From NCBI GenBank assembly GCA_002840845.1, contig PHCS01000003.1:1-64000 (forward strand): a stretch of 64,000 bases of DNA. Direction: 5' to 3'. The notes below the pieces were generated by a model. It ran no database searches and was not told the DNA's origin. It saw only the letters and a program-made list of their open reading frames with translations. Source of the stretch: Betaproteobacteria bacterium HGW-Betaproteobacteria-14. GTDB lineage: Bacteria; Pseudomonadota; Gammaproteobacteria; Burkholderiales; Rhodocyclaceae. Numbering within the stretch: position 1 is the stretch's first letter; each line of letters opens with the position of its first letter. Below, piece after piece: positions 1-64,000 of the stretch. The translations under genes were made by a program, and so were the position numbers.

Positions 1-99
<99 letters not shown>

Positions 100-103
100 A
101 TAC

Positions 104-128
104 TGGCTGGCGCATGGTGCGCCAGCCA
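104..128 (+). promoter_or_regulatory. Perfect 11-bp stem / 3-nt loop hairpin between tuf and rpsJ
   Basis: TGGCTGGCGCA-tgg-TGCGCCAGCCA; no strong U-tract. Confidence 0.55.
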
Positions 129-148
129 TCGCTCTTTGGAAAATTGAC

Positions 149-460
149 ATGCAAAGCCAGAAAATTCGCATTCGCCTTAAGGCGTTTGATTATCGACTAA
201 TCGATCAGTCTGCCTTGGAAATCGTGGAAACGGCGAAGCGTACTGGCGCCGTTGTGCGTGGCCCAGTGCCTTTGCCCACGCGCATAGAACGCTTCGACAT
301 ACTGCGCTCCCCGCATGTGAACAAGACTTCGCGCGACCAGTTCGAAATTCGTACGCACTTGCGCCTGATGGACATCATCGATCCGACGGACAAGACGGTT
401 GATGCTTTGATGAAGCTTGATCTGCCTGCGGGCGTCGACGTCGAGATCAAGCTGCAGTAA
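149..460 (+). CDS. rpsJ: 30S ribosomal protein S10
   Basis: [49 protein letters not shown]; operon position. Confidence 0.98.
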
Positions 461-562
461 ATTTTTTGCTTCGCGGTCGGAATTCGGCCGTTGTGCGCAA
501 TGTTTTATCGAGTTATTTTTTATTAGATCCCGGTCAATCGCAACCGGGGATAGGAGAAAAAA

Positions 563-1201
563 ATGAGTCTGGGCCTTGTCGGACGCAAGGTTGGCATGAC
601 GCGTATCTTTACCGACGATGGTGAAACCATCCCGGTGACGGTGCTTGACGTGTCGAACAATCGCGTCACCCAAATTAAGTCGCCCGATGCCGACGGCTAC
701 GCCTCGGTGCAGGTGACCTACGGTAAGCGTCGTGCCAGCCGCGTGAACAAAGCGGCGGCAGGGCATCTAGCCAAGGCAGGCGCCGAAGCGGGCCAAGTTC
801 TTAAGGAATTCCGTGTCGCCTCAGACGAATTGACAAATTTCAAGCCGGGTGACGTTATTGCCGCGACGATTTTCCAGGCGGGTCAGAAAGTGGATGTGAC
901 CGGAACTTCACAGGGCAAGGGTTTTGCGGGTGCTATCAAGCGTCACCACTTCTCGTCGAACCGGGCCAGCCATGGCAACTCCGTGTCCCACAATTCGGCC
1001 GGCTCGATTGGCATGAACCAGGATCCTGGCCGCGTTTTCCCAGGCAAGAAAATGGCCGGCCACTTAGGCGCTGTTAAGCGTACCACGCAGAATCTGACGG
1101 TCGTTCGGGTGGATGAAGCCCGCCAACTACTGCTTGTCAAGGGAGCCGTTCCAGGCAGCCGCGGTACAGATGTCGTGGTCCATCCGGCGATCAAAGGCTA
1201 A
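563..1201 (+). CDS. rplC: 50S ribosomal protein L3
   Basis: [20 protein letters not shown]...; operon position; RBS aggag. Confidence 0.98.
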
Positions 1202-1211
1202 GGGGGACGCG

Positions 1212-1832
1212 ATGGAACTTAAACTGATTAATGAGCAAGGCAAGGCCGCAGCGACGCTGCAGGCATCCGATGCGCTGTTCGCCCGGGACTACAACGAGGC
1301 TTTGGTGCATCAAGTCGTGGTTGCCTACCAAGCTAATGCCCGCGCTGGAAATCGGGCCCAGAAGGATCGCGGCGAGGTTCGCCATACGACCAAGAAACCT
1401 TGGCGTCAAAAGGGTACTGGCCGTGCTCGCGCCGGGATGTCATCCAGCCCGATATGGCGTGGCGGTGGCCGCATATTTCCGAACAGACCGGACGAAAACT
1501 TCAGCCACAAGGTCAATCGAAAAATGTACCGTGCTGGACTGGCGGCAATTCTCTCTCAATTGGCCCGGGAGGACCGCTTGGCCGTCATAGAGAATTTTTC
1601 AGTCGAGTCGCCGAAAACGAAAATGCTGGCTGAAAAAATCAAAGGATTGGGCCTTGAGTCCGTGCTGGTGATTACCGACAACATGGACGAGAACCTATAT
1701 CTATCTTCACGAAATCTGCACAATATTCTTGTGCTTGAGGTGAATGAGACAGATCCGATTTCTCTGGTGCGCTTCAAGAATGTCCTGCTCACCAAGGGGG
1801 CGGTGGCCAAGATGGAGGAGATGCTGGGATGA
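1212..1832 (+). CDS. rplD: 50S ribosomal protein L4
   Basis: [23 protein letters not shown] at 1212 preferred over the upstream-extended ORF at 1113. Confidence 0.97.
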
Positions 1833-2134
1833 GAACATTCAACCAGGAGCGGCTGATGCAGGTGCTTGTCGCACCCCAGATCTCAGAGAAGGCAACCTTC
1901 ATAGCAGACAAGAACGAGCAGGTGATTTTCATCGTCGCGCCTGATGCTACCAAACCGGAAATCAAGGCTGCCGTGGAACTGCTCTTCAAGGTGCAGGTCG
2001 AGGCGGTGCGGGTATCCAATCTGAAAGGCAAGGAAAAGCGTCACGGCCGCTATATCGGCCGTCGCAACGACATCAGGAAAGCTTACGTTAGCCTGAAGCC
2101 TGGTCAGGAAATCAACTTCGCGGTGGGGGAGTAA
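1829..2134 (+). CDS. rplW: 50S ribosomal protein L23
   Basis: [17 protein letters not shown]...; ATGA overlap with rplD. Confidence 0.97.
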
Positions 2135-2137
2135 GCC

Positions 2138-2965
2138 ATGCCACTCGTTAAAGTTAAACCAACTTCTGCTGGACGACGCGCCGTCGTCAAGGTCGTCAAT
2201 CCCGGACTACACAAGGGGGAGCCGATCTCAGCGCTGATCGAGAAGAAGAATAGCAAGGCGGGTCGTAACAACCACGGCCACATCACCACGCGCCATAAAG
2301 GCGGGGGCCACAAGCAGAACTATCGGATTGTCGATTTTCGCCGAAACAAAGACGGTATTCCAGCCAAGGTCGAGCGGCTCGAATATGATCCGAATCGTAG
2401 TGCCAATCTGGCCTTGCTGTGCTATGCGGACGGCGAGCGCCGCTACATCATTGCGCCCAAGGGCGTGACAGTAGGGATGGAGTTGACCAGTGGTGCGAAC
2501 GCGCCCATCAAGGTTGGCAATGCCAAGGTGCTGCGAAATATCCCGGTTGGAACGACCATCCACTGCGTAGAAATGGTACCTGGCAAGGGTGCCCAGTTGG
2601 CGCGCGCTGCGGGTACGTCAGTTCAGCTTCTGGCTCGCGAGGGCAGCTACGCGCAGCTCCGTTTGCGATCCGGTGAAATACGCCGTGTGCACGTCGAGTG
2701 CCGAGCGACGATCGGTGAAGTTGGCAATGAAGAGAACAGTCTGCGATCCATAGGCAAGGCTGGCGCCCAACGCTGGCGCGGTATCCGCCCGACAGTTCGA
2801 GGCGTGGCGATGAACCCGATTGACCACCCGCATGGGGGCGGCGAAGGCAAGACTGCAGCCGGTCGAGATCCGGTCAGCCCGTGGGGTACGCCCTCCAAGG
2901 GGTACCGCACACGCCGCAACAAGCGCACGGACGGCATGATTGTCCAGCGTCGGCACAAAAAATAA
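2138..2965 (+). CDS. rplB: 50S ribosomal protein L2
   Basis: [20 protein letters not shown]...[21 protein letters not shown]. Confidence 0.98.
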
Positions 2966-2975
2966 GAGGTGAAAC

Positions 2976-3260
2976 ATGGCACGTTCAGTTAAAAAAGGCC
3001 CATTCGTTGACGCTCATCTGGAAAAGAAAGTTGAGGCTTCGCGCGCAACCAATGACAAGCGTCCGATCAAGACGTGGTCACGTCGTTCTACCGTCTTGCC
3101 GGATTTTGTTGGTCTGACCATTGCTGTGCATAACGGCAAACAGCATATTCCTGTATATATCTCTGAGAATATGGTCGGCCACAAACTCGGCGAATTTGCC
3201 CTAACCCGTACGTTCAAGGGCCATACCGCCGGCAGTAAAAAAGCCGCGGTCAAGAAGTAA
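2976..3260 (+). CDS. rpsS: 30S ribosomal protein S19
   Basis: [20 protein letters not shown]. Confidence 0.98.
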
Positions 3261-3266
3261 GGAGAG

Positions 3267-3626
3267 ATGATGGAAACCAATGCGATTTTGCGTGGAGTCC
3301 GCCTCTCGGCGCAGAAGGGCCGGCTTGTTGCCGACCAGATACGCGGCCTGCCAGTCGACAAGGCACTGAACGTCCTTTCCTTCTCACCCAAGAAAGGTGC
3401 AAAGATCATCAAGAAAGTGCTTGAGTCGGCCATAGCCAATGCCGAGCACAATGATGGTGCCGACATCGATACGCTGCAAGTGAGGACAATCCATGTCGAG
3501 CGCGGGATGACGCTCAAACGGTTCATGCCTCGCGCCAAGGGCCGTGGCTTCAAAATTCTCAAGCCGACCTGCCATATCTATGTCACCGTCGGTGAGGCAC
3601 CAGCAAAGAAATCCGGAAGGAAGTAA
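3267..3626 (+). CDS. rplV: 50S ribosomal protein L22
   Basis: [26 protein letters not shown]; start 3267 or 3270. Confidence 0.97.
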
Positions 3627-3635
3627 GGAAAAACT

Positions 3636-4532
3636 ATGGGACAGAAGATACATCCGACCGGATTTCGCCTCTCGGTCACGCGCAACTGGGGTTCGCGCTG
3701 GTACGCCAACAGCAAATCGTTTCCCCAGATGCTCAACGAAGACATAGAAGTGCGTGGCTATCTGAAGAAAAAGCTCGCGCACGCCTCAGTTGGCCGCGTC
3801 GTGATCGAGCGACCCGCCAAGAATGCCCGCATCACTGTGTATTCCGCTCGCCCGGGCGTGGTGATCGGCAAGAAAGGTGAGGATATCGAACAACTGAAGA
3901 TCGGCCTGCAGAAAATTCTGGGCGTTCAGGTTCATGTCAATATCGAAGAAATCCGCAAGCCGGAGACCGATGCGCAATTGATTGCAGATTCGATTGCCCA
4001 ACAACTCGAGAAACGCATCATGTTCCGACGCGCTATGAAGCGCGCGATGCAGAACGCTATGCGCCTCGGTGCCCAAGGCATCAAGATCATGAGTTCGGGT
4101 CGCTTGAATGGAGCCGAGATTGCACGCCGCGAGTGGTATCGTGAGGGCCGTGTGCCTTTGCATACTCTGCGGGCGGATATTGATTATGGCACCTCGGAAG
4201 CCAAGACCACCTACGGCATCATCGGAATCAAGGTTTGGGTGTTCAAAGGCGAAACGATGGCGCGCAACGAACAACAGGCAGTTACGCCGGATGCCGTTCC
4301 CGCTGAGGAGCCGGCAAAGAGGGCTCGCAAAGCTCCGGCCCGCCCTGCCGCCAAGGCTAGTGAAGGGGAGGCGAAGCCGGTTGCAAAGCCGCGTACGCCT
4401 CGAAAGACGGCCGCCAAGTCTGCCGAAGCCAAGCCTGAAGCTGCCCCTTCTGCTGAGGCAGCTGCGCCAGCCAAGACACCTGCCAAACGTGTGCGTAAAC
4501 CGGCGGCGCCCAAGACGGAAGGTAAGGAGTAA
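3636..4532 (+). CDS. rpsC: 30S ribosomal protein S3 with long Ala/Lys/Pro-rich C-terminal tail
   Basis: [25 protein letters not shown]...; 298 aa. Confidence 0.97.
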
Positions 4533-4537
4533 CAGTC

Positions 4538-4951
4538 ATGTTGCAACCAGCACGCAGAAAATATCGCAAGGAACAGAAGGGTCGAAACAAGGGCATAGCC
4601 ACGCGCGGGACGAAGGTCAGTTTCGGCGAATACGGCCTCAAGGCCATTGGCCGTGGCCGCATTACGGCACGGCAGATCGAGGCTGCAAGGCGTGCCATGA
4701 CGCGCCATATCAAGCGTGGTGGCCGTATCTGGATCCGGATATTCCCGGACAAGCCGATTTCCCACAAACCGGCTGAGGTCAGGATGGGTAACGGCAAGGG
4801 GAATCCCGAGTACTATGTCGCCGAGATACAGCCAGGCAAGGTGATATACGAAATGGACGGTGTTGACGAATCTTTGGCGCGCGAGGCCTTTGCGCTGGCT
4901 GCTGCCAAGCTGCCAATTGAGACGGCCTTCGTCGTACGCCAGGTGGGGTGA
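4538..4951 (+). CDS. rplP: 50S ribosomal protein L16
   Basis: [24 protein letters not shown]. Confidence 0.98.
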
Positions 4952-4953
4952 TC

Positions 4954-5148
4954 ATGAAAGCCAATGAATTAAGAGCCAAAGATGCGGCCGAACTTAACAA
5001 GGAGCTGTTGGAACTGCGCAAGGCTCAATTTTCCTTGCGCATGCAAGTGGCGACCCAGCAGCTGCAGAACACTAGCCAGCTTGGCAAGGTGCGTAAGGAT
5101 ATTGCGCGCGTGAAAACTCTTCTGCGTGAAAAGGTGGCAGTAAAATGA
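4954..5148 (+). CDS. rpmC: 50S ribosomal protein L29
   Basis: [34 protein letters not shown] at 4954 preferred over GTG at 4948. Confidence 0.96.
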
Positions 5149-5411
5149 GCGAGGCTATCCAGAAAGTGCGGCGCACCCTGACGGGGCGCGTTGTCAGCGA
5201 CAAGATGCAGAAAACTGTAACGGTTTTGGTCGAGCGCCGGGTCAAACACCCTATTGGCAAAATCGTGACACGTTCGCGCAAGTACGCTGCCCATATTGAA
5301 GGCCTTGAGGCGGGTGCCGGCGATGTCGTGCTGATTGAAGAATGCGCTCCCGTATCCAAGACGAAGGCCTGGAGAGTGACACGCATAATGGAAAAAGCCC
5401 GCATAATATAA
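5145..5411 (+). CDS. rpsQ: 30S ribosomal protein S17
   Basis: [31 protein letters not shown]. Confidence 0.97.
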
Positions 5412-5424
5412 TCAGCGCGTGCTC

Positions 5425-5453
5425 TTTACTCATATCTAGGTTGTCATTATAAT
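5425..5453 (+). promoter_or_regulatory. Candidate sigma70 promoter for the spc segment (TTTACT-17 bp-TATAAT)
   Basis: -35 TTTACT 5425-5430, -10 TATAAT 5448-5453, in the 178-bp rpsQ-rplN gap, the S10/spc boundary in E. coli. Confidence 0.65.
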
Positions 5454-5589
5454 AGCGAGCTCTTTTCTTCGTTCGTCGTGCTAACGCGTCGAACGGGATT
5501 AACGCCTGACTGGCTCGCCAGTCGGGTCCAACCCGAACGGGTTCCAAGACTGACCGCAGCGCAAGTTGCGATTAAGTTGGAGATTTAAA

Positions 5590-5958
5590 ATGATTCAAAT
5601 GCAGACGGTGCTGAATGTCGCCGATAACACTGGCGCGCGTTCTGTCATGTGCATCAAGGTGCTGGGCGGCTCCAAGCGCCGCTACGCCGGCATAGGCGAC
5701 GTGATCAAGGTAAGCATCAAGGATGCGGCACCACGTGGTCGCGTCAAGAAGGGCGAGGTTTATAGTGCAGTGGTTGTGCGCACCGCCAAGGGAGTTCGCC
5801 GGCCGGATGGTTCGGTCGTCAAGTTTGATGGCAATGCTGCAGTGCTGCTCAATAACAAGTTGGAACCGATCGGCACACGCATCTTCGGACCGGTGACGCG
5901 TGAACTGCGCACCGAGCGTTTCATGAAGATCGTCTCGTTGGCGCCCGAAGTTCTCTGA
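5590..5958 (+). CDS. rplN: 50S ribosomal protein L14
   Basis: [28 protein letters not shown]; 122 aa. Confidence 0.98.
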
Positions 5959-5969
5959 GGATTCTGGCC

Positions 5970-6287
5970 ATGAATAAGATTCGCAAGGGCGACGACGTCA
6001 TCGTCTTAGCCGGCAAGGACAAGGGCAAGCGTGGTGCTGTGCTACGCCGCCTCGAGAACGAGCGCGTGCTCGTCGAGGGTGTAAACAAAGTCAAGCGGCA
6101 CACGAGGCCGAATCCGGTCAAGGGTCAGCCTGGCGGCATTCTGGAGAAGGAAATGCCCATACATGTATCGAACGTGGCGCTGATCAATCCCGCAACCCAG
6201 AAGGCCGATCGCGTTGGTTTCAAGTCGCTTGACGACGGCCGTAAGGTTCGTGTGTTTAAGTCAAACGGCGAAACCGTGGAAGCGTAA
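5970..6287 (+). CDS. rplX: 50S ribosomal protein L24
   Basis: [27 protein letters not shown]. Confidence 0.97.
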
Positions 6288-6297
6288 GGAAGGACTT

Positions 6298-6837
6298 ATG
6301 GCGCGCCTGCAGGAATACTACAAACAAACCGTGATGGCCGATCTGACCAAGAGATTCGGTTATCAGTCGGTCATGGAAGTGCCCCGCATTTCAAAAATCA
6401 CGCTCAATATGGGCGTGGGGGAAGCGGTTGGCGACAAGAAAGTGCTTGAGCATGCGGTCGGTGACATGACCAAGATTGCCGGGCAGAAGCCAGTCACGAC
6501 CAAATCGAAGAAATCGATCGCTGGTTTCAAGATCCGTGAAGGCTATCCCATCGGCTGCATGGTCACGCTGCGCGGTGGGCGCATGTACGAGTTTCTTGAC
6601 CGCCTCGTTACCATCGTTCTACCGCGCATTCGCGACTTTCGCGGCATCTCCGGCAAGGCTTTCGACGGTCGAGGCAACTACAACTTGGGCGTCAAGGAAC
6701 AGATCATCTTTCCGGAGGTTGAATACGACAAGATCGATGCGCTGCGTGGCATGAATATCAGTATTACGACAACCGCGAAGACGGACGAAGAGGCCAAGGC
6801 GCTTCTCGCCGCCTTCAAATTCCCCTTCAAGAACTGA
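6298..6837 (+). CDS. rplE: 50S ribosomal protein L5
   Basis: [46 protein letters not shown] at 6298; 179 aa. Confidence 0.97.
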
Positions 6838-6844
6838 GGGAGCC

Positions 6845-7150
6845 ATGGCGAAACTTGCTCTTATCAATCGCGAAGCCAAACGCGCCAAGACAGTGGCTAA
6901 ATACGCCGCCAAACGCGCCGAACTGCTCGCCGTCATCAACAACTCCAAGCTCTCCGACGAAGAGCGTATGGATGCTCGCCTTAAATTTCAGCAGTTGCCG
7001 CGCAATGCCAGTCCGGTGCGACAGCGCAACCGCTGTGAGCTCACCGGCCGCCCGCGCGGTTACTTTCGTAAATTTGGTCTTTGCCGTCTCAAGCTACGCG
7101 AAGTGGCCATGCGCGGCGAAGTGCCCGGCATGATCAAGGCCAGCTGGTAA
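6845..7150 (+). CDS. rpsN: 30S ribosomal protein S14
   Basis: 101 aa; [28 protein letters not shown]. Confidence 0.97.
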
Positions 7151-7163
7151 GAGGAGATCGAGA

Positions 7164-7559
7164 ATGAGTATGACTGATCCGGTCGCCGATATGCTGACGC
7201 GCATTCGCAATGCGCAGATGGCCCAGAAAAACTCCGTTGTCATGCCGTCCTCAAAGCTTAAGGCGGCCATTGCTGCCGTGCTGAAGGACGAGGGCTACAT
7301 CGACGATTTCGCTGTGCGTGATTCAGAGGGCAAGTCGCAGCTAGACATTGCTCTCAAATACTACGCCGGCCGTCCCGTGATCGAGCGCATCGAGCGGATA
7401 TCACGCCCAGGGCTGCGAGTATACAAGGGCTCGGGCGACCTGCCCCGCGTGATGAACGGCCTGGGCATCGCTATTGTTTCGACTCCCAAGGGCGTCATGA
7501 CGGATCGTCGCGCACGCGCCACCAATGTTGGTGGCGAAGTGTTGTGCATCGTGGCGTAA
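7164..7559 (+). CDS. rpsH: 30S ribosomal protein S8
   Basis: [33 protein letters not shown]. Confidence 0.98.
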
Positions 7560-7569
7560 GGAGAGCGTA

Positions 7570-8103
7570 ATGTCACGTATTGCTAAGTATCCGGTCGAGT
7601 TGCCCAAGGGTGTCGATATCACGCTTACCGCTTCTGAAATCAGCGTCAAGGGACCTCTGGGCACGCTCAAGCAAGCCGTACATCCGTCGGTGAGCATTGA
7701 ACGCGAAAACGATAAGTTGCTGTGCAAGTCTGTGGTGGATGCCGAGAACGGTGGCGCGCATTCCGGTACGATGCGCGCACTCTTGGCCAACATGGTGACA
7801 GGTGTCACCAAGGGGTTCGAGAAGAAGCTAATGCTGGTCGGGGTCGGCTACCGTGCGCAAGCACAGGGCACGAAGCTTAATCTTGCCCTTGGATTTTCTC
7901 ACCCGGTGGTGCATGAAATGCCGGCGGGGATCAAGGTGGAAACACCCACGCAGACGGAAATCCTCATCAAGGGTATCGACAAACAGGTCGTGGGCCAAGT
8001 GGCGGCCGTAGTGCGCGGCTATCGTCCGCCGGAGCCCTATAAGGGCAAGGGTGTGCGCTACGCGGACGAGGTCATCGTTCTAAAAGAAACGAAGAAGAAG
8101 TAA
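7570..8103 (+). CDS. rplF: 50S ribosomal protein L6
   Basis: [34 protein letters not shown] at 7570. Confidence 0.97.
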
Positions 8104-8113
8104 GGGTACAGCA

Positions 8114-8467
8114 ATGGACAAAAAGCAGACTCGTTTGCGCAGGGCTCGCAAAACCCGAGCCAAGATTGCCGAACTCAAAGTAGTGCGGCTTTGTGTTCAC
8201 CGCTCGAACAGCCACATCTACGCGCAGATCATCGATGGCGAAGGTGCAAAGGTTCTGGCTTCCGCCTCGACTATCGAAGAAGGTGTTCGCAAGCAGGCCC
8301 CCAGTGGTGGCAATGTCAAGGCGGCGACCTTGGTAGGCAAACTCATAGCCGAGCGGGCCAAAGCAGCTGGCGTCGAGGCGGTTGCTTTCGACCGTTCCGG
8401 CTTCATGTACCACGGTCGCGTCAAGGCGTTGGCCGATGCCGCGCGTGAAGGCGGACTCAAGTTTTAA
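8114..8467 (+). CDS. rplR: 50S ribosomal protein L18
   Basis: [33 protein letters not shown]. Confidence 0.97.
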
Positions 8468-8479
8468 GCGAGGTTAGCA

Positions 8480-9004
8480 ATGGCAAAACCGCAGACAAGG
8501 AAACCGCAGGCGTCCGAAGAGCGTGATGACGGCCTGCGCGAAAAGATGGTTTCAATCAATCGCGTTACCAAGGTCGTGAAAGGCGGGCGAATCCTCGGCT
8601 TCGCTGCACTGACCGTGGTCGGCGATGGTGATGGCGGCATCGGCATGGGCAAGGGCAAGTCGCGCGAAGTGCCCGTGGCTGTGCAAAAAGCCATGGAAGA
8701 GGCGCGCCGCAAGATGGTTAAAATTTCCCTCAAGAGCGGCACGTTGCAGCACGCTGTGATTGGTGAGCATGGGGCTTCGCGAGTTCTTATGCAGCCAGCC
8801 TCTGCCGGTACCGGCATTATTGCCGGCGGCCCGATGCGTGCCGTTTTCGAAGTGATGGGTGTAACCGACGTCTTGGCCAAGTGCCTTGGGTCGACCAATC
8901 CTTATAACGTGGTTCGTGCGACCCTGAATGGCCTTACCAAGATGAATACACCGGCTGAGGTAGCGGCAAAGCGCGGCAAGACGGTTGAAGAAGTTCTGGG
9001 ATAA
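8480..9004 (+). CDS. rpsE: 30S ribosomal protein S5
   Basis: [47 protein letters not shown]. Confidence 0.98.
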
Positions 9005-9007
9005 GCC

Positions 9008-9190
9008 ATGGCCGAGAAAAAAGTGAGAGTTACCTTAGTCAAGGGCCTGATGGGTACCAAGCAGGATCATCGCGCTACCGTGCGTGGTCTTGGACTGAAG
9101 CGCCGAAACCACACGGTCGAACTTGAGGATACGCCGGCAGTGCGCGGCATGATCAACAAGGTCGCATACCTCGTTAAATGTGAGGGTTGA
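9008..9190 (+). CDS. rpmD: 50S ribosomal protein L30
   Basis: [33 protein letters not shown]. Confidence 0.97.
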
Positions 9191-9628
9191 ATGGAACTGA
9201 ACAATCTCAAACCTGCGGCCGGAGCCAAGCACGCCAAGCGTCGTGTCGGGCGCGGCATCGGTAGCGGTCTCGGCAAGACTGCGGGCCGTGGGCACAAGGG
9301 ACAAACCTCCCGCGCCGGTGGCTTCCACAAAGTTGGTTTTGAAGGCGGCCAGATGCCATTGCAACGTCGCCTGCCCAAGCGCGGTTTCGTATCGCTGACG
9401 CGTGCGCGCAATGTAGAGATTCGTTTGTCCGACTTGGAGAGGCTACCGGTCGGTGAAGTCGATCTCCTGGTTCTCCAGCAGGCTGGTGTGGTACCGGGCG
9501 ATGCGCTTTCCGCCAAGGTTATCTTGTCTGGCAAACTGACCAAAAAAATTGTCCTCAAGGGTGTCGGCGCTACAAAGGGTGCCAGAGCTGCCATCGAAGC
9601 CGCTGGCGGTAGTGTCGTTGCGGAGTAA
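9191..9628 (+). CDS. rplO: 50S ribosomal protein L15
   Basis: [38 protein letters not shown]. Confidence 0.98.
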
Positions 9629-9640
9629 TCGGGAATCCCC

Positions 9641-10966
9641 TTGGCCAACGAAACTGCAACCCTGGGCAAGACCGGTAAGTTCGGGGACCTGAAGCGCCGG
9701 CTGTTGTTTCTGCTCGGGGCGCTGATTGTTTATCGTATCGGTGCGCATATTCCCGTACCGGGTATCGATCCAGTACGGCTGGCTGAGCTTTTCCAGGGAC
9801 AGCAGGGTGGCATACTCGGCATCTTCAACCTGTTTTCAGGTGGGGCTCTGTCGCGCTTCACGATATTTGCTCTGGGCATAATGCCCTACATCTCGGCATC
9901 CATCATCATGCAGTTGATGACAGTGGCAGTGCCGACTTTGGAGGCGCTGAAAAAAGAGGGTGAAGCCGGTCGTCGCAAAATAACGCAATATACGCGTTAC
10001 GGCACGGTTGCCCTCGCCCTGGTTCAGGGTCTCGGCATTGCCATCGCCATGGAATCGCAGGCTGGTCTCGTGCCGGATCCGGGCATTCTGTTCCGCGTTA
10101 CCTGCGTCACGACATTGCTGACTGGCACCATGTTCCTTATGTGGATGGGTGAGCAAATCACTGAGCGTGGCTTGGGCAATGGCATCTCGGTCATCATTTT
10201 CGCCGGCATCATTGCTGGCCTACCCAGCGCCATCGGCGGATTGTTGGAATTGGTTCGTACCGGCGCCATGCATGCGCTGACTGCGATTTTCATCATTGCG
10301 TTGGTGTTTCTGGTAACCGGCTTCGTCGTATTTGTCGAGCGCGGCCAGCGAAAGATCCTGGTCAATTATGCGAAGCGTCAAGTTGGCAACAAGGTTTATG
10401 GCGGACAGAGTTCGCATCTGCCCCTGAAACTGAATATGTCGGGGGTGATTCCGCCGATCTTCGCCTCATCGATCATTCTTTTTCCTGCTACAGTGGCCGG
10501 CTGGTTCGGCTCGGGCGAAGGCATGTTCTGGCTGAAGGATATTGCGGCGACACTTTCACCAGGTCAGCCGATCTACGTCTTGCTCTACGCTGGAGCGATC
10601 ATTTTTTTCTGTTTTTTCTATACTGCGCTGGTTTTCAATTCAAAGGAGACGGCGGACAACTTGAAGAAAAGCGGTGCTTTTGTTCCCGGTATCCGCCCTG
10701 GAGACCAGACGGCTCGTTACGTCGACAAGATTTTGATGCGCCTCACGCTGGCAGGGGCAATTTACGTGACCCTTGTCTGTTTGCTGCCGGAATTCCTCAT
10801 TCTGAAATGGAATGTGCCGTTTTATTTCGGCGGCACCAGCCTGTTGATTATTGTTGTGGTGACAATGGACTTCATGTCGCAGGTGCAGGCCTACATCATG
10901 TCGCATCAGTACGAGAGCCTACTGAAGAAAGCAAACTTCAAGGGGGCTGGAGTCCCCGGCAGGTAG
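9641..10966 (+). CDS. secY: Preprotein translocase subunit SecY (apparent TTG start)
   Basis: 441 aa polytopic; [30 protein letters not shown]. Confidence 0.97.
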
Positions 10967-10975
10967 TTAGGGCGC

Positions 10976-11194
10976 ATGGCCAAAGAAGACGTCATCGAGA
11001 TGCAAGGTGAGGTTGAGGAAAACCTGCCAAATGCGACCTTTAAGGTGAAACTCGAGAACGGTCATGTTATTCATGCATTTATATCGGGCAAGATGCGAAT
11101 GCACTATATACGTATCCTGCCGGGCGACAAAGTGACGGTGCAGCTTACGCCGTACGATCTGACCAAGGGCCGCATCACTTTTCGCGCAAAGTAA
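10976..11194 (+). CDS. infA: Translation initiation factor IF-1
   Basis: [53 protein letters not shown]. Confidence 0.97.
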
Positions 11195-11218
11195 GAGAAG
11201 CATTACGGGAGTAATAAA

Positions 11219-11332
11219 ATGAAAGTTCTCGCATCGGTCAAGAAATTGTGCCGCCATTGCAAGGTCATCCGCCGCAAGGGCGTGGTCCGCATCATCTGCA
11301 CGGATCCTCGCCATAAGCAGCGCCAAGGTTGA
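11219..11332 (+). CDS. rpmJ: 50S ribosomal protein L36 (37 aa; absent from supplied ORF track)
   Basis: Hand translation [37 protein letters not shown]; CxxC zinc-type motif; lies between infA and rpsM. Confidence 0.96.
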
Positions 11333-11357
11333 TCAGGCAGTGTAGTTTGGATATAAT
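11329..11357 (+). promoter_or_regulatory. Candidate sigma70 promoter for the alpha segment (TTGATC-17 bp-TATAAT)
   Basis: -35 overlaps the rpmJ stop codon; -10 TATAAT 11352-11357; upstream of rpsM. Confidence 0.65.
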
Positions 11358-11398
11358 TAACGGTTTCGCTTTTTCGGGGTGACGAAAGGTCTACGCTT

Positions 11399-11761
11399 AT
11401 GGCCCGCATTGCTGGGGTAAACATACCCAACCATCAACACACTGCAATCGCGCTGACCGCGATATACGGTATCGGCCGCGCGCGCGCGCAGAAGATCTGC
11501 AACGCTGCCGGTGTCGCACATGCGACCAAGGTCAAGGATCTGACCGACACGCAGATGGACAAGTTGCGCGAAGAGGTCGGCAGGTTCACGATTGAAGGCG
11601 ACCTGCGCCGCGAAGTGACCATGAGCATCAAGCGACTGATGGATCTAGGCAGCTACCGCGGCGTGCGTCATCGCAAGGGATTACCCTGTCGTGGCCAACG
11701 CACCCGCACAAACGCTCGCACGCGCAAAGGTCCGCGCAAGGCGATCCGCATGACGAAGTAA
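11399..11761 (+). CDS. rpsM: 30S ribosomal protein S13
   Basis: [34 protein letters not shown]. Confidence 0.98.
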
Positions 11762-11772
11762 GGAATCGACAG

Positions 11773-12168
11773 ATGGTTACAAAATCCGCCTCTTCCAAGG
11801 CGCGCAAGAAGGTAAAGAAGAACGTTGCCGAGGGCATTGCCCATGTACATGCGTCCTTCAACAACACGATCATTACGATCACCGACCGCCAGGGCAATGC
11901 ATTGTCCTGGGCCACATCCGGTGGTGCTGGCTTCAAGGGATCGCGCAAGAGCACGCCTTTTGCCGCCCAGGTCGCGGCCGAGCATGCCGGCAAGGCCGCT
12001 CAGGAGTGCGGCGTGAAGAATCTGGAAGTGCGCATTACTGGGCCAGGCCCAGGCCGCGAATCAGCGGTTCGCGCGCTCAACGCTATCGGCATGAAGATTA
12101 CCAGCATCACGGATATCACGCCGATCCCCCATAACGGCTGCCGCCCGCCGAAAAAACGTCGCGTCTGA
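11773..12168 (+). CDS. rpsK: 30S ribosomal protein S11
   Basis: [46 protein letters not shown]. Confidence 0.98.
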
Positions 12169-12194
12169 GAACCGGCGAAATCAGGAGTTGAACA

Positions 12195-12824
12195 GTGGCC
12201 CGCAATCTAGATGCTAAATGCCGTCAATGCCGTCGGGAAGGCGAGAAGCTCTTCCTGAAAGGCGAGAAGTGCTTTACTGACAAATGCGCCGTGGAGCGCA
12301 GGTCTTATGCGCCCGGTCAGCATGGCCAGAAGTCCGGTCAGCGCCTGTCCGGTTACGGAGTGCAACTGCGCGAGAAGCAGAAAATCCGTCGAACATATGG
12401 TGTGCTCGAACGCCAGTTTCGCAAGATCTACGCAGAAGCAGACCGCCGCAAGGGACAAACAGGCGAAAACCTTCTGCAATTGCTGGAAAGCCGCTTGGAT
12501 ACCGTGGCCTATCGAATGGGTTTTGGTGCCTCCCGTGCCGAGGCGCGCCAATTGGTTCGCCACAATGGGGTGCTGGTCAACGGCAAGCGCGTGAACATCC
12601 CCTCCTACGACGTGCGCCCCGGCGACACGGTTGAGCTTGCCGAAAAGAACCGCGGGCATCTTCGCGTCAAGGCTGCGCTGGATGCCGCCGAGTCGCGCGG
12701 CTTTCCGGAGTGGATAGAGGTCGACGCCAAGGCCGGCAAGGGAGTATTCAAGGCTTATCCGGCGCGCACCGAACTGCCGGCGACAATTAATGAAAGTCTT
12801 GTCGTCGAACTGTATTCGCGCTAA
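12195..12824 (+). CDS. rpsD: 30S ribosomal protein S4
   Basis: [45 protein letters not shown]. Confidence 0.98.
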
Positions 12825-12871
12825 CCCGACGTCTCGCTGACGCAACGAATCTGGAATCTGAAGGGAACAAG

Positions 12872-13852
12872 ATGCAAGCGACTTCGCTGCTGAAACCGCG
12901 CATCATAGATGTGCAAACCCTCTCCCCGGTGCATGCCCGCGTCGTCATGGAACCGTTCGAGCGAGGCTACGGCCACACGCTCGGTAACGCCCTGCGCCGC
13001 ATCCTGCTGTCCTCGATGCCCGGCTCGGCACCGACCGAGGTCAATATCGAAGGGGTGCTGCATGAGTACTCCACACTGGACGGCGTACGCGAGGACGTGG
13101 TTGACCTGATGCTCAATCTGAAGGGCGTCGTGCTCAAGCTGCATGGACGCGGCGAGGCCGTGCTTACGCTGGCCAAGTCGGGGGAGGGCGTCGTCACTGC
13201 TGGCGACATCGAAGTCGGCCACGACGTCGAGATCATCAATCCGGATCACGTCATCGCCCATATCGCCCCCGGCGGCAGGCTGGAGATGCAGATCAAGGTC
13301 GAGAGCGGCTTGGGCTATGTGCCCGCGAATACCCGCCCCAGCGAAAGCGAGACCAAGGGTATAGGCCGTATCGTGATCGATGCCTTGTTCAGCCCGGTTC
13401 GTCGCGTTGCATATACGGTTGAATCTGCCCGTGTCGAGCAGCGCACAGACCTCGACAAGCTGATCATGGATATCGAGACCAACGGCGCCATCGAGCCGGA
13501 GGAAGCGATTCGCTACGCTGCACGCGTTCTGATGGAACAGCTCTCCGTCTTCGCCGACCTCGAGGGCACGCCGATCGCCGTCGAGGCGCCGCGCCCCAGC
13601 CAGGTCGATCCGATTCTGCTGCGCCCGGTGGATGACCTCGAACTGACGGTGCGTTCCGCCAACTGCCTGAAGGCCGAGAACATCTACTACATCGGCGACC
13701 TGATCCAGCGCACCGAGACGGAACTGCTGAAGACGCCGAACCTTGGCCGCAAGTCGCTCAACGAGATCAAGGAAGTGCTGGCCTCGCGCGGCCTCACTTT
13801 GGGCATGAAGCTCGAGAACTGGCCCCCGATGGGCCTGGAAAAACTGTCGTAA
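12872..13852 (+). CDS. rpoA: RNA polymerase alpha subunit
   Basis: [43 protein letters not shown]. Confidence 0.98.
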
Positions 13853-13885
13853 TCACGGCAGCGGACAGAACAAGAGGTAATACAA

Positions 13886-14275
13886 ATGCGCCACCGTCAC
13901 GGCCTTCGCAAACTCAACCGCACCAGCAGCCATCGTCTGGCCATGCTGCGCAACATGACCAACTCCCTGCTGCTTCACGAGGCGATCAAGACCACGCTTC
14001 CCAAGGCCAAGGAGCTGCGCCGCGTCGTCGAGCCCATGATCACGCTGGGCAAGAAGCCTTCTCTCGCCAACCGCCGCCTGGCCTTCAACCGCCTGCGCGA
14101 TCGCGATATGGTCACCAAGCTGTTCGACGAATTGGGGCCGCGCTTCGCCAACCGCAACGGCGGCTACCTGCGCATCCTGAAGTTCGGCTTCCGCCAGGGC
14201 GACAACGCGCCGATGGCGCTGGTCGAGCTGCTCGATCGGCCGGAAGGGCCGGCAGAACCTGCAACCGCTGAGTAA
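13886..14275 (+). CDS. rplQ: 50S ribosomal protein L17
   Basis: [46 protein letters not shown]. Confidence 0.98.
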
Positions 14276-14293
14276 AGTCTTACGCCGCCCGAA

Positions 14294-14325
14294 CAAGGCC
14301 CGCTTCAGCGGGCTTTGTCGTTTCT
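14294..14325 (+). terminator. Rho-independent-like terminator after rplQ
   Basis: AAGGCCCGC-ttca-GCGGGCTTT followed by gtcgtttct. Confidence 0.65.
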
Positions 14326-14349
14326 GCGGCCGGCTGCTAAGCTGAACGC

Positions 14350-15336
14350 ATGGACTTGTCCCGCTTTCCGCGCATTGCGCTGGCCCTGCTGCCCACGCCG
14401 ATCGAGCCGCTACCGCGCCTGTCGGCCCATCTCGGCGGACCGCAGCTCTATGTCAAGCGCGACGATTGCACTGGGCTTGGCATGGGCGGCAACAAGCTGC
14501 GCAAACTGGAGTTTCTCCTCGGCGATGCAGTGGCGCAGGGCGCCGATACGGTGCTGACAGTCGGGGCCCTGCAGTCGAATCACGCACGACAGACCGCCGC
14601 CGCCTGCGCTCGGCTGGGGATCGACTGCGAACTGATCCTGCGCCGTAGCAGCCACGTCACTGAACCCTATCTGAACAGCGGCAACGTGCTGCTCGATCGA
14701 CTGTTCGGTGCGCAGATTCATTTGCTCGAGCCGAATGAGACTCGCGAGACTGCAATGGAAGCGCGTGCAGAGGCATTACGCAGGGAACAACGACGGCCTT
14801 ATTGCATTCCCGTCGGCGGCAGTTGCGGCCTGGGTAATCTCGGCTATGCGGCCTGTGCCGATGAAATTCTCGCCCAGTCCGTGGAAGCCGGTCTTGAGTT
14901 CGACAGTATCGTGGTGGCGACAGGCAGCGGCGGCACGCAGGGCGGGCTGGTGGCCGGAATGCTGATGCTCGGCTGCGTTCCTGTAATGGGCATTGCTGTC
15001 GAGGGCGACCGCCTTGAGCAGGAAGCGCTGGCGGCTCGCCAAGCAAGCGAAACTTTGCGCCTGCTTGGGCAAGCTGACATCGACCCTTGCAACCAGGTGG
15101 CGGTGCTGGATGAGTTCGCCGGCCCCGGCTATGCAAAACCGACCGATGCAATGCGCGAAGCCCTTTCTCTGGCGGCGCGCTTCGAGGGACTGGTGCTCGA
15201 TCCGGTCTACACCGGCAAGGCCTTCGCCGGCTTCATCGCGCTCGCGCGCAGCGGACGCTACGGCAAGGACCAATCCCTGCTGTTCGTGCACACCGGCGGC
15301 ACACCCGGGCTGTTCGGTTATCCGGAATCGATCTAG
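14350..15336 (+). CDS. dcyD: D-cysteine desulfhydrase / ACC deaminase family PLP enzyme
   Basis: PRIALALLPTPIEPLPRLSAHLGGPQLYVKRDDCTGLGMGGNKLRKLEFL; TGGTPGLFGY C-terminus. Confidence 0.85.
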   Translation: MDLSRFPRIALALLPTPIEPLPRLSAHLGGPQLYVKRDDCTGLGMGGNKLRKLEFLLGDAVAQGADTVLTVGALQSNHARQTAAACARLGIDCELILRRSSHVTEPYLNSGNVLLDRLFGAQIHLLEPNETRETAMEARAEALRREQRRPYCIPVGGSCGLGNLGYAACADEILAQSVEAGLEFDSIVVATGSGGTQGGLVAGMLMLGCVPVMGIAVEGDRLEQEALAARQASETLRLLGQADIDPCNQVAVLDEFAGPGYAKPTDAMREALSLAARFEGLVLDPVYTGKAFAGFIALARSGRYGKDQSLLFVHTGGTPGLFGYPESI

Positions 15337-16613
15337 ACAATCATCCCGGCGCCTACGGTGTTGTTCGTCGCTTCGTCGATGAGGATGAAGGCGCCGGTGG
15401 CGCGGTTCCTGCGGTAAGGATCGACGAACAGCGGCTGCGCCAGCTTGAAGGTGACGCTGCCGATGTCGTTCATCTCCAGCCGCCCGCCCGCCACGCGCTT
15501 CAGTTCATTGATGTCCTGGCGGAACTCGATCGCCGCCACCAGCGCCTTCGTCTCCCGGGTGGTGTGCCGCAAGACGTACTTGCGACCGGGCGCGAGCGGC
15601 GCCTCTGCCAGCCAGCACACCATCGCCTCGATCTGCCGGGTAACCCGCGGTGCTTCACGGGGACTGACTATCATGTCGCCGCGCGAGATGTCGACCTCAT
15701 CCGCCAGCAGTAGGGTCACCGACCGCTCGTTGCCGGCCAGCGGCAGGGAACGGTCCAGCAGGCGGATGTCGCGCACGCGGGTCGTGCGACCGGAGGGCAG
15801 AACCTGCACTTCGTCGCCGATCGCGATCTCGCCCGATTCGATGCGGCCCATGTAACCCCTGTAGTCGTGGTGCTCCGCGGTGCGCGGGCGGCAGACGTAT
15901 TGCACCGGGAAGCGGAACGGCGCTGTCGCTTCGCTGTGCGCGTCCGGTGCCGATTCGAGCAGCTCCATCAGCGTCGGACCGCCGTACCAGCCGAGCCGGT
16001 CGCCGCGCGCCACCACCATGTCGCCGCCGAGGGCGGAAAGGGGGATGAAGCGCACGTCGCGGATGCCCAGCGTGGCGGCGAACTGCAGGTAATCCTGGCT
16101 GATGCGATTGAAGATTTCCTGCGAATATCCGACCAGGTCCATCTTGTTGACAGCGACCACGAGGTGCGGAATGCCGACCAGGTGGGCGATATAAGAGTGG
16201 CGCCGCGTCTGCGTCAGTACGCCCTTGCGCGCATCGACGAGGATGATCGCCAGATCGGCGGTGGATGCCGCCGTGACCATGTTGCGCGTGTACTGCTCGT
16301 GGCCTGGTGCGTCGGCGATGATGTACTTGCGCGTGCCGGTGGAAAAGTAGCGGTAGGCGACGTCGATGGTGATGCCCTGCTCGCGCTCGGCCTGCAGGCC
16401 GTCGGTGAGCAGCGACAGGTCGGCGGCCTCGAGGCCGCGCTTCCTCGACGTGCGTTCGATCGTGGCGAGTGCATCGGCGAGGATGGATTTGCTGTCATAG
16501 AGCAGCCGGCCGATCAGCGTGCTCTTGCCGTCGTCGACGCTGCCGCAGGCGAGGAAGCGCAGCAGGCCGTGGTCTTCGAGTTGCGCTTCGGGCAGGGGTT
16601 CGCGCGCGGACAT
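15333..16613 (-). CDS. cysN: Sulfate adenylyltransferase subunit 1 (GTPase); no CysC fusion
   Basis: LLRFLACGSVDDGKSTLIGRLLYDSKSILADAL; 426 aa. Confidence 0.95.
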   Translation of the reverse strand: MSAREPLPEAQLEDHGLLRFLACGSVDDGKSTLIGRLLYDSKSILADALATIERTSRKRGLEAADLSLLTDGLQAEREQGITIDVAYRYFSTGTRKYIIADAPGHEQYTRNMVTAASTADLAIILVDARKGVLTQTRRHSYIAHLVGIPHLVVAVNKMDLVGYSQEIFNRISQDYLQFAATLGIRDVRFIPLSALGGDMVVARGDRLGWYGGPTLMELLESAPDAHSEATAPFRFPVQYVCRPRTAEHHDYRGYMGRIESGEIAIGDEVQVLPSGRTTRVRDIRLLDRSLPLAGNERSVTLLLADEVDISRGDMIVSPREAPRVTRQIEAMVCWLAEAPLAPGRKYVLRHTTRETKALVAAIEFRQDINELKRVAGGRLEMNDIGSVTFKLAQPLFVDPYRRNRATGAFILIDEATNNTVGAGMIV

Positions 16614-17545
16614 CAGAAATAGCCCTCCTTCTTGCGCTGCTCCATCGAGGCCTCGGACGTCTGGTCGTCAAGGCGTGTGGCGCCGCGCTCGGTGAGGGTG
16701 GCAGCCGCGGTCTCGGCAATGATCTTCTCGATTGCGTCGGCAGCGGATTCAACCGGCGCCGTGCAGGTGATATCGCCGACGGTGCGGAAGCGCACCGAAA
16801 CCTGCTCGACGGCCTCGCCGTTGCGCGGCGGCGTCAGGGCCGTCACCGGCACCAGGACGCCGTTGCGCCGCACGACGGGGCGGCTGTGGGCGAAGTAGAT
16901 CGACGGCAGTTCGAGCTGCTCGCGCGCGATGTACTGCCAGACGTCCAGCTCGGTCCAGTTGGAGATCGGGAAGGCGCGGATGTTCTCGCCGGGGTGGATG
17001 CGGGCGTTGTAGAGGTCCCACAGCTCCGGCCGCTGGTTCTTCGGATCCCATTGGCCGAAATCGTCGCGGAAGGAGAAGACACGCTCCTTGGCACGTGCTT
17101 TCTCCTCGTCGCGGCGGGCGCCGCCGATGCAGGCGTCGAAGGCGAATTCGGCGATGACCTCGAGCAGGGTCACAGACTGGTGCTTGTTGCGCGATTCGCC
17201 GGGGGACTTCAGCACCACCGTGCCGCGCGCCATCGAATCCTCGACCGAGCGCACGATAAGGCGCTCGCCCAGTTCGGCGGCGCGCTTGTCGCGGAAGGCG
17301 GTCACCTCGGGATAGTTGTGGCCGGTGTCGACATGCAGCAGGGGGAAGGGAAACCGCCCCGGCCGGAAGGCCTTCTCGGCCAGGCGCAGCAGGCAGATCG
17401 AGTCCTTGCCGCCGGAAAAGAGCAGCACCGGATTGCTGCACTGGCCGGCCACCTCGCGCAGGATGTGGATGGCTTCGGCCTCCAGCCAGTCAAGGTGGTC
17501 GATGCGGGCCGTGATCGTGGCATGGGGGGTTACGCAAGTGTCCAT
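16613..17545 (-). CDS. cysD: Sulfate adenylyltransferase subunit 2
   Basis: HLDWLEAEAIHILREVAGQCSNPVLLFSGGKDSICLLRLAEKAF. Confidence 0.95.
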   Translation of the reverse strand: MDTCVTPHATITARIDHLDWLEAEAIHILREVAGQCSNPVLLFSGGKDSICLLRLAEKAFRPGRFPFPLLHVDTGHNYPEVTAFRDKRAAELGERLIVRSVEDSMARGTVVLKSPGESRNKHQSVTLLEVIAEFAFDACIGGARRDEEKARAKERVFSFRDDFGQWDPKNQRPELWDLYNARIHPGENIRAFPISNWTELDVWQYIAREQLELPSIYFAHSRPVVRRNGVLVPVTALTPPRNGEAVEQVSVRFRTVGDITCTAPVESAADAIEKIIAETAAATLTERGATRLDDQTSEASMEQRKKEGYF

Positions 17546-17554
17546 TGGTGATCC

Positions 17555-18265
17555 TCAGGCGGCGACTTGTTTGCGTTTGGCGGGATGCAGGCCGCACTCC
17601 TTGGTGGCGGGATCCTCCCACCACCAGCGGCCGGCGCGTACGTCCTCGCTCGCGGCCAGCGCGCGGGTGCACGGCGCGCAGCCGATGCTGGGGAAGCCGC
17701 GTTCGTGCAGCTCGTTGTAGGGGACGCCGTAGGCGTGCAGGTAGGCCCACACCTCGGCCTCGCTCCAGGCGGCGAGCGGGTTGAACTTTTCGATGCCGTG
17801 GACGGCATCGAACTCGCGCTCGGGCAGGTCGCGCCGCGTCACCGCCTGCTCGCGGCGCAGTCCGGTGATCCAGGCCGCCTTGCCCTTCAGGGCGCGGCCG
17901 AGCGGCTCGACCTTGCGCGCGTGGCAGCAAGCCTTGCGCAGCTCGACGCTCTCGTAGAAGCCGTTCACGCCGTGCGCCGTGGCGTATTGCTGCACCGCCT
18001 CCGGCTGCGGGAAAGAGACGCGCAGGGGCTGGTCGTACTGGTCTGCCACCTTCTGCATCAGACGGTAGGTTTCCTCATGCAGACGGCCCGTGTCGAGGGT
18101 GAACATCTCGATGCCGGGGGCGTGGCGCGCGATCAGGTCGGTCAGCACCATGTCCTCGGCGCCGAGGCTGTTGGCGAAGGCGGCCGGGGCGAATTCGCCT
18201 TCGACGGTCTTGAGCAGCGCGACGGCGTCGTCGATGCGCTGCTGGGGAATGCTTTCGATGCTCAT
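17555..18265 (-). CDS. cysH: Adenylyl-sulfate (APS) reductase, Fe-S type
   Basis: SLGAEDMVLTD..., KACCHARKVEPL and GCAPCTRAL: the CC...CxxC iron-sulfur motif of APS reductases. Confidence 0.9.
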   Translation of the reverse strand: MSIESIPQQRIDDAVALLKTVEGEFAPAAFANSLGAEDMVLTDLIARHAPGIEMFTLDTGRLHEETYRLMQKVADQYDQPLRVSFPQPEAVQQYATAHGVNGFYESVELRKACCHARKVEPLGRALKGKAAWITGLRREQAVTRRDLPEREFDAVHGIEKFNPLAAWSEAEVWAYLHAYGVPYNELHERGFPSIGCAPCTRALAASEDVRAGRWWWEDPATKECGLHPAKRKQVAA

Positions 18266-18277
18266 ATCGACTTCTCC

Positions 18278-20362
18278 TCAGGCAACCGCAGCCGCGGTCT
18301 GGCGCGATGGACGGGGTGCGGGAACGGCGGGCAGGGCGCCGCGCAGGTCGAGTTGCGGGTCGCGTACCTGGCACAGCGCGGCGGCGTCGACGATCCACCG
18401 GTCGATCTCGGCGAAGACCTGCCTTGCCTCGGCCTCGACGGCATCGGCGAGGCCCGCCAGCGCTGCGGCGATCCGGTCGAGGCGTTCGCCCAGCGCTTCC
18501 GCAAAAGTCAGTCCCTGCAGCACGGCGACAATCTCGGTCAACTCCTTCGATTTGGCTCCGCCGAGGAAGCCGCTCAGCCCTTCGCCGACCAGCTTGAGCT
18601 GCGCTTCGGCGCAGGCCGCGGCGTCCTCGATTTTTCGTTGGAACACGAAGGCCTCGCGGTAGCCGCGCTCGTGCGCGGCATCGAAGAAGGCGCGGCCGAT
18701 GGCGACATCGGTGGCCGAGGCGCATTCGCCGCCGCCGAGCGATACGACGCGGAAATCCGCCGCATCGCCGTGGTCGCGCGCCAGCTTGGCCAACTCGAAG
18801 CGCGAGACCCGGGTCAGGTCGGCAAGCAGCGACTGGAAGCGCTCGGCGCCCTGGCGCTGCGCCCAGCCGAAGAAGCGCTCGCCTTCGACGTGTTCCTCGT
18901 CGTAGGTCTTCTGCACGCGCGCGATGGCCTGCTCGATGCGTGCCGCCGGTATGGACGGCCCCTTCAGTGCGATGGAACCGCAGGCGCTGGTGCCGTCGCC
19001 GCCGAAGTACGTCTGATAGTGCGGGATCAGCTTGCCGTGCAGGCGCTTGCCCTCGCCGTAGATGCCGATGTCCCCGGATTCCGGCTGCGCGCAGCCGTTG
19101 TGGCAGCCGGAGACGCGGATGCGCAGGTCGTGCCGGCCGCCGGAGAGCCTGGGCGCGACGTGCATCGAGGTGGTGATGCCGAGGCGGCAGGTCGAGGCGC
19201 CGGGGCAGGCGACGATGTTGTCGCCGGCCTGCGGCGTCTTCAGGCCGAGTTCGGCTAGGCGCGCGGTGAGCGCCGAAATCTGCGCCGCCGGCACGTTGAG
19301 GACGATCAGGTTCTGGTCCTGCGTAGTGCGCACATCACTCAGGCCGTACTCGCCGAGCAGCGCGGCGAGCCCCTGCAGTTGCGCGGCCGTGAGCTGTCCG
19401 AGCGGGGCGGACACGGGCACCACATGCAGGCCGGCCTGCTTCTGGGCGAAGAAGACGCGCGGCGCGCCGGGGCCAGGCACAGGGCCGCGCGCGGCGGCGC
19501 GCCATTCGCCCCTGGGCGCCGGCTTGCCGGCCAGCGCCGCACGCGTGCGGGCGAACTCCTCGTTGAAGCGCTCGACGAATCCGGCCTCGCCGAAACGGTC
19601 GACCAGGAACTTGATGCGCGATTTGGCTCGCTTCGTGCGGTCCGAGTATTTGTTGTGCAGGGTGACGACGGCTTCCATGGCCGGCAGCAGGTTCTGCTCC
19701 TCGATGAACTCTGCGACCGTGATGGCTTCGTGCGGCTTGTGGCCGAGGCCCCCTCCGGCGAGTACGGTGAAGCCGGTTTGCTCACCGCGGCGTGTGGCCA
19801 CCAGTCCGATATCGTGGATCAGGCCCTGGGTGCAATCGGCCTCGCAGCCGGAGAAGCTGACCTTGACCTTGCGCGGCAGCTGCTGGTTGAGCGGGTTGCG
19901 CAGGAAATGCGCCACGGCGCCGTCGAGGTGCTTCGTCACGTCGGTGTGCTCGCGCGGGCAGACGCCGGCGAGCGGGCAGGCGGTGACGTTGCGGATGGTG
20001 TTGCCGCAGGCCTCGCGCGTGGTCACGCCGTCCTCGGCCAGCCGGCGCAGCACGGCGCCGGTTTCCGCCAGCGGCACATGGTGCAGCTGGATGTCCTGGC
20101 GCGTGGTGATGTGCGCCACCTGCTGCGGCACATGCTTTTCAGCGACCTCGGCGATGGCTGCCAGGCGCGCCGGATCCAGGCGGCCGCCCGGCAGCTTGAT
20201 GCGCACCATGTTCACGCCCTCCTGGCGCTGGCCGTACACGCCCTGCTGCAGGCGCAGGGCGGTGAAGCGCTCGGCGTCGAGCTCCAGGTCGAGGTAGCGG
20301 GCGAGCGCCTCTTCGTAATGGGTGATTTCGTCGTTGTCGGCGAGGGATTTGAGCAGGGACAT
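18278..20362 (-). CDS. cysI: Nitrite/sulfite reductase (siroheme, [4Fe-4S]) with C-terminal extension
   Basis: GVNMVRIKLPGGRL, TTRQDIQLHHVPL, CPGASTC...GCHNGC siroheme/Fe-S motif; 694 aa. Confidence 0.88.
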   Translation of the reverse strand: MSLLKSLADNDEITHYEEALARYLDLELDAERFTALRLQQGVYGQRQEGVNMVRIKLPGGRLDPARLAAIAEVAEKHVPQQVAHITTRQDIQLHHVPLAETGAVLRRLAEDGVTTREACGNTIRNVTACPLAGVCPREHTDVTKHLDGAVAHFLRNPLNQQLPRKVKVSFSGCEADCTQGLIHDIGLVATRRGEQTGFTVLAGGGLGHKPHEAITVAEFIEEQNLLPAMEAVVTLHNKYSDRTKRAKSRIKFLVDRFGEAGFVERFNEEFARTRAALAGKPAPRGEWRAAARGPVPGPGAPRVFFAQKQAGLHVVPVSAPLGQLTAAQLQGLAALLGEYGLSDVRTTQDQNLIVLNVPAAQISALTARLAELGLKTPQAGDNIVACPGASTCRLGITTSMHVAPRLSGGRHDLRIRVSGCHNGCAQPESGDIGIYGEGKRLHGKLIPHYQTYFGGDGTSACGSIALKGPSIPAARIEQAIARVQKTYDEEHVEGERFFGWAQRQGAERFQSLLADLTRVSRFELAKLARDHGDAADFRVVSLGGGECASATDVAIGRAFFDAAHERGYREAFVFQRKIEDAAACAEAQLKLVGEGLSGFLGGAKSKELTEIVAVLQGLTFAEALGERLDRIAAALAGLADAVEAEARQVFAEIDRWIVDAAALCQVRDPQLDLRGALPAVPAPRPSRQTAAAVA

Positions 20363-20377
20363 GAGGTTTCCTTTCTT

Positions 20378-20436
20378 GGTAGGTCGGCCTTCAGGCCGAC
20401 AACGGTGATCGATTTCGGGCTGAAGCCCGACCTACA
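20378..20436. repeat. Dispersed palindromic repeat, TAGGTCGGSYTTCAGSCCGAC family
   Basis: taggtcggccttcaggccgac...gggctgaagcccgaccta; related copy at 35662-35717. Confidence 0.8.
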
Positions 20437-20448
20437 GATGCAGCGGGA

Positions 20449-21222
20449 TCAGAAAACAAGCTTCCCTCCGATAAGAACCAGCAGTGCGGCGAGGCCCGAG
20501 CGCAGCCAGCGCTCCGGCACCTTCACCGCGAAGTGGCTGCCGAGCCAGATGCCGGGGAGCGAACCGAGCAGCAACGCGCCGAGCAGGCTCCAGTCGATGT
20601 TGCCGAGCAGCCAGTGGCCGAGGCCGGCGACCAGCGTCAGCGGCACGGCGTGGGCGAGGTCCGAGCCGACGATGCGCACCGCCGGCAGGGTCGGGTAGAG
20701 GAACAGCAACGCCGTGACGCCGAGCGCGCCGGCGCCGACCGAGGAGAGCGAGACCAGCACGCCGAGGAGTGCACCGACGGCGACCGTCACGGGGCCGACC
20801 CGGCGCGTGTGCCAGGCATCGGAGAGGTGGGCGAGGGCGAAGCGCTGCACGCGGGCCTTGAAGACGAGGGCGGCGGCGGTGAGCAGCAGCGCCACGCCGA
20901 GCGTGCCGGAAATCAGGTGCGAGAAGAGGGCGCGATCGACATTGAAATGCCAGACCGAGGCCAGCGTCAGCGCCGCCGCCGGCAAGCTGCCTGCGGCGAG
21001 GCGGCCGGTGATGCGCCAGTCCACCGTGCGATGGCCGGCATGCACCGCCGTGCCGCCGGCCTTGGTGAGGGCGGCGTAGAGCAGGTCGGTGCCGACCGCC
21101 GTGGCGGGGTGCACGCCGAACAGCAGCACCAGCAGCGGCGTCATCAGCGAGCCGCCGCCGACACCGGTCAGGCCGACGATGGCGCCGACGACGAATCCGG
21201 AGAATGTATAGGCCGCATCCAT
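20449..21222 (-). CDS. TauE/SafE-family sulfite exporter/permease
   Basis: AYTFSGFVVGAIVGLTGVGGGSLMTPLLVLLFGVHPATAVGTDLLYAA; multiple TM segments. Confidence 0.88.
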   Translation of the reverse strand: MDAAYTFSGFVVGAIVGLTGVGGGSLMTPLLVLLFGVHPATAVGTDLLYAALTKAGGTAVHAGHRTVDWRITGRLAAGSLPAAALTLASVWHFNVDRALFSHLISGTLGVALLLTAAALVFKARVQRFALAHLSDAWHTRRVGPVTVAVGALLGVLVSLSSVGAGALGVTALLFLYPTLPAVRIVGSDLAHAVPLTLVAGLGHWLLGNIDWSLLGALLLGSLPGIWLGSHFAVKVPERWLRSGLAALLVLIGGKLVF

Positions 21223-21313
21223 AGTAGGTACGGATGGTAGTGACGGCCTATAGAATTGAAAAATACTTTGATGTTAGTATCAAATAACCAAAAGCTATAT
21301 AGGACGGCTGCCC

Positions 21314-22258
21314 ATGAACCTGCAGCAATTGCGCTATGTCTTCGAGGTCGCCCGCAGCGGCCTCAACGTCTCCGAGGCCGCCGCCGTCCTGCATACCTCG
21401 CAGCCGGGCGTGTCGAAGCAGATCCGCCTGTTGGAGGAAGAACTCGGCGTGGATGTCTTCGTGCGCCAGGGCCGGCGTCTGACCGCCGTCACTGATCCGG
21501 GGCGGGAAGTGCTGAAGATCGCCGAGCGCCTGCTGCGCGACCTCGACAACCTGCGCAGCGTCGGCGAGGAGTTCGGCGCCGAGGAGTCCGGCACGCTGAC
21601 CCTCGCCACCACCCATACCCAGGCACGCTACGTGCTGCCACCGATCATCGGGGAGTTCTTGAAACGGCATCCGAACGTGCGCGTCAACCTGCGCCAGGGC
21701 AGCCCGGCCGAGGTGTGCGAGCGGGTGCTGGCGGGCACGGCGGACCTCGCCATCGCCACCGAGGCGATCGGCGAGCAGGACGATCTGCTCATGCTGCCCT
21801 GCTACCAGTGGAACCGCTGCGTCATCGCCCGGCCCGATCACCCCATCCTCAAGTCGAAGCCGCTGACCCTCGAGGCGATCGCCCAATACCCGATCGTCAC
21901 CTACGACTTCGCCTTCACCGGCCGCAGCCAGATCAACAAGGCTTTCGCCGCGCGCGGGCTGACACCGAACGTCGTGCTGACGGCCATCGACGCCGACATC
22001 ATCAAGACCTACGTGGCGCTGGGCCTGGGCATCGGCATCGTCGCCACCATGGCTTTCGACCCGAAGGCGGACAGAAATCTGCGCGCGGTGGACGCCGCCC
22101 ACCTGTTCGAGTCGGCGACGACGCGCATCGGCGTCCGCAGGAATGCCTGGCTGCGCGGCTTCACCTATGGATTCATCGAACTGTTTGCGCCGCACCTGAC
22201 GCGGAAGATGGTCATGGCGGCTCTTGCAGGAGAAGCAGGGAGCGATCCGGGTCTTTAG
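21314..22258 (+). CDS. cysB: LysR-type regulator, CysB/Cbl-like
   Basis: MNLQQLRYVFEVARSGLNVSEAAAVLHTSQPGVSKQIRLLEEELGVDVFVRQGRRL; divergent from TauE and cys block. Confidence 0.9.
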   Translation: MNLQQLRYVFEVARSGLNVSEAAAVLHTSQPGVSKQIRLLEEELGVDVFVRQGRRLTAVTDPGREVLKIAERLLRDLDNLRSVGEEFGAEESGTLTLATTHTQARYVLPPIIGEFLKRHPNVRVNLRQGSPAEVCERVLAGTADLAIATEAIGEQDDLLMLPCYQWNRCVIARPDHPILKSKPLTLEAIAQYPIVTYDFAFTGRSQINKAFAARGLTPNVVLTAIDADIIKTYVALGLGIGIVATMAFDPKADRNLRAVDAAHLFESATTRIGVRRNAWLRGFTYGFIELFAPHLTRKMVMAALAGEAGSDPGL

Positions 22259-23085
22259 GTGGCCACCACGCGCACGATATAGCCCCCCGACTTTTCATCT
22301 CTCTGCAGTTCCAGCAACCGCCGCGCCTGCGCTTCCTCCAGCAGTTCGCTGAAGGACTTGAAGCCGAAATAGGACTCGTTGAAGCCCGGCTGGCGGCGCT
22401 TCAGCGCCTGCTTCACCATCGAGCCCCAGATAGGCTCGCCGGCGCCGCGCTCGGCGACGAGGGCCTCGATTGTTTCCAGGACGAGGTCGAGCGCCTCCTG
22501 CTTGCGGGCATCCTCTTCGGCCGGCGCCTTGTTCTCCGGCTTCTGCACGCCCTTGGCGGCGGCGGGTCTGGCCGTGCGCTTCCTGGCCGTGCGCTTCTTC
22601 GTTTCCTCCTCGCGCACCAGGTCATCGTAGTAGATGAACTCGTCGCAGTTGGCCATGAGGAGGTCGGAGGTCGACTTCTTCACGCCGACGCCGATCACCA
22701 GCTTGTTGTTTTCGCGCAGCTTGGACACAAGCGGCGAGAAGTCCGAGTCGCCGCTGATGATGACGAAGGTGTCGACATGCGACTTGGTGTAGCAAAGGTC
22801 GAGGGCGTCGACCACCATGCGGATGTCGGCGGAGTTCTTGCCCGACTGGCGCACGTGGGGGATCTCGATGAGTTCGAAGGCGGCTTCGTGCATGGGCGCC
22901 TTGAAGTCCTTGTAGCGCGCCCAGTCGCAATAGGCCTTCTTGACGACGATGCTGCCCTTGAGCAGCAGGCGCTCAAGCACCTTGCGGATGTCGAAACGCT
23001 CGTACTTCGCTTCCTGCACGCCGAGGGCGACGTTCTCGAAGTCGCAGAACAGCGCCATGTTTTTCGTTTCGCTTTGTGTGGCCAT
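22255..23085 (-). CDS. NYN (LabA/PIN-like) domain protein with C-terminal winged-helix-like (OST-HTH/LOTUS-like) region
   Basis: NMALFCDFENVALGVQEAKY...; SADIRMVVDALDL; FVIISGDSDFSPLVSKLRENNKLVIGVGVKKSTSDLL; C-terminal GFNESYFGFKSFSELLEEA. Confidence 0.85.
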   Translation of the reverse strand: MATQSETKNMALFCDFENVALGVQEAKYERFDIRKVLERLLLKGSIVVKKAYCDWARYKDFKAPMHEAAFELIEIPHVRQSGKNSADIRMVVDALDLCYTKSHVDTFVIISGDSDFSPLVSKLRENNKLVIGVGVKKSTSDLLMANCDEFIYYDDLVREEETKKRTARKRTARPAAAKGVQKPENKAPAEEDARKQEALDLVLETIEALVAERGAGEPIWGSMVKQALKRRQPGFNESYFGFKSFSELLEEAQARRLLELQRDEKSGGYIVRVVAT

Positions 23086-23095
23086 GACGAATTCC

Positions 23096-23830
<735 letters not shown>

Positions 23831-23841
23831 GGCGTGTTTCC

Positions 23842-24510
23842 CTAACGCACGATGGCGATACGCTGTTGCAGCTTCTTGACGAGCAGTGAGAGGCTGAAGC
23901 TGATGGCGAAGTACAGCACGGCGGCTACCAGGTAGGTCTCCACCGGGCGGTTGAAGTTCTTGCCGGCGATCTCGAAGCCCTTGAGCAGGTCGTAGGCGCC
24001 GATGGCGTACACCAGTGAAGTGTCCTGGAACAGGATGATGGTCTGCGTGAGCAGCACCGGCAGCATGTTGCGGAAGGCCTGCGGCAGCACGATGAGGCCC
24101 ATGGTTTGCCGGTAGCTCATGCCCAGGGCGTAGCCGGCGGCGACCTGGCCACGGGAAATGCTCTGGATGCCGGCGCGCATGATTTCCGAGTAGTAGGCAG
24201 CCTCGAACAGCGTGAAGGTGATGATGGCGGATATCTCCGCGCCGAGCGGCCGCCCGATCACCAGCGGGATGAGCAGGAAGAACCAGAGGATCACCATCAC
24301 CAGCGGGATGCTGCGCATTGTGTTTACATAGCCGGCCGCAGGCATGACCAGCCAGGGCCTGCCGGAGAGGCGCATCAGTGCCAGGAGGGTGCCGAGGACG
24401 ACGCCGCCGAGCATGGCGATGAGCGTCAGCTGCAGCGAAAAGATGAAGCCCTTGACGACATAGCCGGAAATGACCGCCGGCGTGAGAAAGGAGAAATCCA
24501 GGGCCAGCAT
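23842..24510 (-). CDS. gltK: Glutamate/aspartate-type ABC transporter permease
   Basis: MLALDFSFLTPAVISGYVVKGFIFSLQLTLIAMLGG; start 24510 overlaps the gltJ stop (ATGA); supplied 750-aa ORF is an upstream over-extension. Confidence 0.9.
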   Translation of the reverse strand: MLALDFSFLTPAVISGYVVKGFIFSLQLTLIAMLGGVVLGTLLALMRLSGRPWLVMPAAGYVNTMRSIPLVMVILWFFLLIPLVIGRPLGAEISAIITFTLFEAAYYSEIMRAGIQSISRGQVAAGYALGMSYRQTMGLIVLPQAFRNMLPVLLTQTIILFQDTSLVYAIGAYDLLKGFEIAGKNFNRPVETYLVAAVLYFAISFSLSLLVKKLQQRIAIVR

Positions 24511-25256
24511 CAGTGGCCTCCTCCCCCGATCATGCCCGGCACGCGCACGCGGTTCTCGACGAACAGCATGGCGCGGTTGATGGCGAAGGCGGAGACGAAA
24601 TACAGGCCGGTGACGGCCAGGTAGACCTCGATGCCGCGCGAGGTTTCCTCCTGCGCCTGCAGGGCGAACAGCGTCAGTTCGGAGATGCTCACTGCGAAAG
24701 CCACCGAGGAGTTCTTGATGATGTTCATCGACTCGCTGGTCAGCGGCGGGATGATGATGCGATACGCCATCGGCAGCAGCACGTGGCGGTAGGTCTGCGG
24801 CAGGGTGAATCCCATTGCCAGCCCGGCCATGCGCTGCCCCCCCGCCAGCGACTGGATGCCGGCGCGCACCTGCTCGGAAATGCGTGCAGAGGTGAACAGG
24901 CCCAGTCCCAGCACCACCAGGATGAAACTGGGTACGCTGCGCAGCGGCGGGATCAATGCCGGCACGACGTGGTACCAGAGGAAGATCTGCACCAGCAGCG
25001 GGATGTTGCGGAACAGCTCGGTCCAGGCGTTGCCCAACAGCACCAGCCCGCGGTGCGGCGTGGTGCGCAGGATGCCCATCAAGGAGCCGAGCAGCAAGGC
25101 CACCAGCAGCGCCAGCGCCGATACCGAGAGTGTCCAGCCCCAGGCCGAGAGTAGCCAGTCGAGGTAGGTGATGTCGCCGCCGCTGCCGAAGCAGCTCGGC
25201 ACGATCTTCCCGTCGATGGTGTCCTTGCAGAAGACCTGCCAGTCCCAGGTGGACAT
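24510..25256 (-). CDS. gltJ: Glutamate/aspartate-type ABC transporter permease
   Basis: MSTWDWQVFCKDTIDGKIVPSCFGSGGDITYLDWLLSAWGWTLSVS. Confidence 0.92.
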   Translation of the reverse strand: MSTWDWQVFCKDTIDGKIVPSCFGSGGDITYLDWLLSAWGWTLSVSALALLVALLLGSLMGILRTTPHRGLVLLGNAWTELFRNIPLLVQIFLWYHVVPALIPPLRSVPSFILVVLGLGLFTSARISEQVRAGIQSLAGGQRMAGLAMGFTLPQTYRHVLLPMAYRIIIPPLTSESMNIIKNSSVAFAVSISELTLFALQAQEETSRGIEVYLAVTGLYFVSAFAINRAMLFVENRVRVPGMIGGGGH

Positions 25257-25271
25257 GATTCTCCGCGCTCG

Positions 25272-25371
25272 GCTCCCTCTCCCCGCGAGAGCGGGGAGAG
25301 GGTTGGGGAGAGGGGCCGCAGCCGGTCGCCCTCTCCCCCGGCCCCTCTCCCGCCAGCGGGAGAGGGGAGGA
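25272..25371. repeat. Palindromic GC-rich repeat (CCCTCTCCCCG...CGGGGAGAGGG family) between gltI and gltJ
   Basis: ccctctccccgcgagagcggggagaggg plus ccccctctcccgccagcgggagagggg; related copy at 59503-59580. Confidence 0.85.
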
Positions 25372-25376
25372 GGAAC

Positions 25377-26288
25377 TTACTTCTTCGCGTAATCTTCCAT
25401 GGGTTTGTCGTTCGGGCTGGCCCAGGCGGCCTTGGTGGCCTCGGAAGCCGGCAGGCCGATGCGCGTGTTGGTCGGCGGGATCGGCTGCATGAACCACTTG
25501 TCGTAAATCTTGGATATCTCGCCGGACTTCATCAGTGCCATCAGGCTGTCGTCGACCGCTTTCTTGAAGGCCGGGTCGTCCTTGCGCATCATGATGGCGA
25601 TCGGCTCGACAGAGAGGACTTCGCCGACGATCTTGAAGTCGGCCGGATTCTTCGACTTGGCGATGTTGCCTGCGAGAATCTGGCCATCCATGACGAAGGC
25701 GTCGGCACGGCCGGACTCGAGCAGCAGGAAGCTGTCGGCGTGATCCTTGCCATAGACTTCCTTGAAGTCCACCCCAGCTGCGCGCTGGTGCTTGCGCAAA
25801 TGCTGCACGGAGGTCGTGCCGGTGGTGGTGGCGACGTTCCTGCCGTTCAATTGTGCGATGGAAGCAATTCCGGAATTGGCCTTGACGGCGATGCGCACCT
25901 CCTCGACGTAGGTGGTGGCGGCGAACGACACGTCCTTCTGGCGCGCGGCGTTGTTGGTGGTCGAGCCGCATTCGATGTCCACTGTGCCGTTCTGCACGAG
26001 GGGAATGCGGTTCTGCGAGGTGACCGGCTGGTACTTGATATCCAGATTGGACATGCCCAATTGCTTCTGGATGTCCGCCAGTGCGCGCTGGCACAGTTCC
26101 ACATGGAATCCGGCGAACTTGCCGTCGCCGAGGGTGAAGGACAGGCCGCCGGAGGATTCGCGCACGCCCATGGTCACGGTACCGCTGTCCTTGATCTTCT
26201 TCAGGGTGCCATCGAGCGCCTGGGCCAGGGACGGCAGGACCGACAGAGCGCCGGCCAAAGCCAGTGCAAGGGGGAAGCTGCGTTTCAT
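25377..26288 (-). CDS. gltI: Glutamate/aspartate-type periplasmic binding protein
   Basis: Signal peptide MKRSFPLALALAGALSVLPSLAQA; GTVTMGVRESSGGLSFTLGDGKFAGFHVELC. Confidence 0.92.
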   Translation of the reverse strand: MKRSFPLALALAGALSVLPSLAQALDGTLKKIKDSGTVTMGVRESSGGLSFTLGDGKFAGFHVELCQRALADIQKQLGMSNLDIKYQPVTSQNRIPLVQNGTVDIECGSTTNNAARQKDVSFAATTYVEEVRIAVKANSGIASIAQLNGRNVATTTGTTSVQHLRKHQRAAGVDFKEVYGKDHADSFLLLESGRADAFVMDGQILAGNIAKSKNPADFKIVGEVLSVEPIAIMMRKDDPAFKKAVDDSLMALMKSGEISKIYDKWFMQPIPPTNTRIGLPASEATKAAWASPNDKPMEDYAKK

Positions 26289-26352
26289 GGAAGTCTCCTC
26301 TTGTTTAGGGTTATTGTTGAACGAACATTCTATGCCCGCCTAAACGGTTTGT

Positions 26353-28161
26353 CTAAACCGCCTCCTGCTCGGCTTCCTCCTGCTGCTGCAGTGCCCACAT
26401 CTGGGCGTAGGCACCGCCTTGTTCAAGGAGCATGCGGTGCGTACCGCGCTCGACGATGTGTCCCTGGTCCAGCACGAGGATCTCGTCGGCGTTCATGACG
26501 GTCGACAGCCGGTGGGCGATGACCAGCGTGGTGCGGCCGACGGCGATGCGTTCCAGTTCGGCCTGGATGGCCTTCTCCGCCTTCGAGTCGAGCGCCGATG
26601 TGGCTTCGTCGAAAATCAGGATGGGCGGGTTCTTCAGCAGTGCCCGCGCAATGGCGACGCGCTGCTTTTCGCCGCCGGAGAGCTTGAGGCCGCGCTCGCC
26701 GACGCGGGTGTTGTATTTGTCCGGCAGGGACTCGACGAAGGCATGGATGTGGGCCGCCTTTGCGGCGGCGATCACGTCCTCGCGGCTTGCCTCTGGCCGG
26801 CCGTACTGGATGTTGTAGAGGATGGTGTCGTTGAAGAGGACCGTGTCCTGCGGCACGATGCCGATGGCCGCGCGCAACGAGGCCTGCGTCATCCGGCGAA
26901 TGTCCGTGCCATTGACCTTCACCGCACCGTACTGCACGTCGTAGAAGCGGAACAGCAGGCGCGACAGGGTTGACTTGCCAGAGCCGGAATGGCCCACCAC
27001 CGCCACCGTGCCGCCGGCGGGAATGGCGAAATCGACGTCGAAGAGGATCTGCCGCTTCGTCTCGTAGGCAAAGCCGACGTGCTCGAAGCGCACCGCGCAG
27101 GGGCCGGGGGTGAGCGGCGCAGCATCTGGCGCGTCGGCGATCTCGCGGTGCTCCGCCTTGAGCGCGAACATGCGCTCGATGTCGGTAAGCGCCTGGCGGA
27201 TCTCGCGGTAGAGCACGCCCAGCCAGTTGAGCGGGATGTAGAGCTGGATGAGCAGGCCGTTGACCAGCACGATGTCGCCCACCGTCATCGAGCCGTTGGC
27301 CACGCCGGTCGCCGCCCGCCACATGATCAGCGTCACCGTCACGGCGATGATGCCGGCCTGGCCGATGTTGAGCAGGGACAGGGACAGTTGGCTCTTCACC
27401 TGCGCCGCCGCCCATTTCTCCATCTGCTGGTCGTAGCGCAGCGCCTCGTAGTCCTCGTTGTTGAAGTACTTTACCGTCTCGTAGTTGAGCAGGCTGTCGA
27501 TGGCGCGCGAATTGGCGGCCGAGTCGATCTCGTTGGCCTCGCGGCGCAGGTGGGTGCGCCAGTTGGTGACCAGCACGGTGAAGGTGATGTAGACGACGAG
27601 GGCGCCGACGGTGATCCAGGCGAAGCTCGCCTCGTAGCGCGTCGCCAGGATGCCGATCACAAGGCCGACCTCCACGAAGGTCGGCAGGATGCTGTAGATG
27701 GTGTAGCTGATCAGCGTGCCGATGGAGCGCGTGCCGCGCTCGATGTCGCGCGTCAGCCCCCCGGTCTGCCGCTCGAGGTGGAAGCGCAGCGAGAGCGCGT
27801 GCAGGTGGCGGAATACCTGCAGGGCGATGTTGCGCACTGCCTGCTGGGTGACGCGGGCGAAGAGCAGCTCGCGCAATTCCGTGAACAGGGACATCGAGAA
27901 GCGCAGCAGGCCGTAGGCGGCGAGCAGCGCCAGCGGCACGACGAGCACGGCTTTCTCCGCGGTGAAGGCGTCGACGACTCCCTTGAACACCAGGGGCACG
28001 CCGACGTTGGCCATCTTGGCGGCGATCAGGCAGGCCAGGGCGAACAGCACACGCCCCCGGTAGGCCCAGATATAGGGAATCAGGCTGCGGATGGTTTCCC
28101 AGTCGCGGGGCTTGCCGGTGGCGGGGGCGGGTAATGCCCGGGTGGAATAGCTGCGGCGCAT
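26353..28161 (-). CDS. Atm1/HMT1-like ABC exporter (TM + NBD)
   Basis: 602 aa; VAVVGHSGSGKSTLSRLLFRFYD; LKLSGGEKQRVAIARALLKNPPILIFDEATSALDS. Confidence 0.88.
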   Translation of the reverse strand: MRRSYSTRALPAPATGKPRDWETIRSLIPYIWAYRGRVLFALACLIAAKMANVGVPLVFKGVVDAFTAEKAVLVVPLALLAAYGLLRFSMSLFTELRELLFARVTQQAVRNIALQVFRHLHALSLRFHLERQTGGLTRDIERGTRSIGTLISYTIYSILPTFVEVGLVIGILATRYEASFAWITVGALVVYITFTVLVTNWRTHLRREANEIDSAANSRAIDSLLNYETVKYFNNEDYEALRYDQQMEKWAAAQVKSQLSLSLLNIGQAGIIAVTVTLIMWRAATGVANGSMTVGDIVLVNGLLIQLYIPLNWLGVLYREIRQALTDIERMFALKAEHREIADAPDAAPLTPGPCAVRFEHVGFAYETKRQILFDVDFAIPAGGTVAVVGHSGSGKSTLSRLLFRFYDVQYGAVKVNGTDIRRMTQASLRAAIGIVPQDTVLFNDTILYNIQYGRPEASREDVIAAAKAAHIHAFVESLPDKYNTRVGERGLKLSGGEKQRVAIARALLKNPPILIFDEATSALDSKAEKAIQAELERIAVGRTTLVIAHRLSTVMNADEILVLDQGHIVERGTHRMLLEQGGAYAQMWALQQQEEAEQEAV

Positions 28162-28286
28162 TGTTCAATTCTAAATGAGTTGCGACTGCTCTCCATGGGA
28201 CTTAGGCGAAGGCGCCTAATCGGCTTGACATTGGATTTGCCTGACGTATGATTAAAACAATCGTTTGAAACGAGCGTTCCCTTTCT

Positions 28287-28985
28287 ATGAGCCTGGCTGA
28301 CTCGAAGCAGCACCCGGATACCCGCAAGCGCATCCTCGATGCGGCCGAAGCGTTGTTTGTCGAGCACGGTTTCGAGGCGACCTCGATGCGCATGATCACC
28401 AGCCGCGCCGGGGTCAATCTGGCTTCGGTGAATTACCACTTCGGCAGCAAGGAAGCGCTCATCCAGGAGGTCTTCCGCCGCCGCCTGGCTTGGCTCAACC
28501 ATGAGCGCCTGCGCGCGCTGGATCGCGCCGAAGCCGGTGCGAAGGGCGCCCCCCTGAAACCGCACCAGATCGTCGAGGCCTTCTTCGGCGTGTCGTTGCG
28601 CATGGCGGCGGATACCGAGCACGGCGGCCACACTTTCATGCGCCTGCTTGGCCGCACCTATACCGAGCCCACCGCCTTCGTGCGCCAGTTCCTCGCCGAT
28701 GAATACGCAGCGGTGGTGCCGCGCTTCAAGCAGGCGCTGTTCCGCTCGCTGCCGGACGTGCCGCCCGAGGAGATCCTCTGGCGCTTCCATTTCATGCTCG
28801 GCGCAATGTCCTATGCCATCGCCGGCACCGACGCCCTGCAACTGGTCGCCGAATACGAACTGGACGAGAAGGACCCCGGCGCACTGGCGCGCCGCCTGAT
28901 GCCCTTCCTGTTGGGCGGCCTGCGCGCACCTTTGGCCAATCAGCCGGTCAAACCCAAGGAGAAGGGCGCACGCAGGGCGGCCTGA
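28287..28985 (+). CDS. TetR/AcrR-family regulator
   Basis: DTRKRILDAAEALFVEHGFEATSMRMITSRAGVNLASVNYHFGSKEALIQ. Confidence 0.92.
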   Translation: MSLADSKQHPDTRKRILDAAEALFVEHGFEATSMRMITSRAGVNLASVNYHFGSKEALIQEVFRRRLAWLNHERLRALDRAEAGAKGAPLKPHQIVEAFFGVSLRMAADTEHGGHTFMRLLGRTYTEPTAFVRQFLADEYAAVVPRFKQALFRSLPDVPPEEILWRFHFMLGAMSYAIAGTDALQLVAEYELDEKDPGALARRLMPFLLGGLRAPLANQPVKPKEKGARRAA

Positions 28986-29072
28986 TTATCCGAAATGCCG
29001 TGCAGCCGGCGCTGATTTGCTGCGACCAACACTAAGGCGGAGACCCGCCGGAGGAAGACAAAGGAGAAGAGC

Positions 29073-31400
29073 ATGACCTGGACAATTCTGATACTGCTGC
29101 CGCTTGCCGCGATCGTGGCGCTCTTCGCCATCAAGCCGTTGCGGCGCGCCGTCGTCACGCGGCCCCTCTTCGCGGCATACCGAGAAATGCTGCCTCAGAT
29201 GTCGCAAACCGAAAAGGACGCAATCGAAGCCGGCACTGTGTGGTGGGAAGGCGAACTGTTCCACGGCCGCCCCGACTGGAGCAAGCTCCTGGCCTATCCC
29301 CGGCCAAAGCTCACGCCCGAGGAGCAATCCTTTCTCGACAACGAGACGGCGGAGTTGTGCCGCCTCTCCAATGACTGGACCTCATCGCACTACGACCATG
29401 ACCTGCCGGCCGAGACCTGGCAGTACATGAAAGACAAGGGCTTCCTCGGCATGATCATTCCGAAGAAGTACGGCGGCCTCGAGTTTTCCGCCTACGCCCA
29501 TTCCGAGGTGGTGACCAGGCTGTCCACGCGCTGCTCGGCGACGGCGGTTTCCGTGATGGTGCCCAATTCGCTCGGGCCGGCCGAACTGCTGCTGCACTAC
29601 GGCACGGACGAGCAGAAGAACCACTACCTGCCGCGCCTGGCCAAGGGTCTCGACATCCCCTGCTTCGCGCTGACCAACCCCTGGGCCGGTTCGGACGCCG
29701 CCTCGATTCCCGACCAGGGCATTGTTTGCCGCGGCATGTGGCAGGGCCGGGAAGTCGTTGGCATGCGCGTCACCTGGGACAAGCGCTACATCACTCTGGC
29801 GCCGGTGGCGACGGTCGTCGGCCTGGCCTTCCGCATGTTCGATCCGGAACATCTGCTCGGCGACGTCGAGGATATCGGCATCACCTGCGCGCTGGTGCCG
29901 GCAAACCACCCCGGCGTGGAAACCGGCCGCCGCCACTTCCCGCTGAACGCCGCCTGGCACAACGGCCCGACGCGCGGCAAGGATGTCTTCATGCCGCTCG
30001 ATTTCATCATCGGCGGCCCGCAGATGGCCGGCCAGGGCTGGCGCATGCTGATGGAGAGCCTCGCCGCCGGCCGCTCGATTTCGCTGCCGGGTTCCAACAC
30101 CGGCATGCAGAAGCTGGCGGTGCGCGCAGTCGGCGGCTATGCCCGCGTGCGCAACCAGTTCAAGACCGCCATCGGCAAGTTCGAGGGCATCCAGGAACCG
30201 CTGGCGCGCATGGGCGGCAATCTGTACCTGTGCGACGCCGCCCGCGTCATGACCGCCGGCGCCATCGACCTCGGCGAGAAGCCTTCGGTCGTCTCCGCCA
30301 TCGTCAAGTACCACGTCACCGAGCGCGCGCGGCAGTCGATGAACGACGGCATGGACATCCTCGGCGGCAAGGGCATCTGCCTCGGCCCCTCGAATTTCCT
30401 CGGCCGCGCCTACCAGCAGGTGCCGATCGGCATCACCGTCGAAGGCGCCAACATCCTCACGCGCAGCCTGATCATCTTCGGCCAGGGCGCCGTGCGCTGC
30501 CATCCCTATGTGCTGGCGGAAATGCAGGCCGCGCAGAACGACGACCTGAAGGCTTTCGACAAGGCCCTGTTTGCGCACATCGGACACACCTTCAGCAACG
30601 GCTGGCATGCCTTCCTCACCGGCATCACCGGCTCGCACTTCGTCAAGGTGCCGGCCAACGTGGCGCCCGAGACGCGCCGCTACTACCAGCAGCTGACGCG
30701 CTTCTCCTCCGCCTTCGCCTTCCTCGCCGACATCTCGATGCTCGTCATGGGCGGCGACCTCAAGCGCAAGGAGAAGCTCTCGGCGCGCATGGGCGACATC
30801 CTCTCCCTGATGTACCTGTCCTCGGCGGTGCTCAAGCGCTACGAGGATGAAGGACGCCAATCCGAAGACGCGCCGCTCATGCACTGGGCGATGTGGGATT
30901 CCATGTTCAAGGCGCAGAATGCCTTCGAGGGCATGGTCTCGAATTTCCCCAGCAAGTTTGTCTCGACCCTGCTGCGCCGGACCATCTTCCCGCTCGGCCG
31001 GCCTTACGAGGTGCCATCCGACCGCCTCGGCGGCCAGGTGGCGAACCTGCTCATTGCGCCCTCCGCGGCGCGCGACCGGCTCACCGCCGGCATGTACCTG
31101 CCGCGCGACGAGCACGACCCTGTCGGCGTGGTCGAGCTGGCGCTCGAGGCGACGATCAAGGCGGAGGGCGTGGCGGCGAAGATCCGCGCCGCGCAGAAGG
31201 CCGGCGCGCTGTCCGGCAACAGTCTGCAGGAAATAGAAAGTCAGGCGCTGGCGCACGGCGTCATCACCGCCGAGGAGCAGGCACTGCTCGCCCGCGCCCA
31301 CGCGCTGACTGCGGAAGTCATCAAGGTGGACGACTTCCCCTTCGATCTGGGCATGCAACGCAGCGAACCCAAGCCGGCCGTCCATCGCGCGGCGGCTTGA
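29073..31400 (+). CDS. fadE: Acyl-CoA dehydrogenase, FadE type
   Basis: 775 aa; MIIPKKYGGLEFSAYAHSEVV; CFALTNPWAGSDAAS. Confidence 0.92.
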   Translation: MTWTILILLPLAAIVALFAIKPLRRAVVTRPLFAAYREMLPQMSQTEKDAIEAGTVWWEGELFHGRPDWSKLLAYPRPKLTPEEQSFLDNETAELCRLSNDWTSSHYDHDLPAETWQYMKDKGFLGMIIPKKYGGLEFSAYAHSEVVTRLSTRCSATAVSVMVPNSLGPAELLLHYGTDEQKNHYLPRLAKGLDIPCFALTNPWAGSDAASIPDQGIVCRGMWQGREVVGMRVTWDKRYITLAPVATVVGLAFRMFDPEHLLGDVEDIGITCALVPANHPGVETGRRHFPLNAAWHNGPTRGKDVFMPLDFIIGGPQMAGQGWRMLMESLAAGRSISLPGSNTGMQKLAVRAVGGYARVRNQFKTAIGKFEGIQEPLARMGGNLYLCDAARVMTAGAIDLGEKPSVVSAIVKYHVTERARQSMNDGMDILGGKGICLGPSNFLGRAYQQVPIGITVEGANILTRSLIIFGQGAVRCHPYVLAEMQAAQNDDLKAFDKALFAHIGHTFSNGWHAFLTGITGSHFVKVPANVAPETRRYYQQLTRFSSAFAFLADISMLVMGGDLKRKEKLSARMGDILSLMYLSSAVLKRYEDEGRQSEDAPLMHWAMWDSMFKAQNAFEGMVSNFPSKFVSTLLRRTIFPLGRPYEVPSDRLGGQVANLLIAPSAARDRLTAGMYLPRDEHDPVGVVELALEATIKAEGVAAKIRAAQKAGALSGNSLQEIESQALAHGVITAEEQALLARAHALTAEVIKVDDFPFDLGMQRSEPKPAVHRAAA

Positions 31401-31412
31401 ATCAAACCATTA

Positions 31413-31502
31413 ACCACAGAGACACAGAGGCACAGAGGCACAGAGAAAACAAGGAATATGAATTTGCTTTTGCAGTTCTCTGTGTCTCTGTGCCTCTGTG
31501 GT
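31413..31502. repeat. Large imperfect inverted repeat, ACCACAGAGACACAGAGGCACAGAG type
   Basis: accacagagacacagaggcacagaggcacagag...ctctgtgtctctgtgcctctgtggt between fadE and fadI. Confidence 0.85.
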
Positions 31503-31525
31503 GAAAGGTTTTTCCAGGAGCTAAT

Positions 31526-32815
31526 ATGAGCCAGCAACCGGTCTACATCATCGACGGCGCCCGCACGCCCTTCCTCAAGGCGCGCAATGCCCCCGGCCCC
31601 TTTAGCGCGGGCGACTTGGCCACCGCCGCCGGCCGCGCCCTGCTGGTGCGCCAGCCCTTCGCTGCCGATGAACTCGACGAAGTCATCCTCGGCTGCGCCT
31701 CGCCCTCGCCCGACGAAGTTAACATCGGCCGTGTCGCCGCGCTGCGCATGGGCTGCGGCAACAAGGTGCCCGGCTGGACGGTGATGCGCAATTGCGCTTC
31801 CGGCATGCAGGCGCTCGATTCGGCCATCGCCAACATCCAGAACGGCCGCGCACAGCTGGTGCTGGCCGGCGGTGTCGATGCGCTGTCCCATGCGCCCCTG
31901 CTTTACTCCAGGACCATGGTGCTGTGGTTCGCGAAGATGGCCCAGGCCAGGTCGGCCGGCCAGAAAGCCGCGCTGTTCGCCAAGCTGAGCCCCGCCGCGC
32001 TGCTCTCGCCGGTGATCGGCATCATGAAGGGCCTCACCGATCCGGTGGTGAATCTCCTCATGGGCCAGACGGCGGAGAACCTCGCCTTCCGCTTCGGCAT
32101 CACGCGCGAGCAGATGGATGAATTCTCCGTGCGCAGCCACCAGCGTGTCGCCGCCGGCCAGGACGCCGGCCATTACGACAACGAAGTGTCCGCGCTGGTC
32201 GGCCGCGACGGCAAGGTCTATGCCGCCGATGACGGCGTGCGGCGCGATTCCTCCATGGCCGGACTGGCCAAGCTCAAGCCCTTCTTCGACCGCAAGTATG
32301 GCAACGTCACGCCCGGCAACAGTTCGCAGATCACCGACGGTGGCGTCTGGCTGGTCCTCGCCTCAGAAGAGGCGGTGAAGCGCCACGGCCTGCAGCCGCT
32401 CGGCCGCATCGTCGATTCGCAATGGGCCGGTCTCGATCCGGCGCAGATGGGACTCGGTCCGGTGCATGCCGCCACGCCCATCCTGCAGCGCCACAAGCTC
32501 GGTCTGAACGACCTCGATGCCTGGGAAATCAACGAGGCCTTCGCTGCCCAGGTGCTGGCCTGCCTCGCCGCATGGCAGGACGCCGCCTACTGCAAGGCCG
32601 AGCTCGGCCTCGATGCGCCGCTGGGCGCGCTCGATCCCGACAAGCTCAATGTCGATGGCGGTGCCGTCGCGCTGGGCCATCCGGTCGGCGCCTCCGGTGC
32701 GCGCATCGTGCTGCACCTGCTGCAGGTGCTCAAGCGCACGAACGGCAAGCGCGGCATCGCATCGATCTGCATCGGCGGCGGACAAGGCGGCGCAATGCTG
32801 GTGGAAACCGTTTGA
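31526..32815 (+). CDS. fadI: Acetyl-CoA acyltransferase (thiolase), FadI-like
   Basis: VMRNCASGMQALDSAIANI; VALGHPVGASGARIVLHLLQVL; CIGGGQGGAM. Confidence 0.92.
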   Translation: MSQQPVYIIDGARTPFLKARNAPGPFSAGDLATAAGRALLVRQPFAADELDEVILGCASPSPDEVNIGRVAALRMGCGNKVPGWTVMRNCASGMQALDSAIANIQNGRAQLVLAGGVDALSHAPLLYSRTMVLWFAKMAQARSAGQKAALFAKLSPAALLSPVIGIMKGLTDPVVNLLMGQTAENLAFRFGITREQMDEFSVRSHQRVAAGQDAGHYDNEVSALVGRDGKVYAADDGVRRDSSMAGLAKLKPFFDRKYGNVTPGNSSQITDGGVWLVLASEEAVKRHGLQPLGRIVDSQWAGLDPAQMGLGPVHAATPILQRHKLGLNDLDAWEINEAFAAQVLACLAAWQDAAYCKAELGLDAPLGALDPDKLNVDGGAVALGHPVGASGARIVLHLLQVLKRTNGKRGIASICIGGGQGGAMLVETV

Positions 32816-32832
32816 CGGGCGGTTACATCGCT

Positions 32833-33714
32833 ATGAAGCGGGACATCCGCCTCGACTATCGCGCGCGTCCCTCGGCGCTGGCCTTCATGGCACGGGCGGT
32901 GCGCCCCTCGCCCGGGATAAAGCGCGGCATGCCGGCCATCACGGCGCACTGGCGCCATCGCGTCGATCCGTCCGAGCTGAAGCGCTTCCATGCCCTGAGC
33001 GGCCTGCCCGAGAGCCGCGAGCTGCCGCTGCTCTACCCGCACACCATCAGTTTCCCGCTGCAGATGGCCATTCTCACGCAGCCCGCCTTTCCGCTGCCGA
33101 TCTGGCGCATGCTGCAAGTGCGCAACCGCATCCTGCAGCATGCGCCGCTGGCGTGCGACGCGGTGCAGGACATCACGGCGCGACTCGTCGGCCACCGCAT
33201 CCTCGACAAGGGCGCCGAGTTCGACCTGCATGCCACGGTGCAGGTCGATGGTGCCGTCGCCTGGGAAGGCCTGAACACTTTTTACGCGCGCGGCCGCTTC
33301 GGCAAGCCGACGGCGGACGCCGCGCCGGAAGCGCCGAAAGTCAGCCCCGGGAATACGGCGCAATGGCGCATGCTGGCGGGCGGCGGCTGGCGCTACGGCG
33401 GCCTGTCGGGCGACTACAACCCGCTGCACTGGTGGAGCGGCTATGCGCGCAAGCATGGCTTCGCGCGCGCCTTCTTCCATCCGCAGCGGGTGCTCGGCCA
33501 ATGCCTGGCGAAATTGCCGCAGCCGGCAGCGGCGCCGCCGTTGCAACTGGAAGCATGGCTGAAGGGGCCGGTTTTCTATGGCGAACCGGTAGCGATGCAC
33601 ATGGAAGCATTGTCCGACGGCACCGCCTTCGCGCTGCATGTCAATGGAGACCATCGTCCGGCCATCGTAGGTCGGTTGTCCGCCGCATCTCGGGATGCCG
33701 GCTTGCTGAACTGA
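32833..33714 (+). CDS. MaoC-like hot-dog dehydratase family protein
   Basis: GGLSGDYNPLHWWSGYARKHGFARAFFHPQRVLGQCL resembles the MaoC GDxNPxH motif; ATG at 32833. Confidence 0.75.
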   Translation: MKRDIRLDYRARPSALAFMARAVRPSPGIKRGMPAITAHWRHRVDPSELKRFHALSGLPESRELPLLYPHTISFPLQMAILTQPAFPLPIWRMLQVRNRILQHAPLACDAVQDITARLVGHRILDKGAEFDLHATVQVDGAVAWEGLNTFYARGRFGKPTADAAPEAPKVSPGNTAQWRMLAGGGWRYGGLSGDYNPLHWWSGYARKHGFARAFFHPQRVLGQCLAKLPQPAAAPPLQLEAWLKGPVFYGEPVAMHMEALSDGTAFALHVNGDHRPAIVGRLSAASRDAGLLN

Positions 33715-33727
33715 GGAAGGAATGCAC

Positions 33728-35665
33728 ATGCAGGAACTGCAACACTGGCGCCTCGAGCGCGAACCCGCCGGCCTCGCCTGGCTGACTTTCGACAAGGCCG
33801 GCGAATCGACGAACACGCTCTCCGAAGCGGCGGTGCGCGAACTTGGCCTGGTGCTCGATGAACTCGAGCGCGAGCCGCCCAAGGCGCTGGTGATCCGCTC
33901 CGGCAAGAACGCCGGCTTCATCGCCGGCGCCGATATCGAGGAGTTCACCAAGATCGAATCCGCCGAAGGCGCGCGCGCCCTCGTGCAGCGCGGCTGGGAC
34001 ATGTACAACCGCCTCGCCGCGGTGAAGTACCCCACCCTGGCGCTGATTCGCGGCCACTGCATGGGCGGCGGCACGGAGCTCGCGCTGGCCTGCCGCTACC
34101 GCGTGGCGGTGGACGAGCCGGGCACGCGCATCGCCCTGCCCGAAGTCATGCTCGGCATCGTGCCGGGCTGGGGCGGCATGCTGCGCCTGCCGCAGGTCAT
34201 CGGCCCGGCCGCCGCGCTCGACATGATGCTCAGCGGCCGCGCCCTCGATGCCAAGCGCGCCAAGCGCCTCGGCTTCGCCGACGAATGCGTGCCGCCGCGC
34301 GTCATGGACAACGCCGCGCGCATGCTGGCCACGTCCGGCCGGCCGCCGCGCAAGCTGCCCCTCATGCAGCGCCTGATGAACGGCCCGCTCAAGGGGTTTG
34401 TCGCCGCGCAGGCAAAGAAGCAGGTCATGAAGCGCGCCCGCCCCGAGCATTACCCGGCGCCCTACGCCATCCTCGACATGTGGGCCAACTACGGCGGCGA
34501 TGCACTCGCCGTGCCGGCCGACAAGCCGACCTCGATGAACGCCATCGCCGCCTCGCCGACGACGAAGAACCTCGTCCGCGTCTACTATCTGCAGGAGCGC
34601 CTGAAGGGCTTCGGCAAGGACAGTGATTTCGCGCCGAAGCACCTGCACGTGATCGGCGCCGGCGTCATGGGCGGCGACATCGCCGCCTGGGCGGCGCTGC
34701 GCGGCCTGACGGTGACGCTGCAGGACCAGAGCGTCGAGCGCATCGCGCCGGCCATCCAGCGCGCCGCGGCGGCGTTCAAGAAGAAGCTGCGCGACGACAC
34801 GCAGGTGCGCTTCACGCTCGACCGCCTGATTCCCGATCCCGCCGGCCAGGGCGTGCGCCAGGCCGACGTCGTGATCGAGGCGATCTTCGAGAACCTGGAA
34901 GCGAAGCGCAAGCTCTTCGCCGACATCGAGCGCATCGCCAAGCCCGGCGCCGTGCTGGCCACCAACACCTCCAGCCTGAAGCTGGAGGACATCGCCACCG
35001 CCCTGCAGAACCCCGCGCGCCTGGTGGGCATCCACTTCTTCAATCCGGTGGCGAAGATGCCGCTGGTCGAGGTGGTGGAGGGCGCCTCCTCGGATGCCGC
35101 GGCGCTGAAGCAGGCCATGGCCTTCGTGCGCAAGATCGACAAGCTGCCGCTGCCGGTGAAGAGCGCGCCGGGCTTCCTCGTGAATGCCGTGCTGGCGCCG
35201 TACATGCAGGAGGCCATGCGCTGTGTGGACGAAGGTATCGCGCCCGAAGTGGTGGACGAGGCGGCGCTGGCCTTCGGCATGCCGCTCGGCCCGATCGAGC
35301 TGGCCGATACCGTCGGCCTCGACATCGCCGTAGCGGCGGGCAAGGAGCTGGCCGGCGAGGGCGCGGTGCCGCCGAAGAAGCTGCTCGAGCTGGTCGAGGC
35401 CGGCCATCTCGGCCGCAAGACCGGCTGCGGCTTCTACACGTACAATCAGGGCAAGCCGGCGAAACAAGCCGCCGGCGCGGTGCCGGCAGGGCTTGCCGAG
35501 CGGCTTGTGCGGCCCTTGCTGGACGCGGTGCAACGCTGCCTCGCGCAGGGCGTCGTCGCCGACGCCGAGCTGGCCGATGCCGGCGTGATCTTCGGCACCG
35601 GTTTTGCGCCCTTTACCGGCGGGCCGATGAACTACCTGAAGGAGCATCCGCAGGTCGGGCCGTAG
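33728..35665 (+). CDS. fadJ: 3-hydroxyacyl-CoA dehydrogenase / enoyl-CoA hydratase multifunctional protein
   Basis: Hydratase FIAGADIEEFTKIE; dehydrogenase HVIGAGVMGGDIAAWAALRG; start 33722 or 33728. Confidence 0.92.
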   Translation: MQELQHWRLEREPAGLAWLTFDKAGESTNTLSEAAVRELGLVLDELEREPPKALVIRSGKNAGFIAGADIEEFTKIESAEGARALVQRGWDMYNRLAAVKYPTLALIRGHCMGGGTELALACRYRVAVDEPGTRIALPEVMLGIVPGWGGMLRLPQVIGPAAALDMMLSGRALDAKRAKRLGFADECVPPRVMDNAARMLATSGRPPRKLPLMQRLMNGPLKGFVAAQAKKQVMKRARPEHYPAPYAILDMWANYGGDALAVPADKPTSMNAIAASPTTKNLVRVYYLQERLKGFGKDSDFAPKHLHVIGAGVMGGDIAAWAALRGLTVTLQDQSVERIAPAIQRAAAAFKKKLRDDTQVRFTLDRLIPDPAGQGVRQADVVIEAIFENLEAKRKLFADIERIAKPGAVLATNTSSLKLEDIATALQNPARLVGIHFFNPVAKMPLVEVVEGASSDAAALKQAMAFVRKIDKLPLPVKSAPGFLVNAVLAPYMQEAMRCVDEGIAPEVVDEAALAFGMPLGPIELADTVGLDIAVAAGKELAGEGAVPPKKLLELVEAGHLGRKTGCGFYTYNQGKPAKQAAGAVPAGLAERLVRPLLDAVQRCLAQGVVADAELADAGVIFGTGFAPFTGGPMNYLKEHPQVGP

Positions 35666-35717
35666 GTCGGCCTTCAGGCCGACAACAACCGACGCGTCGG
35701 CCTGAAGGCCGACCTAC
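35662..35717. repeat. Dispersed palindromic repeat, TAGGTCGGCCTTCAGGCCGAC family
   Basis: taggtcggccttcaggccgac...gtcggcctgaaggccgaccta, near-perfect inverted repeat. Confidence 0.85.
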
Positions 35718-35728
35718 AAGGACTACCG

Positions 35729-36124
35729 ATGAGCGACGAACCGACCCGGCTGCCGGACAAGCAGCCGACCCTGCGCCTGATGCCGATGCCGGCCGACGTG
35801 AACCACGCCGGCGACATCTTCGGCGGCTACGTCATGGCCAACGTCGACCTGGCCGGCGGCATCGTCGCCATCCGCCGCGCGCGCGGCCGCGTCGCCACCA
35901 TCGCCGTCAACCAGTTCCTCTTCAAGCAGCCGGTATCGGTGGGCGACGTGCTGTCCTTCTACGCCGAGGTGATCCAGGTCGGCCGCACCTCGATGACGAT
36001 CAACGTCGAGGTCTATGCCGAGCGCCGCCCGGCCGACCCCGTCGTCGTCAAGGTGACGGAGGCCCAGCTGACTTACGTCGCCTTGGCCGCGGACGGCAGC
36101 AAGCGGGCGGTCCCTCCGGAGTAG
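35729..36124 (+). CDS. Acyl-CoA thioesterase (YciA-like hot-dog fold)
   Basis: PTLRLMPMPADVNHAGDIFGGYVMANVDLAGGIVA. Confidence 0.88.
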   Translation: MSDEPTRLPDKQPTLRLMPMPADVNHAGDIFGGYVMANVDLAGGIVAIRRARGRVATIAVNQFLFKQPVSVGDVLSFYAEVIQVGRTSMTINVEVYAERRPADPVVVKVTEAQLTYVALAADGSKRAVPPE

Positions 36125-36192
36125 CCGCTTCAGCCATGGGCGAGGGGGCCATCCGCCCCGTGGTATAAATCCGGGCAGCCATGGGGAGGAAC

Positions 36193-37674
36193 ATGCTGAA
36201 AAAAATCGTACTGACGTTTGCTGCACTCATCGTCGTCCTGCTGCTCGCGGTGGCCTTCAATACCCTGCGCCACGGTTCGCGCCAGATGGAGGTGCCACCG
36301 GTCAAGGCGGTTGCGCTCGATGCGAACGCCGCGGCGCAAAGACTGTCCGTCGCAGTGCGCCTGCGCACCGTCTCCCAGGACGGCAAGCCGAATGCCGGCG
36401 CGGAAGAATTCCGCAAGCTGCACGCGTTGCTGGAGCAATCCTTTCCGCGCGCCCACTCCGTGCTGAAGCGCGAGCGCGTGAACGAGCTCAGCCTGCTCTA
36501 TACCTGGCCCGGCAGCGACCCGGCGGCGAAACCGATCATGCTGATGGCGCACCAGGATGTCGTGCCCGTCGCCGCCGGCACCGAGAAGGACTGGCAGGCC
36601 GATCCCTTCGGCGGCGAAATCCGCGACGGCTTCGTTTGGGGACGGGGTTCGTGGGACGACAAGGGCAATCTGCTTGCCATCATGGAAGCCGTCGAACTGC
36701 TCATCGCGGAAGGCTACAAGCCGCGCCAGACGATCTACCTTGCCTTCGGGCACGACGAGGAACTCGGCGGCGAGCGGGGCGCCAAGGCCATCGCCGCCCT
36801 GCTGCAGTCGCGCGGCGTGAAGCTCGACTTCGTCACCGACGAAGGACTGTTGATCACCGAGGGCGTGCTCAAGGGCCTCGACCGGCCGGTGGCCCTCATC
36901 GGCACCGCCGAAAAGGGCTATCTCACGCTCGCACTCGGCGCGAGCGCCGTGCCGGGACACTCCTCGATGCCGCCGCCGGATACCGCCATCGGCATGCTGG
37001 GCGCGGCGCTGGCGCGGCTGGAGAATCGGCAGATGCCAGCGGCCTTTCGCGGTGTCGCAGCCGAAATGTTCGACACCATCGCGCCGGAGATGAGCGGCCT
37101 GAACCGTGTGTTCCTTTCCAACCTGTGGCTGTTCGGTCCTCTCGTGAAAAGCCAGTTGGAGAAGGGCGCCGCCACCAACGCCATGCTGCGCACCACCACC
37201 GCGCTGACGGTGATGCAGGCCGGCAACAAGGAAAACGTGCTGCCCGGCCGCGCCGACGCCCTGGTCAACTTCCGCGTCCTTCCCGGCGACAATTCGGATG
37301 GCGTGACGGCGCATGTCAAGTCCGTCGTCGCCAACGACAAGATCACGGTGGAGAAGCGCGGCTTCTCCTACGAGCCGACGCCGATTTCCCCGTCCGCAGC
37401 GCCGTCGTACCGGCTCATCGCCCGCACCGTGCGCGAGCTGTTTCCCGGCACCGTCGTCGCGCCGGGCCTGATGATCGGCGCCACCGATTCGCGCCACATG
37501 GCGCCGATCGCCGAAAACATCTACCGCTTCTCGCCGGTGCGGGCGAAGAGCGAGGACCTGCCGCGTTTCCATGGCACCAACGAGCGCATCTCGATTGCCA
37601 ACCACGCCGAGCTGATCGGTTTCTATCATCGCCTGCTGCGCAATGCGGCGGGCAAACAGGAGGAGGTGGAATGA
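36193..37674 (+). CDS. M20-family metallopeptidase (carboxypeptidase-like), membrane anchored
   Basis: IMLMAHQDVVPV; GRGSWDDKGNLLAIMEAVE; GHDEELGGERGAKAI; N-terminal TM helix. Confidence 0.87.
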   Translation: MLKKIVLTFAALIVVLLLAVAFNTLRHGSRQMEVPPVKAVALDANAAAQRLSVAVRLRTVSQDGKPNAGAEEFRKLHALLEQSFPRAHSVLKRERVNELSLLYTWPGSDPAAKPIMLMAHQDVVPVAAGTEKDWQADPFGGEIRDGFVWGRGSWDDKGNLLAIMEAVELLIAEGYKPRQTIYLAFGHDEELGGERGAKAIAALLQSRGVKLDFVTDEGLLITEGVLKGLDRPVALIGTAEKGYLTLALGASAVPGHSSMPPPDTAIGMLGAALARLENRQMPAAFRGVAAEMFDTIAPEMSGLNRVFLSNLWLFGPLVKSQLEKGAATNAMLRTTTALTVMQAGNKENVLPGRADALVNFRVLPGDNSDGVTAHVKSVVANDKITVEKRGFSYEPTPISPSAAPSYRLIARTVRELFPGTVVAPGLMIGATDSRHMAPIAENIYRFSPVRAKSEDLPRFHGTNERISIANHAELIGFYHRLLRNAAGKQEEVE

Positions 37675-38471
37675 GCGAACAAGTCCTGCTGGACATTCGC
37701 GGCGCCATTGCCACCCTGACCCTGAACCGCCCGCAGGCGATGAATTCGCTCGGGCTGGAGATGGCCCAGGCCCTGCTGGCGCGTGCGCAGGAACTGCAGA
37801 AGGCGACTGGCGTGAAAGCCGTCATCGTCACCGGCGCCGGCGACCATTTCATGGCCGGCGGCGACATCAAGGAATTTCGCACCATCATTGCGGCGGCGCC
37901 GGAAGAGCGCCGGCAGACCTTCGAGAGGCTCATCGTCGAATGCGTGCATCCGGCGATCGAGATCCTGCGCGGCCTGCCGCAGCCCGTCATCGCCAGGGTG
38001 CGCGGCGCCTGCGCCGGCTTCGGCTTTTCGCTGATGGCCGGCTGCGACCTGGCCGTGGCTGCCGACAATGCCTATTTCACCACCGGCTACGCCCTGCTCG
38101 GCACCAGCGCCGACGGTGGCAGCACCTGGTTCCTGCCGCGCCTGGTCGGCGCCAAGCGGGCGGCGGAACTCATGCTGCTGGCCGATCGCCTGGATGCGCA
38201 GCAGGCGCTGTCCCTCGGCCTGGTCAACCGCGTGGTTCCTCTGGCCGAACTCGATGCGGCTTGCGATGCGCTCGCGCAGCGCCTTGCCGCGGGACCGGCG
38301 CAGGCCCATGCCGGCACCAAGCGCCTGCTCGGCCAGTCGCTGCTCACGCCGCTTGCCGATCAGTTGCGCGCCGAGGCCCAGTCCTTCGCGCGCTGCAGCG
38401 CCACCGACGATTTTGCCGAGGGCGTGACGGCCTTCGTGGAAAAGCGCAAGCCGGCCTTCAAGGGGGAGTGA
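37671..38471 (+). CDS. Enoyl-CoA hydratase/isomerase family protein
   Basis: VLLDIRGAIATLTLNRPQAMNSLGLEM; GDHFMAGGDIKEF; ATGA overlap with the M20 gene. Confidence 0.88.
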   Translation: MSEQVLLDIRGAIATLTLNRPQAMNSLGLEMAQALLARAQELQKATGVKAVIVTGAGDHFMAGGDIKEFRTIIAAAPEERRQTFERLIVECVHPAIEILRGLPQPVIARVRGACAGFGFSLMAGCDLAVAADNAYFTTGYALLGTSADGGSTWFLPRLVGAKRAAELMLLADRLDAQQALSLGLVNRVVPLAELDAACDALAQRLAAGPAQAHAGTKRLLGQSLLTPLADQLRAEAQSFARCSATDDFAEGVTAFVEKRKPAFKGE

Positions 38472-39207
38472 AGCGTTGCACGAGCCTGCCGAGCCATTCG
38501 TTCAGGGCGATGTGGCCGGCCCACAGTCCGCCCGGGCGCGGCAGGTAGTCCAGTGCCGTGAGCGGGCCCGTGGTTTCGTAGCCGGTCGGCGCGGCGACGA
38601 CGTCCAGCCCGGCAGCCGCGAACGCTTCCTGCGCGCGCTGCATGTGCCAGGCATGGGTGACCAGCAGCACGCGTTTTACGCCGGCCTGTTCCAGCAGGCG
38701 TGCGCTGTAGCGCGCGTTCTCGCGCGTATTGAATGAACCGTCCTCGACCCAACGCACCTTTACGCCGAAATCCCGCTCCAGCGCGTCGCGCATGCTGCGG
38801 CCCTCCGGCACGCCGCCCAGCGGTGCGCCGCCCGTGACGAGCAGCGGCAGGCCGGTGTCGCGATGCAGCCGTGCCGCGTAGCGGATGCGCTCCAGCGACC
38901 AGCGGCTCACCGTGTCGCCGCCGTATTCCGGCGCCGCCCAATAGCTGCCGCCGCCCAGCACGACGATGGCCTGTGCGCCTTTCGTCCGCGCGGGGTCGAG
39001 TGCGGGGACGTCCTCGAGCGCGGCGAGCATCGGTTTCGTCACGGCGGGCGTGGCGAGCAGCCACAGCAGGACGAGGCCGCTCCAGGCCAGTGCCTTGCCA
39101 AAGCGCGGCCAGCGTCGCAACAGCAGCAAGCCCAGCACGGCGAGCAGCAGCGGGCCCGCCGGCGGCAGCACCAGCGTGGCGAGAAGTTTCTTGAGCAGGA
39201 ACATCAA
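38458..39207 (-). CDS. YdcF/DUF218-family protein
   Basis: AQAIVVLGGGSYWAAPEYGGDTVSRWSLERIRYAARLHRDTGLPLLVTGGAP. Confidence 0.85.
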   Translation of the reverse strand: MMFLLKKLLATLVLPPAGPLLLAVLGLLLLRRWPRFGKALAWSGLVLLWLLATPAVTKPMLAALEDVPALDPARTKGAQAIVVLGGGSYWAAPEYGGDTVSRWSLERIRYAARLHRDTGLPLLVTGGAPLGGVPEGRSMRDALERDFGVKVRWVEDGSFNTRENARYSARLLEQAGVKRVLLVTHAWHMQRAQEAFAAAGLDVVAAPTGYETTGPLTALDYLPRPGGLWAGHIALNEWLGRLVQRFTPP

Positions 39208-40937
39208 CCCGTTACTTTTCGCACCAGCGCCCGGCTGACCATGCGCAGGCGCTGCGCCAGCGGGAAGCGCTTGAAGTTGGTCTTCACCGCGCCCTGGGTG
39301 AAGGCGGTGCGCTTCGAGTAGTCGATGTTCACGTCCACCACTACCGGCCGGCCGGTCGCCGTAATGCGTCGTGCTTCACTGATGGCGCCGGCGATGGCGG
39401 CATCGTTTTCCATGCGCACGTAGGCCGCCCCGGTGGCCAGCGCGATCCCCTCCAGGTTCACTGAACCGAGCACGGCGCACGGCTTGCGGTTGTAGGGAAT
39501 CTCCTGCGCCTGGGCGATCTGCGACAGCTCGCCGTCGTGGAAGACGAAGTAGGCGATGCCCAGCTCCTCCTTTGCCGCCGTGAGTATTTCCATGCAGGTC
39601 ATCATGAAGGCGCCGTCGCCGACTATTGAGAACACTTCGCGCTGCGGCTGCGCAAGCTTGGCGCCGACGGCGGCGGGCACGGCGTAGCCCATGCAGTTGA
39701 AGTCGGTCGGCAGGATCAGCGACCGGCTCGCATGCACCGGGAAGAGCTCGGCGGTGAGGAAGGTGTGGTTGCCGTCGTCCACCGTGGCGATGGCGTTGTC
39801 CGGCATCTGCCTGCGCAGCTCGTCGAAGAAGCGCGCCGGATTCACGCGCCCCTTGCTGTCGTGGTCATGCCATTCCTTGCGATAGGCCTGCTTGTCGCGG
39901 GCGATCTGCGCCTGCGGCCCGCTCTCGGCCGGTCGTGCCGCGCCGTGCGCCTGCAGTTCGAAAGTCAGCCCCTGCAACACGGCGGCGGCATCGCCCTCGA
40001 GCGCAACCTTGGCCGGATAGTTCTTGTTGAAGACCTGCGGATTGATGTCGATGTGCACCAGGTGCTCCGGCACCGTCACGCCGAAACTGCCGGTGCCGAT
40101 CTCGCCGAAGCGCGTGCCGACGGCGAGCAGGGCGTCGCAGCCGTCGAAGGCATTGCGCGCCGAAGGCACGGCGTGCGGCCCGAAGCTGAAGCCCGCATGC
40201 AGCGGATGCGTGGCGGGGAAAGTCGACAGACCCTGCAGGGTCGTCGCCACCGGGGCCTGCAGGAACTCCGCGATCTCCTTCAGCTGCGGCAGGGCGTCGA
40301 CCGCGCCCCAGCCGGCGAAGATGCCAGGCCGTTTTGCCGCCAGCAGAAGCTCCGCCGCACGCACGATGTCTGCCTGCGCCGGCAACGGCGCGGCAGGCGG
40401 CGGCGCATAGGCCGGGAGATCGCCCACTTCTTCCGGAAACAGCTGAAGATTCACCGGCAGTTCGACGAAGACCGGCCCCGGCTCGCCGGTCGTGGCAATG
40501 CGGTAGGCCTCGAAGATCGTCGGCACCACGTCGGCATGGCGCTCGATGCGGAAGCTCGCCTTGGTGAGGGGCTTCATGAAGGCATGCTGGTCGATCTCGT
40601 GCAGCTGGTAGTGCTTGCCCAGGTCCGTGCGGATGCCGCCGGTGATCACCAGCATCGGCACGCCGGCGAGCAGGGCTTCGGCGATGCCGCTGGCGGCATG
40701 GGTGAGACCGGCCGCCGGCACGATGGCGAGCGTGCCGATCGAGCCGGAGACGCGGCTCACCGCGTCGGCGATGAAGGATGCGCTGCCTTCATGGGTGACG
40801 AGGATGGGGGTGACCGTCTCCGAATTGTTCAGTTCGTCGTAGAACTCGGTGTTCTGCACGCCGGGAATGCCGAAGGTGAAGCGCACGCCGAGCTGCTCCA
40901 GGGCGTGGGTGGCGAGCCATGCGGCGGTTTTCTTCAT
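39204..40937 (-). CDS. Thiamine-pyrophosphate-dependent enzyme (acetolactate synthase superfamily, specificity unknown)
   Basis: MKKTAAWLATHALEQLGVRFTFGIPGVQNTEFYDEL; GDGAFMMTCMEILTAAKEELGIAYFVFHDGELSQI; ATG at 40937. Confidence 0.85.
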   Translation of the reverse strand: MKKTAAWLATHALEQLGVRFTFGIPGVQNTEFYDELNNSETVTPILVTHEGSASFIADAVSRVSGSIGTLAIVPAAGLTHAASGIAEALLAGVPMLVITGGIRTDLGKHYQLHEIDQHAFMKPLTKASFRIERHADVVPTIFEAYRIATTGEPGPVFVELPVNLQLFPEEVGDLPAYAPPPAAPLPAQADIVRAAELLLAAKRPGIFAGWGAVDALPQLKEIAEFLQAPVATTLQGLSTFPATHPLHAGFSFGPHAVPSARNAFDGCDALLAVGTRFGEIGTGSFGVTVPEHLVHIDINPQVFNKNYPAKVALEGDAAAVLQGLTFELQAHGAARPAESGPQAQIARDKQAYRKEWHDHDSKGRVNPARFFDELRRQMPDNAIATVDDGNHTFLTAELFPVHASRSLILPTDFNCMGYAVPAAVGAKLAQPQREVFSIVGDGAFMMTCMEILTAAKEELGIAYFVFHDGELSQIAQAQEIPYNRKPCAVLGSVNLEGIALATGAAYVRMENDAAIAGAISEARRITATGRPVVVDVNIDYSKRTAFTQGAVKTNFKRFPLAQRLRMVSRALVRKVTG

Positions 40938-42544
40938 GTATTGCTCCCTGCGATGGATTGTCCGGCAATGCGCCCGGTAAGGATGCAGCAGCCGAGGAAG
41001 GTGCCTTCCAGCGCGCGCAGGCCGTGGCTGCCGCCGCCGCCGAAGCCGGTCGCCTCGCCGGCCGCATAGAGCCGCGGGATGGGCTGGCCGGCGGCATCCA
41101 GCACGCGGCTGCAGAGGTCGGTCTGGATGCCGCCCAGGCTCTTGCGGCTGATGATGAACTCGCGGATGGCGATGAGCGGCAGCGCCTTGTCGTCGAGAAT
41201 GCGCTGCGACTTGCAGGTGCGGATGCGGTCGCCTTTCCATTGCCGCAGGTGCGCGATGCGCTGCAGCTGTTCGTCCTGGGTGCGTTCCGGGCCGCGCGCG
41301 ACCTGCGCGTCGTACCGGGCCAGCGCCGCGGCCAGCGCCTCGATGTCAACGGCGTCATCGCCCTGCAGGGCATTCATCTTCGCCACCAGCCCCGGCAGCG
41401 TGCCGGCGACGACGACATCCTCGCAGTGCGTGGTGAGCTGGTCCACCAGCCAGCGATTGCCGAAGACGAGGTCACGCAGGAAGGACAGCTTCTTCTTGTC
41501 GCGGACCGAAGGATTGAACTCCGCGCCGGAGACCGCCAGCTCCTTCAGCGCGATCTTGCGGTTGAGGATCTGCCAGGAATACTGCCGCTCGGTGGCGCAT
41601 ACCTGCGTCACCAGGTCGCGCGTGTCGAATCCCGTCACCAGCGGCGGCATGAAGCGCTGTCCGCGCCAATCGACCCACAGGGCGGTGCGCGGGGGTACCA
41701 GCGACAGGCCGTGGTTGGGCTTGCGCGGTTGCCAGTGATGCACGCCGGCGGCGTAGTCCCACATCCTGTCCAGGTGCGTGATGCGGCCGCCGGCCTTGCC
41801 GACCGCGTCGTGCAGCGTGCCGTCGGCGAAGCGGTGCGAGCCGTTGAGGATCGTTTGCGGCGGCGTGCGCCAGTCGGCGTGCCAGTTCTGACGCACCCGC
41901 TCCAGGCTGCCGTTGATGCCGCCCGCGGCGACCAGGATGGCCTCGCCGAAGGCCTCGAAGGGCTCGCCGCTTTCCTCGTGCTGTCCTCTGCAGCCGCTGA
42001 TCTCGCCCATCAGGCGGGTGAACTCCTCGACGCGGTGGCCGAAATGCACCGACAGCTTCGCCGCGTTCGCATGGCTGCGCAGCCGCTGGATGAGTTGCAC
42101 CGCCAGTTCGCGGCCGGTGCCCCAGACGATATGGAAGCGCGGCACCGAATTGCCCGGGGTGTGCAGGCCGCGCTCGACCCAGTGCGGCACCGGGATGAAC
42201 GCGATGCCGCGAGCCTTGAGCCAGAGATAGACGTCATCGTGGCAGCGCCCGGTATAGGCCTCGGCCCAGCGGCGCGGCCAGTGGTCGCCGACGCTGAATT
42301 CGGCGAAGGCGCACCAGTCGTCATAGGCCTGCCGGGGGGAATCCGCGAAGCCCGCGCGCTTCTGCTCGCGGCTGCCGACGACGAAGATGCCGCCGAAGCT
42401 TTCCTTCGCCAGGCCGCCGAAGTTGTCCTCGCTGTCGCGGTCGAGGAGGGGGACGCTCCTGCCGGCGTCCAGCAACTCCAGCGCCGCGCAGATGCCCGCC
42501 AGGCCGCCGCCGATGACGACGACGTCGCTTTTGTAGGTACGCAT
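40934..42544 (-). CDS. FAD-binding dehydrogenase (fumarate reductase/ketosteroid-dehydrogenase-like flavoprotein)
   Basis: MRTYKSDVVVIGGGLAGICAALELLDAGRSVPLLDRDSEDNFGGLAKESFGGI; GEATGFGGGGSHGLRALEGTFLGCCILTGRIAG; ATGA overlap with the TPP gene. Confidence 0.85.
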   Translation of the reverse strand: MRTYKSDVVVIGGGLAGICAALELLDAGRSVPLLDRDSEDNFGGLAKESFGGIFVVGSREQKRAGFADSPRQAYDDWCAFAEFSVGDHWPRRWAEAYTGRCHDDVYLWLKARGIAFIPVPHWVERGLHTPGNSVPRFHIVWGTGRELAVQLIQRLRSHANAAKLSVHFGHRVEEFTRLMGEISGCRGQHEESGEPFEAFGEAILVAAGGINGSLERVRQNWHADWRTPPQTILNGSHRFADGTLHDAVGKAGGRITHLDRMWDYAAGVHHWQPRKPNHGLSLVPPRTALWVDWRGQRFMPPLVTGFDTRDLVTQVCATERQYSWQILNRKIALKELAVSGAEFNPSVRDKKKLSFLRDLVFGNRWLVDQLTTHCEDVVVAGTLPGLVAKMNALQGDDAVDIEALAAALARYDAQVARGPERTQDEQLQRIAHLRQWKGDRIRTCKSQRILDDKALPLIAIREFIISRKSLGGIQTDLCSRVLDAAGQPIPRLYAAGEATGFGGGGSHGLRALEGTFLGCCILTGRIAGQSIAGSNT

Positions 42545-42852
42545 GATGGCCTCCTTGCAGGCGGGTGTGCCGCCAGGCGGATTGTTGTTTTTCGCTCCCG
42601 CAGGCGAAAGCATAGCGCAAGCGTCGGCATCCGGCGACACGCCAAGTCCTTGCCGCGCAAGGTTTCATGCGGCGGAATGAAATATGCGTCGGCGGGGGAC
42701 GACGGATTCTGCGGCGATTCCCTCCGGCGCCGCAGTGCCGCAGCGCCATCCGACTGATCCATAGGCGTAAACGTGCACAGGCACGGCCCTTGCGTATGAG
42801 GGATGCCGCCCTGTTTCGGCGGCATGCTGCTCACTCATCACAAGGAGTCACC

Positions 42853-43464
42853 ATGCTCGACAAGATGCAACTCTTCGGCAAACACAACAATCCCCAGCCT
42901 TCACAGCGTCCCGGTGCGCCGGCCATGCGCCGGCCCGGCGAGCCCGCCGCGCCTGCCACGATGGCGCCGCCGCGGCCTGAAGCCACCCCAACGCCCTCGA
43001 CGGCAGAGGCGAAGGCCGCCGGCAAGGCGGAAGCCCTGCAAGGCAGCAAGCTCATCGTCGGCCCCGACATCAAGCTCAAGGGCGCCGAAATCAGCGATTG
43101 CGGCACGCTCGTCGTCGAGGGGCGCGTCGAGGCAGTGCTCGACAGCCTGGCCATCCAGATTGCCGAGCAGGGCGCCTTCTCCGGCCGCGTGGTCATCGAC
43201 GTGGCGGAGATCCACGGCCACTTCGAGGGCGACCTGCTGGCGCGCAAGAAGCTGGTGGTGCATTCGACGGGACAGGTCTCGGGCAAGATCCGCTACGGCA
43301 AGATCGTCATCGAGGAGGGCGGCGAAGTTTCCGGCGACGTGCGCTCGCTCGCCTCCGAGCAGGCCGCCACCTCCGTGTCGGCTGCGCCCGACGATGCCAA
43401 GCGCGCCGAACTGATCGGCATCGACGCCGCCGCCAGCCGTCCGCGCCAGGCGTTCCAGAAATAA
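42853..43464 (+). CDS. Bactofilin (polymer-forming cytoskeletal protein)
   Basis: GSKLIVGPDIKLKGAEISDCGTLVVEGRVEAVLDSLAIQIAEQGAFSGRVVIDVAEIHGHFEGDLLARKKLVVHSTGQVSGKIRYGKIVIEEGGEVSGDV. Confidence 0.9.
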   Translation: MLDKMQLFGKHNNPQPSQRPGAPAMRRPGEPAAPATMAPPRPEATPTPSTAEAKAAGKAEALQGSKLIVGPDIKLKGAEISDCGTLVVEGRVEAVLDSLAIQIAEQGAFSGRVVIDVAEIHGHFEGDLLARKKLVVHSTGQVSGKIRYGKIVIEEGGEVSGDVRSLASEQAATSVSAAPDDAKRAELIGIDAAASRPRQAFQK

Positions 43465-43488
43465 GAAAAACCTCCTCTCCTCCTATTT

Positions 43489-43517
43489 CGGGCGCCTTTG
43501 CGGCGCCCGTTTTTTTT
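43489..43517 (+). terminator. Rho-independent terminator after bactofilin gene
   Basis: CGGGCGCC-tttgc-GGCGCCCG + TTTTTTTT. Confidence 0.9.
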
Positions 43518-43600
43518 GCGGTGGCCGCGGTGCGCGCCGCACCGGATCAAAACCATGCATCAACTGGCATAATGGAGGCGTCAAGCCACCGGCGCGCGCC

Positions 43601-44887
43601 ATGCCAGACAGGAAATACGGATTCGAGACCCTTTGCCTTCACGCGGGCAGCCAGCCCGACTCCGCCACGGGTGCGCGCGCCACGCCCATCTACCAGACTA
43701 CCTCCTTCGTCTTCGATTCCGCCGAGCACGCCGCCAGCCTGTTCAACCTGCAGACCTTCGGCAACGTCTACTCGCGCATTTCCAATCCCACGGTGGCGGT
43801 GCTGGAGGAGCGCATGGCGGCGCTCGAGGGCGGCCGCGCCGCGCTGGCCGCCGCCACCGGCCAGTCGGCGCAGATGGTGGCGCTCTTGACGCTGTGCGAG
43901 GCGGGCGACCACATCGTTTCGGCGAGCACCCTCTACGGCGGCACCTATTCGCAGTTCGACTTCAATTTCCGCAAGCTCGGCATCGACACCACCTTCGTCG
44001 ATCCCGACGATGCGGAGAACTTCCGCCGCGCCATCACGCCAAAGACGAAGTGCCTCTATGCCGAGACCATCGGCAACCCGCGCGGCAACGTGCTCGACAT
44101 CGCCGCCGTGGCGGCGGTGGCGCGCGAGGCCGGCCTGCCGCTGGTGATCGACAATACCTTCGCCTCGCCTTTTCTGTGCCGGCCCATCGAGCATGGCGCC
44201 GACATCGTCGTGCATTCGGCCACCAAGTTCATCGGCGGCCACGGCACCACCATGGGCGGGGTGATCATCGAGTCGGGCAAATTTCCCTGGGACAATGGCA
44301 ACTTTCCGCAGATGACCGAACCCTCGCAGGGCTACCACGGCGTGCGCTTCTTTGAAACCTTCGGCGACTTCGGCTTCACCATGCGCGCCCGCTTCGAGAC
44401 GCTGCGCACCCTTGGCCCGGCCCTCTCGCCGATGAACGCCTGGCTGCTGCTGCAGGGGCTGGAGACGCTGCACGTGCGCATGGAGCGCCATGTCGCCAAC
44501 GCCCAGGCCGTGGCGGCGCACCTCGCGGCGCATCCGCGCGTCGCCTGGGTGAATCATGCCGATCTGCCTGACAGCCCGTACCATGCGCTGGCGAGAAAAT
44601 ACCTGCCGAAGGGTGCCGGTTCGATCTTCACCTTCGGCATCAAGGGCGGGCAGCGAGCAGGCGAGAAATTCATCGAGAGCGTACAGTTCCTCTCCCACCT
44701 GGCCAATGTGGGCGACGCGAAGACGCTGGTGATCCATCCGGCCTCGACCACGCACCGCCAGCTCTCGGAGGCGCAGCAGCTCGAGGCCGGCGTCTCGCCG
44801 GACATGATTCGCCTCTCGGTGGGGCTGGAATCCCTCGACGACATCCTGTGGGACATCGACCAGGCGCTGGACAAAAGCGCCGCCTGA
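43601..44887 (+). CDS. metZ: O-succinylhomoserine/O-acetylhomoserine sulfhydrylase (Cys/Met PLP family)
   Basis: YGFETLCLHAGSQPDSATGARATPIYQTTSFVFDS; PLVIDNTFASPFLCRPIEHGADIVVHSATKFIGGHG. Confidence 0.9.
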   Translation: MPDRKYGFETLCLHAGSQPDSATGARATPIYQTTSFVFDSAEHAASLFNLQTFGNVYSRISNPTVAVLEERMAALEGGRAALAAATGQSAQMVALLTLCEAGDHIVSASTLYGGTYSQFDFNFRKLGIDTTFVDPDDAENFRRAITPKTKCLYAETIGNPRGNVLDIAAVAAVAREAGLPLVIDNTFASPFLCRPIEHGADIVVHSATKFIGGHGTTMGGVIIESGKFPWDNGNFPQMTEPSQGYHGVRFFETFGDFGFTMRARFETLRTLGPALSPMNAWLLLQGLETLHVRMERHVANAQAVAAHLAAHPRVAWVNHADLPDSPYHALARKYLPKGAGSIFTFGIKGGQRAGEKFIESVQFLSHLANVGDAKTLVIHPASTTHRQLSEAQQLEAGVSPDMIRLSVGLESLDDILWDIDQALDKSAA

Positions 44888-44900
44888 ACAAGGGAGTGAC

Positions 44901-45293
44901 ATGGAGTTTTTCGAGAATTTCGGCTTGCGCGAGCTGGTGATCGGCACCGCGGTCCTGCTCGGCATCTATTCGGGCATCGTCATCATCCGCCTGGCGCGCA
45001 TGTCGCGCACCAGTCCGCCCGAGCCGGTGTGGAAGCAGGCGCCGACCCAGTTCGGCGAGCAGGTGATGAAAACCGGCATCGAGGCGGAACTGGCCGAGCT
45101 GCGTGGTGAAGTCGCCGCGCTGAAGGACGAGGTTGCACTGCTCAAGGCGGCGCGCAACGTCTCGCCGCAGTACGGCGAGGCAGTGGCCATGGCGCAGAAA
45201 GGCATGGCCGCGCAGCAGATCGCAGAGCGTTGCGGCATCTCGGTGGCGGAGGCCGAGATGGTGTGCGCCCTGAGCCGGGCCCGGTCCGAATAG
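44901..45293 (+). CDS. DUF2802-like protein
   Basis: N-terminal TM; YGEAVAMAQKGMAAQQIAERCGISVAEAEMVCALSRA. Confidence 0.75.
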   Translation: MEFFENFGLRELVIGTAVLLGIYSGIVIIRLARMSRTSPPEPVWKQAPTQFGEQVMKTGIEAELAELRGEVAALKDEVALLKAARNVSPQYGEAVAMAQKGMAAQQIAERCGISVAEAEMVCALSRARSE

Positions 45294-45301
45294 GGGGGGA
45301 G

Positions 45302-45958
45302 ATGGCGGAACCGGGACTGGAAGACCAGGACGACCTGAAGAAGAAGCTGGTGCGCCGCATCGCGATTGCCGGCGTGCTCGTCGTCGTGCTGCTTGGCGGA
45401 CTGACGCTGGTCGAGAATTACCTGGTGGAACAGCCCGCGCCGCCTGCGTCCGCGGCGAAGCCTGATGCCGCCTCCGTCCCCGACAAGGCCGAGGGAAAGC
45501 CCGCTGAAGCGCTGAAGACGGAGCCGAAGGCCGAGGAGAAAGCGGCGGAAATGCCAGCCGAGCCTGAGAAAACCGAAACGCCGCTCGCGCCGGCCCCTGA
45601 GCCGTCCTCGCGCGTCGTCATCAAGGCGGGGCCGGCCGCGCCCCCTGCACCCCCCGCGCCGGCGAAGATGGCGGAGCCCGCGCCAGCCAAGGCTGCCGCA
45701 CCCCCCGCAGCCTCAGCGCCGCCCGATCCTGCTACCGTCATTGCGCGCAGCTACCGTCTGCAGATGGGCGTGTTCACCACTGCCTCGAATGCCGAGGAGC
45801 TGCACGCCAAGCTCGAGAAGGCCGGCATTCCCGCCTACGTCGAGTCGCGCGTGCATGTCGGACCCTTCAGGACGCAGAAGGAAGCCGACGAGGCGCGCCG
45901 CAGACTGAAAGAACTCGGCCTCGGGCCGGGCCTGCTGATTCCGCCGCAGAAGAAGTAG
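45302..45958 (+). CDS. SPOR-domain membrane protein with Ala/Pro-rich linker
   Basis: TM AIAGVLVVVLLGGLTLVENY; C-terminal YRLQMGVFTTASNAEELHAKLEKAGIPAYVESRVHVGPFRTQKEADEARRRLKELG. Confidence 0.85.
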   Translation: MAEPGLEDQDDLKKKLVRRIAIAGVLVVVLLGGLTLVENYLVEQPAPPASAAKPDAASVPDKAEGKPAEALKTEPKAEEKAAEMPAEPEKTETPLAPAPEPSSRVVIKAGPAAPPAPPAPAKMAEPAPAKAAAPPAASAPPDPATVIARSYRLQMGVFTTASNAEELHAKLEKAGIPAYVESRVHVGPFRTQKEADEARRRLKELGLGPGLLIPPQKK

Positions 45959-45960
45959 CG

Positions 45961-47445
45961 CTAGAAAAGCCCGAGCACGGCCGCGAAGGGCAGCGCAGAG
46001 CGCGGCAGGTAGGGAATGCGCCAGAGGCCGCCATGCACGGCGTTGTCCATGAACAGCCGCGCCGGATGCGCCGGCGTGCTGCCGCCCTGCCGCAGGTCGT
46101 ACACCAGCAGCGCCGCCATCAGCGCGTTGGCTGTGTCCGGTTCGAACACTTCCACGCCGAAGTGATTGGCGCCGCCATAGGCGGCGGCGAGCGCCTTGTT
46201 CTTCACCACCGAGCGGGTGCGTGTGGCCGGCGCCACGTTGGCGGAGACGCGCCGTCCCGCCGTATGCGCCACCGCCGCCCGCCACGCCTGCAGGCGCTTG
46301 GCCAGCGCGTAGTTGGCGCCCTGCTGCGCCACCAGCGCATCGACGATGCCGGCTTGCACGCCGCCGCAGTCGACGAGCCGCTCGATGTTTGGCACGAAGT
46401 AACGGTTGCCGCTGAGCAGCCGCAGCGGCGTCTGCAGAAGGCGGATTGCACCGCGCGAGCGCCATGCCTCCATGGATGCCTCGGCATCCTCGGCCGGCAC
46501 GGCGAAAACGTCTGTCGGGCTGAGAAGCCAGGCCGGCACCGCCTCCGGGCGCCGTTCCAGCAGGCTGGCGACGATGGCGTCCATCGCCAGCGAGACGCGC
46601 ACGTGCGCCTCGCCGTCGAGATACGCATAGCTGCCGACGACCAGCGGTCCCGGCAGCGCGGCCAGCCAGTCGCGGATCTCCACGGTTTCGTGGAGCAGGT
46701 CGGCGCCTGCCTTGAAGGCCAGCGTCGGGTCGTCGGGGGAGAGTGGTTCATGCATCGGCAACAGTACGCGGCCATTGCCGGCGCGCGCCGTGGCGATGAT
46801 GCGGCCCCAGGCCGGCGTGCCGGGCAGGTCGATCACGGCCAGGTTGGCGCGCCAGTTCACCAGCGTCGGCAGCGGTCCCAGTTCCGCGCCGGCGCCCATC
46901 ACCGCCACATGCCAGTCGGACAGGTCCAGCCAGTCGGGACGGGCGATCACTTCGCCGACGGCAGCCGCAAAGGAAGGCTCGACAACGCCGGCCGTGGCCC
47001 AGGCGGCCAGTTGCCGGCGCAAGGCATCGCCCGCCAGTCGTTCGCCGCGGTAGGGCACCGCGAGTTCCGGTTTCTGTTCGCCCCGCCCCGCGATCGTCAC
47101 CGTCTCGAAAGCGATTCCTCCAGGCCGGGCCATGGCCGCCTGCAGGGGCAGGGCCTCGCCGCCGTGCAGGTATTCGAAGTTCGCATGCAATGCCGCCAGA
47201 CCGGCCTGCGCGATGGCGCTGGCCGAAGCCGGATCGGCCAGCCCGAGCTCGACGGCGCGGCGCACGTGCGGCATATAGCCGCCGCGCCAGTTGCGCTCGG
47301 CGCGGGCGGCTTCCGCCGCCTGAGGCGAAACGGCCGCCAGCGCCGCCGCAAACATTTCGCGACCGGCCGCAAGCGAACTGTGCCGGCCGTCTGCGTCGGC
47401 AGGGAAGGTGATGCCGCTCAGGGTTTTTCGGGTGTTCTCGTCCAT
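45961..47445 (-). CDS. Uncharacterised 494-aa protein with a Rossmann-like segment
   Basis: Intact ORF; DWHVAVMGAGAELGPLPTLVNWRANLAVIDLPGTPAWGRII; family not identified by eye. Confidence 0.7.
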   Translation of the reverse strand: MDENTRKTLSGITFPADADGRHSSLAAGREMFAAALAAVSPQAAEAARAERNWRGGYMPHVRRAVELGLADPASASAIAQAGLAALHANFEYLHGGEALPLQAAMARPGGIAFETVTIAGRGEQKPELAVPYRGERLAGDALRRQLAAWATAGVVEPSFAAAVGEVIARPDWLDLSDWHVAVMGAGAELGPLPTLVNWRANLAVIDLPGTPAWGRIIATARAGNGRVLLPMHEPLSPDDPTLAFKAGADLLHETVEIRDWLAALPGPLVVGSYAYLDGEAHVRVSLAMDAIVASLLERRPEAVPAWLLSPTDVFAVPAEDAEASMEAWRSRGAIRLLQTPLRLLSGNRYFVPNIERLVDCGGVQAGIVDALVAQQGANYALAKRLQAWRAAVAHTAGRRVSANVAPATRTRSVVKNKALAAAYGGANHFGVEVFEPDTANALMAALLVYDLRQGGSTPAHPARLFMDNAVHGGLWRIPYLPRSALPFAAVLGLF

Positions 47446-47498
47446 GCGGCGGGCTTGTCGATTAACATAGAACTCCCGTCGATTCTACAGGACGCGCC

Positions 47499-47879
47499 AT
47501 GAGCAAGAAGGTCATCGCCACGACGAACGCCCCCGCCGCCATCGGTCCCTATTCGCAGGGCGTCAAGGCTGGCAACACCGTCTATCTTTCCGGCCAGATC
47601 GGCTTCGATCCCGCCAACATGCAGCTGGTCGAAGGCCTCGATGCGCAGGCCAGGCGCGTCTTCAGCAACCTCGAGGCCGTTGCCGCCGCGGCAGGCAGTT
47701 CCCTCGCCGACGCCGTGAAGCTGACGATCTACCTGGTCGACCTCGGCCACTTCGCCCGGGTCAACGAAATCATGGCGCAGCACTTCAAGGAGCCCTATCC
47801 GGCCCGCGCCACCGTGCAGGTGGCGGCGCTGCCGCGCGGCGCGCTGATCGAGGTGGATGCGGTGCTCGTGACGGGATGA
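47499..47879 (+). CDS. ridA: RidA/YjgF family protein
   Basis: [36 protein letters not shown]...[21 protein letters not shown]. Confidence 0.95.
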
Positions 47880-47895
47880 ACCCCGGCGTCAATGC

Positions 47896-47970
47896 CGTCA
47901 TTCCCGCGAAAGCGGGAATCCAGCGTTGTTGTCGCAAGGCAACTGGGTCCCCGCTTCCGCGGGGACGACG
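47896..47970. repeat. Dispersed palindromic repeat (CGTCATTCCCGCGAAAGCGGGAATCCAG ... CTGGGTCCCCGCTTCCGCGGGGACGACG)
   Basis: 28 bp at 47896-47923 identical to 62088-62115; paired second palindrome. Confidence 0.88.
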
Positions 47971-47973
47971 GTG

Positions 47974-50025
47974 ATGCCCCCCCGCAGCGCCCCTCCCTCC
48001 GCGCTGCCCGGCGCTCCTCCCGCCGTCGCGGCGAAGCTCGCCAGGCTCGGCATCCGCACACAGGCCGACCTCGTCCTGCACCTGCCCTTGCGTTACGAGG
48101 ACGAGACGCAACTCACGCCAATTGCCGATCTGCGCCCCGGCGTGCCGGCCCAGGTCGAGGCGGAAATCGTCGACGCCTCTGTGAAATACCGTCCGCGCCG
48201 CCAGCTCGTCGTGCGCGTGCACGACGACAGCGGCGGCGAGCTGGTGCTGCGCTTCCTCAATTTCTACGGCAGCCAGCTCAAGCAGCTCGCCGTCGGCCGG
48301 CGCCTGCGCATCTTCGGCGAGCCCCGCGGCGGCTTCCTCGGCGACGAGATGGTGCACCCGCGCTATCGCGTCGTCGAAGCGGGTGAGCCGCTGCCTGAGG
48401 CGCTGACGCCGATCTACCCGACCACCGCCGGCCTCTCGCAACTGGCGCTGCGGCGGCTCATCGACCTCGCGCTGAAGCAAGCCGATCTCGCCGAGACCCT
48501 GCCCGAGGCGCTGCGCAAGAAGCTGCGCCTCGCCGACTTCGCCGACAGCGTGCGGCTGCTGCACCACCCCACGCCGCAGACTGCCGCCGCCGAGCTCGAT
48601 GCGCGCGCCCATCCGGCCTGGCGGCGCATCAAGTTCGACGAGCTGCTCGCCCAGCAGCTTTCGCTGCGCCGCGCCCATGAGGCGCGCCGCGCCAAGACCG
48701 CGCCGCCGCTGCCGGCAAAGGACACGCTGACGAAAAAGCTGCTGGCTGCGCTCCCGTTCCGGCTCACCGCCGCGCAGCAGCGCGTCTGGCGCGAGATCGC
48801 GCATGACCTCGGCGAAACCCATCCCATGCAGCGCCTGCTGCAGGGCGACGTCGGCAGCGGCAAGACCGTGGTCGCCGCGCTGGCCATGCTCGCCGCCGTC
48901 GAGAACGGCCACCAGGCCGTGCTCATGGCGCCCACCGAGATCCTCGCCGAGCAGCATTACCGCAAGCTCGCGCAGTGGCTGGCGCCGCTCGGGCTGGAGA
49001 TCGCCTGGCTCTCCGGCAGTCAGAAGAAGAAGGACAAGGCCGCCACGGCCGAGGCCGTTTCCAGCGGCCGCGCCCGCCTCGCCGTCGGCACGCATGCCCT
49101 GATCGAGGAAGCGGTGGCGTTCCCTAGGTTGGGGCTGGCCATCATCGACGAGCAGCACCGCTTCGGCGTGCGCCAGCGGCTGACTTTGCGCGAGAAGGGC
49201 GTCAATCCGCACCAGCTCATGATGTCCGCCACGCCCATCCCGCGCACGCTCGCCATGAGCTACTACGCCGACCTCGACGTCTCGGTGATCGACGAACTGC
49301 CGCCGGGCCGCCAGCCGGTGCTCACCAAGCTGGCCTCGGAGGCGCGCCGCGACGAGGTCATCGCGCGCATCCGCGACGCCTGCGCTGAAGGCAGACAGGC
49401 CTACTGGGTCTGCCCACTGATTGAAGAAAGCGAGAAATTGCAATTGCAGACGGCGGTGGACACCTTCGAGCGCCTGCGCGCCGAGCTGCCCAACCTCAAT
49501 GTCGGTCTCGTGCACGGCCGCCTCAAGGGCGAGGAGAAGGCGCGCGTGATGGGCGACTTCACCGCGGGCAAAGTGCAGCTCCTCGTCGCCACCACGGTGA
49601 TCGAAGTCGGCGTCGACGTGCCCAACGCCTCGCTGATGGTGATCGAGCACGCCGAGCGCTTCGGCCTCTCGCAGCTGCACCAGTTGCGCGGGCGCATCGG
49701 CCGCGGCGCCGACGACTCGGTGTGCATCCTGCTCTATGCCCACCCGCTCGGCGAGACCGCGCGGGCGCGCCTGAAGATCATCTTCGAGAACGCCGACGGC
49801 TTCGAGATCGCCCGCCAGGACCTGCACCTGCGCGGCCCCGGCGAATTCCTCGGCAGCCGCCAGAGCGGCGTGCCACTGCTGCGCTTCGCCGACCTGGAAG
49901 CCGACGCCGACCTGCTCGACGCCGCGCGCGAGGCGGCCGAGCGGCTGTTGAAGGATTATCCCGACGCCGCCGAGCGTCATATCGAGCGCTGGCTGGGAGG
50001 AAGGAAAGAACTTCTGAAAGTGTAG
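47974..50025 (+). CDS. recG: ATP-dependent DNA helicase RecG
   Basis: [74 protein letters not shown] 47974 preferred because the ORF start at 47926 lies inside/adjacent to the repeat. Confidence 0.93.
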
Positions 50026-50035
50026 AATCCGCCCC

Positions 50036-50929
50036 ATGTCCGAACTCACCCTGCGCCAGCGCCTCGATGCCTACGAACGCCTGATGCGGCTCGACAAGCC
50101 GATCGGCACGCTATTGCTGTTGTGGCCGACGATGTGGGCGGTGTGGATCGCGGCGGAGGGCGCGCCGAGTGCCTTCATCGTGTGGATTTTCGCGCTGGGC
50201 ACGCTGCTGATGCGCTCGGCCGGGGTGGTGATGAACGACTATGCCGACCGCCATTTCGATCCGCATGTCGAGCGCACGAAGGACCGGCCGCTGGCGGCGA
50301 AGCAGGTGACGGAGACGGAGGCGCTCGTCCTCGCCGGCGTACTGACGCTGCTGGCCTTCCTGCTCATCCTGCCGCTGCACAAGCTGGTGTGGCTGCTTTC
50401 GGTGGTGGCGCTGTTCCTGGCGGCGAGCTATCCGCTCACCAAGCGCTTCTTCTTCATGCCGCAGGCGTACCTGGGCGTGGCCTTCGGCTTCGGCATCCCG
50501 ATGGCCTTCGCCGCGCAGCTCTTCACGGTGCCGCCGCTGGCGTGGGTGCTGCTCGCGGCGAACATCTGCTGGGCCATCGGCTACGACACCTGCTATGCCA
50601 TGGTGGACCGCGACGATGATTTGAGGATCGGCATCAAGACCTCCGCCATCACCTTCGGCCGCTTCGACGTGGCGGCGGTGATGCTGAGCTACGCGGCGAC
50701 GCTGGCCATCCTCGCCTGGGTGGGGGCGCAGGCCGGGCGCGGCATCTGGTTTTATCTCGGGCTGGCGGTGGCGGGCGGGATGATGCTGCGCCACTATTTC
50801 TGGATCCGCGGCCGCGAGCGCATGGCGTGCTTTCGCGCCTTCAAGGACAACAACTGGGTCGGCGCGGCGATCTTCGCCGGCCTGGCCCTTGATTACGCGC
50901 TGAGCTCCGGCAGAATGCCGGCGCTTTAG
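50036..50929 (+). CDS. ubiA: 4-hydroxybenzoate polyprenyltransferase
   Basis: [52 protein letters not shown]. Confidence 0.95.
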
Positions 50930-50937
50930 CCGGACGT

Positions 50938-51501
50938 TTAGCGTCGCCCGGCGCCCATGGGCGCGAGGCCCTGGCAATCGCGCCCGAGATAGTTCATCTG
51001 CGATTCCATCTGCATGGTGTGGCGGCCGCGGGCATCGGTGGTCGTCATGTCCATGCGCGAGTGGATGGTGTTGCCGGAGAAGGTGCTCTCGCCCCTGCCC
51101 TGGGAGCGGCGGCCGTCGACGGTGCAGTCGACCTCGTAGCGCATGGTGTTGCCGCTGCGGCTCATCTTGGTTGGCTGGCAGCGCCCTTCGGGATCGACCA
51201 CGGGCGTGTCGCGTTTGGCCATCTCCTCGCTGATGCAGATGCGCGTCGCGCCGCCCGATCCCATGCTCATCCCCTGACGCCCCAGCATGGCTTCCATCTG
51301 CTTGCGCTGCTCGGGCGGCATGCTCGCCATCTGCTGCTGCATTTGCGCCTGCGCGGCGGCCATCTGCGCCTTCATGTCCTGGCCGTCCATGACCTGCTTG
51401 AGGGTCTTGATCTCCCACAGGCCGGCCTTCATGCCGGAGTCGGCGGCGAAGGCGGGGGTGGCGAGCAGCGGCAGCACGGCCGCAAGAATCAGTTTTTTCA
51501 T
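50938..51501 (-). CDS. DUF3617-family periplasmic protein
   Basis: Signal peptide MKKLILAAVLPLLATPAFA; MKAGLWEIKT. Confidence 0.82.
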   Translation of the reverse strand: MKKLILAAVLPLLATPAFAADSGMKAGLWEIKTLKQVMDGQDMKAQMAAAQAQMQQQMASMPPEQRKQMEAMLGRQGMSMGSGGATRICISEEMAKRDTPVVDPEGRCQPTKMSRSGNTMRYEVDCTVDGRRSQGRGESTFSGNTIHSRMDMTTTDARGRHTMQMESQMNYLGRDCQGLAPMGAGRR

Positions 51502-51785
51502 GAGGGTCTCCTAAGTTGGGCTGGGAAGGGCCGGCGGTGGCCTGCGGCCAAGGCAACTTCCTGCGCGCATTCTGCCAGATGCAGGGGAAAGCGGAATACC
51601 CCACAAGCATGCGGGGGGGCATGCGAGGGCGCTGATGCGGCGCATGGCGTATATCATTCGTCTAGAAGCAGGGAGCGCAGGCTGTGCAATTGGGGTGATT
51701 ACCTAGCGGCCCGACGGTTGTCCCTGATTCATTTGGCATGGGGGGCTGTTAAGATTGAGCTGCATAAAGGGATACGATCGGCGGA

Positions 51786-53081
51786 ATGTTCATGGAAAGT
51801 GAAATCATGTTGCTGGGCCTGGTTGCGCTCGGCGGTGGGCTTACGGTTGCGCTGATCGGACTCGCCTATCTGCTGCTGCGCCTGCGCGAGGCGGAAACAC
51901 GCCTCCACGAGAAGGAAGACCAGCACCAGGGCATCCTCGACCGCCTGCAGGAGAACGAATACCGCCTGCGCACCATCATCGAGTCCGAACCGGAGTGCGT
52001 AAAGCTGCAGGCCGCCGACGGCACGGTGCTGGAGATCAACCCGGCGGGGCTCAGGCTGGTGGACGCCGGTCGCCCGGAGGACATCATCGGCAGGAAGATC
52101 TATGAAGTCGTCGCGCCGGAATACCAGGCCATCTACCGGGAAAACATGCGGCGCGTCTTCGCCGGCGAATCGGTCGTCTATGAATTCAGGTCGACCACCC
52201 TCAAGGGCCGGACCTGCTGGATGGAGACGCATGCCGTGCCCCTGCGCGATGCACGCGGCGAAGTCTATGCGCTGCTCGGCATCACGCGCGATACCACCGA
52301 GCACAAGTGGGCCGAGGAACAGGGCCGGCGCCACCAGACGGAACTGGCGCGGGTGGCGCGCCTGTCGACCATGGGCGAAATGGCCACCGGCCTGGCCCAC
52401 GAGCTCAACCAGCCGCTCGCGGCGATCGCCAATTTCGCGCGCGGCTGCATCCGCCGGCTGCGCACCGGCGAGGTGGTTCCCGCCGAGCTGATCGAACCGC
52501 TCGAGGAGGTGTGCGAGCAGGCGGAGCGCGCGGGGGAAATCATGCGCCACGTGCGCGACTTCGTGCGCAAGAGCGAGCCCAGGATGACCGCGGTCGACAT
52601 CAACCAGGTCGTGCGCAGCGTGGTCAAGTTCACCGAACACGAGACGCGCCAGCACGAAACGGTCGTCACGCTTCAGCTGGCGCCGCAACAGCCCCGCGTG
52701 TGGGCCGACTCCATCATGATCGAGCAGGTGGTCTGCAACCTGGTACGCAACGCCGTCGAGGCGATGGCCGAGACGCGTTCTCAGCGCCGGGAAATCCTGA
52801 TCCGCACCGTACCGCACGACGGAGACATCGTGGAGATCGAGGTCGTCGATACCGGGCCCGGCATCGACGAAACGGTTATCGACAATGTGTTCGACCAGTT
52901 CTTCACCACCAAGACGGAAGGCGTCGGCATGGGGCTGTCCATCAGCCGCTCGATCGTCGAGTCGCACGGCGGCAGCATCCGCGCCGAGTCGCGCGCCGGC
53001 GGCGCCACCTTCCGTTTCACCTTGCAGGCCATACCGGTCAAGCTGAGCCGCGATGAGCGACGCTACAGTCTTCATAGTTGA
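51786..53081 (+). CDS. PAS-domain sensor histidine kinase (FixL-like)
   Basis: PAS segment; H-box MATGLAHELNQPLAAIANFARG; N/G boxes; overlaps the RR gene by 29 nt. Confidence 0.9.
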   Translation: MFMESEIMLLGLVALGGGLTVALIGLAYLLLRLREAETRLHEKEDQHQGILDRLQENEYRLRTIIESEPECVKLQAADGTVLEINPAGLRLVDAGRPEDIIGRKIYEVVAPEYQAIYRENMRRVFAGESVVYEFRSTTLKGRTCWMETHAVPLRDARGEVYALLGITRDTTEHKWAEEQGRRHQTELARVARLSTMGEMATGLAHELNQPLAAIANFARGCIRRLRTGEVVPAELIEPLEEVCEQAERAGEIMRHVRDFVRKSEPRMTAVDINQVVRSVVKFTEHETRQHETVVTLQLAPQQPRVWADSIMIEQVVCNLVRNAVEAMAETRSQRREILIRTVPHDGDIVEIEVVDTGPGIDETVIDNVFDQFFTTKTEGVGMGLSISRSIVESHGGSIRAESRAGGATFRFTLQAIPVKLSRDERRYSLHS

Positions 53082-53670
53082 CGACGACCAGGCGGTGGCC
53101 CGCAGCCTGCGCTGGCTGATCGAGACGGTGCGGCTGAAGGTGGAGACCTTCGCCTCGGCCCAGGCCTTCCTCGACGGCTACGATGCATCGAAACCGGGCT
53201 GCCTGGTGCTCGACGTGCGCATGCCGGGCATGAGCGGCCTGGAACTGCAGGAGCGTCTGGCGGCGCGACGCGCCTATCACGTGCCGATCATCTTCATCAC
53301 CGGGCACGGCGATGTGCAGATGGCGGTGCGCGCGGTGCAGGCGGGCGCTTACGATTTCGTCGAGAAGCCGTTCAACGACCAGGACCTGCTCGACCGCATC
53401 CAGCGCGCCATCGTCTTCGATGCCGAGCAGCGCGGCAAGGAAGTTCAACGCGCGCAGCTGCGCGCGCTGTTCGCCAGCCTCACGCCGCGCGAACGCGAGG
53501 TGCTGGATCGGGTGGTGGAGGGGCTGTCGAACAAGGCCATCGCCAATACGCTGGGGCTGAGCGCGAAAACCGTGGAAGTGCACCGCGCCAAGGTGATGGA
53601 GAAGATGCAAGCGCGCTCGCTCTCCGACCTGGTGAAGATGGCCATGCAGAACTCGTCTGTGACGTCCTGA
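53053..53670 (+). CDS. Response regulator, FixJ/NarL type (REC + LuxR HTH)
   Basis: VFIVDDDQAVARSLRWLIE; LVLDVRMPGMSGLE; LTPREREVLDRVVEGLSNKAIANTLGLSAKTVEVHRAKVMEKM. Confidence 0.93.
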   Translation: MSDATVFIVDDDQAVARSLRWLIETVRLKVETFASAQAFLDGYDASKPGCLVLDVRMPGMSGLELQERLAARRAYHVPIIFITGHGDVQMAVRAVQAGAYDFVEKPFNDQDLLDRIQRAIVFDAEQRGKEVQRAQLRALFASLTPREREVLDRVVEGLSNKAIANTLGLSAKTVEVHRAKVMEKMQARSLSDLVKMAMQNSSVTS

Positions 53671-53677
53671 GTCCTCC

Positions 53678-55471
53678 CTAACGCTGTCGGACCAGCATCG
53701 GAGGCAGGTCGGTGCAGGTGCCGTGGGCGACGCTGGCGGCCAGGCCGACCGTCTCGCCGAGCGTGGGGTGGGGGTGGTGGATGGCCTTGCCGATGGCGGC
53801 GGCGTCGCATCCCTGGCTGACCGCCAGGATGATCTCGCCGATCATGTCGCCGGCGCCGGGGCCGGCGATGGCGCCGCCGAGGATGGCGCCGCTGTCGCGG
53901 TCGAACACCAGCTTCGTCAGTCCATAATCCGCGCCGTTGGCGATGGCTCGTCCCGAAGCGGCCCAGGGAAAGCGCGCCACGTCGACGCGCAGGCCCTTGC
54001 GCTTCGCCTCGTCCTCGGATAAGCCGACCCAGGCGATCTCGGGATGCGTGTAGGCCACGCCGGGAATCAGAGAGTCATCGTGATGGCAGTCGAGGCCGGC
54101 GGCGGATTCGGCCGCCACGTGGGCCTGGTGCACCGCCTTGTGGGCCAGCATCGGCATGCCCGTGATGTCGCCGATGGCGAAGATGTGCGGCACGCTGGTC
54201 GCCATGCGGCTGTTGACGGCAATGAAGCCGGCCTCGCTGACGGCAATGCCCGCCTTCTCCGCAGCGATACGCATGCCGTTCGGCTTGCGCCCGACCGACT
54301 GCAGGACCATGTCGTATCGCTGCGCCTCGGCCGGCGCCATGTCGCCCTCGAAGCGGACCCACACGCCGTCCTCGCGCGCATCGGCCGCCACGGTACGCGT
54401 GCGCAGCATGATGTTGTCGAAACGATGCCGGTTCTGTCCTTCCCATATGCTCACCAGATCGCGGTCGGGGCCGGGCATCAGCATGTCCTGCATTTCCACC
54501 ACGTCGACGCGCGCGCCGAGTGCCGAATAGACCGTCGCCATCTCCAGGCCGACGATGCCGCCGCCGATGACGAGCATCCTGCCAGGGCGGGCGCGCAGTT
54601 CCAGCGCGCCGGTGGAATCGACGATGCGCGCATCCTTCGGTAAAAAAGGCAGATGGATGGGATGCGAGCCGGCCGCGATGATGCACTTGTCGAAGCGGAT
54701 GAGCTGCCGGCCCGTGTTGTCGGCGAGATCGACTTCGATGCTGTGCGCATCGCGGAAGCGGCCCGCGCCAGACACGAGGCGCACCTTGCGCGCCTTGGCC
54801 ATGCCGGCCAGGCCGCCGGTGAGCCGGCTCACCACCTTTTCCTTGTGGGCGCGCAGGCAGTCGAGGTCGATGTCGGGTGCGGCGAAGCGGATGCCCGCCT
54901 CGGCCAGCCCGGCGGCTTCCTCCATCGCCGCCGTCAGATGCAGCAGGGCCTTGGAGGGAATGCAGCCGACATTGAGGCAGACGCCACCCAGGGCGGGATG
55001 GCGCTCGACCAGCACCGTCTTCATGCCCAAGTCGGCGGCACGGAACGCCGCGGAATAGCCGCCCGGTCCGGCGCCGAGCACCAGCACGTCGCACACGATC
55101 TCCTCGGGGGGCGGCGCATGTTCGATTTGTGTGGCGGTGAAAGCGGCGAAGAGGGAAAAGCGCGGCGGCGTTGAAGGCGTGTCGCCGTGTTGTGGCGACT
55201 GACTATTGTAAATCCTCGGCCGCTGCTCCAGACTGGCCTCCATCACAACGACGATGCTGCCCGCGGCCACGCTGTCGCCCGGCGCGACCCGGATCTCCGT
55301 GATGGTTCCATCTACCGGCGCCTGCACATCGAGCGCCGCCTTGCCCGACTCGACGGTGATCAGCGCCGCGTCCGCCCAGACAGGGTCGCCGGGCTTGACG
55401 TGGATTTCCGCGACCGACAACGCCTCCTTGCTGCCGACATCGGGTACGGCAACCTCATGCACTTCAGCCAT
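53678..55471 (-). CDS. lpdA: Dihydrolipoyl dehydrogenase with N-terminal lipoyl domain
   Basis: Lipoyl VESGKAALDVQAPVDGTI; GGVCLNVGCIPSKALLH; GDITGMPMLAHKAVHQA. Confidence 0.93.
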   Translation of the reverse strand: MAEVHEVAVPDVGSKEALSVAEIHVKPGDPVWADAALITVESGKAALDVQAPVDGTITEIRVAPGDSVAAGSIVVVMEASLEQRPRIYNSQSPQHGDTPSTPPRFSLFAAFTATQIEHAPPPEEIVCDVLVLGAGPGGYSAAFRAADLGMKTVLVERHPALGGVCLNVGCIPSKALLHLTAAMEEAAGLAEAGIRFAAPDIDLDCLRAHKEKVVSRLTGGLAGMAKARKVRLVSGAGRFRDAHSIEVDLADNTGRQLIRFDKCIIAAGSHPIHLPFLPKDARIVDSTGALELRARPGRMLVIGGGIVGLEMATVYSALGARVDVVEMQDMLMPGPDRDLVSIWEGQNRHRFDNIMLRTRTVAADAREDGVWVRFEGDMAPAEAQRYDMVLQSVGRKPNGMRIAAEKAGIAVSEAGFIAVNSRMATSVPHIFAIGDITGMPMLAHKAVHQAHVAAESAAGLDCHHDDSLIPGVAYTHPEIAWVGLSEDEAKRKGLRVDVARFPWAASGRAIANGADYGLTKLVFDRDSGAILGGAIAGPGAGDMIGEIILAVSQGCDAAAIGKAIHHPHPTLGETVGLAASVAHGTCTDLPPMLVRQR

Positions 55472-55538
55472 ACGGTTTCTCCCGCCTGGGTACTGGGTAA
55501 CGTGTCGGTGCGGTAAGAGGCGCCGACACGTTCAGGCA

Positions 55539-56066
55539 TCAGGCCGCCATCAGGGCGCCGTTGAGCGTCACCTTGCCCGAGACCTCGATGGGCCGCACCA
55601 GCGTGTCGAGTACAGGACAATGGCTTTCCACCGCCTCGATCAGCTTGCGCAGTTCCGCTTCGGGCGCGGGGCTTTTTATGAGAGTTTCATAGGTGATCTT
55701 CTGATAGCCTGGCGGGATGGCGGGGTCCATGCCGAACAGACCCTTGAGGTCGAGCGATCCTTTCAGGCTGACCTTCACCTCGTCCAACTGGATGCCCATC
55801 ATCGCGGCCATGGCGGCGTACATGATCTCCTGGCAGGTGCCGAGCGAGACGAGCAGCAGCTCGACCGGGTTCGCGCCCTTGTCGCCACCGCCGAGTTCCG
55901 GCGGTTCGTCGACGACGAACTGCGGAAAATTGCGCACGTTGCCGCTGCAACGCACGCCCTCGACCAGCGCCGTCTGTGCTTCGAAAACCACGCGCGACAT
56001 GACTGGATTGTCCTGAATGCCCTTCACGGTCTTGCTGAGTGCTTCCTTCAAGGCTGCTTGCGACAT
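55539..56066 (-). CDS. OsmC-family protein
   Basis: GANPVELLLVSLGTCQEIMYAAMAAMMGIQLDEVKVSLKG. Confidence 0.85.
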   Translation of the reverse strand: MSQAALKEALSKTVKGIQDNPVMSRVVFEAQTALVEGVRCSGNVRNFPQFVVDEPPELGGGDKGANPVELLLVSLGTCQEIMYAAMAAMMGIQLDEVKVSLKGSLDLKGLFGMDPAIPPGYQKITYETLIKSPAPEAELRKLIEAVESHCPVLDTLVRPIEVSGKVTLNGALMAA

Positions 56067-56264
56067 GATGTGTCTCCTCCATATGGATCTCGTTGTGGAA
56101 TGGTCGGGCGCATGCCGTCCTTTGCCCGCAACTGAATGTGGGACAAAACCGTGCGCAAATGAATTGGGGCGTTTCCCGAAGCGGCTCGGGAAGTACCCCT
56201 TTCGTCTTAGGGGTAATCCCTCTTGGGGCAGCGTGGCGGCTGGGCGCCACCACGCTTGCGCAGA

Positions 56265-57176
56265 TCAATAGGGCAGGTAGTGATCGACCAGCAGCGCCGC
56301 GAAAAGCAGGGACAGATAGAGGATTGAATAGCGGAAGGCCTGCTGCGCCAGCGGGTCGCTGTAGCGGCGCCAGATGCGCCAGGCATGCCTGATGAACAGC
56401 GCATTCAGCGGCACCGCCGCCGCCAGATAGAACCATCCGCTCATGCCGATGAAGAAGGGCGTGAGCGTCACGACCGCCAGGCCCAGCGAATACGCGAAGA
56501 TGCTGCGCTGCGTGTACTCGCGCCCATGCACCACCGGCAGCATCGGCAGGTTGACGTCGGCGTACTCCTTGGCGCGGTAGAGCGCCAGGAACCAGAAGTG
56601 CGGCGGCGTCCACACGAAGATGATGAGGAACAGCAGCCAGGCCTGTTCCGGCGTCTGCCCGGTGACCGCCGCCCAGCCCAGCACCGGCGGCATGGCGCCT
56701 GAGGCGCCGCCGATCACGATGTTCTGCGGCGTGAGCGGCTTGAGGATCACCGTGTAGATGACGGCATAGCCGATGAAGGTCGCCAGCGTCAGCCACATGG
56801 TCAGCGAATTCACGTAGGCATGGAGCAGCGACAACCCCAGGCCGCCCAGTGCCCCCGAGATGACGAAGGTTTCGAGGGTGTTCACCTCCCCGCGCGGCAG
56901 CGGCCGGCCGCGGGTGCGCGCCATGATGGCGTCGATCTGCCGTTCGATCAGGCAGTTCACCGCGGCGGCGGCGCCCGCCACCAGCGCGATGCCGAGCGTG
57001 GCTGCGACGAGTATCGTCGGCGGCACCATGCCGGGTGTCGCCAGGAACATGCCGATCACCGCGCAGAAGACGATCAGCGACACCACGCGCGGCTTGGTCA
57101 GGCGGAGATAGCCTTTCAGCCTGCCGGTCATGCCGGGCCGAGTGAGCACGGTCTCAGCCATAAGGATCTCCTTCAT
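56265..57176 (-). CDS. ctaB: Protoheme IX farnesyltransferase (heme O synthase)
   Basis: [50 protein letters not shown]. Confidence 0.93.
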
Positions 57177-57354
57177 GCGCTGGTTATCGAGCTTGTCAGT
57201 CTAGTACGCCCGGTCCGGCGATCAATCAGGGACATCCTTCGCCCCTCTAAGTAAACATCCTAATTGCCCCTCACGGTGGCGGGGCCTATCGTTCGTCCAC
57301 TACAAGAGCGGCGGGCAATCCGGCCGTACCTACAAATTGGAAGAGGAGGAGGCA

Positions 57355-57921
57355 ATGGCCATGTTGGACTATGTGTATACCGGCTGGGGCGCGTTCTGGG
57401 TGACCATGTTCATGTTCGTCCCCTTTGCCCTGATGGCATACTGGGTCATCCGCAGGAAAAGCCTGGTCGATACAGGACCCACCCAGTTGCAGCCTAGCGA
57501 GTTTGCGCCCATAGAGGGCGTCTGGATGACGTTTGCGTTCATCTTCTTCGTGGTTGCCAACCTGGCCAGCCTGAAATATATCCCGTGGGCAGCCGCCTCC
57601 GGCACGACCAACGGCGAGCCCGAGATCCAAGTCGACTTCACGGCGAAGTCCTGGGCCTACGACATCTCCAACCGCCAGATCGAGGCCGGCAAGCCGGTAC
57701 GCTTCTCCGGCCGGTCGAGCGACACCCAGCACGGCTTTGCCGTCTATCACCCGGACGGCAGGGTGCTGTTCACCATGCTGATGATGCCGGGCACCACCAA
57801 GCCCACGTCGGTCGTCTATACCTTCAAGGACCCGGGCAAGTATGCGGTGCGCTGCCTCGAGTACTGCGGCGTCGCCCACCACAGGATGCAGGACGAACTG
57901 ACCGTCGTCAAAGCCAACTGA
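57355..57921 (+). CDS. CuA-containing subunit II of a heme-copper oxidoreductase (NorS-like candidate)
   Basis: Two N-terminal TMs; CuA ligands DTQHGF and CLEYCGVAHHRM (CxxxCxxxHxxM); start 57355 after aggagg. Confidence 0.85.
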   Translation: MAMLDYVYTGWGAFWVTMFMFVPFALMAYWVIRRKSLVDTGPTQLQPSEFAPIEGVWMTFAFIFFVVANLASLKYIPWAAASGTTNGEPEIQVDFTAKSWAYDISNRQIEAGKPVRFSGRSSDTQHGFAVYHPDGRVLFTMLMMPGTTKPTSVVYTFKDPGKYAVRCLEYCGVAHHRMQDELTVVKAN

Positions 57922-57957
57922 GGCAACTGAGCGCACCCAAGCGGAGGAGAACCTGAA

Positions 57958-59487
57958 ATGAGCATAGCCACCACCATCGTCAAGAGCACGCCGGTCTTCG
58001 GCAAGATGTTCGCGGTCGACAAGAGCACCGGCCTGGAGGAGATCAACGCCTGGCCGGCGCTGATGATCATGAGTTCCTTCGTCTGGCTCGTCGTGGCCGG
58101 CCTGCTGGGCCTGGTCATGCCGGCGACGCAGATCTTCGATCTCAGCTCGGACCACTTCTACACCACGCTGACGCTGCACGGCGCGGCGCTGACATTCCCC
58201 TTCTCGTTCCAGCTCATGATGGGCGTCGGCCTGCACCGCTCCGGCGGCTGCGTCGGCAAGGCCATCACCGGCTGGCTGCCGGCGCTGGCCTGGCTGTCGA
58301 TGAACCTGGGCGCCGCCATCCTCACCGTCGCCGTCCTCATGGGCCTCAAGGTCAGCGTGGTGGTGATGTTCCCGCTGCCCCTGGTCGGCGCGCAGATGGG
58401 CGTCTGGAGCATGGAATCGGTGATCGTCGGCTTCACCGGCATCTACCTGGTGCTGGCCTGCATGATCCTCTGGTACCCGCTGCTGGTGCTCAAGATGATG
58501 TTCTTCGGCAAGAAGCGCGCGGAACTCATCCTTTCCGAGCGCTCGCTCAACGAGCCGGGCATGCTGGGCATGCTGCTCGCCGCCGCGACGCTGCTGCTGA
58601 CGGGCCTGCCGCTGGTGGTGGTCGGCACGACGCTGGTGCTGGCGCTCTACAAGGTCATCCCGATGTCGCTCGCCGCCTGGGCGGCCGATCCGGTGGTGTT
58701 CCAATACACGTTCTATCTCTTCGCCCACAACCTGATGGAGGCGATGGCCCTGATGGTGGCGAGCGCGATGTATGCCACGCTGCCGCTCTACCTGGCCGAC
58801 GGCTCGCGCAAGCTCTACAGCGAGAAGCTGGCCAACCTGGCATTGTGGGTCCTGCTGGTAACGTCGGTCACCTCGGGCCTGCATCATTTCATCACCTTCT
58901 ACCCGAACCAGCCGGCGGCACTGTCCTACTGGGGCAACATCATGAGCTGGGGTACCGGCATGGGCGCGGCGATCAGCATCTTCACCATCCTGGCCACCAT
59001 CTGGCAGCACGGCCTGAAGGCCGAGCCCGGCATCATCGCCGTGCTGGTCGGCTGGGCGCTCTACATCCTCGACGGCGCCAGCGCCATCGTCACCTCCAAC
59101 ATCGCCTGGACCTACCAGCTGCATGGCACCATGTGGCAGAGCGGCCACTTCATGACCGTCGTCCTTTCCATGTCCATGATGTGGATGGGCGTGCTGTATC
59201 ACCACTATCCGGTGCTGACGGGCCGCAAGCTCGACCCGGCGCTGGGCTACCTGTATGTGAAGATGATTTCCGTCGGCAGCCTGGGCGCGGCCATCGTCAT
59301 GCTGGCGGGCGGCGCGGCCGGCATGCCGCGGCGCTTCGCCGACTGGCACCCGGAAGGCTGGATGCTCTACGGCAACCTGATCCTGGCCTTCGGCCTGATC
59401 CTCGGCGCCTCGTTTGCCGTATATTTCTACAATCTGATGAAGTCGCGCGAGATCTCCGCGCCCATGGGCGAACTGGCGAGAGCCTGA
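57958..59487 (+). CDS. Heme-copper oxidoreductase subunit I with NOR-like active-site motifs (NorY/sNOR-type candidate)
   Basis: Helix II LTLHGAALTF (H74); FAHNLMEAM (H257-x3-E261, no catalytic Tyr); SGLHHF (H309/H310); LHGTMWQSGHFM (H397, M399). Confidence 0.8.
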   Translation: MSIATTIVKSTPVFGKMFAVDKSTGLEEINAWPALMIMSSFVWLVVAGLLGLVMPATQIFDLSSDHFYTTLTLHGAALTFPFSFQLMMGVGLHRSGGCVGKAITGWLPALAWLSMNLGAAILTVAVLMGLKVSVVVMFPLPLVGAQMGVWSMESVIVGFTGIYLVLACMILWYPLLVLKMMFFGKKRAELILSERSLNEPGMLGMLLAAATLLLTGLPLVVVGTTLVLALYKVIPMSLAAWAADPVVFQYTFYLFAHNLMEAMALMVASAMYATLPLYLADGSRKLYSEKLANLALWVLLVTSVTSGLHHFITFYPNQPAALSYWGNIMSWGTGMGAAISIFTILATIWQHGLKAEPGIIAVLVGWALYILDGASAIVTSNIAWTYQLHGTMWQSGHFMTVVLSMSMMWMGVLYHHYPVLTGRKLDPALGYLYVKMISVGSLGAAIVMLAGGAAGMPRRFADWHPEGWMLYGNLILAFGLILGASFAVYFYNLMKSREISAPMGELARA

Positions 59488-59502
59488 GCCCGCCCGGTCC
59501 AC

Positions 59503-59580
59503 ACCCCCTCTCCCCGCAAGGGGGGAGGCCAAGACCAAACCCCCTCTCCCCGCTCGCGGGGAGAGGGCTGGGGTGAGGGG
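59503..59580. repeat. Palindromic GC-rich repeat (CCCCCTCTCCCCGC...GCGGGGAGAGGG family)
   Basis: ccccctctccccgcaaggggggagg ... ccccctctccccgctcgcggggagagggctggggtgagggg; same family as 25272-25371. Confidence 0.85.
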
Positions 59581-59590
59581 AAAAGTTCCG

Positions 59591-61957
59591 ATGCCCTGCA
59601 CGCTCTGCGGCCTGCCCCTGCCGAAACCGCCGGTTTCCGACGCCGGCCACGACTTCTGCTGCATCGGCTGCCGCGAGGTGTATCGCGCTTTCGGCGAGGA
59701 CGCCCTCGCCCAGGCAAAAGTCAGTCCCCGTGACACGGCGCCGCCGCCCGGAAGCCGCGAGTCCTTCCTCTGGATCGACGGCATGCACTGCGCCTCCTGC
59801 GAATTCCTCATCGGCAAGCTCGCCCTGAAGCACCCCGGCGTGCTCGACGTCGCCTCCAGCTACGCCACCGCCACCGCCCGCATCGTCTACGACCCGGCGC
59901 AGGTGCAGGAGGCCGAGCTGCCGGCGCTGCTCAGCCGCCACGGCTATCGCGCCCGGCTGCGCGGCGAGCCGGCGCCGGAACACGAAGAGGGGCTTGACCT
60001 GCTGCGCCTGGTGTCCGGCGTCACCGCCGCCTCGCTGGTGATGATGCTGACCTTCATCTTCATCTACCCGATCCATGGCGGCTGGCTGACGGTGGAGGAC
60101 TATGGCGCGATGCGTCGGCTCGCCTTCGAGGCCGTGCCGATCTTCCTGTTCTTCCTGACGACGATCCTGGTGTTCTTCGTCGGCTGGCCGATCCTGCGCG
60201 GAGCCTGGATCGGAATGCGCGCCCGCCTGCCCAACATGGACCTGCTGCTCGCCCTGGCCATTCTCGCGGCCTACGGCTACAGCATCATCCAGTTCTTCAA
60301 CCGCTCCATCGACCTCTATTTCGAGGTGGCCGGCACGCTGGTCATGATCATCACCATCGGCCGCTACCTCGAACACGGCGCGCGCGCGCGCGCCACCGAA
60401 TCGCTCAAATCCATCCTGCAGGCCTGGGCGCCGCAGGCCTGCGTGCTGCGTGGCGGCCAGTATCTCGACTGTCCGCTCGACGAGGTGCGGCCACACGACC
60501 GCGTCTTCGTGCGCCAGGGCGAGGCCATCCCCGTCGACGGCAGCATCGTCGCCGGCCGCGGCGCGGTGGACGAGTCGCTCATGACCGGCGAACCCTTCCC
60601 GGTGTCGCGCGGCGAGGGGGAAAAGGTGCTCGGCGGCAGCCGCCTGCTCGAGGGCAACCTGGAGATCGACACCGGCCCGCAGGTGGAAAGCCGCATGGCC
60701 AACCTCGCCCGCATCCTCTGGAACACGCAGAGCGCGAGCACTGGGCTGCAGGCCCGTGTCGACCGCCTCTCGCGCCGTTTCGTGCCCGGCGTGCTGGCGC
60801 TGGCGGCGCTGGTCGGCATCGGTTTCCTCGCCGCCGGCGCGGGGGCGGAGAAGGCATTGCTGGCCGCGCTCGCCACGCTCATCGTCTCCTGCCCGTGCAC
60901 CTTCGGCCTGGCCATTCCGCTCACCACCGCGGCGGCGATCGGCGCGGCGCTGCGCCGTGGCATCGTCGTCACCGGCCCCGACCTCTTCGAGAAGTCGCCG
61001 CGCGTCGACGTCGTCGCCCTCGACAAGACCGGCACGCTTTCCAGCGGCGAGATGGCGGTGGTCGAAGTGATCGGCTCGGCCGAGGTCGCGGCCCGCGCCG
61101 CCGCCGTCGAGCGGCACTCGCCGCACCCCGTGGCGCGCGCCATCGCCCAGCTCGACGCCGGCCGCAGCGCCAGCGAGGTCGAACTCCACCCGGGGCGCGG
61201 CGCCGTCGCCACGGTCGGCGGCAAGCGCATCGCCGTCGGCAGCCGCGCACTGTTCGCCACGCTCGGCTGGACGGTCCCCGCGCCGCTCGCCGCCCGCGCC
61301 GAGCAGAGCCGCCACGGCGAAGCCGTCGTCTCCTACGTCGGCTGGGACGGCGTCGCCGAAGGCGTCATCCTCACGCGCGACCGCTCGCGCCCGGCCTGGG
61401 ACCGCGTCGTCGAGTCGCTGCGCCGCCACTGCCGCGTCGTGCTGCTCACCGGCGCCGAGCATCCCAACGGCTACCGCCAGCACGTCGACGAAGTGCATGC
61501 CGGCGTGCCGCCCGAAGCCAAGGCCGCCGTCATCCGCCGGCTCAAGGCGCAGGGCCGCGTCGCCATGATCGGCGACGGCAGCAACGACGCGCCGGCGCTG
61601 GCCGAGGCCGACCTCGGCATCGCCTTCGGCGCGCCCACCGCGCTGGCGGCCGAGGCCGCCGACATCGTCATCCCCGGCAAGCGCCTCGAGCGCGTGCTCG
61701 AAGCCTTCCTCCTCATCGGTGTCACGCGCCGGCGCATCCGCCAGAACCTCGGCTGGGCGCTCGCCTACAACGCCATCGCCATCCCGCTGGCGGCCACCGG
61801 CATGCTCAGCCCGCTCGTCGCCGCCGCGGCGATGTCGGCGAGCAGCATCCTGGTGGTGGCGAACGCCGCGCGGCCGATCCTCGGCAAGGACCCGTTTGAG
61901 GGCGAGGGCGACGAACGCCCGGCCCCCGTCCCCGGCGCGCATTCCTCGGCGCGCTAG
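59591..61957 (+). CDS. ccoI: Cu(+) P1B-type ATPase, CcoI/FixI-like
   Basis: N-terminal Cys-rich PCTLCGLPL...FCCIGCREVY; HMA GMHCASC; CPC in VSCPCTFGLAIP; DKTGT; GDGSNDAPAL; start MPCTLCG at 59591. Confidence 0.88.
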   Translation: MPCTLCGLPLPKPPVSDAGHDFCCIGCREVYRAFGEDALAQAKVSPRDTAPPPGSRESFLWIDGMHCASCEFLIGKLALKHPGVLDVASSYATATARIVYDPAQVQEAELPALLSRHGYRARLRGEPAPEHEEGLDLLRLVSGVTAASLVMMLTFIFIYPIHGGWLTVEDYGAMRRLAFEAVPIFLFFLTTILVFFVGWPILRGAWIGMRARLPNMDLLLALAILAAYGYSIIQFFNRSIDLYFEVAGTLVMIITIGRYLEHGARARATESLKSILQAWAPQACVLRGGQYLDCPLDEVRPHDRVFVRQGEAIPVDGSIVAGRGAVDESLMTGEPFPVSRGEGEKVLGGSRLLEGNLEIDTGPQVESRMANLARILWNTQSASTGLQARVDRLSRRFVPGVLALAALVGIGFLAAGAGAEKALLAALATLIVSCPCTFGLAIPLTTAAAIGAALRRGIVVTGPDLFEKSPRVDVVALDKTGTLSSGEMAVVEVIGSAEVAARAAAVERHSPHPVARAIAQLDAGRSASEVELHPGRGAVATVGGKRIAVGSRALFATLGWTVPAPLAARAEQSRHGEAVVSYVGWDGVAEGVILTRDRSRPAWDRVVESLRRHCRVVLLTGAEHPNGYRQHVDEVHAGVPPEAKAAVIRRLKAQGRVAMIGDGSNDAPALAEADLGIAFGAPTALAAEAADIVIPGKRLERVLEAFLLIGVTRRRIRQNLGWALAYNAIAIPLAATGMLSPLVAAAAMSASSILVVANAARPILGKDPFEGEGDERPAPVPGAHSSAR

Positions 61958-62025
61958 GCCGGCACTGCGGTTTCTAGAACGCCCAGGCAGCGCTCGACGC
62001 GTGCCTGCCCGCAGGCTTGCGGAAC

Positions 62026-62173
62026 GGGAAAGTCAGTCTCTGCAATACGGCGCTGCGGCTTGGCGGGGGCCGGTGATCGGCCTCAACCGTCATTCCCGCG
62101 AAAGCGGGAATCCAGAAGCTACGCAGACCCCGCCGTCGCAACGGGCCAGGGAAAGTCAGTCGCTGGGATACGG
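62026..62173. repeat. Imperfect direct repeats (25 bp, 22/25 identical) flanking a dispersed palindromic repeat
   Basis: gggaaagtcagtctctgcaatacgg 62026-62050 and gggaaagtcagtcgctgggatacgg 62149-62173; CGTCATTCCCGCGAAAGCGGGAATCCAG 62088-62115. Confidence 0.7.
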
Positions 62174-62284
62174 TGATTGAGTACTATCGCCCTTAGGTAG
62201 GTGATGCTCCGCCAACCAAACTTCCGCTCTTCGGCCGAAGCGGACGTCGCTGATCGTAAAAATTGATCAGGCCAGGATGGCCGC

Positions 62285-62362
62285 TTTCAACGTTTGAGCT
62301 CACCTGCGGGCGACAGACGGCGCAGCCGGCTGGCGAACGTCAGGTGGCGCGAAGGGTTAGGC
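62285..62362 (-). other. Candidate integron attC recombination site
   Basis: Minus strand GCCTAAC-CCTTCGCGC-CACCTG...CAGGTG-AGCTCAAAC-GTTGAAA; R'' matches RYYYAAC, R' matches GTTRRRY at 6/7; foldable imperfect palindrome 15 bp beyond the ORF stop. Confidence 0.6.
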
Positions 62363-62377
62363 GTCTGCATTTGCGGC

Positions 62378-62803
62378 TCATACAAGATAGCCGCGAGCCC
62401 CGTACGGAAAGCCGGCGAGCTCTGTGTTGGCCTTGTCGCTATAGCCGAAGTACGCCCGAACCTCGGTAATCCTATGGTCGCGCATCAGGTACCACTCACT
62501 ACCCCTCATCATCACGCGTAAGTCTGTTCCCTCGGGCGTCCAAAGGCAGCTCCACTCACTAACGACTTCGTTGCCCTGGGCAATGATGTGGTCGATCTTC
62601 CAGATGGGATTGAGGTGGACTTTGAATTTGCGCCAGTACTTGGCTAGGTGCTGAGCGCCTCGGATCGGCTTGAATTGCTCGGGTAGGAAGAAGTGAACAA
62701 CTTCAGGATCGAGCGTACTTAGAAGATCATCAAGGTCGCCGCTGTTGCACCCGTCGAAGTACTTCAGGACGATAGAGGTGTTTTGTGCTTCGATCGATGA
62801 CAT
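62378..62803 (-). CDS. NTF2-like/SnoaL-like small protein (putative integron cassette ORF)
   Basis: SSIEAQNTSIVLKYFDGCNSGDLDDLLSTLDPEVVHFFLPEQFKPIRGAQHLAKYWRKF; RBS AAGGAAG. Confidence 0.75.
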   Translation of the reverse strand: MSSIEAQNTSIVLKYFDGCNSGDLDDLLSTLDPEVVHFFLPEQFKPIRGAQHLAKYWRKFKVHLNPIWKIDHIIAQGNEVVSEWSCLWTPEGTDLRVMMRGSEWYLMRDHRITEVRAYFGYSDKANTELAGFPYGARGYLV

Positions 62804-63182
62804 AGCGCTTCCTTTGAGTAGCGGCGAGGGGCTAGGGAAGACTAACAGTTAGTGAACGGCACTGGGGCCCGGATATTCTTTATTGAACCGGACGCCATGA
62901 TGCCTCTGTATTAATTTGAATGGCAAGCACTTCTTCTCGTACCTGTCCGTTCAATAACCCTCGTTTTCCGGGGTACTAGCCGTCTCCTCTCCCTTGCAAC
63001 GGACGCGGAAAGCGGACGTTACATCGACTAGGGGGGGAGTTGCTGACGTCCGCTTCGGCCGAGTTTGAGACGCTGATAGTAGACTGGTCTTCGGCCGTAG
63101 GTCTTGGCGCGGACACCATCATCTTTCTGCCGGTAATGTATGCTGTCCAAATATGGCCTGCTGCTGATCGAAGGAGGTGATT

Positions 63183-64000
63183 GTGCTAGGTCGCCTATTG
63201 CTTTTCAAGAACCTGATCACAACTATCATGGCCTGTGCCACGCTTTGGCTCACAGCGCCGCCAATGGCCTGGTCACAAACGAGCAGCACGACGACTCAGG
63301 TCAAGATAAGCGTCGAAGGCAATCGCTTTATGAATGCCGGTATCCAGGCTTACCAGCAAGGGAAAATCCCAGAAGCATCCCGACTGTTTGAAAAGGCTCG
63401 CACGATCTATAGCCGTGAACTGGTCGAGAATCACCCAGACACGCTTCACTCGATGCACAACCTGGCCATTACATACCGCGACCTCGGCCAGTACGACCAA
63501 GCGCTGGCGCTACAGGAACCTACCCTGCAACTCCGGCGCGCCAACCTCGGCGAGGATCATCCCGCCACGCTCGACTCAATGAACGAACTAGCCATCACCT
63601 ACGGCGCCCTCGGCCAGTACAACAAGGCGCTGGCGCTGAAGGAACGCATCCTGAAACTGTGGCACGCCAAACGCGGCGAGGATCACCCCGAGACACTACG
63701 CTCGATGGCCAACCTGGCCAACACATACGCTGACATCGGCCAGTACGACAAGGCGCTGCCACTGGAGGAACACATCCTGAAACTGTGGCGCTCCAAACTC
63801 GGCGAGGATCACCCCGACACGCTCTCCTTGATGAACAACCTGGCTACCACCTACGCGGACCTCGGCCAGCACGACAAGGCACTGGCGCTACAGGAACATA
63901 CCCTGCAACTTCGGCGCACCAAACTCGGTGAGGATCACCCCGACACGCTCGGCTCGATGGCCAACCTGGCCAACACATATGCTGACCTCGGCCGGCCCGA
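63183..64000 (+). CDS. Secreted kinesin-light-chain-type TPR protein, truncated by window end (absent from supplied ORF track)
   Basis: Hand translation from GTG 63183 after gaaggaggtgatt: MLGRLLLFKNLITTIMACATLWLTAPPMAWSQ...; repeated LGEDHPDTLxSMxNLAxTYxDLGQYDKALxLxExxLxLR; no stop before 64000. Confidence 0.85.
   Translation, partial: MLGRLLLFKNLITTIMACATLWLTAPPMAWSQTSSTTTQVKISVEGNRFMNAGIQAYQQGKIPEASRLFEKARTIYSRELVENHPDTLHSMHNLAITYRDLGQYDQALALQEPTLQLRRANLGEDHPATLDSMNELAITYGALGQYNKALALKERILKLWHAKRGEDHPETLRSMANLANTYADIGQYDKALPLEEHILKLWRSKLGEDHPDTLSLMNNLATTYADLGQHDKALALQEHTLQLRRTKLGEDHPDTLGSMANLANTYADLGRP
63462..64000 (+). repeat. In-frame 126-bp (42-aa) tandem TPR units
   Basis: Equivalent CTGGCC/CTAGCC/CTGGCT (NLA) anchors at 63462, 63588, 63714, 63840, 63966: exact 126-bp spacing. 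Confidence 0.9.

What the first reader, a model, noticed from the sequence alone, without database searches (positions are those of the whole stretch)
57355..59487. CuA-linked heme-copper enzyme with NOR-like active site (H-x3-E, no catalytic Tyr) and Met in place of the second helix-X His
Sequence: subunit I has FAHNLMEAM (H257, E261), where oxidases of the HPEVY type carry Tyr at H+4; SGLHHF (H309/H310); and LHGTMWQSGHFM, which aligns with NOR HGTxxxxAHxH as HGT-x4-G-H-x-M, so M399 takes the place of the low-spin-heme His. Subunit II keeps a full CuA set (DTQHGF, CLEYCGVAHHRM). Established: cytochrome c NORs have H-x3-E near FeB and HxH in helix X; CuA-bearing sNOR (NorSY) enzymes are reported from ammonia oxidisers. 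Inference: this is a cytochrome-c- or cupredoxin-fed NO reductase of the sNOR class or a related lineage, possibly with His/Met low-spin heme ligation. I cannot tell by eye whether Met is conserved in the family.
Basis: partly seen in the sequence, partly recalled or inferred. Interest (0 to 1): 0.82.

Follow-up and report, generated by a model that had tools for sequence, protein, structure and literature searches.

The report
Unnamed copper-fed nitric oxide reductase-like enzyme
A respiratory enzyme built like a cytochrome oxidase carries, in all ~40 relatives found, the active-site residues of a nitric oxide reductase plus an unusual methionine where a heme normally has a histidine, and it sits in bacteria that were published as denitrifiers without a nitric oxide reductase.

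Summary
Window 57958-59487 encodes a full 509-residue heme-copper subunit I and 57355-57921 a CuA subunit II. I found orthologues in about 40 genomes: Ca. Desulfobacillus, Sulfuritalea and other Burkholderiales-type betaproteobacteria, and some alphaproteobacteria down to 61% identity. In all of them that cover the site, E261 and M399 are invariant, and the six CuA ligands are invariant too. The operon is conserved: kinase/regulator, heme O synthase, II, I, Cu-ATPase.
The family is a tight clade on a long stem. It is sister to sNOR (92/85; 99/93 without long branches) but outside it, and far from cNOR. Its cNOR-like H3E site therefore looks convergent. No Tyr is conserved at the A/B- or C-type catalytic positions.
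Carriers usually have nirS and nosZ but almost never cNOR. Ca. D. denitrificans was published as lacking NO reductase. Caution: 27 of 31 carriers also have an eNOR, which could explain the cNOR gap by itself.
Best reading: an undescribed CuA-fed NO-reductase lineage with a probable His/Met low-spin heme. Function and ligation are inferred. The published nNOR class could not be compared because the defining paper is not held.

The parts
57355..57921 (+). Subunit II: membrane-anchored CuA cupredoxin, 186-188 aa (ATG at 57355 or 57361)
   Evidence: ORF; CoxB-like (E 2e-11); upstream of subunit I in 29 of 29 loci with enough sequence
57730..57732 (+). CuA ligand His (DTQHGF), residue 124 of subunit II
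   Evidence: invariant in 45 of 45 rows, including 3 sNOR subunits II
57853..57888 (+). CuA loop C-x-E-x-C-x3-H-x2-M (residues 165-176)
   Evidence: all five ligand positions invariant in 45 of 45 rows
57958..59487 (+). Subunit I: heme-copper (COX1-fold) catalytic subunit, 509 aa
   Evidence: PF00115 E 1e-36; AlphaFold pLDDT 77.6, pTM 0.83; best PDB fold match A-type oxidase, TM 0.78
58177..58179 (+). H74, helix II His, expected low-spin heme ligand
   Evidence: 41 of 41 rows; aligns with the LHG/THG His of all references
58726..58740 (+). H257-N-L-M-E261: metal-B His and the Glu that replaces the cross-linked Tyr (H-x3-E)
   Evidence: H and E in 40 of 40 rows; references have Y (A, B), N (sNOR), Q (eNOR), E (cNOR, qNOR) there
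58882..58887 (+). H309-H310, the other two metal-B His
   Evidence: 40 of 40 rows
59146..59154 (+). H397-x-M399: high-spin heme His and the Met at the low-spin heme ligand position
   Evidence: 38 of 38 rows, plus L106 and L107
56265..57176 (-). Heme O synthase (CtaB/CyoE), divergent from subunit II
   Evidence: TIGR01473 E 2e-93; heme-O-synthase-like (UbiA) neighbour in 20 of 24 loci with enough upstream sequence; also downstream of subunit I in L044 (TIGR01473) and a UbiA-family gene in L042
59573..61957 (+). Heavy-metal (Cu-type) P1B ATPase
   Evidence: TIGR01525 over cut-off, E 2.6e-130; TIGR01511 E 1e-117 but just under its cut-off; adjacent in 20 of 20 loci with enough downstream sequence and in alphaproteobacterial L117
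51786..53081 (+). PAS-domain sensor histidine kinase
   Evidence: Pfam; 18 of 18 loci with enough upstream sequence
53053..53670 (+). FixJ/NarL-type response regulator
   Evidence: Response_reg + GerE; 18 of 18 loci

Best explanation
It is an unnamed lineage of CuA-fed nitric oxide reductase in the heme-copper superfamily. It shares ancestry with sNOR and evolved a cNOR-like H3E metal-B site independently. Proposed working: periplasmic cytochrome c or cupredoxin reduces CuA in subunit II. Electrons pass to a low-spin heme held by H74 and M399, then to a high-spin heme (H397) and a metal B bound by H257, H309, H310 and E261, where two NO become N2O. The adjacent heme O synthase suggests at least one heme O, and the Cu-ATPase supplies copper at least for CuA. 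Shown: residues, conservation, phylogenetic position, operon, genome context. Inferred: NO as substrate, Met ligation, heme type, identity of metal B (Fe or Cu).
For: H-x3-E invariant across the family. No Tyr at the A/B site (helix VI H+4 is E) and none at the C-type site (HH+3 is the invariant T313). Known NORs replace this Tyr with E, N, Q or D (PMC8756737 Table A4). Subunits I and II are both closest to sNOR among the families tested. CuA is complete. Of 26 nirS-bearing carriers, 2 have cNOR (one of them a divergent copy, 38% identical); in the Rhodocyclaceae background it is 21 of 26 (Fisher p 1e-7). Two nirS+ nosZ+ carrier MAGs, G514 and G532, show no cNOR, qNOR or eNOR. Ca. D. denitrificans is published as nirS+ nosZ+ without nor (PMC8402940), and its close relative UTPRO2 is not listed among the nor-expressing genomes (PMC5460018).
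Against: 27 of 31 carriers also encode an eNOR. In background nirS+ genomes eNOR and cNOR also tend to exclude each other, so the missing cNOR may be due to eNOR alone. The Fisher tests treat related genomes as independent. No activity, expression or structure data exist. Sisterhood to sNOR is moderate in the full tree (92/85), and grouping with A-type oxidases is not rejected (AU p 0.13). sNOR has itself been argued to be an O2 reductase in Nitrosomonas (PMC6967387).
Confidence: 0.55

Rival explanations
1. A terminal O2 reductase, perhaps high-affinity, that works without the cross-linked Tyr, as has been argued for sNOR in Nitrosomonas europaea.
For: Overall fold and HMM closest to A-type oxidases; CuA, Cu-ATPase and heme O synthase are oxidase-style accessories; sNOR was induced under O2 limitation (PMC6967387); A-type grouping not rejected.
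Against: No conserved Tyr at either known catalytic position; the K-channel Lys position is Ser/Thr and the HPEVY Glu is absent. The carriers checked already have A-type and cbb3 oxidases.
Confidence: 0.22
2. It is the published nNOR class, or another class already defined by Murali et al. 2024, and so is known though uncharacterised.
For: Three further B-like NOR families (sNOR, gNOR, nNOR) are reported (PMC11388526), and this family sits next to sNOR.
Against: The defining paper is not held, so this is untested. The residues listed for gNOR (D), sNOR (N), eNOR (Q) and CuANOR (N) do not fit. No NCBIfam model passes its cut-off.
Confidence: 0.2
3. M399 is not a heme ligand: the low-spin heme is five-coordinate, absent, or bound by another residue, and Met only fills the space.
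For: Helix X is about one residue shorter than in relatives and aligners disagree on the gap position; the model is unsure just before helix X (residues 382-395 below pLDDT 50).
Against: Met is invariant at exactly H397+2, and H74 and the heme-propionate Arg pair (MPRR) are invariant.
Confidence: 0.3
4. An enzyme for another substrate (NO dismutation, or a sulfur- or hydroxylamine-linked reaction) rather than respiratory NO reduction.
For: A methanethiol oxidase cluster lies beside the operon in six loci; several carriers are sulfur-oxidiser-type bacteria.
Against: The MtoX link is patchy, and the H3E site matches NO chemistry in cNOR.
Confidence: 0.08

Closest known systems
sNOR (NorSY; e.g. 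Ruegeria pomeroyi L058, Thermomicrobium roseum L059)
   Same: CuA subunit II with HGF...CLEYCG..HH.M, two-subunit layout, nearest clade for both subunits
   Different: sNOR has H-x3-N and HNTxWVP(G/A)HFH; this family has H-x3-E and HGTMWQxGHxM and lies outside the sNOR clade
cNOR/qNOR (NorCB, NorZ)
   Same: H-x3-E plus two His, i.e. the FeB ligand set; HGT start of the helix X motif
   Different: CuA cupredoxin instead of NorC or a quinol domain; no second Glu at H+8; HxM instead of HxH; cNOR groups with C-type oxidases (AU p 0.048 against joining)
eNOR (own-genome copy L003; Thermus L061)
   Same: CuA-fed; heme O synthase next to it in L060 and L119
   Different: Gln at the Tyr position; B-type affiliation; grouping with this family rejected (AU p 0.015)
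A-type cytochrome c oxidases (CtaD)
   Same: Fold (TM 0.78), heme-propionate MPRR, CuA subunit II
   Different: Tyr to Glu, His to Met at the low-spin position, no K-channel Lys, 16-19% identity

Membership tests
sNOR | Asn at the active-site Tyr position (H-x3-N) | tested here: not met
   Glu in 40 of 40 family rows; Asn in 8 of 8 sNOR references
sNOR | Falls inside the sNOR clade | tested here: not met
   sNOR 100/100 and this family 100/100, sister to each other at 92/85, 99/93 without long branches
sNOR | CuA cupredoxin subunit II | tested here: met
cNOR | H3E metal-B ligand set | tested here: met
cNOR | Cytochrome c subunit NorC | tested here: not met
   Partner is a CuA protein in all loci
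cNOR | Phylogenetic placement with cNOR/qNOR | tested here: not met
   (AU p 0.048); profile comparison not significant (prob 12%)
eNOR | Gln at the Tyr position | tested here: not met
gNOR | Asp at the active-site position | tested here: not met
   Glu here; Asp per PMC8756737 Table A4; no gNOR sequence was at hand for a tree
bNOR (CuANOR) | Asn at the active-site position | tested here: not met
   Glu here; Asn per PMC8756737 Table A4; no bNOR sequence was at hand for a tree
nNOR | Class definition in Murali et al. 2024 | not testable with these tools
   Paper not held; the other papers name nNOR but give no residues
A/B-type O2 reductase | Cross-linked Tyr on helix VI (H+4) | tested here: not met
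C-type O2 reductase | Catalytic Tyr on helix VII (HH+3) | tested here: not met
   Invariant T313 at that place
Any HCO-type NO reductase | NO to N2O activity | not testable with these tools
   Needs biochemistry

The most novel reading that the evidence does not exclude
A previously undescribed NO-reductase lineage in which a cNOR-like H3E site evolved a second time on an oxidase/sNOR scaffold, together with the first family-wide His/Met low-spin heme in the heme-copper superfamily. It would be one of two overlooked NORs (with eNOR) in anammox-reactor bacteria classed as lacking NO reductase.
Probability: 0.4. Interest if true: 0.85.

Novelty: new variant of a known kind. Interest (0 to 1): 0.7.

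Why it matters
If it reduces NO, genomes counted as NO-releasing 'imperfect denitrifiers' would be able to make their own N2O, which changes N2O and NO budgets for anammox reactors and groundwater. For bioenergetics, it would show that the Glu that marks NO reduction can evolve repeatedly from Tyr. It would also be a natural test of what a Met ligand does to the potential and electron flow of the low-spin heme, whose helix-X His is usually treated as fixed.

Tried and rejected
Filing it as cNOR because of H-x3-E: rejected by subunit II type, helix X and tree. Filing it as sNOR: active-site residue and clade do not fit. Met as a one-genome oddity or sequencing error: rejected by 40 members. 'This must be the missing NOR of Ca. 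D. denitrificans': weakened, because all 16 genomes of the genus also carry an eNOR. Viral contigs: no relatives. Plasmids: only distant oxidases. A PDB search with the own-genome HCO-like L005 gave nothing. No coordinates came with the model, so ligand geometry was not measured. The lipoamide-dehydrogenase and OsmC genes beside the operon are kept in only about half of the loci and are not counted as parts.

Full report
Observation. The two ORFs are intact. Subunit I (57958-59487, 509 aa) is a COX1-family protein (E 1e-36) but scores far below every oxidase cut-off of NCBIfam. Subunit II (57355-57921) has a complete CuA site.

Family. The genome's genus (16 genomes held) includes Ca. Desulfobacillus denitrificans: L027 is AP021857.1, 81% identical. 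Ten of the 16 carry the gene. A scan of 85,462 species gave 32 loci: Rhodocyclaceae, Sulfuritalea and Burkholderiaceae/Burkholderiales MAGs, one Hyphomicrobiales (63%) and one Magnetovibrio (61%). A later search of 386 alphaproteobacterial genomes gave two more. The gene is rare: in 399 genomes drawn evenly from the phylum only the own genome had it. In the aligned set H74, H257, E261, H309, H310, H397 and M399 never vary where the sequence covers them, nor in the two late members. Selection is purifying (dN/dS 0.16-0.25).

What the residues mean. Profile alignment to solved structures finds only A-type oxidases (best caa3 2yev, E 4.5e-12) and places E261 on the cross-linked Tyr and M399 on the low-spin heme His. 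The AlphaFold model (pLDDT 77.6, pTM 0.83) matches A-type oxidases best (TM 0.78); ba3 and cbb3 are at 0.64-0.68, and cNOR is not in the listed top 50. In a joint alignment with A, B, C, sNOR, eNOR, cNOR and qNOR the H+4 residue is Tyr in A and B, Asn in sNOR, Gln in eNOR and Glu in cNOR, qNOR and this family. These assignments agree with the published table (PMC8756737). The C-type Tyr place (HH+3) holds an invariant Thr, so neither known catalytic Tyr is there. The cNOR Glu at H+8 is absent. The K-channel Lys place is Ser or Thr. At H397+2 every reference has His except the Thermus eNORs, which have Lys; this family always has Met. Helix X is about one residue shorter than in relatives and the gap position is ambiguous, so Met ligation is likely but not shown.

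Phylogeny. The family is one clade (100/100) with a stem of 1.83 changes per site. It is sister to sNOR (92/85), or 99/93 when the long cNOR, qNOR and C branches are left out. Joining it with B or eNOR is rejected (AU p 0.014-0.015), with cNOR/qNOR marginally rejected (0.048), with A not rejected (0.13). Profile comparison ranks sNOR (E 5.6e-24) over A (1e-20), B (4e-17), eNOR (6e-8) and cNOR (prob 12%). The subunit II tree also places it with sNOR rather than eNOR/B, with weak inner support. The H3E site shared with cNOR is therefore best read as convergence.

Operon. The same neighbours recur: PAS kinase and FixJ/NarL-type regulator in 18 of 18 loci, subunit II in 29 of 29, Cu-type ATPase in 20 of 20, heme-O-synthase-like gene in 20 of 24, each counted among loci with enough flank. 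In L044 a heme O synthase and in L042 a UbiA-family prenyltransferase follow subunit I. This points to a heme-O, copper-containing enzyme under its own two-component control. What the kinase senses is unknown.

Genome context. In 31 carriers nirS was found in 26 and nosZ in 21. Of the 26 nirS+ carriers 2 have cNOR at the threshold used (G510, and G533 with a divergent 38%-identical copy), against 21 of 26 nirS+ Rhodocyclaceae without the gene (p 1e-7). Some carriers have a weaker NorB-like hit in a long ORF, consistent with qNOR. The important confounder is eNOR: 27 of 31 carriers and all 16 genomes of the genus have one. In the own genome it lies on the same contig as nirS. eNOR alone could therefore account for the missing cNOR. 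Two carrier MAGs (G514, G532) have nirS and nosZ and no cNOR, qNOR or eNOR, but absence in a MAG is weak. Genomes are related, so the p-values overstate independence.

Literature. Ca. D. denitrificans was described as lacking NO reductase while nosZ was strongly expressed (PMC8402940). Its relative UTPRO2 is reported to express nir and nosZ genes and is not among the genomes listed as expressing norBC or norZ (PMC5460018). Neither paper's retrieved passages mention eNOR or this enzyme as candidates. Papers cite sNOR, gNOR and nNOR as further proposed NORs (PMC11388526); the defining paper is not held, so identity with nNOR is open.

Verdict. A real, conserved, apparently unnamed heme-copper lineage with the anatomy of a CuA-fed NO reductase. 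NO reduction is the most likely function (about 0.55). O2 reduction is the main rival. His/Met ligation is the most likely reading of the invariant Met.

Noticed in passing
L061 2983-4668, L120 783-2465, L121 783-2468: Thermus thermophilus plasmid eNORs have Lys (HNTLAVVGHFK) at the low-spin-heme position of helix X, while other eNORs here keep His: a second, independent loss of that ligand.
   Followed up: partly
own genome G000:C67:21239-22921 (L003) and C67:16817-18031 (L005): An eNOR (H-x3-Q) and a COX1-like protein without the HH pair lie on the same contig as nirS (C67:4042-5220). All 16 genomes of the genus have the eNOR, so the published statement that Ca. D. denitrificans lacks NO reductase is doubtful on this ground too.
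   Followed up: partly
L026, L028, L029, L032, L042, L050: A methanethiol oxidase (MtoX) gene, usually with a SCO1-type gene, lies near the operon in six loci.
   Followed up: no
L021: A 95%-identical copy sits in a MAG labelled Chloroflexi bacterium CFX10, probably a mis-binned Desulfobacillus contig.
   Followed up: no
L060, L119: eNOR clusters carry heme O synthase next to subunit I, as this family does, which hints at heme O in several non-canonical NORs.
   Followed up: no
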